The notes under the pieces are model-generated. The model had not been told where the DNA came from and made no database searches. It was given only the letters and a program-made list of their open reading frames with translations. The position numbers and the translations under genes were made by a program. Below are positions 1-64,000 of a stretch of 64,000 bases of DNA, in pieces (positions within the stretch are counted from its first letter, which is position 1; the number at the start of each line of letters is the position of its first letter). This stretch comes from a virus. The stretch lies in IMG/VR virus record IMGVR_UViG_3300020380_000001, positions 62,001 to 126,000 of that record. One strand, 5' to 3'.

Positions 1-80
1 CGCCCGCACCTACGCAAGATGCGTCCAGTACCGTGGATGCGTTCTCTAAAGTTAGGAATAGTTTGCGTAGAAGTGATTAA
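1..80 (+). CDS. C-terminal end of a truncated upstream gene
   Basis: The third frame is open from the window edge to a TAA at 78-80 and gives a short polar tail ending in SLRRSD. I chose this frame because its composition (Ala, Ser, Asp, Lys, Arg) resembles the neighbouring proteins; the first frame also stays open, to 105, but reads Trp/Met/Cys-rich. Function cannot be inferred from 25 residues. It probably belongs to the same late operon as the next gene. Confidence 0.45.
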   Translation, partial: PAPTQDASSTVDAFSKVRNSLRRSD

Positions 81-104
81 CTCTAGGATAAAACAGGCAG
101 GATA

Positions 105-398
105 ATGAAAGTATCTGATTTAGATAATTATGATTCGATACCAGAGAGTCGTAAATCGCTACAAGATATTCTTGGGCAGTTTGCAGACATTCCCGTAGAT
201 CATATGTCTGACGAGCACACTGAACGCGGTATCAAGGTGCTCGAAGCCGCACTGAATTTTTTCAATTCACTAGAAGCTAACTATGGCGAAGAAGTTGCAG
301 TAGTAGTGGAACGGAAATTCTGTAACGCAGTAAAAGCGAAGAATACTGACAAGTTTGAACGTCAGTTAAAGGAATCCATCAATGGCCAGAAAAAGTAA
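105..398 (+). CDS. Hypothetical phage protein, 97 aa
   Basis: A 97-residue, mostly helical and charged protein with a basic C-terminus ending in QKK. An AGGCAGGA ribosome-binding site lies just before the ATG. The stop overlaps the start of the next small gene, so the two are probably translationally coupled. I recognise no family. Position at the head of a structural-type block suggests a late gene, but this is inference from context only. Confidence 0.7.
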   Translation: MKVSDLDNYDSIPESRKSLQDILGQFADIPVDHMSDEHTERGIKVLEAALNFFNSLEANYGEEVAVVVERKFCNAVKAKNTDKFERQLKESINGQKK

Positions 399-546
399 AG
401 TTTGGCTTAACCCGAACGGCTCAGCCGACAAGGAAACGGTAGACCCGAAAGCGGAAGCTGTCTACAATAGTCTAAAAAGCACAGAGAAGACCGTTTTTGT
501 AAAGGCATTGCATGATGAAAAAAGAAAAAAACGCCTTGACCGGTAA
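382..546 (+). CDS. Small basic hypothetical protein, 54 aa
   Basis: A 54-codon frame starting MARKSK and ending KKRLDR bridges the otherwise empty interval between the previous gene and the ligase. It has a good AAGGA ribosome-binding site nine bases upstream, overlaps the previous stop by 17 bases and overlaps the start of the next gene. It is lysine- and arginine-rich, which suggests nucleic-acid contact or binding to an acidic partner, but no family is recognised. The tight overlaps on both sides are the main reason to call it real. Confidence 0.65.
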   Translation: MARKSKVWLNPNGSADKETVDPKAEAVYNSLKSTEKTVFVKALHDEKRKKRLDR

Positions 547-2584
547 GCTTTTGCAGGTTTTAGAACCTCGTGATATATCTATATCGCGCAAAGCCGGCGA
601 GATTATAGAACAGGCGGTGACTACTAACCTGCAGATGATTAACCAAGTTGCTGCGTCAAGCAACGTGTCTGCCAAGGATGTAGTGGACCTTTGTGTGCAA
701 CTATCAGCACAACCGGAAACATCTGTTCTTTCAACTCTACGATATGTATCGTCGTCGTACTTTCTTAGCAATGAAGCGAACCGCGCTTTTAAGTACGTTA
801 TTATGACGGGTTTAGATTCAGATGTGATTCGCACACATGATGGTCAAACTGCAATTGGTGACCCCGATCTTAACCCGGATTTGGTCTTATCACAGCACGA
901 CGAATGTGCATTTATAACCATGCTTTCGTTAGCAAATTACCCGTACAAGCACGCAACCACGCCGCAAGTACAGGATTATTGGCAACTATTACTGGGCGAA
1001 ATACTTTCGCTTTACGGTGGTTCATTATTGCCAACCGCGTATATGGTACTATCCGAGGCAGTGGGTGTCGTGTCTACTATGTTTGATTCTGCGCCACGTA
1101 TATACCGCAGTATTATTCGTCAAAGTACACTAAGCCCTGAATACAAGCATTCACTGATTAACGAACACGCCGCGCCGGTTGATAAGAAGCGTGGCATCAC
1201 GCATTTAGAAGATTTAGACGATGCTCTGTTTCACCGAGCAATTAATGATTTGGAACTATGTGTTGTAACTGAGAAACTGGACGGAAGTAATATGCGATTT
1301 GGCGTAGAAAACGGCCAGATGTATACCGTGTTTGGGAATCTGGATAAGGTATATTCAGTTGACGAACATCCCGAAAACTTCAGTAGCAACTATCGGATAT
1401 TTGCTCACCGCGCATTGTTAACTCGTGAAAGCGAAGTGACATCGCTGGGCGACTTTGAAATAGAAGTAGAAGTGCTTTACGACGAGATACCCAACGTAAT
1501 TCGTTACGACGATACAGTGAATGACATCGTGTTATTAAGGCAGTTAAAGGGCGACCCGCACATACTGCCTAAAGTCGCTGAGATTTACGAGTCAAATGGT
1601 ATCACTAGTGTCGAGCATGATTGCTTAGTTAGTAGAGACGGCAATACTGCGCTAAAAGAAAAGCGAACATCTAAAGTTATGTTCAGTGAAGTTCCGCAAA
1701 TGTCACAGAAGTTCTTACAAGAGTCCTTGGCTAAAAGCGACTTAAGTACTGCAATTGAGCAATACAACGCAAATCTAGGTGAGACAGACGCAGAGACAGG
1801 TATGTCAGTAAGCGAAGTTGCAAACTTTAAACTGAACGGCAAACGTCCCGAAGATACTGACCAAGATACTTGGAATTCTTTAAAACAAAAAGTCAAAGAC
1901 TCAAGAAACCCGTGCCGTGACAAGATCAAAAAAGCCAAGCAAGAGGTGAAGAAACACCTCTTATCTGCGCTGGTTCATTCTAGTACAAGTAAGTTTTCTG
2001 ACAGAGAAGACAGCTGGATTGAAGGCATAGTTATAAAACACCCTGACGGTTTCATGTTTAAAATAGTTGACAAAGATACTTTCTTAGAGGCTAAAAACTT
2101 CATTTGGCAAAAGCGAGAAGAAATCAAGTCCACTGTCTTAAACAACAAAAACGATTCCCTAGTAGGCAAGACAATGTTAGAACTTGCCCATATACTAGGT
2201 GACACTCGTTACGCTACCATCTCGGCTAAACGAGTAATTCGTTCACAAGCAGAAACCCCTGATAAATTCCTTAAGCTTATTAAAGGTAGTCTTGACGTGG
2301 CTTACGTAAAAGAGAAGTTCACCGACACTCTTACTCGTGCGCTCCGCAGTCACCAAATTATGCTTGACGAGTACCTTAGTACATATAAAAGCTTGGCAAT
2401 CACTATACCCAACGGCGTTGATATTTCTTACGCAGACGACTGTATACACAGCCGTACATTGGCAGCATTCTGTGAAGCAAGGCGAAAGCTAGAAGCCCTA
2501 ATGCGCATTACGAAGGCAGCAAGCGAATCAGCCCAGCTGTATCGTGTAGTATTGGGCAACAGAATAGAAACTGCTTTTGGATAA
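512..2584 (+). CDS. ATP-dependent ligase-like nucleotidyltransferase (RNA or DNA ligase superfamily), 690 aa
   Basis: The protein carries the covalent nucleotidyltransferase motifs in order. Motif I EKLDGSN has the putative AMP-accepting lysine at residue 255. A motif III-like FEIEVEVLY follows near residue 315, motif IV EGIVIK spans residues 504-509, and a motif V-like FMFKIVD has its lysine at residue 517. These define a ligase that would adenylate itself and seal nicks in RNA or DNA. KxDGxN resembles Rnl2-type RNA ligases more than canonical phage DNA ligases, but the substrate is unresolved. It is unusually built: about 250 residues precede motif I and nearly 190 separate motifs III and IV, much longer than T4 RNA ligases. 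ATG codons at 512 and 515 both lie behind AAAGG. It is followed by virion-type genes and a nucleotidyltransferase, an odd setting for a repair enzyme. Confidence 0.7.
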   Translation: MMKKEKNALTGKLLQVLEPRDISISRKAGEIIEQAVTTNLQMINQVAASSNVSAKDVVDLCVQLSAQPETSVLSTLRYVSSSYFLSNEANRAFKYVIMTGLDSDVIRTHDGQTAIGDPDLNPDLVLSQHDECAFITMLSLANYPYKHATTPQVQDYWQLLLGEILSLYGGSLLPTAYMVLSEAVGVVSTMFDSAPRIYRSIIRQSTLSPEYKHSLINEHAAPVDKKRGITHLEDLDDALFHRAINDLELCVVTEKLDGSNMRFGVENGQMYTVFGNLDKVYSVDEHPENFSSNYRIFAHRALLTRESEVTSLGDFEIEVEVLYDEIPNVIRYDDTVNDIVLLRQLKGDPHILPKVAEIYESNGITSVEHDCLVSRDGNTALKEKRTSKVMFSEVPQMSQKFLQESLAKSDLSTAIEQYNANLGETDAETGMSVSEVANFKLNGKRPEDTDQDTWNSLKQKVKDSRNPCRDKIKKAKQEVKKHLLSALVHSSTSKFSDREDSWIEGIVIKHPDGFMFKIVDKDTFLEAKNFIWQKREEIKSTVLNNKNDSLVGKTMLELAHILGDTRYATISAKRVIRSQAETPDKFLKLIKGSLDVAYVKEKFTDTLTRALRSHQIMLDEYLSTYKSLAITIPNGVDISYADDCIHSRTLAAFCEARRKLEALMRITKAASESAQLYRVVLGNRIETAFG

Positions 2585-2588
2585 CTTC

Positions 2589-2597
2589 CTTAAATAA
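2589..2597 (+). promoter_or_regulatory. Late-promoter-like element, CTTAAATAA
   Basis: TTAAATA at 2590-2596 lies 33 bases before the next ATG, just after the ligase stop. It matches the recurring (C/T/A)TAAATA element ahead of structural-type genes in this window and resembles the T4 late consensus TATAAATA. Confidence 0.45.
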
Positions 2598-2628
2598 GGT
2601 ATAAGAAACCTTATTTTCGGAGTTATGC

Positions 2629-3117
2629 ATGCCATTAAGAAAAAGGAAATACAACCGAGCTAAACTGGCTGAGTTCAATCTAAACCTAGATATGGACTCA
2701 AAAGCCACCATTATGTACAATGACCCACAGAAACGCTTTCGTATCGTTAACAGTGACGCGAAACTTGTTGTTGAGGGCATGGGTGATTTTTCGACCCTTC
2801 GTCGCCGTACTGGTCACGACATCGAAACGTTAATCAGTCAAGCTGAACGTGACATAAAATCTGTATCTGAAAAGACCTACCGTCCCGGATCAGCTATCAT
2901 TACTGATAATAATCCTGACGCTGAGTACTTTGTAAAAGAGTACAACTTAGAATATCCACAAGCCCGTGCACTTGTAGACGCGCTAGAAAACGACGACTAT
3001 GATGATGAAGTACTAACTCTTATAAGATCGTTGCCTGGCAGCCGTGAGTTTGACCTCGACACGTTCATTACTATTTTGAAATCTGAATTGCAGTCGTTCA
3101 GCGGTAATACAGATTAA
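2629..3117 (+). CDS. Hypothetical protein, probably late or virion-associated, 162 aa
   Basis: A 162-residue protein with a very basic N-terminus (PLRKRKYNRAK) followed by a mixed charged body and an acidic patch (ENDDYDDEV) near residue 125. No domain is recognised. The start at 2629 follows a late-promoter-like element and a CGGAG ribosome-binding site. The next gene follows within 10 bases. Placement suggests a head or tail assembly role, but nothing in the sequence proves it. Confidence 0.65.
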   Translation: MPLRKRKYNRAKLAEFNLNLDMDSKATIMYNDPQKRFRIVNSDAKLVVEGMGDFSTLRRRTGHDIETLISQAERDIKSVSEKTYRPGSAIITDNNPDAEYFVKEYNLEYPQARALVDALENDDYDDEVLTLIRSLPGSREFDLDTFITILKSELQSFSGNTD

Positions 3118-3126
3118 GGAATACAA

Positions 3127-4035
3127 GTGTTTTTAGAAGATATTTCGGGATTAAAACAGTCGTACAGCGCTATGCTTCTAACTGAGGGCGGCAACGCCTT
3201 CAGTAACGTCGGTGCCATTCATATAAGTGAAATAGAACCTACTATTAACGGACTAGCCCAAGTCCTTCAAATACCCGATCTAGGTTCACATGTGCTTGGG
3301 TCAGTTGGCAAAAAAGAGTACAGCGGTGATGTTGATATTGCACTTAAGCCTAAAAACCCGGAAGAACTAGGCAAGTTTATCGAAAGGCTAAAGAAAGTAC
3401 TAGGCCAAGAAAACGTGCGTCAAGTAGGTGGTTTAATAACAACCGCAGTTAAGATCCAGGGCTACAATCCTAAAAAGGACAAGAGACAGCCGCGCACAGG
3501 CTACGTGCAGGTGGATTTTATATTCGGTAACCCTGAATGGCTTAAGCTTTATTTTCACTCACCGTCTTCTAAGGATTCTAAACTGAAAGGCACCCACCGC
3601 AACTTAGCAATAGCCAGCATAGCCGCACACGTTGATCGCCAATCAAGTGACGAGCTAGATAGCCATGGTCGTCCGGTTAAGATTATCCGCTGGAAGTGGA
3701 GTCCCAAAGACGGGCTAGTGAAAGTGGAAAGAACCTCCCGTAAAAAGGCTAACGGTGGATGGGTTAAGAAGCAGGATGACAAGGTTATCAGTGAGCCTGT
3801 TACTGATGCCAAGGGAATAGCGGATGTTCTTTTCCAAGGGAAAGCAGATCCTAAAGTACTAGACAGTGCAGAGAGTCTTATCGCTGCTGTTAAAAAGTAC
3901 TACACCGCCGATGCGGCTGAATCGGTATTCAGGACTATGGCTAGGAACTTTGACACCAAACCCGATTTAGCGGGTGGCGACTTCGAATATCCGCCGGAAG
4001 TTGCGAAGTATATGGGGACAGGTAATGGCCGATAA
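3127..4035 (+). CDS. DNA polymerase beta-like nucleotidyltransferase, 302 aa
   Basis: The N-terminal half shows the pol-beta nucleotidyltransferase signature: a GS pair at residues 58-59, a DVD acid pair at 68 and 70 (SGDVDIAL), and a third candidate acid at Asp130 in YVQVDFIFG. Enzymes of this fold transfer a nucleotidyl group to RNA, protein or a small molecule. The C-terminal half is lysine-rich and unrecognised. Translation appears to begin at a GTG with AAGGA just upstream. Lying between virion-type genes and 540 bases downstream of a ligase, it may work with that ligase on RNA or DNA ends. It could instead modify a protein, like toxin-type nucleotidyltransferases. All three acids are present, so it looks active. 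Confidence 0.65.
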   Translation: MFLEDISGLKQSYSAMLLTEGGNAFSNVGAIHISEIEPTINGLAQVLQIPDLGSHVLGSVGKKEYSGDVDIALKPKNPEELGKFIERLKKVLGQENVRQVGGLITTAVKIQGYNPKKDKRQPRTGYVQVDFIFGNPEWLKLYFHSPSSKDSKLKGTHRNLAIASIAAHVDRQSSDELDSHGRPVKIIRWKWSPKDGLVKVERTSRKKANGGWVKKQDDKVISEPVTDAKGIADVLFQGKADPKVLDSAESLIAAVKKYYTADAAESVFRTMARNFDTKPDLAGGDFEYPPEVAKYMGTGNGR

Positions 4036-4732
4036 TTACACCAAACAGTGGCCTTTTAGTGAAACAAAGAGCGAGTCGTTAGTTTCTGAATTATCAGAAG
4101 CTCGCGGCTTCTTTTACACATTAACTGGGTTGAACAAGTATAGTTATAAGACGTTGTGTGAGATGTTGTATTTGACATTAGTGTCTATGGCTATGCTTGT
4201 ACAGGAACGCCAAACTCACAAGGATATAGCGCGATACGCTGACGAAGCACTTGTGTATAAAAACTTCAACAAAGCATACACTAGGTTGAATGATGTTGCT
4301 CTTATGTGTGCAACTGTGCTAGGCAACAATCCTAAGTACAAGTACAACAACGAAACAACAAATCATTCACAGCGACATTTGATTGACTATTTTAAAATGT
4401 TGCGCGGTGACATGCCTGTTACTAAATCAAAACTAAGCTTTTATCTGTTTTCATTTGAAAGCATGTTCTTAATAAGCGACAAGAAGATTAAACGCCTTAG
4501 ACGTAAAGTTATCCAGCTTGCAGAGATTACCCCTGTACAGCGAGTCTATGCTTACAAAGACGCCAAGATGCTAATGCGCAGGTATAATCCTCGTTTAGAG
4601 ATATTACCTTATTTCGATCCATTAATACCGGCTAAGATGCAGGACGCCGGAACTACTGTTGACACTCTTTCAACCGTAGCCTTAGCCGCCCTTACTGGGT
4701 ATCAAGTAGGCAGACAAAAGAGGCGGGACTAA
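4025..4732 (+). CDS. Hypothetical helical protein, 235 aa
   Basis: I start it at ATG 4025, reading MADNY, because GGGGA lies six bases upstream and it overlaps the previous stop by 11 bases; an upstream frame extension to 3974 lies inside the previous gene. The product is rich in Tyr, Leu and Lys, and the central region (KIKRLRRKV) is strongly basic. Near the C-terminus is a short hydrophobic stretch, STVALAALTGYQVG. No family recognised. A hairpin terminator overlaps its last codons, so it ends the first transcription unit. Confidence 0.65.
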   Translation: MADNYTKQWPFSETKSESLVSELSEARGFFYTLTGLNKYSYKTLCEMLYLTLVSMAMLVQERQTHKDIARYADEALVYKNFNKAYTRLNDVALMCATVLGNNPKYKYNNETTNHSQRHLIDYFKMLRGDMPVTKSKLSFYLFSFESMFLISDKKIKRLRRKVIQLAEITPVQRVYAYKDAKMLMRRYNPRLEILPYFDPLIPAKMQDAGTTVDTLSTVALAALTGYQVGRQKRRD

Positions 4733-4746
4733 CACTCGCCTCTTGT
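4718..4746 (+). terminator. Hairpin terminator after the ligase/nucleotidyltransferase unit
   Basis: AAGAGGCG at 4718-4725 pairs perfectly with CGCCTCTT at 4737-4744, with an 11-base loop, followed by TTGTT. The eight-base GC-rich stem overlaps the stop codon of the preceding gene and precedes a late-promoter-like element. Confidence 0.6.
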
Positions 4747-4754
4747 TCATTAAA

Positions 4755-4763
4755 ACTAAATAA
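4755..4763 (+). promoter_or_regulatory. Late-promoter-like element, ACTAAATAA
   Basis: CTAAATA at 4756-4762 lies 28 bases before the ATG of the next gene and directly after a terminator, the arrangement expected of a T4-type late promoter (TATAAATA in T4). Confidence 0.6.
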
Positions 4764-4789
4764 GTTTATTAAACTATCTAGGTACCATA

Positions 4790-5776
4790 ATGAACAAATA
4801 CATTAAAATTAAATTTTTGTCAGAAGCGGCGATGGACACGTATATGTCGCACCCCATTCTTTCTGAGAATTCTAAATTTGAAGGCGACCGTGAACTTGCA
4901 CTGGACGCTGAGTATGCTGCTAAATTTACCAAGTTCCTTCAACATTCTGATCTATCAGAAAGTGTAGAGTACAGCATGCAAGAGCCCGCCCCTAAAAAGA
5001 AAACAAGCAAGAAGCAAGCTATTGTTAAAGAAGGCATAATCGACTTCAAGAAGAAGCTAGACTATATGTCCACTGGTCGTCTTGGCTTAGCTGACCCCAT
5101 GTCGTTTAACATGAACGATCCTGAAGTAGACGGTGTGGACGGCTGTACGTGCCTTAGTCAAGTCTTTGACGAGTTTAGTGTTCTTTGTAAAGATGTGAAA
5201 ATACAAAAGAACGTGAGCTTCTTAGAAGACCTAAGAGAGAATATGCCTACTATACGCCGCATACGTGAAATGTGCGAAATGATAGAAGCTTTTGAAGCTG
5301 ACATCGACGCAGCACCTATGTTCAAAGAACTGTTATCTGGCGCAGTTGTAGCAGGCGACAAAGCCCCTGAACACAACTTATCTCACGACTTGCCGTATAC
5401 TATATCTCCTGAGATAGATTCAGATATCGCCAAGACGTTTGAAAAGATTAAGCCTATCGGCGCAGCTCTTAGCAAAGTACTTCGTACTAGTCCGATCGAT
5501 GAATCTGTTGCGATGATGACGATGGGTGATTTCGAGAAGAAACTTGATAAGCCGTTTAGTGTTTCGCCTAAAAATGGCAGCGACACGGTAGCCGCATTCT
5601 TAAATAGTGTGGCAAGCAGGCTAGTTATGGTTAACAAGTCTCTGAAAGGCCAAAAGTCATTAAGTCCAGAAGCTGCCAGTCAAGTTAGATTGGATCTTGC
5701 TGAGTTAATGAACGACTTGACACTTGCTTATCAATTAACTGCGCGTTTACGTCAACTTGGTAAGCAAAAGAAATAA
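4790..5776 (+). CDS. Hypothetical late protein, 328 aa
   Basis: A 328-residue protein with an N-terminal segment ending in a lysine-rich linker (PAPKKKTSKK, near residues 65-74), then a long mostly helical body with several acidic helices. It has its own late-promoter-like element, consistent with a virion or assembly protein. The lysine linker could be a cleavage or flexible junction, as in prohead-processed proteins, but I see no defined cleavage motif. No family recognised. Confidence 0.65.
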   Translation: MNKYIKIKFLSEAAMDTYMSHPILSENSKFEGDRELALDAEYAAKFTKFLQHSDLSESVEYSMQEPAPKKKTSKKQAIVKEGIIDFKKKLDYMSTGRLGLADPMSFNMNDPEVDGVDGCTCLSQVFDEFSVLCKDVKIQKNVSFLEDLRENMPTIRRIREMCEMIEAFEADIDAAPMFKELLSGAVVAGDKAPEHNLSHDLPYTISPEIDSDIAKTFEKIKPIGAALSKVLRTSPIDESVAMMTMGDFEKKLDKPFSVSPKNGSDTVAAFLNSVASRLVMVNKSLKGQKSLSPEAASQVRLDLAELMNDLTLAYQLTARLRQLGKQKK

Positions 5777-5790
5777 TATTAGCCGTTGGT

Positions 5791-5799
5791 GCTAAATAA
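5791..5799 (+). promoter_or_regulatory. Late-promoter-like element, GCTAAATAA
   Basis: CTAAATA at 5792-5798 lies 50 bases before the ATG of a single-gene unit that is closed by a strong terminator. It is among the clearest copies of the window-wide late motif. Confidence 0.65.
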
Positions 5800-5848
5800 A
5801 TATGTGAAAAGGGCACAAGCCCACAAAAGATTATGGAGATTTTTAATC

Positions 5849-6304
5849 ATGGCATTTGATGTATACACTAAAGGTTCAGTACAAGAAGGCATGTTCGTAG
5901 AACCAATGTACTTTGTTACACTAACATTCGATTCTGACATTTCAAGCTCAGCTTTCGGTGTTCGTGATTCTGTACTTGAAAAAGCACTACGCGTTCTTGG
6001 TACTCGTGCAGTTGTTACTGGCATTGGTCCTATGTACCTTGACGGTGCGGGCACTGCGTCTAAAGTAGACGTTATCCTAGGCACTGGCCAAGGCTTCTAC
6101 GTAGACGATCCAGCGACTAGTCTTGAAATTGAAGGCCTACAGGCTGAAGCAGTTGACGGTCTTGACAATGCAGGTAACCCGATCTCTGCTACATTTACAG
6201 CTACTTTCGCTGTATTCTCTGGCTTAGATGCGGCTACTGCTGCTGACTTAGTAGAAGGCCACGACGGCCAACACCGTCCAGCTACTGCGCGTCACTTCAA
6301 GTAA
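5849..6304 (+). CDS. Probable abundant virion protein, 151 aa
   Basis: Translation most likely starts at ATG 5849 (MAFDVYTKG), which has TGGAGAT upstream. The open frame extends back to 5786 but would begin on the late-promoter-like element. The 151-residue product is rich in Gly, Ala, Thr and Asp with beta-type segments (AVVTGIGPMYLDG, VDVILGTGQGFYVDD), typical of a beta-sandwich or decoration protein. It sits alone between a late-promoter-like element and a strong rho-independent terminator, an arrangement often seen for highly expressed capsid or tail-tube proteins. Family not recognised. Confidence 0.6.
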   Translation: MAFDVYTKGSVQEGMFVEPMYFVTLTFDSDISSSAFGVRDSVLEKALRVLGTRAVVTGIGPMYLDGAGTASKVDVILGTGQGFYVDDPATSLEIEGLQAEAVDGLDNAGNPISATFTATFAVFSGLDAATAADLVEGHDGQHRPATARHFK

Positions 6305-6317
6305 TATTTTACTTATT

Positions 6318-6347
6318 AAAAAAAGCGGGCTTTGGTCCGCTTTTTTT
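6318..6347 (+). terminator. Strong rho-independent terminator
   Basis: A run of A plus GCGGGC pairs with GTCCGC plus seven T residues around a TTTG loop. This gives a long stem with a U-tract directly downstream of the single-gene late unit. Confidence 0.85.
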
Positions 6348-6374
6348 GTGCCCTGAGTTCGGTGAACATTTAAT

Positions 6375-6383
6375 ACTAAATAA
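6375..6383 (+). promoter_or_regulatory. Late-promoter-like element, ACTAAATAA
   Basis: CTAAATA at 6376-6382 follows the terminator and lies 20 bases before the chosen ATG of the next gene. Confidence 0.6.
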
Positions 6384-6401
6384 GTGAAACGGGAGCTCGC
6401 A

Positions 6402-6806
6402 ATGGCCACACATGATTATGCATCCCTTGATATACGTGAGAAAATAGTTTTTTATTGTAAATCAAATGGGAAACACGGCAGGGGCGGTGTTGAAGTTTCT
6501 AATAGCGGGGACTTTAAACAAGCGTCACAGAAGAACTTCTCGATTATATTACAAGCAATAGGCCTTAGATGTCAACCACATGTGATAGTAGAACCGTATA
6601 CTGTACTTGACCTCAACGATGTATGCGATTTAAGAGGCAGAGGAACTGCCTTTGTACTTGGCTTTGAACACGCTGATGCGTTTTCTAGAGGCGAAGACAA
6701 GCTGTGGTGGATACGGGAGAACCTCGATAACTTAATCCTTTACGATGGTGGTAGATTAAGGTTATCAGAAAAAGCAAATGCAGCGGTAGGGATTTATGCT
6801 ACTTGA
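6402..6806 (+). CDS. Hypothetical late protein, 134 aa
   Basis: I start this at ATG 6402 (MATHDY), nine bases after a GGGAGC ribosome-binding site; an extension to 6384 would begin at the late-promoter-like element. The protein is mixed alpha/beta with a basic segment (KSNGKHGRGG) near residue 22. It begins a run of overlapping genes reaching about 9.7 kb, so it is probably an assembly factor or minor virion protein. No family recognised. Confidence 0.6.
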   Translation: MATHDYASLDIREKIVFYCKSNGKHGRGGVEVSNSGDFKQASQKNFSIILQAIGLRCQPHVIVEPYTVLDLNDVCDLRGRGTAFVLGFEHADAFSRGEDKLWWIRENLDNLILYDGGRLRLSEKANAAVGIYAT

Positions 6807-7275
6807 AGAACTAACAGGCGGCCGTGTTAACTTTATTGAAAGTAAATGGCTTGAACTAAAAACTCATTTTAACGATGGCAAACTCACGGAAAGTAATCGA
6901 CTTTGTGAAGCAATTTCGGTAGACGGCGAGGTAGTTGCTATGTATAATAGAGTCAATGGCAGTATCGTTTTCGAAGTAGAAGACTTGGACGCTTTGCCGT
7001 CTGGTGTCAAAACTTCTATAAACGAAGCAAGACGCGTCTGGAGCCGTGTAGGCGACACCGTGGTGCGTAAATTCAGATGCACGAGTGGCCTCCGTAAAGG
7101 TCGCATCGTGTCTGATCCTGCTACCTGCCATAAACCGATTGACATTAAAAAGCGCGTCACGATGAAGCGAAACCAAGCTACAAAAGGCCGCACAATGTCA
7201 CGCAAAGCTAAAAGAACAAAAAGAATAAATCCAGCAAGCAAACGAGTCGCAAGACTCAACGATCGGGAGAACTGA
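6796..7275 (+). CDS. Hypothetical phage protein with basic C-terminal tail, 159 aa
   Basis: The N-terminal two thirds are mixed alpha/beta. Around residues 90-115 is a segment with two cysteines (RKFRCTSG...PATCHKP) resembling a short module I associate with T4-like marine phage proteins of unknown function. The last 40 residues are almost entirely Lys/Arg (KKRVTMKRN, SRKAKRTKR) and could bind DNA or an acidic scaffold. It overlaps the previous gene by 11 bases and shares one base with the next start, indicating translational coupling. Confidence 0.6.
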   Translation: MLLEELTGGRVNFIESKWLELKTHFNDGKLTESNRLCEAISVDGEVVAMYNRVNGSIVFEVEDLDALPSGVKTSINEARRVWSRVGDTVVRKFRCTSGLRKGRIVSDPATCHKPIDIKKRVTMKRNQATKGRTMSRKAKRTKRINPASKRVARLNDREN

Positions 7276-7625
7276 TGAAAACATCTTGTGCATCATACGG
7301 CGAAACACCATACGGCTTCACAGTAACCAACGGTGGAGAGGTACACACTAACATCTTTTTGGAAGACACGGCGAAAGCCCTTGTTTCTGCTTACAATAGT
7401 GGGTACACCTTCCTGGTGCCGTCCTTAATTAACGACGATCGGTATTACGGCAAGTACACTACTGACGTCATGTTTTACGATAATTCGGCTAATTATGTAT
7501 TGGCTGAAGACTCTGCGCAAATGGCCGGCATGTACAAGAGACGCCTTTACCAAAACATTGCTCGCATCCGTGATGAAGTAAATAAGCTTAATGCTGAACA
7601 GTTTTTAGAGGCGGATGTATTATGA
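7275..7625 (+). CDS. Hypothetical protein, 116 aa
   Basis: A 116-residue protein with Tyr-rich beta segments in the first half and a helix at the C-terminus. It starts at an ATG overlapping the previous TGA, with CGGGAG upstream, and overlaps the next gene by four bases (ATGA). No family recognised. Its place between a basic-tailed protein and a scaffold-like acidic protein suggests head assembly, by context only. Confidence 0.6.
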   Translation: MKTSCASYGETPYGFTVTNGGEVHTNIFLEDTAKALVSAYNSGYTFLVPSLINDDRYYGKYTTDVMFYDNSANYVLAEDSAQMAGMYKRRLYQNIARIRDEVNKLNAEQFLEADVL

Positions 7626-8323
7626 AAGTAGATTCACTTTACCTGAGTGAAAAAGTAAACTTCGGCAAAAACGTGCCTAAGATTAGACCTGATTCTAATA
7701 TCAGTGATATCAAGGATGCCGTGAGTTACGCATTTAGAAAAATCCATGAGAACAGAAACGACTCAATTACCAAGATCGCAATGAACGGTCTTATTAAAGA
7801 AGCGGGTTCTGTTATATCGAAACAAATTAAGGACGGCCGAATTGGTATGAAAGAGTTAAACGAATTTAGACAGTGGATTGACACAGTCGCAAATAATGAA
7901 ACGCAACTTAACGAAAACGTTGATCAAGCGGAAGTTCTTGTTGCTGCTAAAGCACTAAGCGGCGATATCCAGAACATGTATGAGAAGGTGGCAAAAATGG
8001 TTGCTACTGACTTGATCCATATCACTGAAGAGATTAAGAACAAATTCGGCGAAGACCAAGCCAAAGCGTTTTATAATCTTGCTAAGTCTAATTTAGAAGG
8101 CCTAACCGACACGCTACAGGCTAGCTATGAGGAACTATCAGGGGCAGCTGATGACTTGTCTTCTGGTACGCCTATTAGCTCAGGCGGCGATATGATGGAT
8201 TACGACAGCCTTGAGGGCGACGATAGCGACGATGAAGGCGATGCTCCTGATTTAGATAGCGACGGTACCGATGCTCCTGATTTAGAGCTAGGCGGCGACC
8301 GTGGAATGAAGGACGACGCGTAA
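7622..8323 (+). CDS. Scaffold-like helical protein with acidic tail, 233 aa
   Basis: The first 190 residues are predicted helical with many charged residues. The last 45 are a highly acidic Asp/Gly/Ser tail with two copies of DAPDL encoded by an 18-base direct repeat. Helical bodies with acidic tails are common in prohead core or scaffold proteins, but no signature proves this. It overlaps both neighbours by one to four bases. The preceding gene but one has a strongly basic tail, a possible electrostatic partner. Confidence 0.5.
   Translation: MKVDSLYLSEKVNFGKNVPKIRPDSNISDIKDAVSYAFRKIHENRNDSITKIAMNGLIKEAGSVISKQIKDGRIGMKELNEFRQWIDTVANNETQLNENVDQAEVLVAAKALSGDIQNMYEKVAKMVATDLIHITEEIKNKFGEDQAKAFYNLAKSNLEGLTDTLQASYEELSGAADDLSSGTPISSGGDMMDYDSLEGDDSDDEGDAPDLDSDGTDAPDLELGGDRGMKDDA
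8239..8286 (+). repeat. 18-base direct repeat pair within the acidic tail
   Basis: The same 18 bases occur at 8239-8256 and 8269-8286, spaced 30 bases start to start, encoding the repeated DAPDL of the acidic tail. It probably arose by slippage or unequal recombination. Confidence 0.8.
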
Positions 8324-8643
8324 TGCGCATAGATGAAATTATCAACGAAAGCGACGATAATTTGCGAGCCGAGTTAGAGAATTTCATCTTACGCCAGCGA
8401 GCACAGGGTCAAGAAGAGATTGATACTTCTGTTGCCGTTCAGTATATGCATGACATGACGGGCGTACAAGTTACGCCTGAAATGATTGTTGATATGCTGT
8501 CTGGGTCTGACATAATAGGCACAGCGACGGTTGATACGATTTCGTTTGGATCCGAGCTTGCTATTGACGTAGGTGACGAAGAATCCGCTCGTGATGCGGT
8601 TCGCAAAAAAGCTTCACAATTTGCAAAAAAAGAAATGAGGTAG
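8323..8643 (+). CDS. Hypothetical protein, 106 aa
   Basis: A 106-residue protein starting MRIDEIINES. Starts of this kind are common in small late proteins of T4-like phages. It is acidic in the middle with a basic C-terminal helix (RKKASQFAKKEMR). It overlaps the preceding stop by one base and the next gene starts three bases after its stop. No domain recognised. Confidence 0.6.
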   Translation: MRIDEIINESDDNLRAELENFILRQRAQGQEEIDTSVAVQYMHDMTGVQVTPEMIVDMLSGSDIIGTATVDTISFGSELAIDVGDEESARDAVRKKASQFAKKEMR

Positions 8644-8646
8644 TGT

Positions 8647-9735
8647 ATGCGCCTGGGCTTCAGTGCTGACGAGCTTGACAATGTAAAGCCGTATAGTGCG
8701 ATGTTGATGGATGACTTGAATGTTGCTGAGAAGATGATTCTCGATGCGCATCATGCAGGAAACCGTTCGGTAGTAATTGACTCGGGCACGCACCTCACTG
8801 AAACGTCTGGTTTTATTGAATCAGTTAACATCTTAAATGGCGGCAAGAACCTGTCGCCTATCCCCGCTAAAGTACAAATCGAACACTCTGTCGGTTACGG
8901 CGCCAAGTTTAAAGTGAACGTTGATAGCTACGGTGCCATAACTAGTGTGGATGTAGTAGAGCCTGGATCAGGTTATTACCCTGTTTTAGCCAAGGCTTAC
9001 CCGCCGGTCCGTTTTACGGAGAACGAACATACGTCGGCTGAGTTTACTGTAGTCGCTAGCGATACTGGCGCAGTACTAAAGGTGGTGCCTACTAAAGCAG
9101 GAACCGGGTACACTGTTGGTTCTGATATTATTATAGATCACCCAAATGGTTTCGGCGCTTCGGCGCAAATATCCGAGGTTGATTCTCAGGGAGGCATCCT
9201 GAGTGTAAGTGTATCTGCACCCGGTACAGGCTATTCGCCACGCTTACCTAGTATTGTTGTTTCCCACCCAGCAGGCAAAGGATTTGTAGCAGGCGCCATA
9301 CAGACTGAAAATGGTCGCATAAAGTCGATAGCAGTAAAGAGTGGCGGGTCTGGTTACAGTCCTATCCAGTGCCGTGTGCGCATGTCTAGTCGTACAGGAT
9401 CCGGTGCAAAGCTTAAGCCCTTGTTTTCGGCTGCGGGTGAAATTATAGGTGTTACCTTGTTATCAGGTGGCAGCGAGTATTCAGTGCATGATACAATTAC
9501 CGTTACCCCGAGTGAGTTCCATACAAACCCTGTACCAGCTATTTTAGAGCCTGTTGTAAATGTTAGCACGCCAACATCTACACCTTACTGGCAAGCATAC
9601 AGGAGTCCTGTGAAGTCCCAAGAAAGAGACTTTGTTTACAGATTTATAAGTATTTTAGAGGCTGCAAAATTTACTGTTAATGTAGTAACCAATCCGAGAA
9701 CACTCAACACACTAAAAATAACAATAAGTTGGTGA
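8647..9735 (+). CDS. Virion protein with five GxGY beta-repeats, 362 aa
   Basis: The body contains five repeats of a unit that reads roughly G-x-I/V-x-x-V-x-V followed by GSGY or GTGY and a beta strand: VEPGSGYYP, TKAGTGYTV, SAPGTGYSP, KSGGSGYSP and a degenerate LSGGSEYSV. Such repeats build stacked beta-sheets in phage tail and baseplate proteins. The C-terminal 60 residues are different and include a helix (RFISILEAAKF). Position in the late block supports a tail or baseplate role, and a particular gp number cannot be given. A related repeat occurs near the N-terminus of the protein at 63116. Confidence 0.65.
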   Translation: MRLGFSADELDNVKPYSAMLMDDLNVAEKMILDAHHAGNRSVVIDSGTHLTETSGFIESVNILNGGKNLSPIPAKVQIEHSVGYGAKFKVNVDSYGAITSVDVVEPGSGYYPVLAKAYPPVRFTENEHTSAEFTVVASDTGAVLKVVPTKAGTGYTVGSDIIIDHPNGFGASAQISEVDSQGGILSVSVSAPGTGYSPRLPSIVVSHPAGKGFVAGAIQTENGRIKSIAVKSGGSGYSPIQCRVRMSSRTGSGAKLKPLFSAAGEIIGVTLLSGGSEYSVHDTITVTPSEFHTNPVPAILEPVVNVSTPTSTPYWQAYRSPVKSQERDFVYRFISILEAAKFTVNVVTNPRTLNTLKITISW

Positions 9736-9738
9736 TAT

Positions 9739-10437
9739 ATGATAGAACGTCCTGTCCTTGAGAGCCGGTTCGATTACGGCTCCGTAGAACGGGTTCTTGT
9801 TGATAGAAAATGGCGCTATGGCCCTGAAGGCCTTGCGCTCCCCGCAATAACAAGAATCCTTAACGCAACCAAAACAGAAGAATCCAAACAAGCACTTGAA
9901 GATTGGAAAGCGCGAGTAGGCGAAGAAGAAGCCGAACGCATTTCAAAAGAGTCAACAGGAATCGGTGATGCAATGCACGCCAATTTAGAGAACTGGCTCC
10001 TTGATACCGGCAAGGATCAAGAAGGCGCTTATTTGGCTAAACTCCTCACTAAACTAATGCAACTTGAAATCAATAAACATTGCGACGAAGTATGGGGCGT
10101 AGAAGTACCTGTATACTTGCCTGGCATGTACGGCGGCATATTGGATATGTCTGGTGTGTGGCGCGGTAAGCGTTCCGTTATTGATTTTAAAAATAGCAGA
10201 AAGCCTAAGCGCAAAGAATGGATAGAAGATTATCGCTGTCAGTGCGGTGCTTACGGCATTGCACATAACGCATTATTCAATTCAGGTATCGAACAAGCAG
10301 TTGTTTTGGTTGCGTGTTGGGAGACAGGCACGGTACAAGAGTTTGTTTTTTCTGGCGACGAGTATCGAGAATGCGAATCTCTTTGGGTGTCGAAATTAGA
10401 TGAGTATTACTCGACTAATCCGCTTCCTTCCAGTTAA
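9739..10437 (+). CDS. PD-(D/E)XK superfamily nuclease, 232 aa
   Basis: The protein shows a RecB/Cas4-type PD-(D/E)XK core. An upstream His lies in the helix MHANLENWL near residue 77, an Asp at 136 sits in GGILDM, and D149-x-K151 (VIDFKNS) forms the D/E-x-K pair. A following helix contains YRCQCGAYG, a QxxxY-like motif typical of RecB-family nucleases. Phage relatives are often annotated as exonucleases acting on DNA ends or in recombination. It lies among virion-type genes with only three bases to the previous stop, so it may be a late enzyme for DNA processing. All core residues are present. Confidence 0.75.
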   Translation: MIERPVLESRFDYGSVERVLVDRKWRYGPEGLALPAITRILNATKTEESKQALEDWKARVGEEEAERISKESTGIGDAMHANLENWLLDTGKDQEGAYLAKLLTKLMQLEINKHCDEVWGVEVPVYLPGMYGGILDMSGVWRGKRSVIDFKNSRKPKRKEWIEDYRCQCGAYGIAHNALFNSGIEQAVVLVACWETGTVQEFVFSGDEYRECESLWVSKLDEYYSTNPLPSS

Positions 10438-10441
10438 ATAA
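10433..10441 (+). promoter_or_regulatory. Possible late-promoter-like element, GTTAAATAA
   Basis: TTAAATA at 10434-10440 overlaps the stop codon of the nuclease gene and lies 24 bases before the next ATG. Overlap with a TAA stop makes chance more likely than for the CTAAATA copies. Confidence 0.35.
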
Positions 10442-10464
10442 TACTACTATTTGAAGGAATAACG

Positions 10465-11418
10465 ATGAACCCAACTACTACTATTAAGGTGGCTAGGCAA
10501 ACGAACCTACGCGGCCGACAAGTTGATCTACCTCAACCACTTGCTCCAGGCGAATTCGGCCAGTGCGTTGATACTCAACGAATCTACATCGGTGGTGATC
10601 CTGCGTATACGCCACCGGGCATTAACTATCTTGGATCTACCGAGGCACTAACTGGACAGAACTACCTAGAAACGCGCTTTATCCCTGTTCGTTTAGTAGA
10701 GGGAACAACCAAAGCTGACTTGGAAAACGAGTTCGGTTCTATGGTATCTGACCCGGCTACTGACATTAGGTTTAACGTGGAAACTGCGCTTATTGTTCTC
10801 CCTGCAGGCACCACAGCTTCTGAGAAACTAGGCGCTGAAACCACGGTATCGGGCAGCTCATTGATAGAAGAAATTCTAGATACTGAAACGGTTGGATTCA
10901 CTGTAGAGACCGGCGGTCACGGCGAAGCTTCACTAATAGCAACGGCCATGAACGAGATGTCTAACAGGGCAATAGCCAATGTTCGTCTGAATATAGAGCT
11001 GAAGACATCGGTTGACACTGAAACCATTATTGTTACTAGTCCGGGTGAAAACATTTACGCGCCGTTGCGTTGGACATTGCCGCCAACTGGATCCTTTTTG
11101 GATTTTCCAGACGGCGGACTAATATTCGAAACTACCGAGAGTGACGTGTTCACGTGTGAGTATTCACTTGAAATGGCAGACGGTGGCGAAACGTATTTCA
11201 GTTCAGGTATAATTTCCGCCCACTTAAGTCCGTTAACCCAAACTGGACAAGTTTCAACGCAAGGACCGTCCGTAAGAGTACCCGATGGCTTATCTGGCTA
11301 TGTTACGTTTTCGGTGGACTTTCTTACGCCTGACAGGGCGGTGTGGCGCTATAAGAACACATTTAACGCAGACGCCAAGCTTTCAATGGTTATAAGGCGA
11401 TTTGCTTCAAGAGATTAA
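10465..11418 (+). CDS. Tail-fiber or virion protein with tropism-determinant-like N-terminus, 317 aa
   Basis: Residues 20-45 read PLAPGEFGQCVDTQRIYIGGD. This resembles the 'L..GE.G...DT..LYIG' start found in many phage fiber proteins and in the N-terminal region of major-tropism-determinant-type proteins. The rest is Thr/Glu/Ser-rich with beta character and no helix-rich segments, suiting a virion-exposed protein. AAGGA lies just upstream of the ATG. It ends the uninterrupted structural run before small and metabolic genes begin. The receptor-binding role is inference. Confidence 0.55.
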   Translation: MNPTTTIKVARQTNLRGRQVDLPQPLAPGEFGQCVDTQRIYIGGDPAYTPPGINYLGSTEALTGQNYLETRFIPVRLVEGTTKADLENEFGSMVSDPATDIRFNVETALIVLPAGTTASEKLGAETTVSGSSLIEEILDTETVGFTVETGGHGEASLIATAMNEMSNRAIANVRLNIELKTSVDTETIIVTSPGENIYAPLRWTLPPTGSFLDFPDGGLIFETTESDVFTCEYSLEMADGGETYFSSGIISAHLSPLTQTGQVSTQGPSVRVPDGLSGYVTFSVDFLTPDRAVWRYKNTFNADAKLSMVIRRFASRD

Positions 11419-11430
11419 ACAGGGGTGCGT

Positions 11431-11889
11431 ATGACACATACAGATTGGACTCAACTTGACTTTGAAGATTTTATGGCACTGTGGCGCAAAATGCGTGTTG
11501 ACCTGCCTGTACTAAGCGCTGAAGAATTAGGTTCTCATTTGCGTGAAAAGTTTGCAAGGTTTCCTATCGAGACGGGCAAAACACTAGATCCCTATTCCCC
11601 GTCTAACTGGCCTAGTCCGTGGGAGCAGATTACTGATAGTCTGTTCTGTTCCTGTGGCTTAGGCGTATTTCTTTACTACACAATAAGTCTTTCAGAATCG
11701 TACGCCGACGACGATTTCGGGATTTATTACGTAGAAAAAGAAGGCTATGACAGGATAGTCATCGTAAATAACACACATGGTTGGTTTATAGATACACTGA
11801 CTTATGATGGCGGTACGGTGTCTGACTTGCAAGTAGGAAAAATACTTGCCTCTTACAGTAGTCAAGACCTACCGAGATACAATAACTAG
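11431..11889 (+). CDS. Hypothetical protein, 152 aa
   Basis: I start it at ATG 11431 (MTHTDW) with AGGGG six bases upstream; a GTG at 11425 is also possible. The protein is acidic and aromatic-rich with a short hydrophobic stretch including two Cys (FCSCGLGVFLYY). No family recognised. It sits between the fiber-like gene and nrdA with 10 bases to the next start. Confidence 0.6.
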   Translation: MTHTDWTQLDFEDFMALWRKMRVDLPVLSAEELGSHLREKFARFPIETGKTLDPYSPSNWPSPWEQITDSLFCSCGLGVFLYYTISLSESYADDDFGIYYVEKEGYDRIVIVNNTHGWFIDTLTYDGGTVSDLQVGKILASYSSQDLPRYNN

Positions 11890-11899
11890 CGAGACGAAA

Positions 11900-14239
11900 A
11901 TGACAGAAGAGATCCGCATTAAGAAGCGTGACGGTTCACTCGAGCCCTTCAATATCGAGAAAATCCACAAAGTAGTACAATGGGCATGTAACGGCTTAAC
12001 CGGTGTTTCGCCATCACAAATAGAACTTAAATCAAAGCTTTACTTCTACGACGGGATGGAATCGCAAGCGATTCATAAAACGTTAACTAAAACCGCAGCT
12101 GATTTGATCACTCCGGAAGACAGTAACTATCAATACGTTGCGAGTAAGTTGGTGAACTTTAACTTGCGTAAAGAAGTATACGGGCAACCCGAGCCGTGGC
12201 ACTTGCGTAAAATTGTTGAGCGCAATATCACGCTGGGATGGTACACTGAAGAACTTAAAGAGTGGTACAGTGACGAAGAGTTAAATTATCTTAATAAAAT
12301 CATTAAACATGACCGCGACTATGATATTAGTTACGCTGGTATGGGGCAGTGGTTAGGTAAGTATTTGGCACAAGATCGTGTGAAAGAAGAGCACTTTGAA
12401 ACCCCGCAGGTGGCTTATGTGTTGATCGCTGCTACGTTGTTCCATGATTACCCCGCAGACACTCGTATGAAGTTTGTTAAGGACTACTACGATGCATTGA
12501 GTAAATTTAAGATTAGTGTACCGACACCGGTTCTAGCGGGCGCCAGAACACGCGAAAAGCAGTTCAGTTCTTGTGTACTTATTGAGTCAGCGGATAGCTT
12601 GGATTCAATTAACGCAACATCGTCTGCCATTGTAAACTACGTTTCACAGAAAGCGGGCATTGGTATTAACATCGGTCGCATTCGTCCGGTTGGTACTAAA
12701 GTACGAGGCGGCGATGTCGAGCATACTGGCGTTATCCCGTTCCTTAAGTATTTCCAGGCAGCACTTAAGTCTTGTTCGCAAGGCGGGGTACGCGGCGGCT
12801 CTGCTACTGTGTATTATCCATACTTCCATGGCGAAGTAGAAAACCTTCTTGTTGCTAAAAACAACAAAGGGACTGAAGAAAGCCGCGTGCGTCATGTAGA
12901 CTACGGTATTCAGTTTAACAAGCTAATATATGAGCGTGCACTAACCGGTCAAGATGTTACCTTGTTTAACTCAAGTGAAGTGCCGCAGTTATGGGACACG
13001 TTTTACTCGGGCGATAACGATGCATTTGCCAAGCTTTACTGTGAGTTAGAAAAGTCACCTAAAGTTACGTACAAGCGCAAAGTCAACGCGTATGAGTTAA
13101 TGTCGCAGTTTCTAGATGAAAGACAAAACACTGGTCGAATTTACTTGCAGAATATCGATCACTGTAATACTCACAGCTCGTTTGACCAAACCAAACACCC
13201 TGTGACTATGTCTAACTTGTGTGCTGAGATTACGTTGCCTACTAAGCCTTTTGAGTCACTACATGATGAATCAGGCCGTATTGCGCTTTGTACGTTATCG
13301 GCGATTAACTGGGGTGTAATTAATAAGCCCGAAGACTTTGAGAAACCGTGTGACTTAGCTGTTCGCAGCCTTGACGCGCTGTTATCATACCAAAACTATC
13401 CGGCTATCCAGGCTGAGCTTTCTACTAGAGAGTTTAGAACTTTGGGTATAGGTATCAACAACTTAGCATACTTCCTTGCTAAGAACGGTACCGGGTATAC
13501 ACAAGAGTCGGCGCTAGAGTTAGTTGACGAGTATATGGAAGCAATGAGTTTCTACATCATTAAAGCTTCTGTTCAGTTAGCTAAAGAGAAAGGCGCGTGT
13601 GAATTATCGCATGAGACCAAGTACGGACAGGGTTTATTCCCGTGGGAAACTGCGCATAAAAACGTTAATGACTTGGTGCCGTTGAACTTACGCATGGACT
13701 GGGAATCGCTGCGCACTGATATGAAGAAGTACGGTGTTCGTAATGCTGCGATGATGGCATGTATGCCGAGTGAGTCTTCTAGCCAGCTTATTAACGCTAC
13801 TAACGGTGTTGAGCCACCGCGTGGTTTTGTTAGCGAAAAGTCAAGCAAACACGGTGTGTTTAAGCAAGTAGTGCCTGAGTACAACAAGTACAAAAACAAG
13901 TACGAACTGTTATGGGATCAAGAGTCGCCGCGTGGTTACTTGTCTATTATGGCTGTGTTACAGCGCTACATGGATCAGACCATATCCGCTAACACAAGTT
14001 ATAACCCGTTACACTTCAAAACTCTTGATGCTAATGGCGGCGAGATGAAGAGTAAGATTCCACTTACTACGTTGATTGAAGACTTGTACTTCACTTACTC
14101 TCACGGCGTTAAAACGTTGTATTATGCGAACACGTATGATGCAAACGAAGGTGACGGCACTGAGAAGAAAGACGACGTTGAAGAGCCGTTACCGGTTGAG
14201 ATTATCGACGACGATGACTGTGAAGGGTGTGTACTGTAA
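11900..14239 (+). CDS. nrdA: Ribonucleoside-diphosphate reductase alpha subunit (class Ia), 779 aa
   Basis: This is the catalytic subunit that reduces ribonucleoside diphosphates to deoxy forms with NrdB, supplying dNTPs for phage replication. I start it at MTEEIR, giving 779 residues close to E. coli NrdA. An ATP-cone spans residues 1-95 (IRIKKRDGSLEPF). The redox cysteine is C225 in FSSCVL. The active-site loop is SNLCAEI, with N439, C441 and E443. The radical-transfer Tyr pair appears in KTLYYANTY. The C-terminal thioredoxin-reactive pair is C774 and C777 (CEGC). All catalytic residues are present. The next gene begins inside its stop (TAATG). Confidence 0.97.
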   Translation: MTEEIRIKKRDGSLEPFNIEKIHKVVQWACNGLTGVSPSQIELKSKLYFYDGMESQAIHKTLTKTAADLITPEDSNYQYVASKLVNFNLRKEVYGQPEPWHLRKIVERNITLGWYTEELKEWYSDEELNYLNKIIKHDRDYDISYAGMGQWLGKYLAQDRVKEEHFETPQVAYVLIAATLFHDYPADTRMKFVKDYYDALSKFKISVPTPVLAGARTREKQFSSCVLIESADSLDSINATSSAIVNYVSQKAGIGINIGRIRPVGTKVRGGDVEHTGVIPFLKYFQAALKSCSQGGVRGGSATVYYPYFHGEVENLLVAKNNKGTEESRVRHVDYGIQFNKLIYERALTGQDVTLFNSSEVPQLWDTFYSGDNDAFAKLYCELEKSPKVTYKRKVNAYELMSQFLDERQNTGRIYLQNIDHCNTHSSFDQTKHPVTMSNLCAEITLPTKPFESLHDESGRIALCTLSAINWGVINKPEDFEKPCDLAVRSLDALLSYQNYPAIQAELSTREFRTLGIGINNLAYFLAKNGTGYTQESALELVDEYMEAMSFYIIKASVQLAKEKGACELSHETKYGQGLFPWETAHKNVNDLVPLNLRMDWESLRTDMKKYGVRNAAMMACMPSESSSQLINATNGVEPPRGFVSEKSSKHGVFKQVVPEYNKYKNKYELLWDQESPRGYLSIMAVLQRYMDQTISANTSYNPLHFKTLDANGGEMKSKIPLTTLIEDLYFTYSHGVKTLYYANTYDANEGDGTEKKDDVEEPLPVEIIDDDDCEGCVL

Positions 14240-15129
14240 TGAATATTGAAGCACTATCCAATATGACAGCCAAAGAGTTGGGCAGTGCGGCCAATAAAAA
14301 CATGCAGGAGGAGTTGCTTATGGCAACTCCGTTTTTACCGGAGAGTGCGACTTGGACTCAAAGGAAATGGCATGTAATAAACGAAAGCTATGAAGCGGTG
14401 CTATGTGACGATTGTGACAAGCACGCTAAGTGGTCTGGCCGTGGCTATTCAAAGTACTGCGGCGGTGATGTGTGTAACACACCTAGCGAGCCTATTAGTG
14501 ACATTATTGATAAGGAAGTTAGTGAAAAGATCACCTTGCCTTATTTCGAACAAATTGTCGCATATATGCGTCGTTTAATAGGTGATGAAAACATAGTTAT
14601 AGACGAAAACAAAGTCGGCTATAAGCAAGGCAACTACCGCGGTATATCCGCTAAACCTGCGCTTGGGTACTTACATGTGAGTGAGTACGACTGGGTTAAG
14701 AAGAATTCGCTGTCTATGAGCTTCATAAACAGAGAATACGGGGCTCATAAGGGCCATGTGCATCCTAACTCCATTAAAGTAGTTAACGTGCCTGTCGGTT
14801 TATACAGAAGCTTTTTCAACAAGTATAGTTTTGACGATTCTACTGTTGGTAAGACCTGTATAGGGCTCTATAGTGGCACTGAGCTTATAGCCGCTGTGCT
14901 TTTTGACTACGAAAATGAAGCGCAAGGGAAGTGGCGGATTATAAATAAAGCAATAAAAGTAGACAGACACGTAGATGCCGCAATAACTCGCATCACTGAA
15001 TACTTTAAGGCGACTTTTTTCCCTAAAGAAATTAGTTTAATCCTGAACCCTTACAAAGACAATGTGCAAGCCTGGGAGAACCGCGGGTTTATGCAACATG
15101 AAGATCGATACATTTGGAAGAGTAAATGA
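14239..15129 (+). CDS. Homing-endonuclease-like protein inserted between nrdA and nrdB, 296 aa
   Basis: Residues 48-75 contain a four-cysteine zinc motif (LCDDCDKHAKW...YSKYCGGDVC) of the kind that precedes the nuclease in phage free-standing homing endonucleases. The last 80 residues (LYSGTELIAAVLFDYE to WENRGFMQHEDRYIW) match the C-terminal pattern of those proteins: a 'GxELIAV..F' strand, a helix, and an '.NxxxGF......Y.W' end. The middle lacks a nuclease motif I can name, so it may be divergent, degenerate or domesticated. T4 carries MobE at the same nrdA-nrdB junction, which makes the location informative. It is coupled to nrdA through TAATG and to nrdB through a four-base overlap. Confidence 0.55.
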   Translation: MNIEALSNMTAKELGSAANKNMQEELLMATPFLPESATWTQRKWHVINESYEAVLCDDCDKHAKWSGRGYSKYCGGDVCNTPSEPISDIIDKEVSEKITLPYFEQIVAYMRRLIGDENIVIDENKVGYKQGNYRGISAKPALGYLHVSEYDWVKKNSLSMSFINREYGAHKGHVHPNSIKVVNVPVGLYRSFFNKYSFDDSTVGKTCIGLYSGTELIAAVLFDYENEAQGKWRIINKAIKVDRHVDAAITRITEYFKATFFPKEISLILNPYKDNVQAWENRGFMQHEDRYIWKSK

Positions 15130-16250
15130 AGTCAGTATATAACCTCGACAACGTAAAATCCAACGTGCAGTGCAACACGTTCTTGGATGCAGACAATGAC
15201 GGCGTGACAGTTGCGCGGTACGATAAAATTAGATACAGTACAGTTCAGCGTATGACTGAACAACAAGTGGGCTACTTTTGGCAGCCGGAAGAAGTTGACT
15301 TGAGTAAAGACGTTCGTGACTTTAAAAAGCTCACACCAGCTGAGCAACGTATCTTCACGTATAACTTGCGCAGACAAATCTTGTTAGATTCAATTCAAGG
15401 ACGCTCGCCTAACTTAGTGTTCTTACCGGTTGTTACCTTGCCTGAAGCAGAAACGTTTATCGAGACGTGGAGTTTCTTTGAGTCTATCCATAACAGATCA
15501 TACTCGCACATTATCCGTAACGTGTATTCCGATCCAGGCGAAGTATTTGACGGCATTAACAACATCCAACCAATTGTTGACTGTGCTAAGTCAATTGCCA
15601 AGTACTATGACGTGCTTGATTATAACAATTGTTATGTGCGCGTACATGGCTATGATGATAACCTTAGTCTTTATGAGCACAAGAAGTCACTATGGATGGC
15701 ACTAAATGCAGTAAACGCACTTGAAGGCATTCGTTTTTATGTGTCGTTTGCGTGCTCTTGGGCATTCGCTGAACAGAAGAAAATGGAAGGTAACGCCAAA
15801 GTTATTAAGTTTATTTGCCGTGACGAAAATATCCACTTAATGTTCACCCAGAACGCTATTAAGACACTGCCTAAAGAAGATCCGGACTTTGCAAAAATAC
15901 GTGAAGAAACCCGCGACGAGTGCAATGCGTTGTTTGTGGAAGCCATCGAGCAAGAAAAAGAATGGGCTAAATTCCTGTTTGAAGAAGGCTCAATGATAGG
16001 CTTAACTGAAGGCCTTTTATGTAACTATGTTGAGTGGATTGGCCATAACCGTATGCGTGCTATTCAACTAAACAGTCCGTATTCTCCAGGCCAAGCTAAC
16101 CCGCTACCGTGGACTACGAGCTGGATTGCCGGCAAGACACGCCAGGCAGCACCGCAAGAAACAGAACTTGAATCTTACGTTATTGGTGAGATTGACAAAC
16201 GTGTGCCTGAAAACTTTATGAAAGATTTGGCATCCAAAATAAAACTATAA
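15126..16250 (+). CDS. nrdB: Ribonucleoside-diphosphate reductase beta subunit (class Ia), 374 aa
   Basis: NrdB houses the diiron-tyrosyl radical used by NrdA. The first iron motif is ETWSFFESIH, followed by the radical tyrosine at residue 126 in HNRSYSHII, equivalent to Tyr122 of E. coli. The second E..H iron motif is RDENIHLMF. Length matches the class Ia family (E. coli 376), and no motif is missing. The C-terminus ends MKDLASKIKL, the region that contacts the alpha subunit. It overlaps the homing-endonuclease-like gene by four bases and is followed within 14 bases by the Sm-like gene, implying one transcript. Confidence 0.97.
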   Translation: MKSVYNLDNVKSNVQCNTFLDADNDGVTVARYDKIRYSTVQRMTEQQVGYFWQPEEVDLSKDVRDFKKLTPAEQRIFTYNLRRQILLDSIQGRSPNLVFLPVVTLPEAETFIETWSFFESIHNRSYSHIIRNVYSDPGEVFDGINNIQPIVDCAKSIAKYYDVLDYNNCYVRVHGYDDNLSLYEHKKSLWMALNAVNALEGIRFYVSFACSWAFAEQKKMEGNAKVIKFICRDENIHLMFTQNAIKTLPKEDPDFAKIREETRDECNALFVEAIEQEKEWAKFLFEEGSMIGLTEGLLCNYVEWIGHNRMRAIQLNSPYSPGQANPLPWTTSWIAGKTRQAAPQETELESYVIGEIDKRVPENFMKDLASKIKL

Positions 16251-16263
16251 AAAGGAAACACAC

Positions 16264-16569
16264 ATGCTCATACAGCCTACATACTCATTGAACGAGACAC
16301 CTGGAAAAATATTCATGTTCCAAATGTCAAATGGCGCTGAAGTCATTGGCAAAGTAAAGTCTGTGGACGACAGTAGTCTTATAATAGAAAAACCCATCCG
16401 ACTTGCGATACAGGGACAAGGACAAATTATGCCGTTTAGCTACGCAATCGGCAACCCGGAGGCAGACACCGTTGTATTCATGCGCCATGCATTGACGTCG
16501 TACTATTCACCTTCCAAAGACATGGAAGAAATGTACATTCAGAATACAACTGGTATTGAACTCGCCTAA
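16264..16569 (+). CDS. Phage Sm/Lsm (Hfq-like) fold protein, 101 aa
   Basis: The protein has the Sm1-like layout: a strand with 'MSNGAEVIGKV', an 'SLIIEKPIRL' strand, then a Gln/Gly-rich loop and a C-terminal 'Y.Q.TTGIELA' segment. I recognise this pattern from small proteins common in marine T4-like phages that are usually annotated as Sm-like or Hfq-like. If the fold is right, it would form a ring that binds RNA and could act on host or phage mRNA. It follows nrdB closely, with AAAAGGAA upstream, and is probably cotranscribed. Confidence 0.6.
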   Translation: MLIQPTYSLNETPGKIFMFQMSNGAEVIGKVKSVDDSSLIIEKPIRLAIQGQGQIMPFSYAIGNPEADTVVFMRHALTSYYSPSKDMEEMYIQNTTGIELA

Positions 16570-16591
16570 TAGCCGCAAAAGGTGAAAATAT

Positions 16592-16600
16592 CGTAAATAC
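16592..16600 (+). promoter_or_regulatory. Possible late-promoter-like element, CGTAAATAC
   Basis: GTAAATA at 16593-16599 lies 34 bases before the next ATG and departs from the (C/T/A)TAAATA motif only at the first base. Confidence 0.3.
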
Positions 16601-16633
16601 TCCTAGTAATACACAATATTTAGGGAGTTTTAC

Positions 16634-16801
16634 ATGGCGAAGAATGCCTTTGAAATCCGTACAGACATTTTGGAATTAGCTACTAAGATTGTTCTTGCCG
16701 GATCTAAAGAATCAGAAAAATGCGAAGTAGAAGAAGTACTTAAAGTAGCAAACGAGTTGAACAAATTCGTAAGTGAAAAAAGTGATTCATCCTCGCGATA
16801 A
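16634..16801 (+). CDS. Small conserved phage protein (KNAFEIRT-type), 55 aa
   Basis: A 55-codon frame (MAKNAFEIRT) begins after TAGGGAG. The N-terminus closely resembles a small helical protein of unknown function found in many T4-like myoviruses that begins KNAFEIR. The body is a charged helix and the tail is Ser-rich. It lies between a possible late-promoter element and a terminator, so it may be its own unit. Function is not known to me. Confidence 0.7.
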   Translation: MAKNAFEIRTDILELATKIVLAGSKESEKCEVEEVLKVANELNKFVSEKSDSSSR

Positions 16802-16814
16802 AGTACCGCAGTAG

Positions 16815-16841
16815 AAAGCGCTCATATAAAGGGCGCTTTTT
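16815..16841 (+). terminator. Rho-independent terminator
   Basis: AAAGCGC with adjoining TC pairs with GGGCGCTTT around a short AT-rich loop and runs into a five-T tract, 14 bases after the small gene's stop. Confidence 0.75.
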
Positions 16842-16873
16842 CATTTCAAACAAACCGCACAAAATTAAATATC

Positions 16874-16902
16874 TAGACTTTTGCGTAATACTAATATAGA
16901 AT
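16874..16902 (+). promoter_or_regulatory. Possible weak sigma70-type promoter ahead of the GPA-repeat array
   Basis: TAGACT at 16874-16879 and TAGAAT at 16897-16902 are 17 bases apart in an AT-rich stretch between a terminator and the first array gene. Neither box is close to consensus. Confidence 0.3.
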
Positions 16903-16933
16903 TGATGTAATATTTCTATAAAAGTAAAACGCC

Positions 16934-17917
16934 ATGATTAAATTGTCAGAACCGATATTTGTGGCTGACCCTATTATTGATTTAATAGGCGAGGCTGCCC
17001 CGTTGTATACCGTTATAAACTACGAATCAGTTAGTAAAAAATTCCTGACAAAAGGAATGTGGTGGGTGCTTGATACAAGCCTCCAGGACAAACTTTCCCA
17101 AGGCACTGATATCTACCGACAATGGATCGCTTATGTATTAGAAGATATTATCACCGAAGCGACCAGTGTTAGGTACGATATAGTATGTGATGCAGAAGAA
17201 ATAACAGCTATACCGGGCGGCGAGGTTTTCCGTAGCTCTTTCCATTGGCGCAAGGGAGGACCAAACAATAGTGGGTCACGTCCAGAAGCCTTAGCAATCG
17301 GTAAGGTTGCCATACAAGTAGACGATAATAATCACCTGCACAAAACAGATGGGCCTGCGGTCCATGCTAAATTTTTCCATTGTCTGGAAGGAGAGTCTAA
17401 CGTTTTTGACTACGAGTACAGTATGTACATGTTGCACGGCATGCCGCACCGTTTAGACGGGCCTGCGATTGAGGTCAAGATATTTGATCCTCTAACACAG
17501 GAATATATTCTTCATATTGAAGTATGTGCAGTTGCCGGAAAACTACACAACGTAGGTGATGTACCTGCGATTCATATGAATAAAGGTGATTACACACTTA
17601 AGCTGTTCTTTGAAAACGGTACGTTAGTGTCGGGATCCAGAAGTGACGAATACGGTAATGTGACTATAGATACTACCCGGCACGGGTTTGTTGTATCCGA
17701 AGCAAACGTTGACTCTGCTGCCGTAGACGGCGTAGTCCACTTTGATAAGACAGGCGATCTGCATAATCCGGTAGGCCCTGCTGTTATAACTCCTAGAAGC
17801 GCCAGTTATTACCTACATGGCAAAGAAACAACATTTGAAGCAATGTGTTCGTTAGGGCTGGTTACTAAAACTGAAGAAATAATGATTGCGCTATCACACG
17901 GTGAGGTGGTTTCATGA
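16934..17917 (+). CDS. GPA-repeat protein, array member 1, 327 aa
   Basis: First of four tandem paralogues. Its middle and C-terminal parts carry repeats of a hydrophobic strand followed by 'LH(x)3-4GPA': HLHKTDGPAV, PHRLDGPAI, KLHNVGDVPAI and DLHNPVGPAV. Repeats of the form 'dG.lHR.dGPA...yylnG' occur in many large-phage proteins of unknown function and probably fold as beta units. The N-terminal 90 residues are unrelated to the repeats and partly helical. The C-terminal 30 residues resemble those of the other three copies. The next gene overlaps its stop by four bases. The start has only a weak ribosome-binding site. Confidence 0.65.
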   Translation: MIKLSEPIFVADPIIDLIGEAAPLYTVINYESVSKKFLTKGMWWVLDTSLQDKLSQGTDIYRQWIAYVLEDIITEATSVRYDIVCDAEEITAIPGGEVFRSSFHWRKGGPNNSGSRPEALAIGKVAIQVDDNNHLHKTDGPAVHAKFFHCLEGESNVFDYEYSMYMLHGMPHRLDGPAIEVKIFDPLTQEYILHIEVCAVAGKLHNVGDVPAIHMNKGDYTLKLFFENGTLVSGSRSDEYGNVTIDTTRHGFVVSEANVDSAAVDGVVHFDKTGDLHNPVGPAVITPRSASYYLHGKETTFEAMCSLGLVTKTEEIMIALSHGEVVS

Positions 17918-18981
17918 GATACGACGAACACGCGCTTGTGACATATACGCCCGCGTTTTACCGGACCGGGATGCCTAACAATATAGATCATCATTTGTTA
18001 GAGATGGGATTGAAAAACGACGGCGCTATCTATATGGAAAGCATTTCGGATCTTATACGTAAGACGAATGATTCTGGTATCGGGAGAAGGATAAAGACAC
18101 TTGCTCTGCACTACCGTGGAGGCCCTGACAACCGCGAGTACTTGAACGATGTGGAGGACTTGGCGCTGACTATTATTGAAGCGCTAAGTGTGCACCCACT
18201 ATTTCTTGGTATGTTTATGCTTAAAGACTCAGATCTTGACGCTGATTGGCTTCAACGTTTCGAGGTCAATAAGGTAGGCGAAGACTTAAACCAAGTCGTT
18301 ATTTATTCTGACTTCAGAGGTTACAAATCCCACTACACTGAGTTCTATTGTACTGATAGAGCTGAGATAGTTACGCCGGAAGACGACAAACCTGCGCTAG
18401 TTATACGCGCTGCTAAAGGTCTGTCGATAGGCACTAATACTCGCTTGTCGATATACCTGAATCGTTTTGGTAAATTACACCGTGATGGTGATCGCCCCGC
18501 GCTAGTATTAAATGATCGTGACGGATACCGAAACTTTATTATATGCGCACGGGATGGCGAGTTACATCGCAACCATGATGAACCTGCGCTTTACGGAACG
18601 TCGAGAGACTTTACCTTGTCAGTTCACGCACGTGACGGCCACATACATAACGAACAGGGTCCTGCCATTGATTATAATGTTAAGAGAGAAGAATCATACA
18701 CCTCTTATATTGTGAACGGCAAGCCTAGAACATCTACCCCGTCGGCTGCGCATGTTTACCTGACAACAAACCTGCTTACTCATTATTACTTAGATGATAA
18801 TTTTGAGATACACAACGAGTACGGTCCTGCTATTAAAAGTAGCAACGCGGGCAAGTCTGTTATGCGGGTGTACGCAAGGCATGGACACAAAATGTCTGGT
18901 AAAGAAGAGTGGCTAATGCGCTCAAAAATGACAGAGGCCGAAAAGGGGCTATACGTGCTAGGAGAAGACCTCGATGATTAA
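17914..18981 (+). CDS. GPA-repeat protein, array member 2, 355 aa
   Basis: Contains at least four repeat units: KLHRDGDRPAL, ELHRNHDEPAL, HIHNEQGPAI and EIHNEYGPAI, each after a 'xxxRdG' or similar turn. It ends with MTEAEKGLYVLGED, matching the 'L(T/S)xxEKAxxxLG' ending of members 3 and 4. The N-terminal 130 residues are unique and helical. It starts at an ATG overlapping the previous TGA and overlaps the next gene by eight bases, so all four genes are one coupled operon. Role unknown; repeat surfaces suggest binding. Confidence 0.65.
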   Translation: MRYDEHALVTYTPAFYRTGMPNNIDHHLLEMGLKNDGAIYMESISDLIRKTNDSGIGRRIKTLALHYRGGPDNREYLNDVEDLALTIIEALSVHPLFLGMFMLKDSDLDADWLQRFEVNKVGEDLNQVVIYSDFRGYKSHYTEFYCTDRAEIVTPEDDKPALVIRAAKGLSIGTNTRLSIYLNRFGKLHRDGDRPALVLNDRDGYRNFIICARDGELHRNHDEPALYGTSRDFTLSVHARDGHIHNEQGPAIDYNVKREESYTSYIVNGKPRTSTPSAAHVYLTTNLLTHYYLDDNFEIHNEYGPAIKSSNAGKSVMRVYARHGHKMSGKEEWLMRSKMTEAEKGLYVLGEDLDD

Positions 18982-19969
18982 ATTGCCCGACATGCGAAAT
19001 TTAGTGGTTGGCCGCTCCGGCGTGAACCAAGTAGCAGTTGTCCTGACACGTCTTACAGACGCACATACACAAGAACATCGTTACGGGTCGAAGATATTGG
19101 GGTTCGTCAGTGCACTGGCACGCGGCGAAGACCTCGAATCAAGCAGAGTCATAACCGGGTGTTGGCAGGTTTACGAGTCCAAAATAAAGCCGTATTTTGC
19201 TAGTACTATATTCATGAATAGTATTGATATGGACAAATATCAGCCAACTAAGCATTATACAAAAGACGGGGTCGCGTATTGTAAGTTTGAAGACTTGAGC
19301 GAGACCTCAACGACAGCCGTTTATGAGTTGACTGTCACTGCCGAACATGCGACCTCGCACGACTTAATCCGTGTTGACGTAAAAGGCGACATTAAAAACA
19401 AATATGGCGCGAAACACGGCTTTACGCATGCTACTTTTTACATCGATACAACGACTGGGCTCTTAAGTGACTTTGGCGAAACCCCGGCACTGGCTATGCA
19501 TGTGATGCGTAACGTGAATTTAAACATGTATACTAACTGTATCGCGGTCTACGCAAAAAACGGTGTCATAAACGACAACGGTGACCGCCCGGCTTTTACA
19601 ACAAAAGTATATTTTGATAAAGATAGCAAAAAGATAATAGATATTTCGGTGAGCATCGAAGATAGGCAGCTTAGTAAAAAAGGCTTTGAGTCTACGTTTG
19701 TGAGTAGTGGTGATGTTATTGAGACTGCCAGGTGCTCGTATGTAGATGACAAGTTCGGATGGAAAGTGACACTAGATAGTGACCCTAATTACTGGTTACT
19801 GATTGATCACAATATGGATGTGGGGTCTAAATACTATCCGGGGCTCGTAACTGAACAAGACACCCATTATATAATAAAGAATCAGGTGGTAACGCCGTCT
19901 GAGTTCGTAAAACAATGTAACTTAAGTGATGAGGAAAAAGCTATGATAATTTTGGGTGAGACCCAATGA
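18974..19969 (+). CDS. GPA-repeat protein, array member 3, 331 aa
   Basis: The most degenerate repeat content of the four: 'LLSDFGETPAL' and 'VINDNGDRPAF' keep the strand-turn-PA pattern but have lost the LHR core. The C-terminus (NLSDEEKAMIILGE) is clearly homologous to the other members. The N-terminal 100 residues differ from the rest of the array. Coupled to both neighbours by overlaps. The loss of the core histidine may mean relaxed constraint or a changed ligand. Confidence 0.6.
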   Translation: MIKLPDMRNLVVGRSGVNQVAVVLTRLTDAHTQEHRYGSKILGFVSALARGEDLESSRVITGCWQVYESKIKPYFASTIFMNSIDMDKYQPTKHYTKDGVAYCKFEDLSETSTTAVYELTVTAEHATSHDLIRVDVKGDIKNKYGAKHGFTHATFYIDTTTGLLSDFGETPALAMHVMRNVNLNMYTNCIAVYAKNGVINDNGDRPAFTTKVYFDKDSKKIIDISVSIEDRQLSKKGFESTFVSSGDVIETARCSYVDDKFGWKVTLDSDPNYWLLIDHNMDVGSKYYPGLVTEQDTHYIIKNQVVTPSEFVKQCNLSDEEKAMIILGETQ

Positions 19970-21057
19970 AGGGTATCTTAGCGTCAGTATTTGAAATACC
20001 CGCATCTATCCGTGACACCTCTACGGTACCGGATGTGCTGCCCGTGTTAAAGACCGTACTCGACATTTCTGGTAAAAACAACGCATCGCATGCAGTGCAT
20101 ATATCTGCTTTCGATGAAGTGGCCGAAACACTTGTACCCGATGGCACTTATAGCGTAAATGAGGTTGTTTTTGCAGCAAAGGAAAACGCACTAAGACTTT
20201 TCGTATCGACAACCAATAGACTATATTCCAATGCGGCAGACAGAAAACGTCCTGCCGTCGAAGACCTCGAGGTAGAAATAGACCATAAAAACGAATCAGT
20301 GGAGATATCCATCAAGTGTTTTCACATTAAAGTCAATATCTTTTTGTCGTTTTATGAAAGGGCAGATGGGCTAATGCTACACTCTGATTCAGGCCCTGCA
20401 TTCGTAATATCCACAAAATCCACTGAACATCCATATGAGAACACCGATATAAAAATATACGCAGAATATGGATTATTACACAGAACTGGTGATCTGCCTG
20501 CTCTTACGAGTAGCTATTGTGTTGGTATATTAGGGAATCGGTTCCATCAGAAATGCTACGCCGAGAATGGTCTAGTAGGAAGAAACAATACCGCGCCTGC
20601 TTTGATCGTTGAGAAGTACAGGATAAGAGAAGGATTTGAAGACGAGTTATCTTCCAAAACCCGTTTATACGCAAAGAACGGCAAACTTGCACTAAGTTCG
20701 CAAGACTATTACATGGTTCACGAATCGTTTAGGCTGGATAAACCAGCGCTATTAGAGATGACGGTTGATGAAACTGGACACCCAGTTTTACACACGTACT
20801 GGCCAAAAAACGGTAAGCTAGTGAGATCCAACTCGCGCTATTTAGATGACAGCCTATCATATTTACACCGCGTCGACGGTCCGGCGGCAGTGTTTGCCTA
20901 TACCGGAGGAAGAACCGGTTTTGAGTATTGGTATCGCGGCGTGGCATGCTCTATAGACCAATATTTGCGTATGAACAATGAACTTACAGACAGTGAAAAA
21001 GCAATAATCAGGCTTGGACACGAAAAGACAAACTGCGTGAGATACGTAGATAAATAA
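19966..21057 (+). CDS. GPA-repeat protein, array member 4, 363 aa
   Basis: Repeat units include MLHSDSGPAF, LLHRTGDLPAL, LVGRNNTAPAL and YLHRVDGPAA followed by a YWYRG strand. The C-terminal 'ELTDSEKAIIRLGHEK' is shared with the other members. It ends the array; a late-promoter-like element overlaps its stop region and the next gene begins 31 bases later. Function unknown. Divergence among the four copies is too high for a recent duplication. Confidence 0.65.
   Translation: MKGILASVFEIPASIRDTSTVPDVLPVLKTVLDISGKNNASHAVHISAFDEVAETLVPDGTYSVNEVVFAAKENALRLFVSTTNRLYSNAADRKRPAVEDLEVEIDHKNESVEISIKCFHIKVNIFLSFYERADGLMLHSDSGPAFVISTKSTEHPYENTDIKIYAEYGLLHRTGDLPALTSSYCVGILGNRFHQKCYAENGLVGRNNTAPALIVEKYRIREGFEDELSSKTRLYAKNGKLALSSQDYYMVHESFRLDKPALLEMTVDETGHPVLHTYWPKNGKLVRSNSRYLDDSLSYLHRVDGPAAVFAYTGGRTGFEYWYRGVACSIDQYLRMNNELTDSEKAIIRLGHEKTNCVRYVDK
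21049..21057 (+). promoter_or_regulatory. Late-promoter-like element, GATAAATAA
   Basis: ATAAATA at 21050-21056 lies 32 bases before the next ATG. It overlaps the TAA stop of the array's last gene, so chance occurrence is possible. Confidence 0.4.
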
Positions 21058-21088
21058 ACAAAAACAACTATAAAAGGACAAGACAAAC

Positions 21089-21469
21089 ATGATTACATAT
21101 AGTATATTTTTCGATAAGAGATTCAGCGAAGCGTTCACTCGACTAGTTGAGTTACCGATGAAACCGGCATTGTCGCAGAAGTTCAGTAAAATGGCTGAAA
21201 CTATTAGCAGTGCTGAGCAAAGCTTTGGTGAAGAATACGGTGCTATAGTCAAGGAGTGCGTAAAACTTGACGACACAGGAAATCCAGTAACTACCGACAA
21301 CGGCGGTGTAGTCATAGCCGAAGACAAAACAGAGTATTATAAGAACTCTATTGCTGAATTAAAACAAAAACCAATCCAGGGCGTTGTTCCTGTCTATATT
21401 TCTGACTTGGGCGATGACATTAAAATATCCCCCAAAGACCTTGGAATATTACGGGAAGTCCTAGTATAA
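21089..21469 (+). CDS. Hypothetical protein, 126 aa
   Basis: A 126-residue protein with an N-terminal helix-rich half (RFSEAFTRLVELPMKPALSQKFSKM) and an acidic beta-type C-terminal half. AAAAGGACA precedes the ATG. The layout of early helices followed by a conserved 'YKxSIAEL' stretch is reminiscent of small phage tail-related proteins, but I cannot assign a family. A late-promoter-like element upstream would fit a virion or assembly role. Confidence 0.55.
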   Translation: MITYSIFFDKRFSEAFTRLVELPMKPALSQKFSKMAETISSAEQSFGEEYGAIVKECVKLDDTGNPVTTDNGGVVIAEDKTEYYKNSIAELKQKPIQGVVPVYISDLGDDIKISPKDLGILREVLV

Positions 21470-21478
21470 GGAAAACTC

Positions 21479-21997
21479 ATGTATCACAGCGGCAGCATAC
21501 CGATGTTGGACACAGCGGCAAACAATGTCCGGCAGTTAACATACGATTGTTTGAATATAGTTCAAGGAGGCTATGCACGCACCGGAATTTACCCTGGTGA
21601 CTTCAAAGACCTGCCGCCGCCTGCCCTTAGCGTTGAAGAAGTAGAATCATCGATTGTGCTATCCACAAGGGCTTTTGGCGAACTAGAATTTTTTTGTGGT
21701 GTCACTGTTGACCTTTTACGGGAGATGGATTCGGCCATCTCCCAGTACGGTGCGAGTATCACCAATGTCGAAATTGGTGTAGCCGATTTATCTAAAAAGG
21801 TCGAAGAATTAGAGGATCGTATGCGGAGGCTATTCGAAGCACTTGAAAATGCAGCGCCGGATACTACGGTTGCTGAGCTAAAGAGTATGATTTACTATAG
21901 CTACCAGCTCGACGAGATAGACGTCCAAATAAAGAACAACGGCGGCGTTGACGCTTTTGTGCATTTAGATAACATGGCTAAAAAATCTTATGGATAA
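21479..21997 (+). CDS. Hypothetical protein with coiled-coil segment, 172 aa
   Basis: Residues 95-125 (VEIGVADLSKKVEELEDRMRRLF) have a clear heptad pattern and should form a coiled coil. The N-terminal third is Gly/Pro-containing and less regular. It starts with an AAGGA site 10 bases after the previous stop and overlaps the next start by eight bases. Possibly an oligomeric assembly or fiber-associated protein. No family recognised. Confidence 0.55.
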   Translation: MYHSGSIPMLDTAANNVRQLTYDCLNIVQGGYARTGIYPGDFKDLPPPALSVEEVESSIVLSTRAFGELEFFCGVTVDLLREMDSAISQYGASITNVEIGVADLSKKVEELEDRMRRLFEALENAAPDTTVAELKSMIYYSYQLDEIDVQIKNNGGVDAFVHLDNMAKKSYG

Positions 21998-22241
21998 CGA
22001 CGATAATACCTACGACGGGTCTTTGGTTGCTAACCTTATCGACACGTCAACTCTTAGTATCGAAGGCCGTTCTTTATGGGATAATGCACTGGCGACACCG
22101 GCCGAAGTAATTACGTCTGAATCAGATGAGATCAAAGCACTGAAATTGTTACTTGAGGCCATAGATATGCTACCCGACGACAACGAACTAAAACAAACTT
22201 TCAACTCACTTCGTGCATCAATTAAGCTACAAGGCGAATAA
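21990..22241 (+). CDS. Small acidic hypothetical protein, 83 aa
   Basis: An 83-residue acidic protein with two predicted helices (EIKALKLLLEAIDML and ELKQTFNSLRASIKL) separated by a DDNE turn. It overlaps the preceding gene by eight bases and is followed within seven bases by a membrane protein. Function unknown. Confidence 0.55.
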   Translation: MDNDDNTYDGSLVANLIDTSTLSIEGRSLWDNALATPAEVITSESDEIKALKLLLEAIDMLPDDNELKQTFNSLRASIKLQGE

Positions 22242-22247
22242 TAATAA

Positions 22248-22529
22248 ATGAATATTAACGATGTATTAGGCCAAGCACTAACTGTGCCTGGATTTTTCGG
22301 TACGCTGGGTAGCGCATGTGTTATCCTTGCATATTACTTAAATGTTATGGAAAAGGCAGGTACGTTTTCGTATCGTTATACGCTCTTAAACTTGTGCGGC
22401 GCCCTCATGCTGACATTCAGTTTAGTTTACCATCCCAACCTACCTTCACTCGTTATTGAAATGTTTTGGATTTATATCAGCGTAACTGGACTCTATAAGA
22501 CGTGGCGAAAGAAGAAGATTACGGCATAG
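22248..22529 (+). CDS. Small three-helix membrane protein, 93 aa
   Basis: Three hydrophobic spans near residues 13-33, 44-62 and 68-84, with a basic tail (KTWRKKK). The pattern 'LGSACVILAYYLN...LNLCGALML...' resembles the small CBU_0592-type membrane proteins of bacteria, often found in phages too, whose role is unknown. It overlaps the next gene by 28 bases. It probably acts in the host inner membrane. Confidence 0.55.
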   Translation: MNINDVLGQALTVPGFFGTLGSACVILAYYLNVMEKAGTFSYRYTLLNLCGALMLTFSLVYHPNLPSLVIEMFWIYISVTGLYKTWRKKKITA

Positions 22530-22714
22530 CGCGATGTGGAGGGTGTGGTGAGTTTTTCACCACACCTAGTAGCCGGAAAACCTTAGCATCAGCCGCCACC
22601 CCGTTGAACGCTATTGACTACGCTATACTGGATCACGCTGGTATTGACGTGGAGAAACTGCCTGTTCCTACTATTTGCTGTTCACCGTGCTACAAAGAAA
22701 TATTTTATCGATAA
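22502..22714 (+). CDS. Small zinc-finger-like protein, 70 aa
   Basis: Starts at GTG 22502 inside the previous gene. It has one CxxC pair near residue 12 (CGGC) and a CCSPC group near residue 60, a plausible zinc site. The 45 residues between are helical. The long overlap and weak ribosome-binding site lower certainty, but the cysteine arrangement and the stop just before the rIIA promoter region support it. Confidence 0.5.
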   Translation: MAKEEDYGIARCGGCGEFFTTPSSRKTLASAATPLNAIDYAILDHAGIDVEKLPVPTICCSPCYKEIFYR

Positions 22715-22727
22715 ATAAAAATTCTGT

Positions 22728-22756
22728 TTGATTAATTCTTTAAAGTTTGTTAGTAT
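22728..22756 (+). promoter_or_regulatory. Sigma70-type promoter for rIIA/rIIB
   Basis: TTGATT at 22728-22733 and TAGTAT at 22751-22756 are 17 bases apart, 35 bases before the chosen rIIA ATG. An ATAAATA at 22711-22717 just upstream overlaps a stop codon and is a weaker candidate for a late element. Confidence 0.5.
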
Positions 22757-22790
22757 TGAATTATATTTTAACCAAGCTTTAAGGTATGTA

Positions 22791-25598
22791 ATGAAAGTCA
22801 CAACTAAAGGGAAAGAAACACGGACTTCGAGCGGAGTTGCCTCGACAGGTTTCACTATAAAATCTAACGCGCACGCTTTTAAGATATTATCAAGCAACAT
22901 GTATTCAAACCCACGACACGCTATTATCCGTGAGTTGTCTACTAACGCACTTGACGCACACGCGATGAATGGCAACACCGACAAGCCGTTTGATGTGACC
23001 CTCCCGACTCAGTTTAATCCGGTATTCGTGTTACGGGATTACGGCCCGGGATTGGATATGGACAATGCAACTAATCTCTATACCACATATTTCGACAGCA
23101 CTAAAAACGACAACAACGAAGCCGTAGGCGGCCTTGGTCTTGGATCCAAATCACCGCTTGGTTATACAGACATTTTTAATGTTGTGTCTTACCACGAAGG
23201 CAAGGCGCACCATTTTGCCGTAATTATTAATGAAGAAGGCCTCCCGTCTATCAACCATTTGGGCAGCTCGGACACTGACGAACCGTCAGGTCTTGAAGTT
23301 TCTGTTCCGATGAAAAACAACGAATCTTCTGAACGTTGCCATTGGCTAGCAGAAGCCATTGACATTTATATGTGGTTCCCTGAAGGTTCTGTTAATATTG
23401 TTAACCCGTCAGCGTACGATGACCGTCTTATTGATGAAGATATAGCTAGTATCGTCCAGGCAGGCAAAGCAGCGCTAGAAGAAGCCGCTGACTACGATAT
23501 AGTGTCGTATTCTACTAACATATACTTCAATGAAGGTAACGGTAGGCTGAATTATCACACCTCCAAAGTACGGATACGTAGCTCAGGCCTTTACGCTCAA
23601 ATGGGACCTATAATTTACCCAGTAAGTATGGACCGTTTGGTGCTTCCGAACAACATGACTTTAAACGCGCCTGACTCCGCAGTAGTAATGAAGTTTGGTA
23701 TAGGTGAACTTACGATTGCACCTTCCCGTGAAGAACTCCACTATGACGACGAAACAGTCTCTGCCTTAAGTAAACGTGTATGGCAAGCAGTTAACAACAC
23801 AATCACAAGTATCACAGATGCAGTTGAAGAAATACAAACCATTGAACAAGTAATTGAAATGGCTAAGTCTGGACTGGAACTTGATGTACCCGGCGGTACA
23901 TATGCAGCTCGTATGGCAAGTATGGATTTTCGTTCGCTATTAAGTGATCGTGTTCAGAAAATCGTTGACGCTCAGTATAATCCTATACTATCTGTATCGA
24001 CACTTTCTTTGGAGTCTGCGCGAGTAGCGCATAAGAAGAACAGGTACAGTATTAACCTTAGCATGTCAATACCTGACTTGTTTGTGACACATGGTACTAT
24101 ACCTGCAGAAGATGTAGCTGAGGTCAAACAAGCGCTTTGTCGTGCACGTATGATGAAAGCCGATAAGACATTTGACGTTGTCTATACAGAAGTAGTACAC
24201 CGACACATACTGGACAAAGTTTACGAAAATTATTTGGAATCTGACCAAGCCGACGAAGTAGTTGAAGCGGTTGCTGAACTGCTAGGTCTTGACCCTAGCG
24301 ATGAATACTTTGACGAGACAGATCTGCCGTTGGGTAGTCTACGCCCGCGACATTTAAAGGGTTTGGTGGATGACGGTTTCGAAAACTTCAGTACTGCTTA
24401 TGCTTTTGAATATGATTTCGGCAAGTCGTGGACTCGTACTTGGACAAGTAGCAAATTTTTCAAAGGCAGTGTGGAGATTTTGGTTGAAGACAAGCCCGGT
24501 CATGTGAATGCTTGGCGCCAATACGTTAAGGAAGAACGCGCTTACTACTGCAACATGAGTATCCTTGCAAACGAAAAAGACGCTAAGCTAATCAAAGCGT
24601 TCCTTGATGCGGTTGGCTTAGAAGTATCACATTACGGCAACGTAAGTGAGTTTAAGCCTGTAGCTTATATTAAGGAAATCAACAAGCGCGATACGTCTGC
24701 TATGAATATTGGTGTCCGCCGAGTGCGCAAGGACGGCTCGCTAATTGATTCATATTTAGAAAACTGGGATATTGTTAGCGTACATTCCGATAATACGTTG
24801 TACGTGAGTATAGAGGCAGGCACACTGGGATCACCGTATTCTCTTGAGACAATGGAAGCGTGTAGCAAGTATTCTGATCAAGTCAAAGAGCTAGTTAACA
24901 AGGCATATACGCTGCCGTCAGGTGACCCGGTTTCTAATATATTGTTTTATACAGCAAGCCAAAGGAACGTGAAGGCCATTGCCAACCTTGAAAATTGTTT
25001 GTCTATTCCGGTAAAAGACTTCCGTGATAAAATATCTGAAATGGCAGTATTGGATCACAAAGACTACATCGATTCTATTAAAGGTGTATCGTCTGGCGAA
25101 TTAGCTGGTAATATGCCGAGCTTTATAATGGAAACTATAGAGTTCATAACGGATTTTTGTCCTGAACTTAGATTTAAGATAGATGACGATTTCACTAGTA
25201 AATACGTCAACAAGGTCTTAACAATTACGTCAGCCACTACGAGCAACACTTACAAGTTCTTAGAGGCAGTAATTGGTAAACAAGACTTCCATGCTATTAT
25301 TGAAGACGAGTCTTCAAAAGAAAGTAAAATGTTGCGGGACGCCAAGTTCTGTGGTAAAATCGCTAACGTTTTCGCGACACCGGTACTGTATTCATTCGTG
25401 CGCGGCTTGAGACTTGCGAATAATAACGCTTATTCGTCTACGGGCATTTATGACTGTAGTGCGTGCGAACTAAAGCAATATAATGGCCAGGAGCGCACGG
25501 TAAACATACCGGAAGTTTCTATCAAAGAAGCGCTAAGACAAGCACGGAATATAATACGAGATCAGGTAATAACTGATACTAACACAGGAGAGGAATAA
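22791..25598 (+). CDS. rIIA: rIIA-like membrane-integrity protein with GHKL ATPase domain, 935 aa
   Basis: The N-terminal domain has all GHKL ATP-binding boxes: the N box RELSTNALDAH with E48, N52 and D55, the G1 box DYGPG at 83-87, and the glycine-rich lid GGLGLGSKSPLG from 113. rIIA-type proteins of T4-like phages carry this fold and, with rIIB, affect lysis timing and allow growth on hosts with exclusion systems such as lambda Rex. Here the protein is longer than T4 rIIA (725 aa). I start it at ATG 22791 behind AAGG; the frame extends to 22728, over the promoter. The stop overlaps the rIIB start in TAATG. Confidence 0.85.
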   Translation: MKVTTKGKETRTSSGVASTGFTIKSNAHAFKILSSNMYSNPRHAIIRELSTNALDAHAMNGNTDKPFDVTLPTQFNPVFVLRDYGPGLDMDNATNLYTTYFDSTKNDNNEAVGGLGLGSKSPLGYTDIFNVVSYHEGKAHHFAVIINEEGLPSINHLGSSDTDEPSGLEVSVPMKNNESSERCHWLAEAIDIYMWFPEGSVNIVNPSAYDDRLIDEDIASIVQAGKAALEEAADYDIVSYSTNIYFNEGNGRLNYHTSKVRIRSSGLYAQMGPIIYPVSMDRLVLPNNMTLNAPDSAVVMKFGIGELTIAPSREELHYDDETVSALSKRVWQAVNNTITSITDAVEEIQTIEQVIEMAKSGLELDVPGGTYAARMASMDFRSLLSDRVQKIVDAQYNPILSVSTLSLESARVAHKKNRYSINLSMSIPDLFVTHGTIPAEDVAEVKQALCRARMMKADKTFDVVYTEVVHRHILDKVYENYLESDQADEVVEAVAELLGLDPSDEYFDETDLPLGSLRPRHLKGLVDDGFENFSTAYAFEYDFGKSWTRTWTSSKFFKGSVEILVEDKPGHVNAWRQYVKEERAYYCNMSILANEKDAKLIKAFLDAVGLEVSHYGNVSEFKPVAYIKEINKRDTSAMNIGVRRVRKDGSLIDSYLENWDIVSVHSDNTLYVSIEAGTLGSPYSLETMEACSKYSDQVKELVNKAYTLPSGDPVSNILFYTASQRNVKAIANLENCLSIPVKDFRDKISEMAVLDHKDYIDSIKGVSSGELAGNMPSFIMETIEFITDFCPELRFKIDDDFTSKYVNKVLTITSATTSNTYKFLEAVIGKQDFHAIIEDESSKESKMLRDAKFCGKIANVFATPVLYSFVRGLRLANNNAYSSTGIYDCSACELKQYNGQERTVNIPEVSIKEALRQARNIIRDQVITDTNTGEE

Positions 25599-26938
25599 TG
25601 ATATCGTATATCATACGTGAAGATAGTGTTGTCGTTTTCGTAGACGGCAAACAACACATCGTTTCACAGAGTAATCACCCGCGATTTGCTGGTATTGTAG
25701 ATGCCATTGATCGTGAAGATCACGAGTATATTCGAGAGAATATAAACGTTAAGGACGCAATAACTCGTGAAATCACCGGCGCTTGTGAAGGTCGTGTAGA
25801 AGTAACCGACTCACAAGTATTGTTTAACGGGGCAGTTGTTACCAACTCAATCGGTAAGCGTATCCTTAAATGTATCGAACAAAAGCTACCGTTCAGACCT
25901 CTGATGCGCTTCCTGGACAATATCATGGAAAACCCGTCTCGTACGGCAGTTGAAGAACTGTTCTTGTTTTTAGAACATAACGACTTGCCAATTACAGACG
26001 ACGGTCACTTGCTTGCGTACAAAAGCGTAACGGAAAACTTCAAGGACCGTCACACCGGTACTATTGACAATTCGCCCGGACAAGTAGTGGAAATGCCGCG
26101 TGAAGAAGTTGATAGCGAACGTGAAAGAACATGTTCATCCGGTTTGCACTTTTGCGCGTTGCACTACTTGAGCACGGCATACGGCTATGGTGGCCAAGTT
26201 GTTATCCTTAAAATTAACCCACGTGACGTGGTAAGTATTCCGTCGGATTACAATAACTCTAAGGGCCGCTGCTGTCGTTACGAAGTGTTATGCAAACAAA
26301 ACAAGCCTGGCGACGATATTCTAGCTCAAGGCCCAGCAGTAGTTGAGACCGAAGCGGTTAAAGATATCGTGAACAAGACTTCTACTGAAGTATATAACAC
26401 TGACGGTAGCGAGTTTGTTCCTGAAGAACGCGGATCAACTGTACACTTTGAAAAACCGGTTGAAGAAGTACCGGAAGAAGTAGTTGAAGAAAAGCCGGCT
26501 GAAACTGTTACCGGGTATAGTGTTCCTGGCGAATTACAGGTACCGACTGTTACTGATGAAACCCATCCGTTTGTTGGTAAAAACTTAGCGCTATTCAGTG
26601 TATCTGGTACGTTCTATAACGGTCGTCGTTACGTTGAAGCTAAGCTTCCTATCTACGTTGCATTAGAAGATGGCATGAGTTTAGACGATGCTGCTGAAAC
26701 TCTAATAGAGTGTGAAGAAGCTGTTCGCTACCGTGTCTCTAACTTCCGTGTAGGCGCTAAGCAGACATTACTAGTTAGACGCGGTGATGGTCCTGATTCT
26801 CTTAATGTTGAGATTCAAAGCACCGGAAAGGTTAAGCTTAATAAACACGTTTCGTTTAATGGCGTATGTGTTGAAAGTACCGAAAACGGTAAAACTTTGA
26901 TTGGTCTTAACGTCGGAAGCCCTGGCCGCTTACAATAA
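25598..26938 (+). CDS. rIIB: rIIB-like protein, 446 aa
   Basis: It lies immediately downstream of rIIA with its ATG inside the rIIA stop. The central part reads PFRPLMRFLDNIMENPSRTAVEELFLFLEHNDLPI...LLAYKSV, then CSSGLHFCALHY and GGQVVILKINPRDVVSIP. These segments are characteristic of rIIB-like proteins in T4-like and other phages. Around residues 255-320 is a Glu/Val/Pro-rich linker (EEVPEEVVEEKP) leading to an extra C-terminal domain of about 120 residues that makes it longer than T4 rIIB (312 aa). It acts with rIIA at the membrane. A hairpin follows its stop. Confidence 0.85.
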   Translation: MISYIIREDSVVVFVDGKQHIVSQSNHPRFAGIVDAIDREDHEYIRENINVKDAITREITGACEGRVEVTDSQVLFNGAVVTNSIGKRILKCIEQKLPFRPLMRFLDNIMENPSRTAVEELFLFLEHNDLPITDDGHLLAYKSVTENFKDRHTGTIDNSPGQVVEMPREEVDSERERTCSSGLHFCALHYLSTAYGYGGQVVILKINPRDVVSIPSDYNNSKGRCCRYEVLCKQNKPGDDILAQGPAVVETEAVKDIVNKTSTEVYNTDGSEFVPEERGSTVHFEKPVEEVPEEVVEEKPAETVTGYSVPGELQVPTVTDETHPFVGKNLALFSVSGTFYNGRRYVEAKLPIYVALEDGMSLDDAAETLIECEEAVRYRVSNFRVGAKQTLLVRRGDGPDSLNVEIQSTGKVKLNKHVSFNGVCVESTENGKTLIGLNVGSPGRLQ

Positions 26939-26950
26939 AACACGCAAAAG

Positions 26951-26969
26951 AAGGGGGCTAGTCCCCCTT
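26951..26969 (+). terminator. GC-rich hairpin after rIIB
   Basis: AAGGGGG at 26951-26957 pairs with CCCCCTT at 26963-26969 around a five-base loop. The U-tract is only two bases, so termination may be partial. Confidence 0.55.
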
Positions 26970-26997
26970 AGTTCATAGATAAAAAGAATAATAAATT

Positions 26998-27879
26998 ATG
27001 GATACTTTTGACACACAGTATTACGAGCTTCTTCTCCATTTGGTGAATGTAGCTGAAGAAAAACCTTCATCCCGTCCGGGCATGAAAACAAAGTCGACAT
27101 TCGGGCATTCCATGTCAGTTGACTTGAGTGAATCCTTCCCATTGACCACATTGCGCAAGACTCCACTTAGATGGATATTTGAAGAAACAATGATGTTCGT
27201 GCGCGGTGAATCACAAACGAAAGTCCTAGAAGAAACCGGTATTACTATTTGGAAAGGTAATTCAAGCCGCGAATTCTTAGATAACAAAGGTCATACTGAT
27301 TGGCCGGAAGGTGAAATCGGGCCTGGTTCCTATGGTGCCCTGTGGCGTGCGTTCCCCGGTAAGGACGGCAAGACTGTCGATCAACTTAAACAGCTTGTAG
27401 ACGGGCTAAAGAATAACCCATACGACCGCAGACACTTAATTAGTGCATGGCATCCGCAGTACTCGGTGGATTTTGCTGCGCTACCCGCTTGCCACATATT
27501 ACAGCAATATGATGTAACGCCTAGCGGCAAGCTAAACAGCAACTTTTACATGAGATCCAACGATGTGTTATTCGGGCTACCGTTTAATATGGCGCAGTAC
27601 GCGTTCATGAATATCTGTATTGCTAAACTCGTTGGACTTGAACCCGGCAAACTCACTTACATGTGTGGTGATTCGCACATTTACGAAAACCAGTATGCTG
27701 CGTCTGAATACCTACTGTTACAGACAGAGCAAATGGATATTCCGCCACCGCCGAAACTAGAAATTACAAAAGAGCTAAACACATTAGATGACTTTGTAAA
27801 TCTCAAGTACACAGACTTGCAGCTAACAGGCTATAACCCTAATCCGGATATACCGGACAAACCAAAGATGGCTGTTTAA
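26998..27879 (+). CDS. thyA: Thymidylate synthase, ThyA type, 293 aa
   Basis: Converts dUMP to dTMP with methylenetetrahydrofolate. The catalytic cysteine is C165 in LPACHILQQ, the arginine pair appears in YDRRHLISAWHP, the dUMP-binding region reads MRSNDVLFGLPFNMAQYA, and the C-terminus ends PKMAV as in ThyA enzymes. Length is slightly above E. coli ThyA (264 aa). It is separated from rIIB by a hairpin and from folE by 109 bases. Together with NrdAB it provides dTMP. There is no sign of dUMP-hydroxymethylase substitutions that I can identify. Confidence 0.97.
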   Translation: MDTFDTQYYELLLHLVNVAEEKPSSRPGMKTKSTFGHSMSVDLSESFPLTTLRKTPLRWIFEETMMFVRGESQTKVLEETGITIWKGNSSREFLDNKGHTDWPEGEIGPGSYGALWRAFPGKDGKTVDQLKQLVDGLKNNPYDRRHLISAWHPQYSVDFAALPACHILQQYDVTPSGKLNSNFYMRSNDVLFGLPFNMAQYAFMNICIAKLVGLEPGKLTYMCGDSHIYENQYAASEYLLLQTEQMDIPPPPKLEITKELNTLDDFVNLKYTDLQLTGYNPNPDIPDKPKMAV

Positions 27880-27901
27880 TAGAACACACTCGAAATTTTT
27901 G

Positions 27902-27910
27902 ACTAAATAG
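27902..27910 (+). promoter_or_regulatory. Late-promoter-like element, ACTAAATAG
   Basis: CTAAATA at 27903-27909 lies 79 bases before folE, in the longest gap of this metabolic block. The distance is larger than for the structural genes. Confidence 0.45.
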
Positions 27911-27988
27911 TATTGTGACAAGGACAAGACGATCGTTGTTTGCGTCACACTACAATTCACTAGTCATTAGATATGTAAGGAAAATCAA

Positions 27989-28678
27989 ATGTCATTTAAT
28001 AAAACTAAAACAGACCCAGTTCTGGGCGCTAAAATCCAAGAACACTTACTTGCGAAAGGTGTAGCAACTCCGGTTGTAGACGAGTTTCTAACAGTAGAAG
28101 CCAAAGAAAAAATATCTGTACTTGAAAAACACTTCTTTGAAATTTGGAAGAACTTAGGTATGGATATGACAGACGACAGTCTGTGTGAAACCCCTAAGCG
28201 TATGGCTAAAATGTACGTGTTGGAAACAATGTGGGGCCTACTGCCTGAAAACTTTCCTAAGTGCACCGCCGTTGACAATAAAATGTCGTATGACGAAATG
28301 GTTCTTGAGTGCAACATTAACGTTCAGTCTAACTGTGAGCACCACGGTGTAGTGATTGACGGTCTTGGCTATGTTGCATATATGCCGAAAGACAAAGTAC
28401 TGGGCTTAAGCAAGATCAACCGTATTGTTGAATACTTTGCTAAACGACCACAAATCCAGGAGCGCTTAACTGAACAGGTTTACTACGCGCTACAATACAT
28501 CTTGGGCACTGACGACATCGCCGTTGTTATTGACGCGACTCACTATTGTGTTAAATCGCGCGGTGTTGAAGATACTGGATCTAGCACTATGACTAGCAAG
28601 TTAGGTGGCCAGTTCAAAGAAAACCAAGCACTGCGCCAAGAGTTTATGTCTCTTGTAAACGCGAAGCGCATCAAGTAA
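27989..28678 (+). CDS. folE: GTP cyclohydrolase I, 229 aa
   Basis: Makes dihydroneopterin triphosphate from GTP, the first step of both folate and 7-deazaguanine synthesis. Zinc ligands are visible: C116 in NCEHHG with H118/H119, and the second cysteine C187 in HYCVKSRG. The motif LGLSKINRIVEYFAKRPQIQERLTEQ is the family signature. Length matches bacterial FolE (222 aa in E. coli). The next gene, 10 bases downstream, looks like a pterin-synthase (T-fold) protein, which suggests a dedicated pterin or preQ0 branch rather than folate supply alone. Confidence 0.95.
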   Translation: MSFNKTKTDPVLGAKIQEHLLAKGVATPVVDEFLTVEAKEKISVLEKHFFEIWKNLGMDMTDDSLCETPKRMAKMYVLETMWGLLPENFPKCTAVDNKMSYDEMVLECNINVQSNCEHHGVVIDGLGYVAYMPKDKVLGLSKINRIVEYFAKRPQIQERLTEQVYYALQYILGTDDIAVVIDATHYCVKSRGVEDTGSSTMTSKLGGQFKENQALRQEFMSLVNAKRIK

Positions 28679-28688
28679 GGGAGGCATT

Positions 28689-29696
28689 ATGGCCGAAAGT
28701 ACAATGTTCTTGTCGAATATAAGCGTTGTGGACCATGCTTATATTGACGACATGGGTATGATTATAGGCGGATCCTATAACCCTAGCTTTTTAGTAACCG
28801 GGAAAGTAACAGACGACGAAAGTGTAGTTATTGATTTTAGTACCGGTAAAAAAGCACTGAAGAAAATAATCGATCACGACGTCTACGGATTCGATCACAA
28901 GCTGTGGTTGATAGAAGGTTTTAGTAACGTGTCTACTGTTACTATTGTGTCGTCTGCTAAGCGCGAATACCTGAATAAGCAGTTTCTGGCGATCAGTGAT
29001 CCCCGTCTTAAGCAGTACATGGAAGAAAGCGAAAAGACTATGTCTATGAGAAGTGATGTTGTTAGAATTACTTCTAGAGCGTTTGAAATCGATGTGCCGC
29101 GCGACGCGATTAAATGGGTGCAGAACCTTAAGCCGAGTAAAGACCTGCAAGAAATAGTAACCGAAGCACTTGTTGCCTTGCTTGAAGAAAAGCTACAGGC
29201 CGAAGCCGATTACGAAGTTTCGCTTGAGTGCAAACTAGAGGTCACTGAGCATGTGTATAATCAACATGTGCCTACCGCACCGTTTAGATATACTCACGGC
29301 TTAAAGTTCTCTACGTCTTGGGGATGCCAAAATATTGCCCATGGGCACTTGAGTTATATGCAACTTATTTTCGACGATATGACGAAGACTATTCGTCCTG
29401 AATACGTAAATGCAGTTGCCAAAGAGTTCGAAAATGTAGTGTTTGTGTTTAAAGAAAATGTCATTGCACACGACGATAAACACATCACTATTCAATACAG
29501 AACTAATCGCGGCCATTTCCGTGCAAAGTATAACTTGAAACGTTTTGATATTCGCTTGCTTGATACTGAAACTACGGTTGAGTATCTCGTAGATCACATC
29601 TCCAAGTGTGATGCTGTGCAGTCACTTCTTAAAGAAGGACTTAAAGAGCTATACGTTAGTGAAGGACTATCCAAAGGCGCTATGAAGCGTTTCTGA
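28689..29696 (+). CDS. PTPS/QueD-like T-fold protein of unusual architecture, 335 aa
   Basis: It contains elements of 6-pyruvoyl-tetrahydropterin synthase/QueD in an unusual order. The N-terminal part has SFLVTG..., VIDFSTGKK (D49, F50) and FDHKLW (D69, H70), which in PTPS follow the zinc site. The C-terminal part has FSTSWGCQNIAHGH with H218-G-H220, then TTVEYLVDHI and LYVSEG, the usual start and end of a T-fold. This reads as two T-fold halves, or a duplicated and partly degenerate enzyme, about twice the normal 120-140 residues. Ten bases after folE with a GGGAGG site, it would be the natural next enzyme toward carboxytetrahydropterin. No crystal-level residue assignment is possible here. 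Confidence 0.5.
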   Translation: MAESTMFLSNISVVDHAYIDDMGMIIGGSYNPSFLVTGKVTDDESVVIDFSTGKKALKKIIDHDVYGFDHKLWLIEGFSNVSTVTIVSSAKREYLNKQFLAISDPRLKQYMEESEKTMSMRSDVVRITSRAFEIDVPRDAIKWVQNLKPSKDLQEIVTEALVALLEEKLQAEADYEVSLECKLEVTEHVYNQHVPTAPFRYTHGLKFSTSWGCQNIAHGHLSYMQLIFDDMTKTIRPEYVNAVAKEFENVVFVFKENVIAHDDKHITIQYRTNRGHFRAKYNLKRFDIRLLDTETTVEYLVDHISKCDAVQSLLKEGLKELYVSEGLSKGAMKRF

Positions 29697-29713
29697 TAAT
29701 CCAACACTGTAAT

Positions 29714-29738
29714 AAAAAGGGGCTTCGGCCCCTTTTTT
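29714..29738 (+). terminator. Strong rho-independent terminator after folE/T-fold unit
   Basis: AAAAAGGGGC and GCCCCTTTTT form a perfect 10-base stem with a TTCG tetraloop and a U-tract, 17 bases after the stop. Confidence 0.92.
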
Positions 29739-29747
29739 CTTAAATAT
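29739..29747 (+). promoter_or_regulatory. Late-promoter-like element, CTTAAATAT
   Basis: TTAAATA at 29740-29746 directly follows the terminator and lies 25 bases before the ATG of a virion-type gene. Confidence 0.5.
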
Positions 29748-29771
29748 GCTTATACGAAATAGGAAATCTTT

Positions 29772-30812
29772 ATGCCAAATCATTATGGAATTAGCGTAGT
29801 GGGTGCTGAACCCGGACAGCCACCAACATCCGGTGGTCCTACACTAGAAGCATTTATGTTCGATACATTCGAAGACGCTGTGCCGTTTATAGCTAGTTAT
29901 GAGCCGCCTACGAATTTCGAAGTGTTTCAGACATGGAACCGTTTCTCTAATAACCTTTTCTTTGAACCCGGCGACCCGTTGACCAATGGCGCAGGCGCGT
30001 TTATTTACAACTCATCAGCAGACCGCATACAGTGCACGGCTAATACTACCCAATTTGTTGGATTCTCAAGCCCAACCAAAACCCGTAACGTGACAATTGA
30101 AGTCACAGTTGGCTCTACCGCACAAGATGATGATGCGCTGGCTGTTATTGTTGCCCATGAGCCTTACACTAACGCCGAGGGAAATCCAGCTAGTAGGTTC
30201 TTAGCCGTCATGCGACACACTGGCGGGTTGGTACTAGGTCAAGGCGCAGGTCAATATTATCTGGTGTGTTTGTCTTATAATGATCCTGATTTTACCGGGG
30301 GCGGTTACTTACCTCTCGGCAGTCCGGTAAACTGGAACAACGGCCGTAATTCAAACAACGGTGGCTGGGCATCAAGCGGTAAAAGTAGGATTCGCATAGA
30401 ACGCGAGGGGCCGGTGATACGCACTTGGGCAACACCGTTTTTAAACCAAACATTAGCTGCGATGTCGGAGATAGATCCTAGTGAATACAATCCTAACAGC
30501 ATTATCAACATTAACACCAGCAATTATCCTGAGCTTGCGTGGGTAGGCGCTAATGAGTTGGCTTTTGGCTATGGATGCCAGTCCCAGGACGATGCATACT
30601 TCGCAAATATAGAAATAGAAGGCGGCCTGCTAAACGATACTATTTTTGTGGCGTCTACTAACAGTGTTTACAAATACAACTACGACACAGGTGAATGGGA
30701 TATTGTGGAAGGCGAAACTGTGCAGAGTCGCTTAGGTAACCGCATCGATATAGTTAACCCGAACACTGGTAAAAAGTACGTCGTTGACATAAACGGTAAC
30801 TTAATAACTTAA
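29772..30812 (+). CDS. Probable virion surface or adhesin-type protein, 346 aa
   Basis: A beta-rich, Asn/Gly/Ser/Thr-rich protein with few lysines. The centre (FLAVMRHTGGLVLGQG, GKSRIRIEREGPVIRTWA, YFANIEIEGG) looks like a jelly-roll or concanavalin-type fold, and the C-terminal 60 residues (VYKYNYDTGEWDIVEGE...NTGKKYVVDINGN) resemble a small beta-domain. Such proteins are often fiber tips or capsid decorations. It has its own late-promoter-like element and follows a terminator, so it is an isolated late gene inside the metabolic block, as expected of a receptor-binding or host-range cassette. No family assigned. Confidence 0.5.
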   Translation: MPNHYGISVVGAEPGQPPTSGGPTLEAFMFDTFEDAVPFIASYEPPTNFEVFQTWNRFSNNLFFEPGDPLTNGAGAFIYNSSADRIQCTANTTQFVGFSSPTKTRNVTIEVTVGSTAQDDDALAVIVAHEPYTNAEGNPASRFLAVMRHTGGLVLGQGAGQYYLVCLSYNDPDFTGGGYLPLGSPVNWNNGRNSNNGGWASSGKSRIRIEREGPVIRTWATPFLNQTLAAMSEIDPSEYNPNSIININTSNYPELAWVGANELAFGYGCQSQDDAYFANIEIEGGLLNDTIFVASTNSVYKYNYDTGEWDIVEGETVQSRLGNRIDIVNPNTGKKYVVDINGNLIT

Positions 30813-30970
30813 CTTTTATACTAAAGTTTAATAGACTTATCAGTAACTTAAAAAAGTGTTAAAAAATATACTTATTGGTCTTGATTTATACTTTCCGGCT
30901 TACTACGCTTAGAAATAACAAGGGTGCTGTAATTTTTGCAGATTAATTACATTTTTATGCACCTAGGTGT

Positions 30971-30998
30971 TTGGATTCGTGCACGGCTATGTTATAAT
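30971..30998 (+). promoter_or_regulatory. Sigma70-type promoter
   Basis: TTGGAT at 30971-30976 and a perfect TATAAT at 30993-30998 with 16 bases between. It would transcribe the operon beginning at 31080. Confidence 0.65.
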
Positions 30999-31031
30999 TA
31001 TTTATACTAAAAAGCAGTAATATAACTGTAG

Positions 31032-31052
31032 TCGCAAGAGACTTTCTTGCGA
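31032..31052 (+). promoter_or_regulatory. 5'-leader stem-loop
   Basis: TCGCAAGA and TCTTGCGA form a perfect eight-base stem around GACTT, about 35 bases after the -10 box and 28 bases before the chosen ATG. It has no U-tract, so it is more likely a leader control element or operator than a terminator. Confidence 0.5.
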
Positions 31053-31079
31053 GACTTAGATAAAAACTATAACAGAGCC

Positions 31080-31406
31080 ATGCATAATAATAACAATAAT
31101 ACGGGCTTGTCGTGTGAATCCTGGTACGAAGAACATCGCCGTACAATTAACGGGCTGTATAGCTTGGATTCAGGTACGGCCTTTTCACAGGAGTTATACG
31201 GTGCATTATTTAAAACGTGCGATTTTTTGCCGGTAACCCTTGTAACGGACTATCACGAAAACGGATTTAAGAAAAACGACTTGTTAATTCGCCGCTGCGA
31301 GTTTACGGGCTGCTTTTTCACAACCACGGTTTTGAGTGATTGTCATATGAATACTGATTTTGACGTCGACTTTGTTATACGACTAAATTGTAGTAACAAA
31401 GTGTAA
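31080..31406 (+). CDS. Hypothetical protein with poly-Asn start, 108 aa
   Basis: I start it at ATG 31080 (MHNNNNNTG) because an upstream TTG at 31047 lies within the leader stem-loop; the start remains uncertain. The protein has several cysteines and aromatic residues in beta-type segments (CEFTGCFFTTTV). No family recognised. It is first in an operon with a T-fold protein and a glycosyltransferase. Confidence 0.5.
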   Translation: MHNNNNNTGLSCESWYEEHRRTINGLYSLDSGTAFSQELYGALFKTCDFLPVTLVTDYHENGFKKNDLLIRRCEFTGCFFTTTVLSDCHMNTDFDVDFVIRLNCSNKV

Positions 31407-31420
31407 AAGGACATAAGTAT

Positions 31421-31810
31421 ATGACACCCATCAAACAAAGACTTATCTACGTCACGTTTCAAAAAGAAGGCATACACTGCTACCCAGCTGCTGCTACTGA
31501 TCCAGAGTTAGCAACAGGCGACTGGAAAGACGTTAGTTTTCTTGCTCATCCACATCGACACATCTTCCATTTTAAAGTCACTATTAGTGTGACTCATAAT
31601 GATCGTGATATCGAGTTTATCCAGTTTAAGCGTTGGTTAGAACGCTTATATAACGGTACGCTTGAGTTAGATCACAAAAGTTGCGAAATGCTAGCCGAAG
31701 AATTAGGTGAAATCATACTCAAGGAATACGGGTACGACGGTGTTTACCTAAAAGTAGACGTTAGCGAAGACGACGAAAATGGCGCTGTGCTGGTGTGGGG
31801 TGATAAATGA
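31421..31810 (+). CDS. PTPS-like (T-fold) phage protein, 129 aa
   Basis: Single T-fold pattern in the usual order: a zinc-site-like HPHRHIFHFKV, an 'EFIQFKRWL' helix, an 'SCEMLAEELGEII' helix where PTPS has PTxENLA, and a final 'LKVDVSEDDENGA' strand corresponding to the catalytic Glu region. I recognise this form from marine phage proteins annotated as 6-pyruvoyl-tetrahydropterin synthase-like. The catalytic cysteine is not evident, so activity is doubtful. It overlaps the glycosyltransferase start by four bases, tying the two functionally. Confidence 0.6.
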   Translation: MTPIKQRLIYVTFQKEGIHCYPAAATDPELATGDWKDVSFLAHPHRHIFHFKVTISVTHNDRDIEFIQFKRWLERLYNGTLELDHKSCEMLAEELGEIILKEYGYDGVYLKVDVSEDDENGAVLVWGDK

Positions 31811-32883
31811 ATACGATTTTTATTGTCCCTATTGAGCCTTTAGAAACGCGATACACCGGTGAGTGGTATGAGCATTTACCTACTACCCTTACTCGGCAAA
31901 TTACTGACAACGAAGCAGAATACCAAGTTCGGGTTATTGACGGTGATGTTGTGTCACCTAGACCAAGCCCAGGCGCATTCTTAGACTTCGCAGCAACCAA
32001 CATTTACAAGTCATCTCAACTAATTAGTATAGCAGAGCTATTCCGCGATGGTGAAGTTAAGCCAGGCGACAAGTTCCTGTTTACTGATTTTTGGAATACG
32101 TGCGCTCTACAACTGCGTTATATGAGCGATCTTAACAATATTCCGGTTGAGATACACGGGTTAGCACACGCCGGTAATTATGACCCTAATGACTTCCTAG
32201 GGCGCATAAAAGACGGTGACTGGGCTAAAGCTACAGAGCAAGCATTTTATCACGCATACACGAATATCTGGTTTGCAACACACACGCACTTGGATTTATT
32301 CAGTGACAACGTGATGGGCAGCGGTTTTGAAGATTCAGCTGACAAGCTACGCATAACCGGCTGGCCAATGGAATATATGCACACGATGAATAAGCCGTAT
32401 ATTAAAACGGAAAAGAAAGACATTGTGTTATTCCCGCACCGCTTAGCACCAGAAAAGCAACCCGAAATATTCGACATGCTCGCTAAGCGCATGCCTGAGT
32501 ATGAATTTATCAAGTGCCAAGACAAAGAACTTACCAAGCGCGAGTATCACACACTGCTCGCCGAGAGTAAGGTTGTCTTCAGCGCAAACTTACAAGAAAC
32601 GTTAGGGATTAGTGGACCTGAAGGAATGTGCTTTGGTGCAATTCCGTTGGTACCATTGAGACTTAGCTATCTTGAAATGTTCGATCCGGAGTTTACTTAT
32701 CCTTCGGAATGGACTACAAGCCTTGAAGCTGCCGAAGAACATGCAGACGACTTAGTTGCGTTAATACGCCACGCGGTGCAGAACTACGGGAATCTTCAAA
32801 CTAAACTTCAACATAATAAGAATAAGATACTACGCAATTTCTTTTCAGCAGACGCGTTATACGCAGAGCTGTTAGATCTCTAA
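31807..32883 (+). CDS. GT-B fold glycosyltransferase, 358 aa
   Basis: The C-terminal half has GT-B/GT4-type features: a VLFPHRLAPEKQPEIFDML segment that starts the nucleotide-sugar domain, EYHTLLAESKVVFSANLQETLGIS, and GPEGMCFGAIPLVP corresponding to the E-x7-E donor-binding loop. The N-terminal half would bind the acceptor. T4-like phages use such enzymes to glucosylate modified bases, and others glycosylate virion proteins or surface sugars. Being coupled to a T-fold protein, a DNA-base acceptor is possible but unproven. Length is normal for the family. Confidence 0.7.
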   Translation: MNTIFIVPIEPLETRYTGEWYEHLPTTLTRQITDNEAEYQVRVIDGDVVSPRPSPGAFLDFAATNIYKSSQLISIAELFRDGEVKPGDKFLFTDFWNTCALQLRYMSDLNNIPVEIHGLAHAGNYDPNDFLGRIKDGDWAKATEQAFYHAYTNIWFATHTHLDLFSDNVMGSGFEDSADKLRITGWPMEYMHTMNKPYIKTEKKDIVLFPHRLAPEKQPEIFDMLAKRMPEYEFIKCQDKELTKREYHTLLAESKVVFSANLQETLGISGPEGMCFGAIPLVPLRLSYLEMFDPEFTYPSEWTTSLEAAEEHADDLVALIRHAVQNYGNLQTKLQHNKNKILRNFFSADALYAELLDL

Positions 32884-32908
32884 GGCGCTAGGTATAAGGG
32901 GACGAGAT

Positions 32909-33373
32909 ATGTCGGACAACAAAAAAATCACATTATCGGTATTGGTAGAAGACGACAACGGCACTACTAATGCCAATACAGTGATCACAGAAACAGAAGA
33001 TATGGGGTACGAAGACATCCACGCCGAACGTGTAGGCCATTTTATGGACTTCATTATTCAGGTTGCTAGTGTGTCAAATACTGACCCTGAGTACATGGCA
33101 GCTATGTTTTCTACTGCTATGATGAGTGTGGCCGAGTCATCAAACGCTAACATTAGACTAGTGTGTGGTGAAGGAAAATATGTGGATGTTGTTATGGATG
33201 AAAGCGATCCAGAGTATGTAATGATTTACGCAGAAGATGCGGTTCCTGCAGACGGCGTTGCTGAAGGCATGGTGCCAATCGGTATTCAAGGCGAGTACGA
33301 CGAAGAAGACGAAGGTGTCGACTTAGACGCTGCTGGCCGCGCCAGTATCACCCCTCCTCACAAGTTACATTGA
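32909..33373 (+). CDS. Acidic hypothetical protein, 154 aa
   Basis: A 154-residue acidic protein with an Asp/Glu-rich tail (EYDEEDEGVDLDAAG). The middle segment is helical and methionine-rich (MAAMFSTAMMSVAES). AAGGGGACGAG precedes the ATG. It is probably cotranscribed with the glycosyltransferase, 25 bases upstream. Highly acidic small phage proteins can mimic DNA, but no feature proves this here. Confidence 0.6.
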   Translation: MSDNKKITLSVLVEDDNGTTNANTVITETEDMGYEDIHAERVGHFMDFIIQVASVSNTDPEYMAAMFSTAMMSVAESSNANIRLVCGEGKYVDVVMDESDPEYVMIYAEDAVPADGVAEGMVPIGIQGEYDEEDEGVDLDAAGRASITPPHKLH

Positions 33374-33382
33374 TATAAATAG
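33373..33382 (+). promoter_or_regulatory. Exact T4 late consensus, TATAAATA
   Basis: TATAAATA at 33374-33381 matches the T4 late promoter consensus exactly. It overlaps the stop codon of the preceding gene, and a hairpin follows at once. Confidence 0.4.
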
Positions 33383-33386
33383 TCAT

Positions 33387-33413
33387 AAAGAAGGAGTTTC
33401 ATACTTCTTCTTT
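33387..33413 (+). terminator. Weak hairpin, possible terminator
   Basis: AAAGAAG at 33387-33393 pairs with CTTCTTT at 33407-33413 across a 13-base loop. It is AT-rich and followed by ACTT, so it is a poor terminator. Confidence 0.3.
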
Positions 33414-33442
33414 ACTTGACTAATTTATGGATTTACTGTAAT

Positions 33443-33877
33443 ATGAATACTAGAAATAAAAACTATGTTGACCTTTTTGAAGGAGTCGATAAGAACGAGA
33501 ATTGGCGCGCACTAAACCAACTTATTGTTGAGGTTGTGGGCGAAGATTTGACTGAGGGTCAAATCATCCGTGACTACTTAAGTGAGTCACTGGGTGTAGA
33601 GACCAGACTGTCGTGGGTCGTTGAGACCAACCTTAATGCCAAAAAGGCATGTTCACGTTTTTTATCCGAACTTAAAGAAAGGTGCAAAGTAGAGGGTATG
33701 GAGTTGTCTGCTCATAGCAGTGTTCCTAAAGAAGTCAACTACGTGATGAGTTATCCTAAAGAAGACGGTGGCCCATTCTGTACGTTGACATATTTTAGTG
33801 ACAAAAACCCTATCCCGGTTTGTGGATTTCAATTTAACATAATAGGCAACTTTGCCGAGCCCAATAATATGGAGTAA
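33443..33877 (+). CDS. Hypothetical protein, 144 aa
   Basis: The only in-frame ATG near the start is 33443 (MNTRNKNYVD), without a clear ribosome-binding site. A sigma70-like pair (TTGACT at 33416, TAATAT at 33439) overlaps it, which is hard to reconcile with this start. The protein is mixed alpha/beta with two cysteine-containing strands near the C-terminus. No family recognised. Confidence 0.5.
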   Translation: MNTRNKNYVDLFEGVDKNENWRALNQLIVEVVGEDLTEGQIIRDYLSESLGVETRLSWVVETNLNAKKACSRFLSELKERCKVEGMELSAHSSVPKEVNYVMSYPKEDGGPFCTLTYFSDKNPIPVCGFQFNIIGNFAEPNNME

Positions 33878-33880
33878 ACA

Positions 33881-34399
33881 ATGACGTCAGCTGCTGAGTT
33901 CGAACAAAATCTTCAAATAGGACAACAGTTCGAAACAGAAGTTGCGGAAAAGGTTATACGCTCCGTATTAGCGCCAGACGGGTACATAATACCCACCCAT
34001 AATTGGCAAGTAGATCAAGGAAACAATAGAGGGCCACGCATACTTCTGCCTAGCGGCGGTAAAGTAACGTTGCCTGATTTCTTTGTGATCGACCCAGTTA
34101 ACGGCACCAAAACGTTAATTGAAGCCAAGTACAAAAAGAAAGCCGCATATGTAAACGGGCACGATGGATATTGCGTAGAGCAATACAAATGTTGGGATTA
34201 TCAACGCGCTGCCCGTTTAATGGACGCGACCTTGCTGTTTTTAATCGGTGACGGTACCACACAAGAAGTACTGTTATACGATCCTTCTGAAACCGACACC
34301 TATACTACCCATACTTTTAATAATAAGTTTACCAAATTCAAGCCAGTTGATAACTGGGTGTTTTTAAAACACAAAGGAACCAAGGTGGATATCAAATGA
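33881..34399 (+). CDS. PD-(D/E)XK nuclease-like protein, 172 aa
   Basis: After an N-terminal helix with GQQFETEVAEKVI, the protein has D66 (LPDFFVID) followed by E81-A-K83 (LIEAKYK), the D...E-x-K core of PD-(D/E)XK enzymes. It continues into a helix with EQYKCWDYQRAA and a LLFLIGD strand, consistent with a small resolvase- or restriction-endonuclease-like fold. The substrate is unknown; candidates are branched DNA, or host DNA if it degrades the chromosome. GGAG precedes the ATG, and it overlaps the next gene by four bases. Confidence 0.6.
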   Translation: MTSAAEFEQNLQIGQQFETEVAEKVIRSVLAPDGYIIPTHNWQVDQGNNRGPRILLPSGGKVTLPDFFVIDPVNGTKTLIEAKYKKKAAYVNGHDGYCVEQYKCWDYQRAARLMDATLLFLIGDGTTQEVLLYDPSETDTYTTHTFNNKFTKFKPVDNWVFLKHKGTKVDIK

Positions 34400-34959
34400 A
34401 ATACGATGGATGTGACACATGCGCTTCGCCTGACGTAACACAGAAAGTCAAACTAACAACTGCCCGCCGTCGCCTTGATGATGCGCTAATGTACTGTATA
34501 GAAAATGCCACCCAAGAGGTAGCAAACGTGCGGTTCGTAGAAATCGGTACTTCTGTTAGTATTGGTAAGTTTTTCAGAAAGCCATGGTCACTTGGCATAT
34601 GTAAGCGCCGCATATATTTAGACACTTCTGTGATGAGACAGGTTATTGCCAACCTTGAACGTGTTGTCCGTTTCCACGGCGGCGCCCGCGCACTCGCTGA
34701 CTTGTACACTAAGGCAGTAGAAAAAGAAGATCCAGAAGTAACGCGTCGGCTAATGCTGTACTTCCTTTACTTAGGTTCTCTCGAGGTGCCAGTAAGCAGA
34801 AAAACTGCTAATCCAAGCCGCTTTGTCAAGTTAGACGTGATGGTCTATAGTCATTTAGCTGGCGTAGACATGTCATCTAATACCGCAGCGCTTGCAGTAA
34901 TCAGTGGTGACTATGAACCTTTAGTTGAACGCACAAAGTACAAACTGGGCATAGCATGA
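34396..34959 (+). CDS. Unrecognised protein, cassette gene 1, 187 aa
   Basis: First of eight consecutive unrecognised genes. It begins with a cysteine pair (CDTCASPD) and then helical, basic segments (ARRRLDDALMYC, FHGGARALADLY). The ATG overlaps the previous TGA and the stop overlaps the next ATG, so the cassette is a coupled operon. No domain can be named. Confidence 0.6.
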   Translation: MKYDGCDTCASPDVTQKVKLTTARRRLDDALMYCIENATQEVANVRFVEIGTSVSIGKFFRKPWSLGICKRRIYLDTSVMRQVIANLERVVRFHGGARALADLYTKAVEKEDPEVTRRLMLYFLYLGSLEVPVSRKTANPSRFVKLDVMVYSHLAGVDMSSNTAALAVISGDYEPLVERTKYKLGIA

Positions 34960-35516
34960 TTACCGTAGAACCTCAACGAGGGCTTGAGCTATTATCCGGG
35001 ATAAAATACTTGATTCATCAGCATCCTGATATGGATATTGTGCAAGCCTCCATACCGCCGGAAAAATGGGTAAGAAACGGCCCACATCACGCGACCGTTT
35101 CGGTGGAGTGTTTGTTGTTCAAGCGAGGCTCTCATTATTCAATTATACCGATACCTACATTAGGTGCATTATTGCATTCGTCAGCCGCTAAGCTTCGTTG
35201 GTATATTCCGACTGCGCCGTTACATGAAAATGTGAAATCATGGCAGCCCATGTTCTTCGACGTTCTTTGTAGTGTCAATGCAGTAGCCAACGGGAAGTAC
35301 TACTTCGCCAAAGATGGCGGGTTCCTTAAAGTCAAATTAGACTCTCTTATACATCGCTTAACATACAAGCGAACCGCCACTTATGTGCCGAGTGAACAAG
35401 TGTGTATGAATTCACTAGCAAATGACTGGACTCCGCTTTTGATGAAAAGAATGGAAAAATCAAAGGCATTTTCTACTTGGGTTAATATTTCTTTGGATCT
35501 GTGCACGTCGTGGTAG
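34956..35516 (+). CDS. Unrecognised protein, cassette gene 2, 186 aa
   Basis: A 186-residue mixed alpha/beta protein with several Trp and Tyr residues and a basic helix (LIHRLTYKRTATY) in the second half. It begins in an ATGA overlap with the previous gene and overlaps the next by 16 bases. Nothing indicates membrane association or metal binding. Confidence 0.6.
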   Translation: MITVEPQRGLELLSGIKYLIHQHPDMDIVQASIPPEKWVRNGPHHATVSVECLLFKRGSHYSIIPIPTLGALLHSSAAKLRWYIPTAPLHENVKSWQPMFFDVLCSVNAVANGKYYFAKDGGFLKVKLDSLIHRLTYKRTATYVPSEQVCMNSLANDWTPLLMKRMEKSKAFSTWVNISLDLCTSW

Positions 35517-36121
35517 TGGAAATTCCTGACTACATTAGTATGACATGTGACTCGCCGGCTGAACCGTTTTATATGACTGCCAGGCGAGCATTGCGTAGAT
35601 TCGTAATATCATACGCTAACCGTATAGATGGTGATATATACGAGGTAATAAAACCAATACCCGTAGTTGACGGAACGAGGTATATGACATCGTATATTAA
35701 ACCCGTTCATGTTCGTGCCATGAGTTACTTGTTTGCTAAACAACCACTCGAGGACGGCATATATGAAGTAAGCGTGTTGGGTCTAATGAGCCTGTATAAC
35801 GCGGTTGATGCTTCGAATATATCAATGACCCAGTCCCCTAGGCCAGCGATCATTCCGTCTGATCTCGAGGATACAGCGAATATCATATACTCGGAATTTT
35901 TGTCAGACATGTATAATGATCAGAAAGAGGCGTGTTATCGTTACGAGGATATGGGGATTAATCTCAAGGATTCAGTAAAAACTGCGTGTGATAAAAACCG
36001 AATTCGATTGATATGCAATCATAGCGAATCGTTTAGGACCAGACTCAATGAAATGGGATATGTTCGAATCCAGCCCGGCTCTGGAAAAGATAAAAGAAAA
36101 CCGGAAAAAGATGTTAGCTGA
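35501..36121 (+). CDS. Unrecognised protein, cassette gene 3, about 206 aa
   Basis: The start is uncertain: GTG codons at 35501, 35510 and 35516 and an ATG at 35540 are all possible. The body is alpha/beta with Tyr-rich segments and a basic tail (GSGKDKRKPEKD). The next gene begins up to 74 bases before its stop, an unusually long overlap. No family recognised. Confidence 0.55.
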   Translation: MHVVVVEIPDYISMTCDSPAEPFYMTARRALRRFVISYANRIDGDIYEVIKPIPVVDGTRYMTSYIKPVHVRAMSYLFAKQPLEDGIYEVSVLGLMSLYNAVDASNISMTQSPRPAIIPSDLEDTANIIYSEFLSDMYNDQKEACYRYEDMGINLKDSVKTACDKNRIRLICNHSESFRTRLNEMGYVRIQPGSGKDKRKPEKDVS

Positions 36122-36602
36122 TATACTAAGATCAAAAGCCGAATGCGAGGTCGGCCATGTAAATGCGCCTTCTGTCCAGCCGTATATTAAAGATATGCGC
36201 GAGCATGCTTGTGTGTATCTTTTTGAAAGTACCTCGATGACCAACCGCTTTCTTAATATGTTTAGAAAAAATAAACGTTGCGAGTATGTAGTTGTTTTTG
36301 TTAGTGTATACAACATAACAGGCTTCGTTCGATCGTTTTTGCAAGAATACACTCATAAGAAACCATTGAGTGAATACGATGCCGAAAAGCTTGTATTGGC
36401 ACTAGTGTTGTTCAGTGCGCAATATGAAATCATGCGATATCTGCCTAGCATGCCTGACTTGAACTCACCTAGATTGACACTCAAGAACGTCCTGCGTGAA
36501 TATGAAAAGGTAGGTGACACGGTTAAGATAGATGCAGCTGAGTTGGCACTAGCAAGGCTCGAGGGCTATACTTACTATCAGCGACTATGGGATAACGTAT
36601 AA
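36048..36602 (+). CDS. Unrecognised protein, cassette gene 4, up to 184 aa
   Basis: The ATG at 36048 has AGGA nine bases upstream but overlaps the previous gene by 74 bases. ATG 36111, with GGA five bases upstream, would shorten the overlap to 11 and the product to 163 residues. The sequence has an N-terminal basic helix and a hydrophobic beta stretch (CEYVVVFVSVYN). The stop shares a base with the next ATG (TAATG). No family recognised. Confidence 0.55.
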   Translation: MKWDMFESSPALEKIKENRKKMLADILRSKAECEVGHVNAPSVQPYIKDMREHACVYLFESTSMTNRFLNMFRKNKRCEYVVVFVSVYNITGFVRSFLQEYTHKKPLSEYDAEKLVLALVLFSAQYEIMRYLPSMPDLNSPRLTLKNVLREYEKVGDTVKIDAAELALARLEGYTYYQRLWDNV

Positions 36603-37159
36603 TGGCAGAACTAGACAACACCTGGCAAGGAGGGTACTTGGACCACTTCACACGCGCTGAAGCGTATACCAAGCGAGTCGTACGCGATATTGGTGGAGAT
36701 ACCGTATTTCTTGACAATAAAACGTTCATGATAATTACGCCTGAATATATCTTCGTACAAAAGGCACATTATCCGTGGTACGCTATGCCGTGGCAAAAAC
36801 CAAAAGTTTATGCAAGTATATGGGATTGTCCTGACACTATCGGCTTGTCGTTTGCTTCAGTGTCATCTAAGCTGACAATGGCTATGCACATGTCAATGCC
36901 ATCCACTGATTCATCGAATAGCTTCAATGAGTGGTTTAAGTACGCACGTACTGATACTAAAGAGTTGAACGACAACATACGGTTTTTCGACAAATTTTTT
37001 AAACTGGCATCGCCTCATTTTAAACGAATGTCTGAATTCGTCCCGCTTACTGAGGAAGAGCAGAGTATTAATATGCTCTATGCCAGGCAAAATGTTCGTC
37101 CGCCGTGTGTTAGTGAGCTTAGACCAAAGAAGCGCCGCTGGTATTGGCCTTTTGATTAA
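36602..37159 (+). CDS. Unrecognised protein, cassette gene 5, paralogue A, 185 aa
   Basis: Clearly related to the next gene. Both have a beta-type N-terminal half (FMIITPEYIFVQ here), a basic Trp/Phe-containing centre, a helix with N..FF...F, and the shared ending 'PLTExEQxxNxxYAxQNxxPxxVS'. This copy ends in a basic KKRRWYWPFD tail. Function unknown. Confidence 0.65.
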   Translation: MAELDNTWQGGYLDHFTRAEAYTKRVVRDIGGDTVFLDNKTFMIITPEYIFVQKAHYPWYAMPWQKPKVYASIWDCPDTIGLSFASVSSKLTMAMHMSMPSTDSSNSFNEWFKYARTDTKELNDNIRFFDKFFKLASPHFKRMSEFVPLTEEEQSINMLYARQNVRPPCVSELRPKKRRWYWPFD

Positions 37160-37171
37160 TAGGACATTATA

Positions 37172-37732
37172 ATGAATCTTGCAAATCCGATAGATTTGAC
37201 TAACGTACATATGCATGGTGATGTGATGTACGGTGCTGAGATGGATACCCAGTGGGCACTCGCTGATGCAATGAACCAACCAATATTTCTTAATGAAGTG
37301 ACGTTTGTGTTCTTTCACGAGGCTGGCATATTCGTGCAATACCGACACGATAGATGGTTTACTAACTCGTTTAATAAAGCGAAAGTGTATGCGGCCAGCT
37401 ATAATGTAGACGACCCGCAGAACCCTCGGCCTGTGAATTTACCCAAAGCAACGTCATACGAGATATCGGATATGACTAGGCAGTTAGACATCCGAAGAAT
37501 GTTCCTGCGCAGGTCTGAGTTTGCCAAAAGGTGGCGCAAGCACTTTTTCGACAGCCCGACAGAGCTTGACAAAGAAGTTAACTTTTTCAACCGAATATTT
37601 TTGTCTTTGTTGCCTAGATGTGAGCTAACGTCTGACCTTCGGCCCCTTACTGAGACAGAGCAAGCACAAAATGTCTTTTACGCCAAACAGAACTGCGTGC
37701 CTAGTATAGTGAGTGGTTATGATCGAACATGA
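37172..37732 (+). CDS. Unrecognised protein, cassette gene 6, paralogue B, 186 aa
   Basis: Tandem relative of the preceding gene: FVFFHEAGIFVQYRHDRWF aligns with its FMIITPEYIFVQ region, KAKVYAASYN with KPKVYASIWD, and RPLTETEQAQNVFYAKQN with its LTEEEQSINMLYARQN. Identity is modest, so the duplication is old. The frame overlaps the next gene by 14 bases. Confidence 0.65.
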   Translation: MNLANPIDLTNVHMHGDVMYGAEMDTQWALADAMNQPIFLNEVTFVFFHEAGIFVQYRHDRWFTNSFNKAKVYAASYNVDDPQNPRPVNLPKATSYEISDMTRQLDIRRMFLRRSEFAKRWRKHFFDSPTELDKEVNFFNRIFLSLLPRCELTSDLRPLTETEQAQNVFYAKQNCVPSIVSGYDRT

Positions 37733-38348
37733 TGAGATTTACCTTTCTAACGGGTATTTGGAAGAAGATCCGGATAACAAGTATAAGTTCTTAGTGCCGT
37801 CACCGTATTATACGAGTGGTAGAGAAAAGAACTTTGCCTTACTAGGATCCAAAGACAGAGAACTTATTAACCCGAGTAATGGTGACGAGTTTCTTTCTGA
37901 GTATAAGATCCTAAGCGTTGCTGAGTTCGAGGATGAAGAAGGCAACAATGGCTATGTGCCGTATACTGTGATGCTGTACTCAATTAAGGACACTATCGCA
38001 GAAAAGTCTGTATCGAATATGCTTGGTCCGGGTTATTCCCCTGACTTGTTTACAGAGTTTACCAGGTTAAGCTACCGCAACCTTTATCCGGTTTACGCAT
38101 GGGCACTTTTTAATGATCAGGTTCCTGAAGCCAAACGAATAATTGAAATGGTGGAAAGAAAGGAAATTAACGACGATTTTTTTGACTTTATTAGCCAAAC
38201 GGTATTGACTTTTAACAATAATAAGTTATTATCGTATGAAGAACTACAAACCGCGGCATCAGTACTACGGACGTTTGGCACTTCGCCAGATGTACTAGAG
38301 ATGCCGAACCAAGTTATACAAAGGGCAAGTGATGTCTTCACGGAGTAA
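37719..38348 (+). CDS. Unrecognised protein, cassette gene 7, 209 aa
   Basis: I start it at ATG 37719 (MIEHDEIYLSNGY); a GTG at 37713 is in frame. It is acidic and Tyr-rich in the first half and helical in the second. It overlaps both neighbours. No family recognised. Confidence 0.6.
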   Translation: MIEHDEIYLSNGYLEEDPDNKYKFLVPSPYYTSGREKNFALLGSKDRELINPSNGDEFLSEYKILSVAEFEDEEGNNGYVPYTVMLYSIKDTIAEKSVSNMLGPGYSPDLFTEFTRLSYRNLYPVYAWALFNDQVPEAKRIIEMVERKEINDDFFDFISQTVLTFNNNKLLSYEELQTAASVLRTFGTSPDVLEMPNQVIQRASDVFTE

Positions 38349-39066
38349 TATCAAGCTGATGCGACTAGAACAGGCAAGAACTGGCATGCGTAAGATCCAG
38401 TCCGACGCGAAGGAGTTGTTAGACGGACTCGAGCCTTTCAAAGATTACTACGAGTTTTTTGATTACTGGCAATCAGTGCTTCCGACTGTGCGCACCCTTG
38501 CGTTACGTCACGCCGCTTATTACCTTTATACAATTGGTCGCCCGCATTGTGCGCTCAACTGCGTAGACGATATGATATCCGATCACTATAGAGTAAAAAT
38601 ATCCACACTGAACCGGGTGTCATCAAATACAATCGCTATAACCACCTCATCAACCCTAACTGAAATTAGCCTTAAAGTCAAAATATCCGATAAACACGAT
38701 AACAGTGATCTCTTTAACGTGTTAGGCATGCGTGGCTATGTACCTGTATTGGAAGCAATGTTCAGTGGGCTAGGTAGTATTGCACGCTACGGACACAATG
38801 GGGTGGTGGTTGTGTTAAATATAAACAAAGATAACCCGATCACTAGTCACGTAGTAGCCATGTCGGATGACTTTTTTGCTAACAACCTACTACATGTAGC
38901 GATGGAAAAATTACAAGGGGTATCTGACACCCGTCAATTACGTGAACGGATCGGAATCCCAGCAAGTACTTCCCGACGTCTATACCCGTGGGGAGAAGAA
39001 TTCAGTTCGAGCATAACTCGCACGGACGAATACGTCGAAGAGACGCCAACGTATAAGTTGGTTTAA
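38332..39066 (+). CDS. Unrecognised protein, cassette gene 8, 244 aa
   Basis: ATG 38332 lies seven bases after AAGGG; a GTG at 38329 is the alternative. The N-terminal third is helical and basic, the middle is beta-rich with repeated Ser/Thr (SSNTIAITTSSTLTEISLKVKIS), and the C-terminus is Thr/Glu-rich. It is the last and longest cassette gene. The NAD salvage genes follow after 31 bases. Confidence 0.6.
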   Translation: MSSRSNIKLMRLEQARTGMRKIQSDAKELLDGLEPFKDYYEFFDYWQSVLPTVRTLALRHAAYYLYTIGRPHCALNCVDDMISDHYRVKISTLNRVSSNTIAITTSSTLTEISLKVKISDKHDNSDLFNVLGMRGYVPVLEAMFSGLGSIARYGHNGVVVVLNINKDNPITSHVVAMSDDFFANNLLHVAMEKLQGVSDTRQLRERIGIPASTSRRLYPWGEEFSSSITRTDEYVEETPTYKLV

Positions 39067-39097
39067 TTAAAACAAAAACCTATCCGTGGAGGATATA

Positions 39098-40153
39098 ATG
39101 TCAAGTAAAAAACACAAGTTAGCTGTCGTTATTGGCCGCTTTCAACTGTTCACCCAATCTCATATGTCAATGATCGAAGAAGCTTTAGATGTAGCGGATA
39201 ACGTCATCGTATTAGTTGGGTCCATCAACCGATCTCAAAGTTTGTCTAACCCGTTTAATTACGAAGAACGCAGAGAAATGATCCGTAAGTCATTACGTGG
39301 TGATTCACTCTACCGTGTCGAAATTAAAGGTGTGAATGACTACATGTACGTAGAGTATGACTGGGAGTCTGAAGTTCAACGCGTTGTCCACGAGCATGCT
39401 CAACGATTACGCATTACGTCGAACAAAGACATTGTCCTTGTGGGTCATATCAAAGATAATACAAGTTACTACCTGCGCTCGTTCCCTACTTGGGATATGC
39501 ATGATGTCAGTCTTCTTAACAACGGCGAAAATGCTACCGAGCATCGCAACCGTTACTTTAAAGAAGGCACGGTAAGTGATTCACTGCCAAGCGGTACAGT
39601 CGGCTTTTTAGAAGAGTACAAAGATGGCGAAGGGTTTGAATGGATGCAAGGTCACATCGCTGGCATTGAAGAATTTCAAGCACCGTATAAGGACTTGCCT
39701 TATGGTATGACATTCCAGACAGGCGACGCGCTAGTAATCAACCGCGGACACATTTTAATGGTAGAACGCGGTCAACATCCGGGCTATGGTCAATGGGCTT
39801 TGCCAGGAGGCTTTAAGCACCCAGGTGAATGGGCACGGGATTGCATTTTGCGTGAGTTGGAAGAAGAGACTCTAATAAAAGTAGGTCCTAAGGCGCTGAA
39901 AGGCGCGTATAAAGGCAAGCGGTTTTTTGAAGGCCCTGGACGCGACGATCGTGGTGACTTGAGTACCCATGTTGGTTTGTTCATCCTAGACGAAGACAAG
40001 CTGCCAAAAGTGAAAGGCGCTGACGATGCCAAAAAAGCTCGCTGGATACCTTTCGCGCAATATCGAAGAATGAGCAAAGTCTTGTTCGCTGACCACTATT
40101 TCATTATCGATCAGATGTTGAAGAGCGGTTACGGCACAGGCTTTACTTTATAG
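39098..40153 (+). CDS. natV: Bifunctional NMN adenylyltransferase / Nudix hydrolase, 351 aa
   Basis: The N-terminal domain is a NadM-type adenylyltransferase: GRFQLFTQSHM at residues 13-23 carries the T-x-x-H form of the nucleotidyl-transfer motif and is followed by VLVGSINRS. It would join NMN and ATP to make NAD. The C-terminal domain has a Nudix box from G237 (GGFKHPGEW...RELEEET). Phage KVP40 encodes the same fusion, the source of the symbol. The Nudix part may hydrolyse ADP-ribose or oxidised nucleotides. ATG 39098 follows GGAGG. nadV lies 62 bases downstream behind a near-identical ribosome-binding region. Confidence 0.9.
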   Translation: MSSKKHKLAVVIGRFQLFTQSHMSMIEEALDVADNVIVLVGSINRSQSLSNPFNYEERREMIRKSLRGDSLYRVEIKGVNDYMYVEYDWESEVQRVVHEHAQRLRITSNKDIVLVGHIKDNTSYYLRSFPTWDMHDVSLLNNGENATEHRNRYFKEGTVSDSLPSGTVGFLEEYKDGEGFEWMQGHIAGIEEFQAPYKDLPYGMTFQTGDALVINRGHILMVERGQHPGYGQWALPGGFKHPGEWARDCILRELEEETLIKVGPKALKGAYKGKRFFEGPGRDDRGDLSTHVGLFILDEDKLPKVKGADDAKKARWIPFAQYRRMSKVLFADHYFIIDQMLKSGYGTGFTL

Positions 40154-40215
40154 GCGCAGAGCCGGGGCATGGTGCCCTTATTTTAAGAAAACAACAACGA
40201 TCCGTGGAGGATACT

Positions 40216-41646
40216 ATGAAACAAATACCATTAATTTTTAAAACTGATTCGTATAAAACTGGTCACTTTGAACAGATGAACCGTGATGCAGATCGAATTT
40301 ACATTTATGGCGAAAGTCGTTATGGATTCGATAACCTAGTATGGTACGGCCTGCAAGGTATCATAAAACTGCACCTCACGGAAACGATTACTGTCGAATC
40401 TGTGGAACAGATGCGCCGCTTTACTGAAGCGCACGGCACGTCATTTAACTATGACGGCTGGATGGACATCGCAGTTAACTTTGAAGGAAAGCTACCGTTT
40501 ACCATTCGTGCATTGCCCGAGGGTATGGTAGTACCTAGTAGAACGCCTGTATTTGTACTTTACAATGAAGGCGGAAAGCGCACTTCGTGGCTTATACCTT
40601 ATTTTGAAGCATTGCTTCAGCGAGTATGGTATCCTACGGTAGTTGCGTCTAAGGATCTTGAGAAGTATGCAATGTTACGCAAATGGGCCGAAAAGTCGGT
40701 TGATGATGTTGATGCCTACTTGGCGTTTGCATTACACGACTTTGGCGCACGCGGTGCAAGCTCTAGCGAAACGGCAGCAATCGGTGGATCGGCTCACCTT
40801 ATGGGGATGTTCCGTGGAACTGACACATTAGAAGGTGCTTGGTTTGCCAAAGAAGCATATGGTCTAAACGACGATGTCGCCGGCTACTCGGTTAACGCTA
40901 TAGAACACAATGTAGTTCTGTCGCATGGCGTTGAGAATGAGTATAATCTGTTTAAAGATTTAATTGACATGTATTTGCCTGCCGGAAAAATCATCAGTAT
41001 CGTGAGTGACACTCGTGATATAGATGCTGCGGTTGATTGGTATATTGCCAATCAAGACTACATTGCTGACCAAGCTGCCAAAGGCGGCGAAGGCGCCCGC
41101 GTTGTAGGCCGCCCTGACTCGGGCGACGCGATTGAGGTTCCGGTAAGAGTGGTTAAAAAGCTCATTAAAGGCATGAGCAAGTACGTCACTAAGAACGACA
41201 AGGGTTACCTTGTGTTGCCTAGCTGGATGCGTGTTATCCAAGGTGATGGTGTTGAGCTTGAGCAAATGGACGCGATCCATACTTTGCTTACTGACGCTGG
41301 CATCTCTGCTGAAAACATTATATTCGGGCAAGGTGGTTCTATGTTGCAAGCGCACGGTCGTGATGACGCGGGCTTTGCGATGAAAATGTCTGCGATGGAA
41401 ATTGATGGCAAAATGGTTAAAACAGCCAAGAAGCCAAAAACGGATACTCGCAAGCACAGCCGTGAAGGTTACTTTAAGGTTGCGCGAGACGAAAACGGTG
41501 ACATTGTTACACTAGCTACTGATGATCCAGAGAACTCTGGCTTACTAGAAGTTGTGTATTCAAATGGTGAATTGATTAGAGATATGACATTCGACCAAGT
41601 ACGTGCCAACTACGAAATCTACGTTAATAAGAAATGGAACTGTTAA
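40216..41646 (+). CDS. nadV: Nicotinamide phosphoribosyltransferase, 476 aa
   Basis: Converts nicotinamide and PRPP to NMN, which the preceding enzyme turns into NAD. Family landmarks are DSYKTGHF at the N-terminus, DFGARGASSSETA, the catalytic histidine H231 in NAIEHNV, RPDSGD with D301, and IFGQGGSMLQ. Length (476) agrees with bacterial and human NAMPT. All active-site residues I can check are present. It follows natV with a shared leader and ends at a strong terminator, forming a two-gene NAD salvage unit that could counter NAD-depleting host defences. Confidence 0.95.
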   Translation: MKQIPLIFKTDSYKTGHFEQMNRDADRIYIYGESRYGFDNLVWYGLQGIIKLHLTETITVESVEQMRRFTEAHGTSFNYDGWMDIAVNFEGKLPFTIRALPEGMVVPSRTPVFVLYNEGGKRTSWLIPYFEALLQRVWYPTVVASKDLEKYAMLRKWAEKSVDDVDAYLAFALHDFGARGASSSETAAIGGSAHLMGMFRGTDTLEGAWFAKEAYGLNDDVAGYSVNAIEHNVVLSHGVENEYNLFKDLIDMYLPAGKIISIVSDTRDIDAAVDWYIANQDYIADQAAKGGEGARVVGRPDSGDAIEVPVRVVKKLIKGMSKYVTKNDKGYLVLPSWMRVIQGDGVELEQMDAIHTLLTDAGISAENIIFGQGGSMLQAHGRDDAGFAMKMSAMEIDGKMVKTAKKPKTDTRKHSREGYFKVARDENGDIVTLATDDPENSGLLEVVYSNGELIRDMTFDQVRANYEIYVNKKWNC

Positions 41647-41661
41647 TTAGTTCAAAACTGT

Positions 41662-41692
41662 AAAAAGGCTGGCCATTGTGCTGGCCTTTTTC
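41662..41692 (+). terminator. Strong rho-independent terminator after nadV
   Basis: AAAAAGGCTGGC at 41662-41673 pairs with GCTGGCCTTTTT at 41680-41691 (12 pairs, two of them G-U) around a six-base loop, and ends in a U-rich run. Confidence 0.9.
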
Positions 41693-41702
41693 TTTTAATG
41701 TC

Positions 41703-41730
41703 TTGCTTTGGATTATCATTGTGTTAGAAT
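41703..41730 (+). promoter_or_regulatory. Sigma70-type promoter for the membrane-protein cluster
   Basis: TTGCTT at 41703-41708 and TAGAAT at 41725-41730 with a 16-base spacer, directly after a terminator and 30 bases before the first gene of the cluster. Confidence 0.5.
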
Positions 41731-41760
41731 GTTCTTGAACAATTTAAAACAAGGTAAAAG

Positions 41761-42030
41761 ATGATGCGCAATTTAAAGCCGTATACGTGGAAAATCATTT
41801 TCGAAAGTGTCGCTGTAGTGGCAGGATGGATAATACTAGGTCTTTTGAACGCTCTTGCTGCTGACGTGTTCTACTTCAACGAGGGTGTGGCTCAAGACTT
41901 ACGTGTATCACTCGGTGTGGTAATCGGTGTAATGATACTAGTGGGCTCGTTTATCGGGTGCATTGTACTTGCGACTACTTTCCCGCGCTGGCGTTATTAT
42001 AAAGAAGTGTTTGAAAAGGGTGAATCATGA
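41761..42030 (+). CDS. Small membrane protein, two helices, cluster gene 1, 89 aa
   Basis: Two long hydrophobic spans near residues 15-36 and 50-70, with a basic N-terminus (RNLKPYTWK) and a charged C-terminal tail. ATG 41761 or 41764 follows AAGGT. It overlaps the next gene by four bases. First of five consecutive small proteins with the same two-span design. Function unknown. Confidence 0.65.
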   Translation: MMRNLKPYTWKIIFESVAVVAGWIILGLLNALAADVFYFNEGVAQDLRVSLGVVIGVMILVGSFIGCIVLATTFPRWRYYKEVFEKGES

Positions 42031-42248
42031 AACAAGAAATGAATTATGCTTTGTTAAAACGAGTAGCGTGTGCGTGTGCGCTTCTGTTGTGTGTCATTTT
42101 TGGTTGTGCACTACAAATGGTAATCAACGGCACTGAGCCAGTGTTTGGCGGCGTAGTCCTAGTATTTGTAATGTTGGTGTTGCCACTGACTGTGCTAATG
42201 CTGCGAATTGCTTTCCGTAAGCAGGAAACCTTGAAGAAAGGCGCATGA
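42027..42248 (+). CDS. Small membrane protein, two helices, cluster gene 2, 73 aa
   Basis: Spans near residues 12-30 and 40-59 with a short loop between, and a basic tail (RIAFRKQETLKKG). The first span is cysteine-rich (VACACALLLCVIFGCAL), raising the possibility of a lipoprotein-like or disulfide-linked protein, though no lipobox is certain. Translationally coupled to cluster gene 1. Confidence 0.6.
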   Translation: MKQEMNYALLKRVACACALLLCVIFGCALQMVINGTEPVFGGVVLVFVMLVLPLTVLMLRIAFRKQETLKKGA

Positions 42249-42299
42249 TCTAGCGCCACAGACTTCTAATAACAATAAGAATAATAATAGGAGTAACTT

Positions 42300-42590
42300 A
42301 TGCAAAATCACGAAGAGGCTGTGTCTACGAAGCACACAGACTTTGTTAAATTATGTCTACGGGTCGCTTGGTTCGTAGTTTGTAGTATCACGCTGTACGC
42401 ATCATCTATGTCATTATTGTCGGTGGTGATGGAAGTTGTCAGCGCCCAGAGCTTAGACGCAGTGTTCGTTCGAACGGTCGTCGGTATGCTTGTATCGGTA
42501 GTCTTTATTTTTACAGTTTATGTGTTGTTCCAGGCCATAATCGGTAATAGAATGCGAGAGAAGACCGATGCAACAGAAAACTCTAATTGA
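42300..42590 (+). CDS. Small membrane protein, two helices, cluster gene 3, 96 aa
   Basis: Spans near residues 19-40 and 58-80, after a hydrophilic N-terminus (NHEEAVSTKHTDF), with a tail ending EKTDATENSN. It is separated from gene 2 by 51 bases containing TAATAGGAG before the ATG. It overlaps the next gene by 23 bases. Confidence 0.6.
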   Translation: MQNHEEAVSTKHTDFVKLCLRVAWFVVCSITLYASSMSLLSVVMEVVSAQSLDAVFVRTVVGMLVSVVFIFTVYVLFQAIIGNRMREKTDATENSN

Positions 42591-42807
42591 TGTAGTTATT
42601 ACCCTAATTGGGTATATTTCGTTTATTGTTGCTGAATACTTTTTAACATTGGTAGTGGTTGACGCACTGGCTACGGTGCCTGACCCTAGCTTAATAATAG
42701 TATTCTTACTGGTGCCGTTTGTGTGGTCAACATATGTTTGTTCGCAATATGCGATTGATGTGGTGTTAACTTACTATAACTCAAGGAAAAGGAATAAGAA
42801 CCGATGA
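42568..42807 (+). CDS. Small membrane protein, two helices, cluster gene 4, 79 aa
   Basis: Spans near residues 9-30 and 39-60, with a basic C-terminus (SRKRNKNR). It begins inside gene 3 behind GAGAGAAG and overlaps gene 5 by four bases. The same two-span, basic-tail layout as its neighbours suggests a family of diverged paralogues or a functional set. Confidence 0.6.
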   Translation: MQQKTLIDVVITLIGYISFIVAEYFLTLVVVDALATVPDPSLIIVFLLVPFVWSTYVCSQYAIDVVLTYYNSRKRNKNR

Positions 42808-43058
42808 GTGGGATCACAAGCAACAAAACAGCCATGCTGATAATTCGTCCGGTGTCATTTATATTGGCGCTAGTTGGTATACTTTTATTAGTGATAGGCT
42901 TTTTTGCTACACTAGAGGGTATATCTGCCTACGCTGATTTACACGGCGTGCATCGCATGAATATTTTACCAGCAATCATGCTTGGCGCACTGGCGTTGAC
43001 CATGTCGCTTGCTTTAATGTTGTCTGGATGGACAAGGATTTATTCAAACAGAAAATAA
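42804..43058 (+). CDS. Small membrane protein, two helices, cluster gene 5, 84 aa
   Basis: Spans near residues 15-37 and 50-74, with a short basic tail (RIYSNRK). It starts four bases inside gene 4 and ends 78 bases before the next gene, which has its own promoter, so it closes the cluster. Function unknown. Confidence 0.6.
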   Translation: MSGITSNKTAMLIIRPVSFILALVGILLLVIGFFATLEGISAYADLHGVHRMNILPAIMLGALALTMSLALMLSGWTRIYSNRK

Positions 43059-43073
43059 AGTTGAAAATAAATC

Positions 43074-43102
43074 TTGTTTGCTCTTTGAGTGTTTGCTATA
43101 TT
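43074..43102 (+). promoter_or_regulatory. Sigma70-type promoter
   Basis: TTGTTT at 43074-43079 and TATATT at 43097-43102 with a 17-base spacer, 33 bases before the next ATG. Confidence 0.6.
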
Positions 43103-43135
43103 AGTGACACTTAGAGAGCAAAGCGAGATTTAAAA

Positions 43136-43384
43136 ATGGCAGAATTAACTAGAACAGATTTCCAAAAAGCTAAAGAAATTTGCAAAGCGCATGGCGTAAA
43201 AGGCTTCCGTAAACTTGCGCTGAAACGTCCATTGTATATTGCAGGCAAGCAATGTATTAAAATCGAAAACGCTCAAAAACTCCTCATTGATTTACACAGT
43301 GCCGGGTACGGTATCCGTGACTACCAAACTTGTTTTGAGCTTGCCCAAAAAGGCATGCTTGATTGCGTAACTATCTCTTTATAA
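43136..43384 (+). CDS. Small basic hypothetical protein, 82 aa
   Basis: An 82-residue helical, lysine-rich protein (KAKEICKAHGVKGFRKLALKRP) with four cysteines. It has its own promoter, which points to early expression. The basic helical make-up would suit a DNA- or RNA-binding host-takeover protein, but no motif is diagnostic. Confidence 0.6.
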   Translation: MAELTRTDFQKAKEICKAHGVKGFRKLALKRPLYIAGKQCIKIENAQKLLIDLHSAGYGIRDYQTCFELAQKGMLDCVTISL

Positions 43385-43394
43385 GGTGAATGAC

Positions 43395-43652
43395 ATGGCT
43401 TCGGTAGCAATCGATCCTAACACACTTGTCGGTAATGATATTTCTCACAACCGCAGCACGTGGCGTGTCACTAACTATTCACCGTACGATGCTGAAAAGC
43501 TGCCAAACTTGGTGCGAGTTTGCGAAGAAAACGACAAATTCCCAGGCGTGTTTACCTGCGCGAAGGTCCTAAAAAGCGGCGAAACTTCAAAGAAAGTCGC
43601 TAATTTATTTTTGTGCTTTACAGATGGAAAGTCATTTGTTAAAATGATTTAA
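43395..43652 (+). CDS. Small hypothetical protein, 85 aa
   Basis: Starts at ATG 43395, eight bases after AAGG; a GTG at 43386 also lies in frame. It is beta-rich with a final 'NLFLCFTDGKSFVKMI'. Cotranscribed with the previous gene. No family recognised. Confidence 0.55.
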   Translation: MASVAIDPNTLVGNDISHNRSTWRVTNYSPYDAEKLPNLVRVCEENDKFPGVFTCAKVLKSGETSKKVANLFLCFTDGKSFVKMI

Positions 43653-43676
43653 AATAAAAAGACCTTTAGGACATTT

Positions 43677-44186
43677 ATGACAGCTTCTGTTGAATGGAAA
43701 GAACAGCACCCGGGCGTACATCAAGCCTCATGGCAACAGTTACAGGACTTGATGCCCGATGTAGCGCTGCTAGTGGCTAAAACGTTCGTTGACGATCCTG
43801 CTTACTTTACCTGGGACGTGAAAGTCCACATGCTAATGCCCGGGCAGTACCCATGTATACCTAACTGGCATTATGATAATGTTCCGCGAGTAAACAACGT
43901 GCAAGACTGGGACAGGGTTAAACTCGACAAGCCTATGTATTTGTACCTTAGCGGTCATCCACTCACAGAGTTTAGGAAAGGTGATTCAATCTGGACAGTG
44001 CCTGCTGGTGAATGGTATCGTTTTACGCAAGAAGACGAGCACCGCGGAACAGTGTCGGAAACATTCACCTGGCGTGGGTTCATACGCGCAACACATAAAG
44101 ACATCCTACCTGCCAACAAAGCAGGCTCCAATCCACTTAGGCGTCACACTCAAGTATACCTTGACGCTGCAAACTTCAAATGGTGA
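43677..44186 (+). CDS. Possible 2-oxoglutarate/Fe(II) oxygenase-like protein, 169 aa
   Basis: WHYDNVP supplies an H65-x-D67 pair, H122 in QEDEHRGT is a candidate distal histidine, and TFTWRGFIRATH offers an arginine for the co-substrate. These are spaced as in double-stranded beta-helix dioxygenases. The strands MYLYLSG and DSIWTVPAGEWYRF fit the fold. Such enzymes hydroxylate bases, proteins or small molecules. Overall similarity to a named family is not clear to me, so this is a tentative fold call. Adjacent genes give no further hint. Confidence 0.4.
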   Translation: MTASVEWKEQHPGVHQASWQQLQDLMPDVALLVAKTFVDDPAYFTWDVKVHMLMPGQYPCIPNWHYDNVPRVNNVQDWDRVKLDKPMYLYLSGHPLTEFRKGDSIWTVPAGEWYRFTQEDEHRGTVSETFTWRGFIRATHKDILPANKAGSNPLRRHTQVYLDAANFKW

Positions 44187-44192
44187 AACACT

Positions 44193-44345
44193 ATGGTTAC
44201 ATTAACAGAAGTTAAGCAAAAAGCAAAAGAGAAAGGCATCGAAGCTGAATACGTGTACAACAAAGCGCGTAGCTGTATCGAGGTTATCATGCCTGACGGT
44301 TTCAAGTACAAGTCACTGTCAGACTTTAAAAAGGCACTGCTATGA
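44193..44345 (+). CDS. Small hypothetical protein, 50 aa
   Basis: A 50-codon frame (MVTLTEVKQK) fills the gap between two genes and overlaps the next start (ATGATG at its stop). It is lysine-rich, with a helix followed by two strands (SCIEVIMPDGFKYKSL). Codon use resembles its neighbours. No strong ribosome-binding site is present apart from a weak GGTGAAA. Confidence 0.6.
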   Translation: MVTLTEVKQKAKEKGIEAEYVYNKARSCIEVIMPDGFKYKSLSDFKKALL

Positions 44346-44929
44346 TGCTTTGGGGCAAGCCTGCAGGCGTTATGTTGCGTCTGAATACTGAGGCTGACTT
44401 AATCAAACTGATTAACAAAATGGGCGTTCATGACGAACACACATTAAACATTGCCGGTATCCATCTCAAGTACAGGCAAATGACCCCTGAAGAACTTGCC
44501 GAAGAAAAGCTCACGTATGATCCGGAAATGCCGGAGAACACCGAAGTATTCATGGCCGAATACGGCCGCGGTGACTTTAACATCATTCCTATGTTTGACA
44601 AAAATCAGTTCATGACTTTTGACGAGCAATTAGCAAAGCGCGAGCGCGGGTACGTGTTCAACCTAACACCGGGCACATACGACCTCGACAAGGACATATA
44701 CCCTAGTTTCCCCGTTGTGCTTTATGCTGTGTTAGACAATAGCTACGGACGTGGTGGCAGCTTGACTATTGAAATTTGGAACGTGTCACCGATTGACAGT
44801 ATAACAACTGTTGACGACTTGCAGCGTATCGAAGACGAGCACGGTGAAAAGTGGGTCAACAATTTAGACACAGCCATTGAGATGCAGAAGCGTCTTGAGG
44901 CAGCAAGGCAAAAAGAACAAAAACAATGA
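44342..44929 (+). CDS. Hypothetical protein, 195 aa
   Basis: A 195-residue mixed alpha/beta protein with a C-terminal charged helix (DTAIEMQKRLEAARQKEQKQ). It overlaps both neighbours by four bases. The central part has several acidic beta strands. No domain recognised. Confidence 0.6.
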   Translation: MMLWGKPAGVMLRLNTEADLIKLINKMGVHDEHTLNIAGIHLKYRQMTPEELAEEKLTYDPEMPENTEVFMAEYGRGDFNIIPMFDKNQFMTFDEQLAKRERGYVFNLTPGTYDLDKDIYPSFPVVLYAVLDNSYGRGGSLTIEIWNVSPIDSITTVDDLQRIEDEHGEKWVNNLDTAIEMQKRLEAARQKEQKQ

Positions 44930-45237
44930 CAGTATATTCTGATGAAGACATGAAGCGCATCGTGGATGAAAACATTCGCTTGCGCGGTGAGTTAGCAAGC
45001 TGTGAACGTTTGGCAGCTGGCGGCGTTTATTACACGTTGGAAGAATTGCAACACTCGCGCGATCATTGGGTGGTAACCGAAATTGCAAACTATGAAGGCG
45101 GGAATATCCGCCCAATTACTGCCCGTGCACTGAGTGCATTCGCTCAAAAAGAAAAGAAGGCGTTAGTGCTCTCTTTACTTAAGGATGGTACAATAACTTC
45201 CGTTCAAGCTGCTGATATTATTAAGGGGTTAGAATGA
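44926..45237 (+). CDS. Hypothetical helical protein, 103 aa
   Basis: Begins MTVYSDEDMKRIVDENIRLRGELASCERLA, an N-terminal coiled-coil-like helix with heptads. The second half has a KKALVLSLLKDGTITSVQAADIIKGLE pattern that could be a small helical domain. The ATG overlaps the previous TGA and its stop overlaps the next start by four bases. Confidence 0.6.
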   Translation: MTVYSDEDMKRIVDENIRLRGELASCERLAAGGVYYTLEELQHSRDHWVVTEIANYEGGNIRPITARALSAFAQKEKKALVLSLLKDGTITSVQAADIIKGLE

Positions 45238-45527
45238 CAGTTTCAATACAAGACAGGTTAGAATACTACCGTGAGCTCCAAGCAAACAACGACCCGAGTT
45301 TATTGCCTACAGCTGAAGGATACACCCGTGCATTTGATGGTACCGTTGTTCCTGAACGTGGCGAACCTGCACCGTGCGGTAATGAAACGTATTTCGACCA
45401 TGATTCAGGCTATGCGTACCGTTGCTCTGCTTGTATGGCGGTTGTTGGGTCTACGGGTATGCCTCGTGAGTGTTACAACCTCATGAAGACTATGGAAATA
45501 TTACAGTCAGGAAAGAAAGATGTATAA
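45234..45527 (+). CDS. Small zinc-ribbon-like protein, 97 aa
   Basis: Cysteines occur as CGNETYFDHDSGYAYRCSAC and a later PREC, a plausible zinc site in the second half. The N-terminal half is polar and helical. Overlaps both neighbours. Function unknown; zinc-ribbon proteins in this region could bind nucleic acid or host proteins. Confidence 0.55.
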   Translation: MTVSIQDRLEYYRELQANNDPSLLPTAEGYTRAFDGTVVPERGEPAPCGNETYFDHDSGYAYRCSACMAVVGSTGMPRECYNLMKTMEILQSGKKDV

Positions 45528-45783
45528 TATGATTATGCCGATGTTTGTGCGTTATGGATTGCCTGTTATTTACTCTATTATTAGCACGCTGATAGCTGCA
45601 TTCGTAGTTGCTGGCCTGTTATGGGGCTTGGCCTCCGAGGAGTCTAAAGTTCAATTTTTCACAAAGTACAATGACGGAGATGTTTCGTTCTTGTTCTTGT
45701 TGGCATGTGTGTGCTTTGTCGGTGTGTTCGCCGAATTACTTGGATATTTTGGAAAACTATTAGTAAAGGTTATAAAGAAATGA
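45520..45783 (+). CDS. Small membrane protein, two helices, 87 aa
   Basis: Hydrophobic spans near residues 12-36 and 55-78 flank a polar loop (SEESKVQFFTKYNDGD). The tail is basic (LLVKVIKK). It overlaps the next ATG in an ATGA junction. Similar in design to the five-gene cluster at 41.8-43.1 kb but not adjacent to it. Confidence 0.6.
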   Translation: MYNMIMPMFVRYGLPVIYSIISTLIAAFVVAGLLWGLASEESKVQFFTKYNDGDVSFLFLLACVCFVGVFAELLGYFGKLLVKVIKK

Positions 45784-46235
45784 TTGATGAAAATGAACTA
45801 ATTGCAAAGTTATTGCGACATATATTGAACGACACGTCTGGTACTACCATTTATGATATGCGTATGATACTAGAAGACGGTGAAGACCCGGAAGGGTATG
45901 AGGCTATTGTTTTTCAGCCCGATGCGAGTTTAGTTCCGGTAGATGAAATGTGTCACGATACATTTATTGTTATTTCCTTTACTGAGCAGTTAAACTCTAA
46001 CGAAAAGGTCACCACGGTTACTGTATTGGGTGAAACAGACGATAAGCCTGTGCGACATGCTAGTGACGTATTGCTTGGTTACCCTGAACAACTTTTCACA
46101 ACAGACAGCACAAACGGCGGTTTTACCGAAGTGGGCGAGTTGTTTGATCAAATAATGATTCGATTACATACCCGTGAAGCTTCGGAACAAGATGCACGTC
46201 GAACTGGTACATTGAAATTATTTTCAAACTTATAG
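45780..46235 (+). CDS. Acidic hypothetical protein, 151 aa
   Basis: The true start is ATG 45780 (MIDENELIAKLL), overlapping the previous TGA; the frame extends 75 bases further into the membrane-protein gene, but that extension is not used in this call. The protein is acidic and beta-rich (VTTVTVLGETDD) with N- and C-terminal helices. No family recognised. Confidence 0.6.
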   Translation: MIDENELIAKLLRHILNDTSGTTIYDMRMILEDGEDPEGYEAIVFQPDASLVPVDEMCHDTFIVISFTEQLNSNEKVTTVTVLGETDDKPVRHASDVLLGYPEQLFTTDSTNGGFTEVGELFDQIMIRLHTREASEQDARRTGTLKLFSNL

Positions 46236-46244
46236 CCAAAAGTC

Positions 46245-46278
46245 TTTACAAAAGATAAAAGGTTGTGTATCTTATAAT
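46245..46278 (+). promoter_or_regulatory. Sigma70-type promoter
   Basis: TTTACA at 46245-46250 is 17 bases from TATCTT (46268-46273); a perfect TATAAT overlaps at 46273-46278 but gives a 22-base spacer. Which -10 box is used is unclear. Confidence 0.45.
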
Positions 46279-46308
46279 TGAAACGTTAACTTAATAAGGT
46301 ACACAACT

Positions 46309-46683
46309 ATGGCAACTTCAAAAGAAATTATCCACTCTATCCTTGATTCAATTACTGCGCCTGGTCCACTAGAGCGCGTATCAAGTGACCTTAATAAACT
46401 AGTGCTAAAGGTGCCTAGTTCATTGAACCCTGGCACACATGCAACATTTGAACTTATCCGTACTAATGTTGAGTTTAACGTAGTCATTAATGTGCGTTCA
46501 ACTGTGTTCAATAACGGCGAAGAAGTTCGTAATTGGGTTGTTCATAACGACGTTGACTCGGTTGATAAAAACATCATTGACAAATGGTACGCCGCTGAAA
46601 TGGCAGCTACTGTCAACGAGATGAATCGTCCGAACGACGGCATCACTGAACTCAAGCGCTTTTATCAATCAAAGCAGGCATAA
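46309..46683 (+). CDS. Hypothetical protein, 124 aa
   Basis: Starts at the ATG 11 bases after ATAAGG. Residues 25-65 form Phe/Val-rich strands (HATFELIRTNVEFNVVINVRSTV) and the C-terminal third is helical. It follows a promoter and is first in a four-gene run ending at a terminator. Function unknown. Confidence 0.6.
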   Translation: MATSKEIIHSILDSITAPGPLERVSSDLNKLVLKVPSSLNPGTHATFELIRTNVEFNVVINVRSTVFNNGEEVRNWVVHNDVDSVDKNIIDKWYAAEMAATVNEMNRPNDGITELKRFYQSKQA

Positions 46684-46684
46684 T

Positions 46685-47047
46685 ATGAAAAGAAAATTTA
46701 CTGAACTAACGTTCGTTGAGCTAGCGGCAATTGCCGCTAGCGTCAGTGTCGCTACTGGTAAAAATGTACTGACGACTGGCGCTGACGCAACATGCGAAAA
46801 ATACGGCTTACTATCCGTATATGAAGCGCGTGCTATTAACCTAATACTTTGCGCACCCGACTCGCTGGAAGTTATGAACAAGCTCGTCGCACATATGGGC
46901 GACAAAGCTAGCACGCTCACACTCGGATCACCTGACGTGTTGTGTGACATATTTTCGTGCCCGGACGTTGAGCTCGACTACCTTGGTAGGTTCCTGTCAA
47001 ATGTTGCCAACCGTGTTAGGTCTCTCGAGGAGCAATACCGTGACTGA
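46685..47047 (+). CDS. Hypothetical helical protein, 120 aa
   Basis: An alanine-rich helical protein (ELAAIAASVSVATGKN) with three cysteines. Its 5' end contains a perfect 22-base palindrome at codons 13-19. It overlaps the next gene by eight bases. No domain recognised. Confidence 0.6.
   Translation: MKRKFTELTFVELAAIAASVSVATGKNVLTTGADATCEKYGLLSVYEARAINLILCAPDSLEVMNKLVAHMGDKASTLTLGSPDVLCDIFSCPDVELDYLGRFLSNVANRVRSLEEQYRD
46720..46741. repeat. Perfect 22-base palindrome inside a coding region
   Basis: The sequence from 46720 to 46741, centred on AATT, reads the same on both strands over 22 bases, with half-site GCTAGCGGCAA. It encodes the ELAAIAAS segment. It could be an operator or nuclease target, or simply a coincidence of Ala codons. 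Confidence 0.7.
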
Positions 47048-47453
47048 TATAAAAACGATTCAGGACATAGCACAGCTAAGCGTACATGACTATTATATCG
47101 TTGTGGAGCGCGAACCGACACCGACTATTCACGTTATTGCCCTGCCGGATGATATAAAGGGCGGCCAGTATTGGCAGTTACGTTCGTTGCAATCATCGCA
47201 TAAACGCGCACTAACACATTGGTCCAACCGATATTACAACGCTAGGGATTTTGGCAGTGTTCACTTGCGCTTTTCAAACTCGTGTGAGTTTATGAACATC
47301 CAATATGCCGTTGAACATGACCATAAAATGTATTCTTTGCATAAAATAGTTGTACATGAGTCAGTTTGGCAGTATTATAAGAATATAGGGTTTGACTACA
47401 AAAACAAAGCAGTTAAGCACTTGGAAGAAGTTTTTATAATTTTTGACAAATAA
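47040..47453 (+). CDS. Hypothetical protein, 137 aa
   Basis: I start it at GTG 47040 (read as MTDIKTIQD) because GAGGAG lies seven bases upstream and it overlaps the previous stop by eight bases; the frame extends further upstream inside the previous gene. It is Tyr/His-rich with basic central residues. No family recognised. Confidence 0.55.
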   Translation: MTDIKTIQDIAQLSVHDYYIVVEREPTPTIHVIALPDDIKGGQYWQLRSLQSSHKRALTHWSNRYYNARDFGSVHLRFSNSCEFMNIQYAVEHDHKMYSLHKIVVHESVWQYYKNIGFDYKNKAVKHLEEVFIIFDK

Positions 47454-47463
47454 GGTAAGTAAT

Positions 47464-47919
47464 ATGAAAAAATTTGTTGTTGATAACATGAAAATTGCAC
47501 GCGCAATGCACTTTATTAAAACTGTTAAACAAGCTTATGCCGACAACGGCGTAACTGACCAAAACGCAGTACTTGAAGTTTACGGTCGTGCTGTGCATAT
47601 GGTGTTCAGTGATGTAGCGGTTGACGTTTTTGAAGCATTGATGGTTGATCCAGCTACGCATAATGATCCGAATAATTTGAACGCTGAGTCAAACGCACTT
47701 GCTCAGTTTTATCACCAACTAGGCGCTCACGCTCCGTTTTGTGTGTTCTTTGAACCGTTTGAAAGCTTTGTAACAGAGCGTTGCGGTATGAACGCTGCGA
47801 CGTTTATTGACACAGTTCGTATTGACTTAACTGAAGCGAAGCTTGACCCTGTAAGCTTAGAGGCACAAGCTGCTGAAGAAGCAGAAACTGACGAGGCTGA
47901 AACTAGTGTAGTCCACTAG
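47464..47919 (+). CDS. Hypothetical protein with acidic tail, 151 aa
   Basis: ATG 47464 (MKKFVVDNM) follows ATAAGG. The protein is helical with a short acidic Ala/Glu tail (AAEEAETDEAETS). It is the last gene before a strong terminator. An abundant early protein is possible given the clean promoter-to-terminator unit. Confidence 0.6.
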   Translation: MKKFVVDNMKIARAMHFIKTVKQAYADNGVTDQNAVLEVYGRAVHMVFSDVAVDVFEALMVDPATHNDPNNLNAESNALAQFYHQLGAHAPFCVFFEPFESFVTERCGMNAATFIDTVRIDLTEAKLDPVSLEAQAAEEAETDEAETSVVH

Positions 47920-47933
47920 TTTTAAAGCTAGTC

Positions 47934-47971
47934 AAAAAGGTAGTGAGATTGAAAAATTTCCTACCTTTTTT
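47934..47971 (+). terminator. Rho-independent terminator
   Basis: AAAAAGGTAG at 47934-47943 pairs perfectly with CTACCTTTTT at 47961-47970, ending in T residues. A strong promoter begins immediately after. Confidence 0.85.
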
Positions 47972-47972
47972 C

Positions 47973-48000
47973 TTGACCTGAATTTAAACTTATGTATAAT
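47973..48000 (+). promoter_or_regulatory. Strong sigma70-type promoter
   Basis: TTGACC at 47973-47978 and perfect TATAAT at 47995-48000 with a 16-base spacer, right after the terminator. Confidence 0.75.
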
Positions 48001-48034
48001 TAATGAGTAACGTTTAACGACATAGGCAATTATC

Positions 48035-48151
48035 ATGACAGCGAAACAACGAAAAATAGCGGCAGATATATACGTACCCGCGGTCGTTACCAGCCTGATT
48101 TTGGTAGTAGTGACGTCCGTGTTGTTGAACATTGGTTTTATACTTTTCTAG
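48035..48151 (+). CDS. Single-span membrane miniprotein, 38 aa
   Basis: A 38-codon frame (MTAKQRKIAAD) starting after the strong promoter. After a basic N-terminus it is one long hydrophobic span (VVTSLILVVVTSVLLNIGFILF) and then stops. The next gene, 15 bases downstream, has a signal peptide, so both products go to the envelope. A holin-like, exclusion or membrane-regulator role is possible but unsupported. Confidence 0.6.
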   Translation: MTAKQRKIAADIYVPAVVTSLILVVVTSVLLNIGFILF

Positions 48152-48166
48152 AAAAGGTGACCGACT

Positions 48167-48499
48167 ATGCGAAAACTATTAGCCGCTGCCTGTATATTTG
48201 CAGCAACCGCACAAGCCGAGGTTATAGAAGTGCCTGCCGACTTTAAGGACGGTACGCCTATCACTACTCATACGTTCATGCAGCGCGACCCGGCAATCAT
48301 AGATAAGTTCCTCCGAGTCCACGGTTACCTATGTGTCTATGAATTCGACGGTGGCGTGCCTATGTGTTTCGGTAAGCAAGCACTCGAACTCAAAGACGGC
48401 AAATACCAGTTCAAAGACGATGCGCCAGTTTTCAATTTTCCGGAAACTAAAATGACGCCCGGACTGAAAGCAATGTACACAAGTAAAGTGTGGTCGTAA
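48167..48499 (+). CDS. Exported or periplasmic small protein with signal peptide, 110 aa
   Basis: The N-terminus MRKLLAAACIFAATAQA is a textbook Sec signal peptide with an AQA cleavage site before residue 18. The mature 93-residue domain contains two cysteines (YLCVYEFDGGVPMCFG) that could form a disulfide in the periplasm. Phage early genes encoding secreted proteins often act in superinfection exclusion or on the envelope. AAAAGG lies before the ATG. Cotranscribed with the membrane miniprotein. Confidence 0.65.
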   Translation: MRKLLAAACIFAATAQAEVIEVPADFKDGTPITTHTFMQRDPAIIDKFLRVHGYLCVYEFDGGVPMCFGKQALELKDGKYQFKDDAPVFNFPETKMTPGLKAMYTSKVWS

Positions 48500-48509
48500 G
48501 TTTTAAAAG

Positions 48510-48537
48510 TTGTAATTTTGTGTGATCTGTGTATACT
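48510..48537 (+). promoter_or_regulatory. Sigma70-type promoter
   Basis: TTGTAA at 48510-48515 and TATACT at 48532-48537, 16 bases apart, 29 bases before the next ATG. Confidence 0.5.
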
Positions 48538-48566
48538 AATCTTTAATAAACCAGCACGAGATAATT

Positions 48567-49166
48567 ATGAGTGTCAAACCACAAAACTGTGCCGCCTATT
48601 TCGAAATAGGCCGTTCGTATAAAATGGACGGTATGAATTACGTTTGGATGCGTAACCTCATGTTTCGCTGTACCGGACATACCGAAACTGGTTCTGCGCT
48701 GCTCAGTGTGCTATACGTTAATCCAGAAAATCATTCCGACGGATCTGCTCTTATTACTATCTTGATTCAGACAGAAAACCAAATGAAAATGTTTTCAAGA
48801 GTGACGCATAGTGAGTATGAGTATAAAACGGTCTATGGCATGAACCTTACTGAGCTCCACTCCAATTTACGAAGCCTGCTGGGCTATCCTGTCACTGAGG
48901 TTCTTGAAGTCATGCCTAAGTCAGCACCGCTTGCTAATTTAAAAACAGGCAGCATGTTATCGGCAGTATACAGGCATCGTCCCGTCATTATAACATTTGA
49001 TGTTTCTAAACATGGTCACATAACGCCATATTACAAGGTTAAAGGCTCACTATTCCGACGCAAAATATTCGGTAACATTGCGCCTATACCAAAGGTACCG
49101 CCTTCCACCATGGGCGAAGTTATGTTTTATATCAACAATACTTTCTCAAAAGTAGTAATAGCATAA
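48567..49166 (+). CDS. Hypothetical protein, 199 aa
   Basis: A 199-residue alpha/beta protein with several Tyr/Met-rich strands and basic loops. It has its own promoter and is followed nine bases later by the next gene. No signal peptide or membrane span. No family recognised. Confidence 0.6.
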   Translation: MSVKPQNCAAYFEIGRSYKMDGMNYVWMRNLMFRCTGHTETGSALLSVLYVNPENHSDGSALITILIQTENQMKMFSRVTHSEYEYKTVYGMNLTELHSNLRSLLGYPVTEVLEVMPKSAPLANLKTGSMLSAVYRHRPVIITFDVSKHGHITPYYKVKGSLFRRKIFGNIAPIPKVPPSTMGEVMFYINNTFSKVVIA

Positions 49167-49174
49167 GGACACAT

Positions 49175-49657
49175 ATGGAATTTTATTGCAATACCCCCAC
49201 ATGTAACGCCGGACTTCTTAGTTCAGACCCAATGCAAGCGCTACTTGGCAACATAGTATGCCATGAATGCGGCAACCCAGCCGAAATAAGTGAGCACGAA
49301 AAAGAAACTGCTGCCCTTGCGTTAATTAACATGGGCACCGGTTCGTATAAGCTTGGGCTAGGATCACCGGTAGTATACGTTGTGGACGACGAGTTCGGTA
49401 ACCCTGCTATGTCGGAAGGCACTTTTATTTGTACCCACGACAACACGTTTGTATTCGCTACGGCGTATGGCGAAATGGATAAGGTTGACTCATCCCGCTT
49501 AGTGTCTATTACGTTAACTGAAGAAGATTACAACAAGTGCCTAAACGAAATCACTACTGTGTTGTCTAGTTATTTGACAGGAACTCCCATTGATTCAATT
49601 ACAGAACTAGCACGCGGGATGATACAGGATAAGATTGAGTTCAGGAGAACGATGTGA
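49175..49657 (+). CDS. Zinc-finger-type hypothetical protein, 160 aa
   Basis: Residues 4-35 contain a four-cysteine site (YCNTPTCNAG...VCHECGNPAE), followed by an acidic alpha/beta domain of 120 residues. A zinc ribbon at the N-terminus suggests binding to nucleic acid or to RNA polymerase. It overlaps the next GTG start by four bases. Confidence 0.6.
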   Translation: MEFYCNTPTCNAGLLSSDPMQALLGNIVCHECGNPAEISEHEKETAALALINMGTGSYKLGLGSPVVYVVDDEFGNPAMSEGTFICTHDNTFVFATAYGEMDKVDSSRLVSITLTEEDYNKCLNEITTVLSSYLTGTPIDSITELARGMIQDKIEFRRTM

Positions 49658-49989
49658 TAGAGTACGTCGGGTACTTGTTTTTGTATTTTGCAGGCGTTTT
49701 CGCTGCTGCTGGCGTCGCATCTCATCACTTGTACTACAACGTTATGACATTTGAAGAATGCGTCAACATCAGCCCCTGGCGCTATCCGATTGGATTACAG
49801 CCTCTCATTATTCCTTGCGTTGTAGTATGGCCTGTCGGGATGCTAGTGTATCTGGCGCTTAAAGTTGAAAACAGGTCAATGGCGACTATATTTGATACTG
49901 GTGATTCTCATCCTTATGCCGTATTGGGTGTTATGACTATCATGGTATTAGGGATCATGGCCTCTATAATAGTTGCCTTCTTCGAGTAA
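49654..49989 (+). CDS. Membrane protein, three helices, 111 aa
   Basis: Three hydrophobic spans near residues 5-28, 45-70 and 88-109. Translation would begin at GTG 49654, overlapping the previous TGA. Four residues separate its stop from the next ATG. Function unknown. Confidence 0.6.
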   Translation: MIEYVGYLFLYFAGVFAAAGVASHHLYYNVMTFEECVNISPWRYPIGLQPLIIPCVVVWPVGMLVYLALKVENRSMATIFDTGDSHPYAVLGVMTIMVLGIMASIIVAFFE

Positions 49990-49992
49990 AGA

Positions 49993-50271
49993 ATGATGGA
50001 ACCAATAAAACTCACAAAAGAGATTACAGTCGACGCGTTCGAATTGCTAGACAAATTGGATGCCATATGTAACACTACTAATAACGACGAACTGGTTTCC
50101 GAATTGAGACAATTCGCAGCAACCCTTGCAGTCGACGTATCGCGCAAATGTGACGACGTGGTACGGCTATCAGGTAGATCAACTACTTTTTATGACAAAA
50201 AGGCTAGTGAGATGAAATCGCTATCCGAGAAATTATTATTGGGGCCAAACAATGTTTTTCCGAAATTATAG
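49993..50271 (+). CDS. Small hypothetical helical protein, 92 aa
   Basis: A charged, helical protein (EITVDAFELLDKLDAIC) with no membrane span. ATG codons at 49993 and 49996. It overlaps the next gene by 20 bases. No family recognised. Confidence 0.55.
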   Translation: MMEPIKLTKEITVDAFELLDKLDAICNTTNNDELVSELRQFAATLAVDVSRKCDDVVRLSGRSTTFYDKKASEMKSLSEKLLLGPNNVFPKL

Positions 50272-50872
50272 AAAGGCGCAACTTGAATTTGCTAGAAGTA
50301 TTTCGCCGGATACACCGCATGTGCCTTGGCACTTAACCTCACGGACAAGATGGCTGAAGTCCAAGCTCAACTGCACAGTGTATTTTGAGACTCGGACGTT
50401 CTACTTAAAAGACATCAAGCGCCGGCATTTTTGGCTTTCGTATATGATGGACTATATTACATTTGTCCTTGCTTGGGGCGACGAGGACGAAATTGGATTC
50501 GCCGCTCACTTTAAAATGCTGTTGGTGATAATGGGTGGCATAGTAGTCCCGTTTACTGGCATTATGTACGCTCGTGAGATGAAACGCGAACTTGCTAAAT
50601 GGAAAGTAAAGGATGGCGAAGACACTTTCTTCGCAACGCGTTCGCTTGAGCTATACTGGTTCCCATCAAACTCACTTGATATTCCGCCTACCTACGAGTT
50701 TAATGTTAAAGAGAAGTATAAGATGGGCACTGTGGGCTGCCAGCACTGCTCTGGTTTGTGTAACAGGGATTTATCCGGTACAACAAAGATGATGTGCCGA
50801 AACGATAACTGTCATTACGACGAGCTATCTCCTAAGAACTATTATAGCACATATAAAGGGGTAAACACATGA
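50252..50872 (+). CDS. Membrane-anchored zinc-binding hypothetical protein, 206 aa
   Basis: A basic N-terminal third, one clear hydrophobic span near residues 84-104 (MLLVIMGGIVVPFTGIMY), and a C-terminal four-cysteine zinc site (GCQHCSGLC...MMCRNDNCHYDE). The combination of a single membrane span and a cytoplasmic zinc ribbon is unusual. It overlaps both neighbours. No family recognised. Confidence 0.6.
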   Translation: MFFRNYRKAQLEFARSISPDTPHVPWHLTSRTRWLKSKLNCTVYFETRTFYLKDIKRRHFWLSYMMDYITFVLAWGDEDEIGFAAHFKMLLVIMGGIVVPFTGIMYAREMKRELAKWKVKDGEDTFFATRSLELYWFPSNSLDIPPTYEFNVKEKYKMGTVGCQHCSGLCNRDLSGTTKMMCRNDNCHYDELSPKNYYSTYKGVNT

Positions 50873-51750
50873 TCGCAGCGTATCGGTATTTTAATACTGA
50901 GTTAGGCATGTGGCAGTATGTCGACTGTCGCCAAGCAAGTTCAGTAAAGGACTACGAAGTCAAAGCCGTATTCGGTAATGTTGACGCTTATGGTCTGCCG
51001 ATTATCGAAGGTAATCGCTATGCGTTAATGATCCCTGAAATAGGCACGAATGCAGCATACGGTGATGTATATGAATGTATTGTGCATGATGAGCACGTGG
51101 ATGACATACCGGCACTAGTACCAGTCGATGGCGACTTTTCCGATACGATTGTCGTGCACGTAGACGAACTAACGAAAAACTTTGCGTTAGTGCTTGAAAG
51201 TGACACTAAAACCGTGCCTCTGCGGGTAGTATCAGACATGGCGTCTGCATTAATAACCGCTTGCGTTGACTTAATTAAAGACGACCACTATGACGCTGCT
51301 GAATACATGATGAGTGAGTTTCTTGCAGCCGAACCCCAGCGCCGCAAGTATATAGAAGCACAGTTATCAGACGGTTCTGCAAGTGCGCGTTCTTTTATTG
51401 ACGAGATCAGCTCACTACGTTACGCACTACACCAAGCAAAGCTTGCTATCAAAAACAGCAAGTGTCGTGAAGAGTATCTCAAAGATGAACTTATGCGTGC
51501 GTCACGTACTATTATAGAGTTAGAACACACACGCATGCGAATGTTCAACGACGAAGAAGTATGGATATATGATCCTAAAGGTGAAAACATAATTAGTTCG
51601 TTAGTGTGTCCGCTAACTATGCATACGTCAACGTTACAGGACATTACTAACGTGGCAGTTGACCGTGCATTAGCGGCAAAAACGCCCGAAGAAATAGAGA
51701 AGTTACGCAACGAAATTGAAACAGGAGCGTTTTATGACAACCATTCTTGA
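50869..51750 (+). CDS. Hypothetical protein with coiled-coil region, 293 aa
   Basis: The first 130 residues are beta-rich and acidic. Residues 180-225 form a coiled-coil-like helix (EISSLRYALHQAKLAIKNSKCREEYLKDELMRA shows the pattern across its length), and the tail is again helical. It begins with an ATGA overlap and overlaps the next gene by 17 bases. Possibly oligomeric. No family assigned. Confidence 0.6.
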   Translation: MIAAYRYFNTELGMWQYVDCRQASSVKDYEVKAVFGNVDAYGLPIIEGNRYALMIPEIGTNAAYGDVYECIVHDEHVDDIPALVPVDGDFSDTIVVHVDELTKNFALVLESDTKTVPLRVVSDMASALITACVDLIKDDHYDAAEYMMSEFLAAEPQRRKYIEAQLSDGSASARSFIDEISSLRYALHQAKLAIKNSKCREEYLKDELMRASRTIIELEHTRMRMFNDEEVWIYDPKGENIISSLVCPLTMHTSTLQDITNVAVDRALAAKTPEEIEKLRNEIETGAFYDNHS

Positions 51751-52027
51751 TATGGGAAAGTTAACAAATAGTGTTGAGGTGGCTAATGATGATCACGGCC
51801 CACACAAACATTTAAAAGTGATGATTGGCCTGAATCCGTTAGATTATTCTACCACATCGTTTACTAAGGTGCGCAGAATTAAAGTGCCTGAAGAAAACAT
51901 ACATCAAGTCGCCGACGTACTAGAAGACCTTTTAAACTGTGCCATGAACACTGGCGCAAATGCTGTTCAAGAACAGGTAAGACTTGCAGAGCTCGAACGT
52001 AAGAACGCGCTGGAACGGGGTTGGTAA
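51734..52027 (+). CDS. Small hypothetical protein, 97 aa
   Basis: ATG 51734 (MTTILDMGKL) follows CAGGAG; the frame runs back 18 bases but that start lies inside the previous gene without a site. Beta strands in the first half and a helix (DVLEDLLNCAMNTGANAVQEQ) in the second. The next gene follows at once. Confidence 0.55.
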   Translation: MTTILDMGKLTNSVEVANDDHGPHKHLKVMIGLNPLDYSTTSFTKVRRIKVPEENIHQVADVLEDLLNCAMNTGANAVQEQVRLAELERKNALERGW

Positions 52028-52028
52028 T

Positions 52029-52346
52029 ATGTTTCACCGCTATGAGTACGAATACGTACTTGATTTCTTAGCGACACTGAAGCTTGAAGGCCATGATGTA
52101 GAAGTACTGAGTTCAGCGTACCTTACCAATATGATATGGATAAGTTTTTCACTACAGTACTCTGATTCAGGCACACTTATCTTTAGTCTTAAAAAGAACA
52201 GATTCGGTTTCGGGTTGTCTGTATCTGACTTTGACAAATCGTCGCTAGTGGCAGTCTCGTCCCCACCACCAGCTATTACTGATGATATTTCAGGTGTTAA
52301 GGAATTGCTTGAGGAAGTAAGAAAACGGTTACCCGACCCGCGTTAG
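52029..52346 (+). CDS. Small hypothetical protein, 105 aa
   Basis: I start it at ATG 52029 (MFHRYEYEYV), one base after the previous stop. It has two beta strands with an aromatic repeat (NMIWISFSLQYSD) and a C-terminal acidic helix. It is the last plus-strand gene before a minus-strand gene and ends tail to tail with it. No family recognised. Confidence 0.55.
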   Translation: MFHRYEYEYVLDFLATLKLEGHDVEVLSSAYLTNMIWISFSLQYSDSGTLIFSLKKNRFGFGLSVSDFDKSSLVAVSSPPPAITDDISGVKELLEEVRKRLPDPR

Positions 52347-52561
52347 GCCGGAACCTCTGTTTTGAAAAGGTCGTCTTCACAGTAAGACGACTCTTTCGTC
52401 TTCGTGTTCAGATAAATGCGCCAAAGCCCGTTTAATACCATACCAGATATGACGTCACTATTAGGGTAGAGTTTGTCTACTTGTATTGTGTATGAATTGA
52501 ATTCAAGTATATATGGTAAACGACAGTGCGGTGTGCCCGCAAATAGGCAAAGTTGTTTCAT
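52343..52561 (-). CDS. Small hypothetical protein, minus strand, 72 aa
   Basis: A 72-residue protein (MKQLCLFAG) with an AAGGAC site seven bases before its ATG and a TTTACT/TAGACT promoter upstream on the same strand. It is beta-rich. It ends four bases into the convergent plus-strand gene. The promoter-plus-Shine-Dalgarno arrangement makes it a real early-type gene despite its size. Confidence 0.65.
   Translation of the reverse strand: MKQLCLFAGTPHCRLPYILEFNSYTIQVDKLYPNSDVISGMVLNGLWRIYLNTKTKESSYCEDDLFKTEVPA
52370..52391. terminator. Hairpin at the convergent junction
   Basis: GTCGTCTT at 52370-52377 and AAGACGAC at 52384-52391 form a perfect eight-base stem with a six-base loop, inside the 3' part of the minus-strand gene and 24 bases after the plus-strand stop. 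It could end the plus-strand transcript. Confidence 0.4.
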
Positions 52562-52585
52562 AGTTTGTCCTTTTTTATTTCTTTT

Positions 52586-52614
52586 AGTCTACTATTAGTG
52601 CAACCCTAAGTAAA
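52586..52614 (-). promoter_or_regulatory. Sigma70-type promoter, minus strand
   Basis: On the minus strand, TTTACT (52609-52614) and TAGACT (52586-52591) are 17 bases apart, 25 bases before the minus-strand ATG. Confidence 0.55.
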
Positions 52615-52679
52615 CCTTTTCTTGAAAGTGAAACTTTCTCAGACAGTAAATATGATAAAACAACATAACGGGGCAGAAT

Positions 52680-52997
52680 ATGATTCATAATGTTCGAGTG
52701 TATACCTCGCGCGAGCTGGCTGCTGAAGAAATAGACGAGTTGATAGACGCTGTGGATTACGTTGTAGACGTAGTGCCGCGTGAGTTCTACGACAGTGAAC
52801 ACAATATGCAAGTGAGCTACCTTAACGTATACGATCAAGAAGAAGGTGACTGGGTATATGAGATGTCAGTAGCGCGTATGCTACAAGACACAGACGCACA
52901 AGAAATCATCGAAATACTAAGTGAGTTCCTGGATGCAGACTTTGACTTAGACGCATCCTTTGAAGAAGATGAATGCGAGGCGTGCCGTGCCGATTAA
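52680..52997 (+). CDS. Acidic hypothetical protein, 105 aa
   Basis: Very acidic in the C-terminal half (DADFDLDASFEEDECEACRAD). The ATG follows an AACGGGGC site. An inverted repeat (GAAAGT...ACTTTC) and TTGAAA lie upstream in the divergent gap. Its last codons overlap the start of the first shared-N-terminus protein. No family recognised. Confidence 0.55.
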   Translation: MIHNVRVYTSRELAAEEIDELIDAVDYVVDVVPREFYDSEHNMQVSYLNVYDQEEGDWVYEMSVARMLQDTDAQEIIEILSEFLDADFDLDASFEEDECEACRAD

Positions 52998-54174
52998 ATT
53001 TAGTGGTCCTGTGAAACCGCGAAAACTAAAATCACCTGATCCGATTAATATGCCTGTAGTGCGTGACAACAAAGCGCAACGAGTACGAAGCGATGTTGTG
53101 TACTACAAAGCAAATGGTGAATTGCCGCGAGTTGAGCCAAACTGGACTGCTATGTCCGAATACTACCAGATTCCTGGCCACACAGCAAACGGCGGGGTAG
53201 ACTCAGTTGACGTAAACGGCGACATAATGGCTGTAATGTCTTCGGCAACTAACACAGTTTATATCTTTAAGAAAGACGTAAACGGCGACTACCAACAAAC
53301 TGATTCAACCTCGCAATCTGGCGGCGATTATTCAGACATTCACCTTATGCCTGTTGAAGGCAAGGTTGTATACTCTGCGCCTTTGTCAAATAGTAACGAG
53401 GGGCGATTAGTTGCTATGGACTTGGACTTTACAACAGGCATCCTGGACCAGGCATCTAGAACAGTTTATCCATTAAGTACCGGGAGAGACAACTCGTACG
53501 ACGGTCGTGGTATAATTAGTATCGGAAATACCTTATTCAGTGGCGCACCGGGGTATTACTTGAGCAGTGCCAGCGCACGTGGTGGCCTGTTATCGTTCCG
53601 TGACCCTGCGTCCGGCGCATTAAAGCCCCTTGACGTGTCTTACTTAGGCGGCTTAAATGAATCAAATAATCATGTTTTCGGTAACCGTATATATAACGAA
53701 GATGGTTTGTTCGCTAACACACTAGCAACTGATGGTAACCGCCTACTAGTACTTGCGCCTGGTGCTGCGTCACTCAACACAGCCGATAACGGTTATATAT
53801 CTGTATTCGACTATGACGACACGAATCAGTCACTAACAGAGATACAGAAGATAGATAACCCGGCGCTGCCGCAGTATGCAGGAACCCAAGCTTCAATAAG
53901 AGCCATAGCCGCACTGAATGGTAAAATGCTTGCGCTACTCAATGTGGGCGGTCCGGACAACGACTACGACCCCTTACGGACGTCTTTGGTTGAATATATA
54001 TGGGACGGTAGTGCGTATAATCAATCAGGATGGTCGGATGTAGTGTTATCCCCTGATTGGACGGCTAACAGTACAGACAGCGCAATAGCCCATATGACTA
54101 TGCTAAGTGATACTGAACTATTAATACCCGGTACTAATATCTCGGGTGGCAAAATTTATAAGGTAACAAGATAA
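52987..54174 (+). CDS. Shared-N-terminus protein 1 with beta-propeller-like domain, 395 aa
   Basis: I start it at GTG 52987 because the product then begins PIKFSGPVKPRKLKSPDPIN, matching the start of the next two proteins almost residue for residue over about 45 residues. After this module comes a Gly/Ser/Asp-rich beta-repeat region (SVDVNGDIMAVMSSATNTVYIFKKDVNG and similar), consistent with a six- or seven-bladed propeller of the kelch or FG-GAP kind. No enzyme motifs. The stop overlaps the next ATG in TAATG. Likely virion-displayed or surface-binding, by analogy only. Confidence 0.6.
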   Translation: MPIKFSGPVKPRKLKSPDPINMPVVRDNKAQRVRSDVVYYKANGELPRVEPNWTAMSEYYQIPGHTANGGVDSVDVNGDIMAVMSSATNTVYIFKKDVNGDYQQTDSTSQSGGDYSDIHLMPVEGKVVYSAPLSNSNEGRLVAMDLDFTTGILDQASRTVYPLSTGRDNSYDGRGIISIGNTLFSGAPGYYLSSASARGGLLSFRDPASGALKPLDVSYLGGLNESNNHVFGNRIYNEDGLFANTLATDGNRLLVLAPGAASLNTADNGYISVFDYDDTNQSLTEIQKIDNPALPQYAGTQASIRAIAALNGKMLALLNVGGPDNDYDPLRTSLVEYIWDGSAYNQSGWSDVVLSPDWTANSTDSAIAHMTMLSDTELLIPGTNISGGKIYKVTR

Positions 54175-54914
54175 TGCCAATTAAATTTACCGGCCCCGTA
54201 AAGCCGAAAAAACTAAAATCACCCGATCCGATTAATATGCCTATAGTAAGGAATGACAAAGTGCCAAAGATTAAATCTGAAGTATTGTACTATAAAGACA
54301 ACGGTGAGATGCCACCAACCGGCGAACGCGTTCCTGAAAGTAGACTATCACGTATTGACTGGAAAGTAGCTGGAGACAAACTCTCTGTGCTTGACTACCA
54401 AACAGGTATTGAGTACTTGCGATTAAGTGAATCAGTCGGTCGATCAATTGATAATGTCAGTGCTAACTTTGGTCCTGGTGGCGACTTCGAAGGCTGGCGC
54501 CTAGCTACTGAAGCAGAGATCAATTCTTTTATGGATTACGTAGTTGCATCAGGCGGTTCAGGTCCTGGTTTTACCACTGACGGACAGAGCGCAAACGTTA
54601 GCACATCTCTACAAGAGTGGCAGGACTTTGTTCGTATAATGGGCTACACCTACACAGTATCAGACAGACTGCACTCGTTTGCTATATTCTACGACGGATC
54701 CGAAATACTTAACTCGGGTGTGTTAGGATACCTAAGCGGCGATGCGCGTTTTAGACGTAGTCACAACGATGGCGGCATTGACAATAATACTTCAAGTTCA
54801 TTGGTATCTGCAGGTGTGTGGATAGTAAATGACGGCGGCGTTAGTATTGAGTCCATTGAATATCCTGAACTCAATAAAAACAACCCTAACTCGCCGTATA
54901 ATCAAGGAGGCTAA
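54174..54914 (+). CDS. Shared-N-terminus protein 2 with DUF1566/lectin-like domain, 246 aa
   Basis: The N-terminal module is nearly identical to the other two (PIKFTGPVKPKKLKSPDPIN). The second half reads DYQTGIEYLRLSES...GGDFEGWRLATEAEINSF, which follows the 'GlxWlrl...GWRlAxxxE' pattern of DUF1566 and C-type-lectin-like proteins. It ends KNNPNSPYNQGG. Such domains bind sugars or other surfaces. It follows protein 1 in a TAATG overlap and precedes protein 3 by two bases. Confidence 0.6.
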   Translation: MPIKFTGPVKPKKLKSPDPINMPIVRNDKVPKIKSEVLYYKDNGEMPPTGERVPESRLSRIDWKVAGDKLSVLDYQTGIEYLRLSESVGRSIDNVSANFGPGGDFEGWRLATEAEINSFMDYVVASGGSGPGFTTDGQSANVSTSLQEWQDFVRIMGYTYTVSDRLHSFAIFYDGSEILNSGVLGYLSGDARFRRSHNDGGIDNNTSSSLVSAGVWIVNDGGVSIESIEYPELNKNNPNSPYNQGG

Positions 54915-54916
54915 TT

Positions 54917-55645
54917 GTGCCAATTAAATTTACTGGTCCGGTAAAGCCAAAAAAACTAAAATCGCCTGATCCGATTAATATGCCTGTAGTGCGTGATAAT
55001 AAGGCGCCGCGTGTTAAGCAAGACGTCGAGTACTTCAAAGTACACGGCACGATGCCTACTGTGGCACCGCCATTAGGACCACCGGAAGGACAAACAATAG
55101 GTGCCGCTGATATAGCACAAGCAGGCGATAATAAAGCTTTTATTGATTTCCGTACTGGGCTGGAATGGGTTCGACTATCGAGAACAAATGCGTTTACTGA
55201 TGCGACTATCCAAGCTGAGCTACAGGCAGGCGGTCAATTCGAAGGGTTTCGTATTGCTAACGAGGCTGAAACGGATTCGTTACTTCGCACGATTACGCCT
55301 AATTATTTTAACCCCGTTCATGTCTATTCAGTAGATACGCACTACATTGTGCCGGAACAATGGAACAATTGGAATTCCATAATGGGCATAACAGGTAACA
55401 AATACGGAAGGAACTGGTCGTACGGTATATACGACACCGGATCTGGCTACAAGCACGGCGGAACTGACTATTTTGCTGAATCTAATAGGCTGCCTAATAG
55501 GCTGATGAAGTTCAATAAAGATGATGCCCTTGACTTTGATTTTATGGGCATATTCTTAGTGTCAGACGGAGGGAACACCTTGTTGAGTCAAGAGTTCCCT
55601 CATTACATGGCTAACAACCCTAACTCGCCGTATAATGCGGGTTAA
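54917..55645 (+). CDS. Shared-N-terminus protein 3 with DUF1566/lectin-like domain, 242 aa
   Basis: Begins at GTG 54917 with AAGGAGG nearby. The first 45 residues repeat the common module. The C-terminal domain (DFRTGLEWVRLSRT...GGQFEGFRIANEAETDSLL) is related to protein 2 but diverged, and both end NNPNSPYN. The shared module across three different C-termini argues for a common attachment or targeting role, with swapped tips. Confidence 0.6.
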   Translation: MPIKFTGPVKPKKLKSPDPINMPVVRDNKAPRVKQDVEYFKVHGTMPTVAPPLGPPEGQTIGAADIAQAGDNKAFIDFRTGLEWVRLSRTNAFTDATIQAELQAGGQFEGFRIANEAETDSLLRTITPNYFNPVHVYSVDTHYIVPEQWNNWNSIMGITGNKYGRNWSYGIYDTGSGYKHGGTDYFAESNRLPNRLMKFNKDDALDFDFMGIFLVSDGGNTLLSQEFPHYMANNPNSPYNAG

Positions 55646-55863
55646 ATAGACTTAACTAGGGCAGCAATACCACGCCATGATTTGTATTGCTGCTCTACTT
55701 CTAAAAGAGTATCAAACTCTTTGTAACCAGGCCTACCAAAGTTATATGCACGAGCCGCAGCATTGTCGGTAACCATAAGCCAACGATCACCTAACTTTTC
55801 AAGTGTCATTTTGTTACCGCGCGACTCTGTGTAAAATTTGTTTTTGCTAAGCATCTGAATCAT
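55642..55863 (-). CDS. Small hypothetical protein, minus strand, 73 aa
   Basis: AAGG lies seven bases before ATG 55863, and a near-perfect sigma70 promoter lies upstream on the minus strand. The product is mixed alpha/beta with Trp and Tyr residues (GDRWLMVTDNAAARAYNFGRPGYKEF). It ends four bases into the convergent gene. No family recognised. Confidence 0.65.
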   Translation of the reverse strand: MIQMLSKNKFYTESRGNKMTLEKLGDRWLMVTDNAAARAYNFGRPGYKEFDTLLEVEQQYKSWRGIAALVKSI

Positions 55864-55894
55864 AACTATACCTTACTTGTTTAAGTTCAAATAG

Positions 55895-55923
55895 AGTATA
55901 GCAATGAAACAAATTATTGTCAA
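55895..55923 (-). promoter_or_regulatory. Strong sigma70-type promoter, minus strand
   Basis: On the minus strand, TTGACA (55918-55923) and TATACT (55895-55900) have an optimal 17-base spacer, 31 bases before the ATG of the 73-residue gene. Confidence 0.75.
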
Positions 55924-56405
55924 TTAAAATGTGTGATTAATGACTCCATCACTTCTTTTGCTCTATCAAGTGCGCGTTCACGTGTCATTGAAGTTACCGT
56001 ATTGTCAAACTTCCTTAGCGGGTTGCTCGACTCTATGGATGTTTCGATTCGTTTTTCGATAACTTTTTCAACATTAGCCATCCCGCGACATATTGCCAAG
56101 TTAACCTCTGATTCAGCTTGTGAGCGAATGTTTTCCAATACACGATTTGACAGTGTGACTTTGGGATTAATTGAATACGTGTTTTCCACTTTGGCAATTT
56201 CTTCCTGGATCACTTCTTTCGCTTTTTCGTCGATAACAGCACGCAAGCCAGACAGCGCTTCGTTTACCGCTTCTTTCATTGCTTTGTCATATAAGCGCTT
56301 AGTCATTTCAGCGATAACTGCGTTCTGTAATTGTACGCGAACCTCTGAACCCTCAGGGAATAGTGACTCTACGGCGTTAGTATCAAGTTTAAGTTGAATG
56401 CTCAT
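55920..56405 (-). CDS. Hypothetical helical protein, minus strand, 161 aa
   Basis: I start it at ATG 56405 (MSIQLKLDTNAVESLF) with AAGGA upstream; the frame extends a little further without a better site. The product is nearly all helix, with alternating charged heptads over residues 30-150 and no cysteines, suggesting a coiled-coil or stalk-like protein. It ends two bases before a convergent promoter region. No family recognised. Confidence 0.6.
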   Translation of the reverse strand: MSIQLKLDTNAVESLFPEGSEVRVQLQNAVIAEMTKRLYDKAMKEAVNEALSGLRAVIDEKAKEVIQEEIAKVENTYSINPKVTLSNRVLENIRSQAESEVNLAICRGMANVEKVIEKRIETSIESSNPLRKFDNTVTSMTRERALDRAKEVMESLITHFN

Positions 56406-56407
56406 AA

Positions 56408-57112
56408 TTAGTAATCCTTGTGTTCGTCCCAAAGTTCAGGCAGGTCACCGCCCTCTCGCCACACGTCCTCCATCGTAATATTACGATAAGAAGCATGCTG
56501 TCGTGCTCTACGTCTGCGTGCAGGCGTTGCTTTGTTGTTGAATTTGTCTTTACAGTTGCCTGGCCCTTTATTAGAACAAAAGCGCTTGTTAGGGTGCGCA
56601 TCAGGCATTGGCTTTTTACAGCACGCACATTTAGGACCAGTGTACTGTTCCATACCATAACACACTAACCCAGTGCGCTTTTCATTACAGCGCGTCGACA
56701 TGCGTTGGTGTTCATGTAGTTGGGCTTTGTGTACCATTTTATGGCATGTGGTGCAACCAACTTTAGTTTGCTTCATTTGTCTGCGCAGGTCCAATTCAAG
56801 CTCGATCTCAGCGCTGACAAGCTCTAGCTCTTCGACTTTGGCAAGGTACTTGGTGTACTTTGGTCCTAGTGCGTCAGCTAAACCTTTCTCAGTACCCATG
56901 CAATCGTCATCGTGCGCTTGCCCTTCGGATACACAACAATGACAGAAAGTACAGTAAGAGTACATACGACCGGCATATTCAGATTCGTATGAGTCGTTGT
57001 GTTCGTGCATTTCGATAAGCTTTAATTCAGCTTTTGAGAACCCGCTGTGCGACGATTTGGTATCGCGCTCAAGTTGCTCTTTGCGTCGTTGCATATCAGC
57101 TAATGTAGTCAT
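56408..57112 (-). CDS. Cysteine-rich zinc-finger protein, minus strand, 234 aa
   Basis: Contains many CxxC or CxxxC pairs: FCHCCVSEG, VGCTTCHKMVH, KCACCKKPMP and KRFCSNKG...NCKDKF, with intervening His residues. They suggest three or four zinc-binding sites. The spacing CxxC-x(n)-C-x(4)-CK resembles phage and T4-like zinc-finger and HNH-associated modules, but no HNH catalytic pattern is evident. GAGG lies seven bases before ATG 57112. It is adjacent to the helical gene with two bases between. Confidence 0.6.
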   Translation of the reverse strand: MTTLADMQRRKEQLERDTKSSHSGFSKAELKLIEMHEHNDSYESEYAGRMYSYCTFCHCCVSEGQAHDDDCMGTEKGLADALGPKYTKYLAKVEELELVSAEIELELDLRRQMKQTKVGCTTCHKMVHKAQLHEHQRMSTRCNEKRTGLVCYGMEQYTGPKCACCKKPMPDAHPNKRFCSNKGPGNCKDKFNNKATPARRRRARQHASYRNITMEDVWREGGDLPELWDEHKDY

Positions 57113-57132
57113 GGGATACCTCGCTAGGTAGA

Positions 57133-57348
57133 TTATGCGATTGAACGTTCAAGTTCAGATTCGTAACGAGCACACGCCAACGTGTAAGCTTGTTTACGGA
57201 ACTTGGCGTTCGCAATTTCTTCAAAACCGCTGATTTCGGCTTGCTCTTTTACCATGTAAAGCGGGCTGCCGTTTTTTAACATATCAACGATGTGGATAGC
57301 GCGTTTAAGGTTTTGCGTTTTAGCTTCTGTGAATTTTATAGTTTTCAT
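57133..57348 (-). CDS. Small basic hypothetical protein, minus strand, 71 aa
   Basis: A 71-residue helical, lysine-rich protein (MKTIKFTEAKTQNLKRA). An AGG site lies close to the ATG. A promoter and a short palindrome-like repeat (TAGGC...GCCTA at 57374-57389) lie upstream. It could be an early regulator, given its size and basic helices, but no helix-turn-helix is certain. Confidence 0.6.
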   Translation of the reverse strand: MKTIKFTEAKTQNLKRAIHIVDMLKNGSPLYMVKEQAEISGFEEIANAKFRKQAYTLACARYESELERSIA

Positions 57349-57401
57349 CTTCTAAACCTGTTTGAGTATCAACTAGGCGTTATTGCCTAACTTCTGTGTG
57401 T

Positions 57402-57429
57402 AGTATAATACCAAGGTAGGAGATGTAAA
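57402..57429 (-). promoter_or_regulatory. Sigma70-type promoter, minus strand
   Basis: On the minus strand, TTTACA (57424-57429) and TATACT (57402-57407) with a 16-base spacer. A hairpin-like repeat at 57374-57389 lies just downstream, between promoter and gene. Confidence 0.65.
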
Positions 57430-57433
57430 GGAT

Positions 57434-57697
57434 TTATTTGAACTTTTTATTTATTGAAAAGGCGTGTTGATAACTATCGACAAATTGTATAGATTTGGCT
57501 TCTGATACGTCGACAATTCCCATGTCTGTTAGCTGGAAAAGTCGCTCCACATCTTCGTGGTCAATCATCTCGGCGTATAATACATCAGTATCGAATTCCT
57601 TAAACAGGTTAATACTATGTACTAATAGCTTAACTGTCGGTAATTCTTTACCGCAAAATAGCAACTCTATTTTTATTAGCTCTGTATTAAAACACAT
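57434..57697 (-). CDS. Small hypothetical protein, minus strand, 87 aa
   Basis: Starts at ATG 57697 with GAGGG upstream and has a consensus promoter on its strand. The protein is Leu/Glu/Phe-rich and helical (FNTELIKIELLFCGKE). No family recognised. Confidence 0.6.
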   Translation of the reverse strand: MCFNTELIKIELLFCGKELPTVKLLVHSINLFKEFDTDVLYAEMIDHEDVERLFQLTDMGIVDVSEAKSIQFVDSYQHAFSINKKFK

Positions 57698-57723
57698 ATT
57701 ACCGCCCTCTGTAGTATGCCTTA

Positions 57724-57752
57724 AGTCTATACACGTACTATTTATATGTCAA
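57724..57752 (-). promoter_or_regulatory. Strong sigma70-type promoter, minus strand
   Basis: On the minus strand, TTGACA (57747-57752) and TAGACT (57724-57729) have a 17-base spacer, 27 bases before the 87-residue gene. Confidence 0.7.
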
Positions 57753-57793
57753 TAAATTTAAAACTGGTTTTTTAAAAAAGTAGAAAATAAGTC

Positions 57794-57821
57794 TTGACAT
57801 TCAATCTTAATGCCGTAATAT
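57794..57821 (+). promoter_or_regulatory. Strong sigma70-type promoter
   Basis: TTGACA at 57794-57799 and TAATAT at 57816-57821 have a 16-base spacer, divergent from the minus-strand promoter 42 bases away. Confidence 0.7.
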
Positions 57822-57863
57822 CGCTGTGAAAGTTGAACACCTAACAAACAAAAGGAGAGTATG

Positions 57864-58652
57864 ATGTCAACACTTTCAAAAGCTATCCCGGCAACTGATG
57901 CAGCGTTCTTGGATCGTTGGAAGTCTAATCCGGTTACTGTCACTGTTACCTTAACGAAGGGCTGGGGCGGGGTTAGAGATTCAAAATCAACGCTTGATAT
58001 CGTTGTTCCTGAATCCGTACAGAAATACTTTAACGAAACTGTTATTGTAAAATGGCAGCGCTGTGGGCGCTTACTTATCCTACGTGACTGTGGCGGGCTA
58101 TGGTTGCGCCGTGCTGAAAACGTAGGTGATCAGTGTTTCGGTGTTAGTTTGTCGTATTACTTATACGGTTTCAAACACTTGCGACGCTCTGCTGCCTATA
58201 AGGCGTTCAGTGTAGATTATACGCTACCGTCGTTTTCGACTAAGCGCATGATTGAAATGACTGAGTCAAGAATCAAATGGCAGCCTGACATTGCGCATGA
58301 CCGAATCCAACGCTTTCCTGAACAGCAAATTGAAAGCGAGGAGGATCCGCTCTCGTGCATAGGTAAAGGAATATTCTTCCACGAAATGGAAAGCAAGAAG
58401 CACGGCTGGGTTTCATCACCGTACAGCGAAGAAACGACACCGGTTACTAAAGTACCAACAACGCACAACATGCCGAAGCGCGATAATGACGTCATGATTG
58501 CAGTGTACACCGACGAAGCGGATGAGCCTGAAGAACGACTTGGCGATCTCGAAAATGCGATGGTTGACATGGTTGAATCCAACGACACTGTAACAATACG
58601 CGGCATTGAGTTCAGTATTACTGACGCACGTAAACTACTAGGCATCGCGTAA
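57864..58652 (+). CDS. Hypothetical protein, 262 aa
   Basis: I chose ATG 57864 (MSTLSKAIPAT) because AAGGAG ends six bases upstream, better than for ATG 57861. The first 120 residues are beta-rich with basic Arg/Cys segments (LRDCGGLWLRR), the second half is acidic and ends in a helix. It stands alone behind a strong promoter. No family recognised. Confidence 0.6.
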   Translation: MSTLSKAIPATDAAFLDRWKSNPVTVTVTLTKGWGGVRDSKSTLDIVVPESVQKYFNETVIVKWQRCGRLLILRDCGGLWLRRAENVGDQCFGVSLSYYLYGFKHLRRSAAYKAFSVDYTLPSFSTKRMIEMTESRIKWQPDIAHDRIQRFPEQQIESEEDPLSCIGKGIFFHEMESKKHGWVSSPYSEETTPVTKVPTTHNMPKRDNDVMIAVYTDEADEPEERLGDLENAMVDMVESNDTVTIRGIEFSITDARKLLGIA

Positions 58653-59023
58653 TGGATGCCGCTAACACTAAGAAAAATAGCGCTCAGGGCCTTGTGGTCC
58701 TTGGCGCTTACACAGCGGCAATATGGTCAATTGGCCAGTCGCTATTGGGTGCCGTTGTGCATGATGGTGACTGGGTAAACATAGCTCTTTATGCTGCGAT
58801 GATGGCCGTAGCCGCTTTTTCTGTAGATAAGCGCATGCTATTTGATCACTTAGTTGTTAGCGCTGTGGGACTCGTGTATATGGTCGCTATTAGCTTCACA
58901 AGCTTTGACATTTTCGTTGAATACAGTTTCCTGTATAGTGTGTTGTATGTTTTCTGGCTGGTAACCGGACTATTACACTTTGGGCTACTTGTGCAGAACC
59001 ATAATATTTCTACTAATGAATAG
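58652..59023 (+). CDS. Membrane protein, four helices, 123 aa
   Basis: Four hydrophobic spans near residues 15-35, 43-60, 68-86 and 92-113. It starts in a TAATG overlap with the previous gene and ends at a hairpin shared with the convergent operon. Function unknown; small phage membrane proteins may act in lysis or exclusion. Confidence 0.6.
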   Translation: MDAANTKKNSAQGLVVLGAYTAAIWSIGQSLLGAVVHDGDWVNIALYAAMMAVAAFSVDKRMLFDHLVVSAVGLVYMVAISFTSFDIFVEYSFLYSVLYVFWLVTGLLHFGLLVQNHNISTNE

Positions 59024-59042
59024 GGGCTATACTGCCCCTATT
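59019..59042. terminator. Hairpin at a convergent gene junction
   Basis: AATAGGGGC at 59019-59027 and GCCCCTATT at 59034-59042 form a perfect nine-base stem with a six-base loop. It overlaps the stop codons of both converging genes. There is no long U-tract on either side, so it is a bidirectional but perhaps inefficient terminator. Confidence 0.6.
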
Positions 59043-59683
59043 ACCATAAAACGTCTATAAATCCCTAAGTCGAGATTGCCTAAATACTCGATCTCTGTTA
59101 AGCTGCTTTTTTCGGATAACTCGTCTCTGCTGTTTACGCAATTTATATGCCCGTCAATGTCATGTGCGTCGTTATTCTGTAGAATAACCGTAGTTCCCTT
59201 TTCCAACATACTCACCCAAGCTGGTATGTCAGCTATATGCTCGGATGAAGTATTAATAACTATATCGTAGCCAGAATAGTCGAAGTCGTACATATCACCT
59301 GTTACGGCGTCTAAGTTATCGACTTGGTAATTCATAGCGTCAGCGAACGTCTTGCAGCGTGGATCAATATCCAGCATTGTTACGAACGCATGTGGCATCA
59401 CTTCTTTAATCATAGCACCCAACAATCCAAACCATGAGCCCACGATTAGTATAGTGGGCTGCTGGTAAAAAGGCGCTACACGATCAAGAACCCAGAGCTT
59501 ACTAACTATCTGGCCGCGACTAAACATATCGCGCACTTCGTCAGGCCTAGGCTGTAGTTCCGGATCAGTGCCGTATTGTGCACCGGTAAAGCGTATCATT
59601 AACCCGGGGTTAATAGCCTTTTGCCATGTATGTACTAGATAATCAATCGACGGTGTGCGTGTGTTGGGCTTAATGAATCTCAT
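59027..59683 (-). CDS. Class I SAM methyltransferase-like protein, minus strand, 218 aa
   Basis: Residues 77-105 read ILIVGSWFGLLGAMIKEV...VTMLDIDPRC, the motif I glycine-rich loop and acidic motif II of class I methyltransferases. A later YDIVINTSSEHI corresponds to motif IV. The acceptor is unknown: DNA, protein or sugar. It is the last gene of a minus-strand operon that also encodes glycosyltransferase-like proteins, overlapping the gene upstream by four bases. Confidence 0.6.
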   Translation of the reverse strand: MRFIKPNTRTPSIDYLVHTWQKAINPGLMIRFTGAQYGTDPELQPRPDEVRDMFSRGQIVSKLWVLDRVAPFYQQPTILIVGSWFGLLGAMIKEVMPHAFVTMLDIDPRCKTFADAMNYQVDNLDAVTGDMYDFDYSGYDIVINTSSEHIADIPAWVSMLEKGTTVILQNNDAHDIDGHINCVNSRDELSEKSSLTEIEYLGNLDLGIYRRFMVIGAV

Positions 59684-60666
59684 GATAAATCCTTAATAAG
59701 GCGGTGTGTCGCTTCCTCCGTTGCAGTGTGTGCCAAATTTGGAATATAAGGCGCAGTTGCCACGTAAAAGCTGCTACTCTGTGCGTCTAGTAAATGGAAG
59801 TTGAGTGAGACCTCTGCTCGAATAAGTTCGCCTAACTCTTCGCACCATTCCCGCGCAAGGTTTTCAGAAAATTCCAATGAACAGAATTCACTTTTAGGCA
59901 TAGCGATCCTTGGCACAACTTCCTTTTCCCATAACTCGTGGTTAAGGTAAGTAAAGTCACGTACTTGGATAAAGTCCCAGTCAGTTGCTATCGTCTTATA
60001 GAAACCAAGTCGTGCGCCCAGTATAGCGAATATACCGTTATCTACGTGTTGCCCAACTGACATCCATACACATAAGCGTCTTATGTTTCCGTGCCATACT
60101 TGGGATAAGAATTTAGAAGGGTGAACCTTTTCACCACGGTCCAGTGCGAGTTTGCATCCCTCACGGAACCCTGCTCTAAATGCCATACGCGGGCTTGCGT
60201 TTTGGTATGTACGGCAATAAGCGTTAGTCATTTGCACGTAACGGTCTTCCCAACAAAAATCAACCTTAGCTCTTGGGTCGGTCGCATTTTCGTGGGTTTT
60301 CATATCCTTTACGTACTGTGTTGGCCAGCATTTAAGACCACCGTTGCCGTACTGTAAACCGTTTATTTCGTTTACTGCTGCCCACGACAGCACCTTGTCT
60401 TTAAAACGCGCAGATTCGAAGTCATAAACCATATCAAAGAATTTTTCATCGACACGGTTATCGGCGTCTACTGTGATAAATCGTTCAGCGTCACCTACTG
60501 TTTCGGCTGCTGCCTTGTGCGCATTGTCAGAACCCTCAACCCCATGCACGCGGGTAGCCCATGGCACAAGGTTGAGTAAATGATGGAAGTTTTCGTCTGC
60601 GTTTTCTTCGTCGTATGACATGAATACGACTGGAAACTCACTCAGTCGTGTCTTTGATGAATTCAT
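59680..60666 (-). CDS. GT-A type glycosyltransferase-like protein, minus strand, 328 aa
   Basis: Near residue 65 is FITVDADNRVDEKFFD, a DxD-type metal and donor-sugar site preceded by VFMSYDEENADENF and RVHGVEGSDNAHKAAAE, a pattern seen in phage glycosyltransferases of the GT-A fold. The C-terminal half is aromatic-rich and unassigned. It overlaps the upstream gene by 29 bases and the methyltransferase-like gene by four. The acceptor is unknown. Confidence 0.6.
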   Translation of the reverse strand: MNSSKTRLSEFPVVFMSYDEENADENFHHLLNLVPWATRVHGVEGSDNAHKAAAETVGDAERFITVDADNRVDEKFFDMVYDFESARFKDKVLSWAAVNEINGLQYGNGGLKCWPTQYVKDMKTHENATDPRAKVDFCWEDRYVQMTNAYCRTYQNASPRMAFRAGFREGCKLALDRGEKVHPSKFLSQVWHGNIRRLCVWMSVGQHVDNGIFAILGARLGFYKTIATDWDFIQVRDFTYLNHELWEKEVVPRIAMPKSEFCSLEFSENLAREWCEELGELIRAEVSLNFHLLDAQSSSFYVATAPYIPNLAHTATEEATHRLIKDLS

Positions 60667-61147
60667 ATGTTAGTGTTCCTCGGTCGCCTAAAAGCACTGG
60701 TTCACAGTACTCATTCATATAAGGCATATCTGTTTCGTGGTATTTACTAACAAGAATATCTCGGTTAATAGAAATTGTGCCAATTACGTATACAGGGTAA
60801 CGTCTGTCCCTGAAGTAAATGGTAGTGCCTATGTCTACTGCGCCAGCGACAGTAACTGATACGGTTGTGCCCTTCACAGACACTCGCAGGTCTTCGTTAC
60901 CGTTATTTGTAGGAAAAGACAACCAAGGTGTAGTTGGCCTTGATTGGCGCTTGACAACGGGTTCTATGGTAGGTTCAGCACGGCTAAGATCAACATAGAA
61001 ATTTCTAAGGTCAACCTCGCCGCTATGTACTTTAGACATGTACTCTTCATCTACCACGATATACGGCAAGTCGAGTGCTTCGACAGTACCCGGGCTAGTG
61101 CCTCTGATCTTACCAGTTGTTGATTCGTAATAAATGTTGTAGTGCAT
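60638..61147 (-). CDS. Probable virion or beta-sandwich protein, minus strand, 169 aa
   Basis: A beta-rich protein with a central Gly/Val/Thr segment (VSVKGTTVSVTVAGAVDIGTTIYF) like an Ig-type or beta-sandwich decoration domain. No transmembrane span. It overlaps both neighbouring minus-strand genes. Placement between two sugar-related enzymes suggests it could be the protein they modify. Confidence 0.5.
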   Translation of the reverse strand: MHYNIYYESTTGKIRGTSPGTVEALDLPYIVVDEEYMSKVHSGEVDLRNFYVDLSRAEPTIEPVVKRQSRPTTPWLSFPTNNGNEDLRVSVKGTTVSVTVAGAVDIGTTIYFRDRRYPVYVIGTISINRDILVSKYHETDMPYMNEYCEPVLLGDRGTLTYEFIKDTTE

Positions 61148-61962
61148 TACTTAAACCACTTTTCTGCTTCTGTGATGTCAAAAATAGGATTCCTGCCGTA
61201 ATGTAACGGCGCATTAAACGAAAAGTCGTTGATTGTGTAATCGTCTTCATTCAAACAGATGCGGTTACACTGATTCAAGTCCTTTGCGTCGATATAATCC
61301 ATAGGTCCGTTGTGACTTACTAAGGGATGATTGTCAAGCCCGCTTGCACGCAATGCAAGTGATAGAGATGTGGCGATATGCAACTCGTCAGGACGAGATT
61401 GTACCTTTAATTCAGCACGGTATGCGTCTTCGTGATCATGCATGTATTGTCTAAACAAGTCAAAGAACTCGAACACTTCTTTATTCTTGGTAAAGTACAT
61501 CATATCCTTGCATACGGGTACAAGACCGTTATCGCGCATAGGCACAAACTCAGGCGCTATTTGTTGTGGCTCGTTTAACTTAATTGGTGTAGACAATATG
61601 CAATTGTCTAGTGCTGCCCAGTCAGAATCCAAATCAGTAGTTGGTGTGACTAGCACATCAGCTGACAAGAAAATGGTTTTATCGTACGGGGTGGCATGCA
61701 CTGCTTTCGGATAGTTAAGGATCCTAGGCAAGCTTCTAACACTGCTGTCATCGCCCCACGGTGCCGCAATTACTTGATCAAAAGCATCGCGGTATTCTTC
61801 TTTAATGGTACCATCACCTGTGATAACAGATACTGAGCGGTACTTGTTGCTCGTAACTGATATGCTTTTTGCTAAAAGCCAAGCACGGTACTCATAATCT
61901 ACGATCACGTTGCCGTTCTCGTCCTCAAGATTTTGAGCGATAACCAAAAAACCCCTGTTCAT
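61147..61962 (-). CDS. Nucleotide-sugar transferase-like protein, minus strand, 271 aa
   Basis: The N-terminal part follows the GT-A pattern of a capture strand (GFLVIAQNLEDENG), a middle 'KTIFLSADVLVTPTTD' segment where FLSADV takes the DxD place, and a 'HYGRNPIFDITEAEKWF' end. I recognise this style from phage nucleotide-diphospho-sugar transferases. The donor and acceptor are unknown. AAGGA lies before ATG 61962. Confidence 0.55.
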   Translation of the reverse strand: MNRGFLVIAQNLEDENGNVIVDYEYRAWLLAKSISVTSNKYRSVSVITGDGTIKEEYRDAFDQVIAAPWGDDSSVRSLPRILNYPKAVHATPYDKTIFLSADVLVTPTTDLDSDWAALDNCILSTPIKLNEPQQIAPEFVPMRDNGLVPVCKDMMYFTKNKEVFEFFDLFRQYMHDHEDAYRAELKVQSRPDELHIATSLSLALRASGLDNHPLVSHNGPMDYIDAKDLNQCNRICLNEDDYTINDFSFNAPLHYGRNPIFDITEAEKWFK

Positions 61963-61973
61963 CTTTTAATCCT

Positions 61974-62660
61974 TCATAATATTTTACTGTGTGGATCTTC
62001 AATTACAAAGTCTGACAGTATTTTGTTGATGATAACGTCGTCATCATCTTCCGTTACTAACGCAAAGTCTGAACCAATGCTACTAATAGTAGCGCCTGGC
62101 TCAATAACTGAAACATCACCTGCGTTAATAAAGCTAGGCGACATCTTGAACTCGTCCCATAGAACACTAACTGCGCCACTAAAGTCGGAAACCGTCTTTG
62201 GTATTTTAAAGGCACGCCTAATGTACTCGTAATTATTGCATATAGAGAAAAACGTTAGCGCTATTGACGTGTCAATATCGAGTGGCGTTTCTCCCTCGCG
62301 GTACTTGAGAATGATACATTCACCGTGTACTCGTCTTAAGTAGGTAGCCGGTACAGTGTCTTTACCGTTTACGTCGTCTACCCATACTGCGCCTGATACG
62401 TCGGTGTCCCGTACGAACCTAGCAGTGTCTTCTACCACTCTAGATTGCGGTATAAAATTAGTTGTAGCGACTACGCACGTTTTCTGAGCGCCGTGCTCGA
62501 CTACACTTTCTGTTATTTTGCGTGTGTCGGTCGCCCTTACCGTAACTATGTTGTCAGCTAGCTCTGGCATATGTTTTTGCCATTGTGCTTCAACTAAAGC
62601 AGACCTTACATTGTCGCCTTTGGGCGACATGTCTAGTAACACTAAAACAACATTATTCAT
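61974..62660 (-). CDS. Hypothetical protein of the late minus-strand operon, 228 aa
   Basis: A 228-residue mixed alpha/beta protein with a possible Rossmann-type start (VVLVLLDMSPKGDN) and an acidic C-terminal half. GAGGA lies 12 bases before ATG 62660. It overlaps the upstream gene by four bases. No family recognised. Confidence 0.55.
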   Translation of the reverse strand: MNNVVLVLLDMSPKGDNVRSALVEAQWQKHMPELADNIVTVRATDTRKITESVVEHGAQKTCVVATTNFIPQSRVVEDTARFVRDTDVSGAVWVDDVNGKDTVPATYLRRVHGECIILKYREGETPLDIDTSIALTFFSICNNYEYIRRAFKIPKTVSDFSGAVSVLWDEFKMSPSFINAGDVSVIEPGATISSIGSDFALVTEDDDDVIINKILSDFVIEDPHSKIL

Positions 62661-63001
62661 TTTTTATAAATATCCTCAACTGATTTGGACGATATTACGC
62701 GGTTATAAGCCACGGTATATGCGTTAACAGCCTCACGCTCCTTAGCTATCAAACGCTTGAAGAAGTCTTCGGAATTATGTATCTCAACTGGACGCTGATG
62801 ATCATCTAAAATAGTGTATGTTTTGTTGCCCAAGTCGTGCATGGCCTTCGCATAACAAATCAACTCCCTGGTAGCTGCGAAGCATCCGCTCCCGTAATAC
62901 AACACACGATCGCGTTCTACTACTTTTTGTAGCTGACGAATTTGCTGATTGGCTGACTTCCGTAAATTGGCCTGTTTGAGTAATGTACCTAGCTTATCCA
63001 T
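62657..63001 (-). CDS. Hypothetical helical protein, minus strand, 114 aa
   Basis: A 114-residue protein, mainly helical, with the motif DRVLYYGSGCFAATRELICYAK. I have seen similar strings in small proteins of marine T4-like phages but cannot name a family. It is the first gene after the divergent late-promoter-like elements, with AAAGG/GAGG before ATG 63001. Confidence 0.55.
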   Translation of the reverse strand: MDKLGTLLKQANLRKSANQQIRQLQKVVERDRVLYYGSGCFAATRELICYAKAMHDLGNKTYTILDDHQRPVEIHNSEDFFKRLIAKEREAVNAYTVAYNRVISSKSVEDIYKK

Positions 63002-63024
63002 ACCTTTAACCTCGTCTATATACT

Positions 63025-63036
63025 AAAGTATACTTT
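63025..63036. repeat. 12-base palindrome
   Basis: AAAGTATACTTT is perfectly self-complementary and sits between the minus-strand ATAAATA element and the first gene of the minus-strand operon. It may be a binding site for a regulator. Confidence 0.5.
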
Positions 63037-63043
63037 TATTTAT
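63037..63043 (-). promoter_or_regulatory. Late-promoter-like element, minus strand, ATAAATA
   Basis: ATAAATA on the minus strand (63037-63043) lies 35 bases before the ATG of the late minus-strand operon, next to the 12-base palindrome AAAGTATACTTT at 63025-63036. Confidence 0.5.
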
Positions 63044-63076
63044 TGTTCGCTAAATCACCTGCTTAAAACTTTTTGT

Positions 63077-63085
63077 GCTAAATAC
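63077..63085 (+). promoter_or_regulatory. Late-promoter-like element, GCTAAATAC
   Basis: CTAAATA at 63078-63084 lies 31 bases before the next ATG, divergent from the minus-strand copy 34 bases away. Confidence 0.6.
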
Positions 63086-63115
63086 CAATAAACCAAAATC
63101 GTGAGGTAATACAAA

Positions 63116-63682
63116 ATGGGTAGACCAGTTAAATCTACATACTTCGGAAAACCTACCGGCAAACAGGCACAGATTGCATATACCGTGTCTAATTCTGGTA
63201 AGATACAGCCAATCATTAAAGAAGCTGGCGAAGGCTATAATAGCAAATTTAAGCTAGAATTAAAAGCTAAAGATGAAGAAGGCGAAGACGTATTGGCAGA
63301 ACTTTCTGTTTCTGTTAAAGACGGCGCAGTGTCTGAAGTATCTGTAGCGCAAACAGGTGAGTTTCCTGCCAACAAGAAACACACTGCACTAGACGGTATC
63401 CCTGCACCTGTTTCTGGTGGCGGTGTTATTGTTGGCAAGGGCGTTATTGACGAAAAGATCGGCGTTGAGGATGTGTTCATCATCAAACAACGTGGCCAGC
63501 GCAAATATGCAATTGGCGCAGTAGCAGACGAAACCCGCACCGGAGTTGGTAGCCTTGTAGAAAAAGCTGAGTCACTTGGCGACTTTGAAGTATCTGCAGG
63601 TGACGCAAAAGTGCATACAATCCAACAGTATCAAGTAAAGACTTTCGGTGGTGAAATCAAACCAATTTCCGATATACTTTAA
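63116..63682 (+). CDS. Probable virion structural protein, 188 aa
   Basis: Begins MGRPVKSTYFGKPTGK, a start typical of small virion proteins in marine T4-like phages. Residues 28-48 (GKIQPIIKEAGEGYNSKFKL) carry one GxGY-type unit related to the repeats of the protein at 8647. The rest is beta-rich and glycine-rich with acidic loops. A late-promoter-like element precedes it. Named family uncertain. Confidence 0.6.
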   Translation: MGRPVKSTYFGKPTGKQAQIAYTVSNSGKIQPIIKEAGEGYNSKFKLELKAKDEEGEDVLAELSVSVKDGAVSEVSVAQTGEFPANKKHTALDGIPAPVSGGGVIVGKGVIDEKIGVEDVFIIKQRGQRKYAIGAVADETRTGVGSLVEKAESLGDFEVSAGDAKVHTIQQYQVKTFGGEIKPISDIL

Positions 63683-63711
63683 TTGACAAAGTTTGCAAGA
63701 TCTGTTATCGT
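63683..63711 (+). promoter_or_regulatory. Sigma70-type promoter
   Basis: TTGACA at 63683-63688 and TATCGT at 63706-63711 have a 17-base spacer. The -35 box is perfect and the -10 box is imperfect. Confidence 0.5.
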
Positions 63712-63744
63712 ATTGGTAATCATAATAACGATAATGGATCTTGC

Positions 63745-64000
63745 ATGGAAACCTTTATAGATGTTGTACTCCAAGCCTTAGTGGCACTCGCTGCTATTGG
63801 CGTCTCAGACGGCGCACGTAGGAAGATGTATGCCTGCGCACGTGACATAGAAACAGACGACCCCAAATTTAACGATGCGTATCGTGAGTTTCTAGACTAT
63901 AACAAAGGCATTGTGTCGCGTGACACACTTATCATATTCGTCGCTGCAATAGTCGCTATCCAATTTATTGGCATGGTGCCTACCTCTTGTGTTATTGTTG
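63745..64000 (+). CDS. Small membrane protein, truncated by window end
   Basis: The frame opens at ATG 63745 (METFIDVVLQALVALAAIG) with GGA six bases upstream and stays open to the window edge. It has one hydrophobic span near residues 8-22 and a second (TLIIFVAAIVAIQFIGM) near residue 65, flanking a charged middle segment. Length and function cannot be given. Confidence 0.55.
   Translation, partial: METFIDVVLQALVALAAIGVSDGARRKMYACARDIETDDPKFNDAYREFLDYNKGIVSRDTLIIFVAAIVAIQFIGMVPTSCVIV

Follow-up and report, generated by a model that had tools for sequence, protein, structure and literature searches.

A common N-terminal module on small proteins with different bodies at two loci of a jumbo phage

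Secondary receptor-binding proteins (RBPs) of Klebsiella phages of the KP32, JD001, Menlow and phiK64-1 groups carry an N-terminal 'conserved peptide' of 7 to about 70 aa, which was described for each RBP position and phage group, and their bodies are depolymerases (Latka 2019, PMC6872550). In the branched tail fibres of RaK2 and phiK64-1 (Alcyoneusvirus), the N-termini are folded domains similar to D1/XD of the CBA120 tailspike (PMC10253068). The genes that we describe here resemble the Klebsiella RBPs in having a short conserved, putative attachment peptide followed by a variable part that may bind receptors, in occurring several per phage and in having tips that differ among relatives (PMC6872550). 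Secondary RBPs are recognised by a short peptide conserved at the N-terminus and a distal part that varies, and the module genes have both. Unlike the Klebsiella case, however, a single module is present on 5-10 small paralogues at two distant loci, its codons 2-24 cluster by genome, and no anchor or T4gp10-like partner was identified. The likeness to RaK2/phiK64-1 is looser: these too are jumbo phages, and their numerous tail-fibre proteins are linked through N-terminal domains that are conserved (PMC10253068), whereas the module reported here has 47 aa and neither a confident fold nor a PDB match. The arrangement is of a known kind but unusually multi-copy, many paralogues sharing one plug, and it bears on how jumbo phages carry and renew many adhesins. 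In this system plug, tips and likely exchange points can be read from the sequence, the first ~24 codons going by genome and the tips by orthology.

The window, a 64-kb stretch covering bases 62001-126000 of a 306.5-kb IMG/VR record (G000), belongs to a giant marine phage distantly related to Pseudomonas phage PA5oct. Three tandem ORFs lie there head to tail with one shared start (Table 1), and the preliminary description had already proposed for them a common N-terminal module with high identity in the DNA. Both proposals were borne out: the ORFs and a direct repeat of 139 nt (at 52988, 54175 and 54918; 73-74% identity to the reference copy) delimit a module of 47 codons, and the sequence GATCCGATTAATATGCC occurs exactly three times in the whole window, once in each gene (53038, 54225 and 54968), and not at all in shuffled sequence. 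Translation of gene 1 most likely starts at the GTG at 52987 and not at the mechanically assigned TTG at 52960, because a relative has an ATG at exactly that place. Genes 2 and 3 have moreover a 24-nt 3' end in common, AACAACCCTAACTCGCCGTATAAT.

Table 1. Features of the window locus (positions in the 64-kb window)
Feature	Position	Strand	Basis
Gene 1: 47-aa module and predicted beta-propeller body, 395 aa	52987..54174	+	ORF; start according to the relative's ATG; AlphaFold2/Foldseek propeller
Gene 2: module and DUF1566/Lcl_C-like body, 246 aa	54174..54914	+	ORF; homology to gene 3; orthologue body 96% identical
Gene 3: module and DUF1566/Lcl_C-like body, 242 aa	54917..55645	+	ORF; body of the relative's orthologue 85% identical
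Module copy 1, 47 codons	52987..53127	+	Direct repeat D1; alignment; pLDDT 34-39 over most
Module copy 2, 47 codons	54174..54314	+	Direct repeat; alignment
Module copy 3, 47 codons	54917..55057	+	Direct repeat; alignment
Codons 2-24 of module copy 1, genome-clustering stretch (same codons in copies 2 and 3)	52990..53058	+	Identity comparison; permutation
Predicted beta-propeller body of gene 1	53128..54171	+	AlphaFold2; Foldseek
DUF1566/Lcl_C-like body of gene 2	54315..54911	+	Homology to paralogue wA2, itself an Lcl_C match with E 0.032
DUF1566/Lcl_C-like body of gene 3	55058..55642	+	Homology to paralogue wA2, as for gene 2
Shared 24-nt 3' end, gene 2 (NNPNSPYN)	54879..54902	+	Repeat D2
Shared 24-nt 3' end, gene 3	55613..55636	+	Repeat D2
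Junction; here two additional complete module genes (384 and 255 aa) are present in the relative	55636..55648		blastn of the two loci; ORFs

The body of gene 1 is a beta-propeller according to its AlphaFold2 model (pTM 0.77, much of the body above 80), which Foldseek matched to propellers in the PDB with E about 1e-8 and a query TM of about 0.5, and the viral matches included a short tail fibre protein and an Agrobacterium phage hemagglutinin. The bodies of genes 2 and 3 are homologous over their full length (37%, E 2e-50 with the module; 30%, 6e-23 without it), therefore the window locus has two body types and not three; the different C-terminal folds announced in the preliminary description stand for the propeller against the DUF1566-like bodies, but not for the latter two among themselves. 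The DUF1566 assignment itself fared worse. No protein reached the curated cut-off of Lcl_C/DUF1566 (PF07603), the best match having 14.9 bits (E 0.032) against 34.9, and this one sub-threshold match, to which the assignment goes back, was made by the paralogue wA2 only and by none of the window proteins. Searches of the three window proteins against Pfam and PHROGs gave no meaningful match, and none of the module proteins matched a depolymerase family. A match of window proteins to coronavirus S1 (E 0.009), below the cut-off of that family, was dismissed as chance. The structure model of gene 3 was poor (pLDDT 42) and too weak for a structure search, and a PDB sequence search with module and body profiles gave nothing useful.

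The module family extends beyond the window. In the names used here, w stands for the window phage and r for its relative IMGVR_UViG_3300020277_000001 (G001; 310,672 bp, with 89-91% DNA identity where long collinear stretches were compared), whereas A and B are the two blocks of module genes, block B being the window locus. The search for the module in other genes gave two more in the same genome, which makes five for the window phage, and ten in G001. Block A of the window phage lies ~100 kb away on the other strand, at 216.1-218.4 kb of the record, and encodes a 390-aa propeller relative, whose body is 28% identical to that of gene 1, as well as a protein of 373 aa in which two parts are DUF1566-like. 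At the position that corresponds to the window locus, G001 encodes module proteins of 404 (395 from the supported start), 246, 245, 384 and 255 aa, and in its block A others of 263, 195, 388, 372 and 373 aa. When the module is removed, blastp at E 0.001 leaves the bodies in five unconnected groups: the propellers, the DUF1566-like proteins and the 263-aa, 195-aa and 255-aa proteins. A third record, 3300020398_000005 (G002), has the same first three genes of block A. Outside these three IMG/VR records the module was not found, neither in annotated phages nor in GTDB genomes, nor in 19 other records with the same neighbouring tail gene, a search done without a positive control; viral contigs searched with the body of gene 2 and a propeller profile returned only the same relatives.

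All comparisons thus rest on two species (three records), all of them metagenome assemblies. Mis-assembly between the module copies is possible but not likely, because the exact stretches that they have in common do not exceed 38 nt, and the assemblies G001 and G002 are consistent over the first three block A genes. Both records end inside the module of gene A4. The two ends of G001 overlap by 66 bp within this module, which suggests a circular map broken at a module repeat.

With ten module genes on at least five mutually unalignable bodies in the relative, the module is constant and the set of tips varies, as the preliminary description had anticipated: there are ten module genes against five, and three of the body types are absent from the window phage. 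The idea of changed tips needs nevertheless some qualification. The gene set differs between the two phages, but orthologous tips are not hypervariable (85-96% amino-acid identity in block B, 68-82% in block A), and change therefore occurs mainly by gain and loss of whole genes.

The module has 47 residues with the consensus PIKFTGPVKPRKLKSPDPINMPxVR..., it contains 9-12 K/R against 4-6 D/E and 7-8 prolines, and 20 of the 51 columns of its amino-acid alignment are invariant. The same module precedes unrelated bodies. In the comparison of rA1 with rA5, DNA windows are 75-96% identical over the module and then fall to about 10-50%. For rB2 and rA2, which belong to different blocks, the likeness is 88-100% in most of the module and drops thereafter. 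In the AlphaFold2 model of gene 1, residues 1-45 have a pLDDT below 50, a value that derives from a five-sequence alignment and is weak evidence of disorder. The module is probably a basic, proline-rich docking peptide, extended or disordered.

A short and basic tag could also have another destination. The internal proteins of phage T4 have a common N-terminal capsid-targeting sequence on different proteins, and the module proteins likewise show one N-terminal tag on proteins that are otherwise different. They might accordingly be packed in the head and injected, the tag being cut by the prohead protease. Unlike in T4, however, the cleavage motif [LI]xE is missing from residues 1-52 of all 15 module copies, although other protease specificities are possible. 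Moreover, where a fold can be predicted it is of an extracellular type, the propeller resembling binding folds of tail fibres and hemagglutinins rather than intracellular effectors, and block A lies between genes of the tail and fibre type. Altogether, we regard capsid targeting as quite improbable.

The preliminary description also advanced that the conserved DNA could serve as a recombination site. The five module copies of the window phage have a DNA identity of 0.85 in codons 2-24, compared with 0.82 for those of the relative, 0.80 for orthologues and 0.78 for non-orthologues; among 16 arrangements of the genome labels, the true one ranks first. For codons 25-47 the values are 0.85 between orthologues and 0.62-0.63 between paralogues (0.68 when all ten copies of the relative are taken). 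A permutation test with the 15 copies gave p 0.003 for codons 2-24 and p 0.73, that is, no genome effect, for codons 25-47, and third positions alone of codons 2-24 gave p 0.03, values to be read as guides since the permutation treats the copies as independent though they are not. When rB5 was left out, after its sequence had been seen, the p values for codons 2-24 were 0.0005 and, for third positions, 0.01, which are guides as well. Codons 2-24 consequently cluster by genome, whereas codons 25-47 and the bodies follow orthology. In this line, the 17-mer GATCCGATTAATATGCC is present in 3/3 window genes and 0/3 of their orthologues in the relative, and it is absent from the other two module genes of the window phage. 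The omitted gene rB5 (255 aa) carries a module of the window phage's type (PIKFSGPVKP), though the window phage does not have this gene, which may have come from a relative of that phage.

Could ordinary tandem duplication followed by purifying selection, with no gene conversion at all, have produced such a pattern? This question touches only the recombination part of our proposal. The strong amino-acid conservation seen in the invariant columns speaks in favour of constraint, which can by itself keep paralogues alike, and the sample is small. Against this, genome clustering is also seen at third codon positions, and the third positions of the orthologues of the three window genes are less alike in codons 2-24 (40/69) than in the bodies (549/742; Fisher p 0.007), whereas constraint alone would give the opposite. 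A junction in block A calls furthermore for recombination at the start of the module. There, the sequence of the window phage begins upstream as the flank of rA1 and continues as the body of rA3, with the switch between position -12 and codon ~10; at diagnostic sites it is A1-like in the flank and, with few exceptions, A3-like from codon 10 on. Leaving aside the direction of change, a crossover between two modules at their start would be expected to leave such a junction. Purifying selection without conversion seems therefore an unlikely explanation, and recombination at the first codons of the module is supported by two different signs in the DNA, a pattern that gene conversion together with crossover at the module would fit. 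Not all change goes through the module, however. At the window locus, the two extra complete genes of the relative are joined at a junction that lies between gene 3' ends (Table 1), and a module crossover was rejected as the source of this difference, so another route was used there; the recombination-site idea is supported by the clustered codons and by block A, but not by the window-locus junction.

The link with the virion is indirect and comes from block A. Its flanking proteins, of 664 and 949 aa, are respectively 36% identical to PA5oct gp181 over the full length and 31-37% identical to PA5oct gp179 over parts, both of which are annotated as structural from ESI-MS/MS. The remoteness of the module genes from the main virion block, as first described, is in this way correct for the window locus, but two further module genes are placed between homologues of virion genes. 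The likeness to PA5oct (NC_071039) comprises this related block of virion genes and, in the same region, a kelch-like protein (gp176) and a putative adhesin (gp175), both also annotated from ESI-MS/MS. The slot of the block A module genes is occupied there by gp180 (ESI-MS/MS), which shares its N-terminus with gp179 (31% over 61 aa). Unlike the phages studied here, PA5oct has no copy of the module, and the one pair of bodies compared directly was not homologous by sequence. That the module would also head gp175 and gp176 was considered and rejected for want of sequence support, gp175 having been directly compared with one module protein. Among the more distant relatives, several have a gene with the N-terminus of the 949-aa protein directly after the 664-aa homologue, so that the module genes seem to have been added to a conserved block of virion genes.

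From this association with the block A neighbours we infer that module proteins are attached to the virion. They might instead act in or on the infected cell, for example as polymer-binding or decoy proteins, the module being a targeting or assembly tag for another complex. Block B, outside any recognised virion block and with no Pfam match among the ten neighbours scanned, would agree with such a role, but a hydrophobic, signal-peptide-like N-terminus is missing from every module copy, the family is found also between the two conserved virion genes of block A, and the kelch-like and adhesin-like proteins of PA5oct were annotated from mass spectrometry. We give this non-virion role a low probability.

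We consider it fairly likely that the module genes encode small virion-attached adhesins or decoration proteins with a common docking peptide, whose tips are exchanged by recombination. Under this proposal, the proteins would be produced in the course of infection and anchored to the virion through the docking peptide, which would plug into one virion partner, whereas the C-terminal domains (propeller, DUF1566/Lcl_C-like and the three others of the relative) would contact polymers of the host surface or the environment. Recombination between module copies would homogenise the first ~24 codons; since every gene starts with the same DNA at its start codon, it could also insert or remove complete tips, or combine them anew, without loss of the reading frame. 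Virion location, docking partner, carbohydrate binding and a benefit for host range are here what we infer. That a single plug heads so many small paralogues at two loci points either to numerous equivalent sockets or to a few for which the proteins compete. A bolder version, which we put forward only tentatively and with some doubt, is that a single kind of virion socket occurs in many copies and takes up a mixture of up to ten different heads with the same plug, giving mosaic particles, while the DNA of the plug works as a homology cassette that makes the array grow, shrink and homogenise independently of a dedicated diversification enzyme. If true, the adhesin proposal would provide a catalogue of binding heads that are interchangeable in nature, a short peptide as candidate tag for virion attachment and a simple recombination route for changing the adhesin set without a diversity-generating retroelement.

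Some other features of these genomes deserve a mention. An RCC1-type propeller gene (426 aa), placed downstream of the fibre gene, adjoins a response-regulator-like gene of 140 aa. A further shared N-terminal module exists in this phage group: in a 424.5-kb relative, two adjacent genes both begin like the 949-aa fibre-like protein (GIGSDVQLGK type), and gp179 and gp180 of PA5oct likewise have a shared N-terminus. In the window, another gene of virion type (29772-30812) encodes a 346-aa protein with matches to tail-fibre and virion-protein PHROGs. Adjacent homologues of the lysis inhibitors RIIA and RIIB are found in this jumbo phage at 22728-26938, and a cytidyltransferase/NUDIX-type protein encoded beside a nicotinamide phosphoribosyltransferase (39086-41646) is probably part of an NAD-salvage pair.
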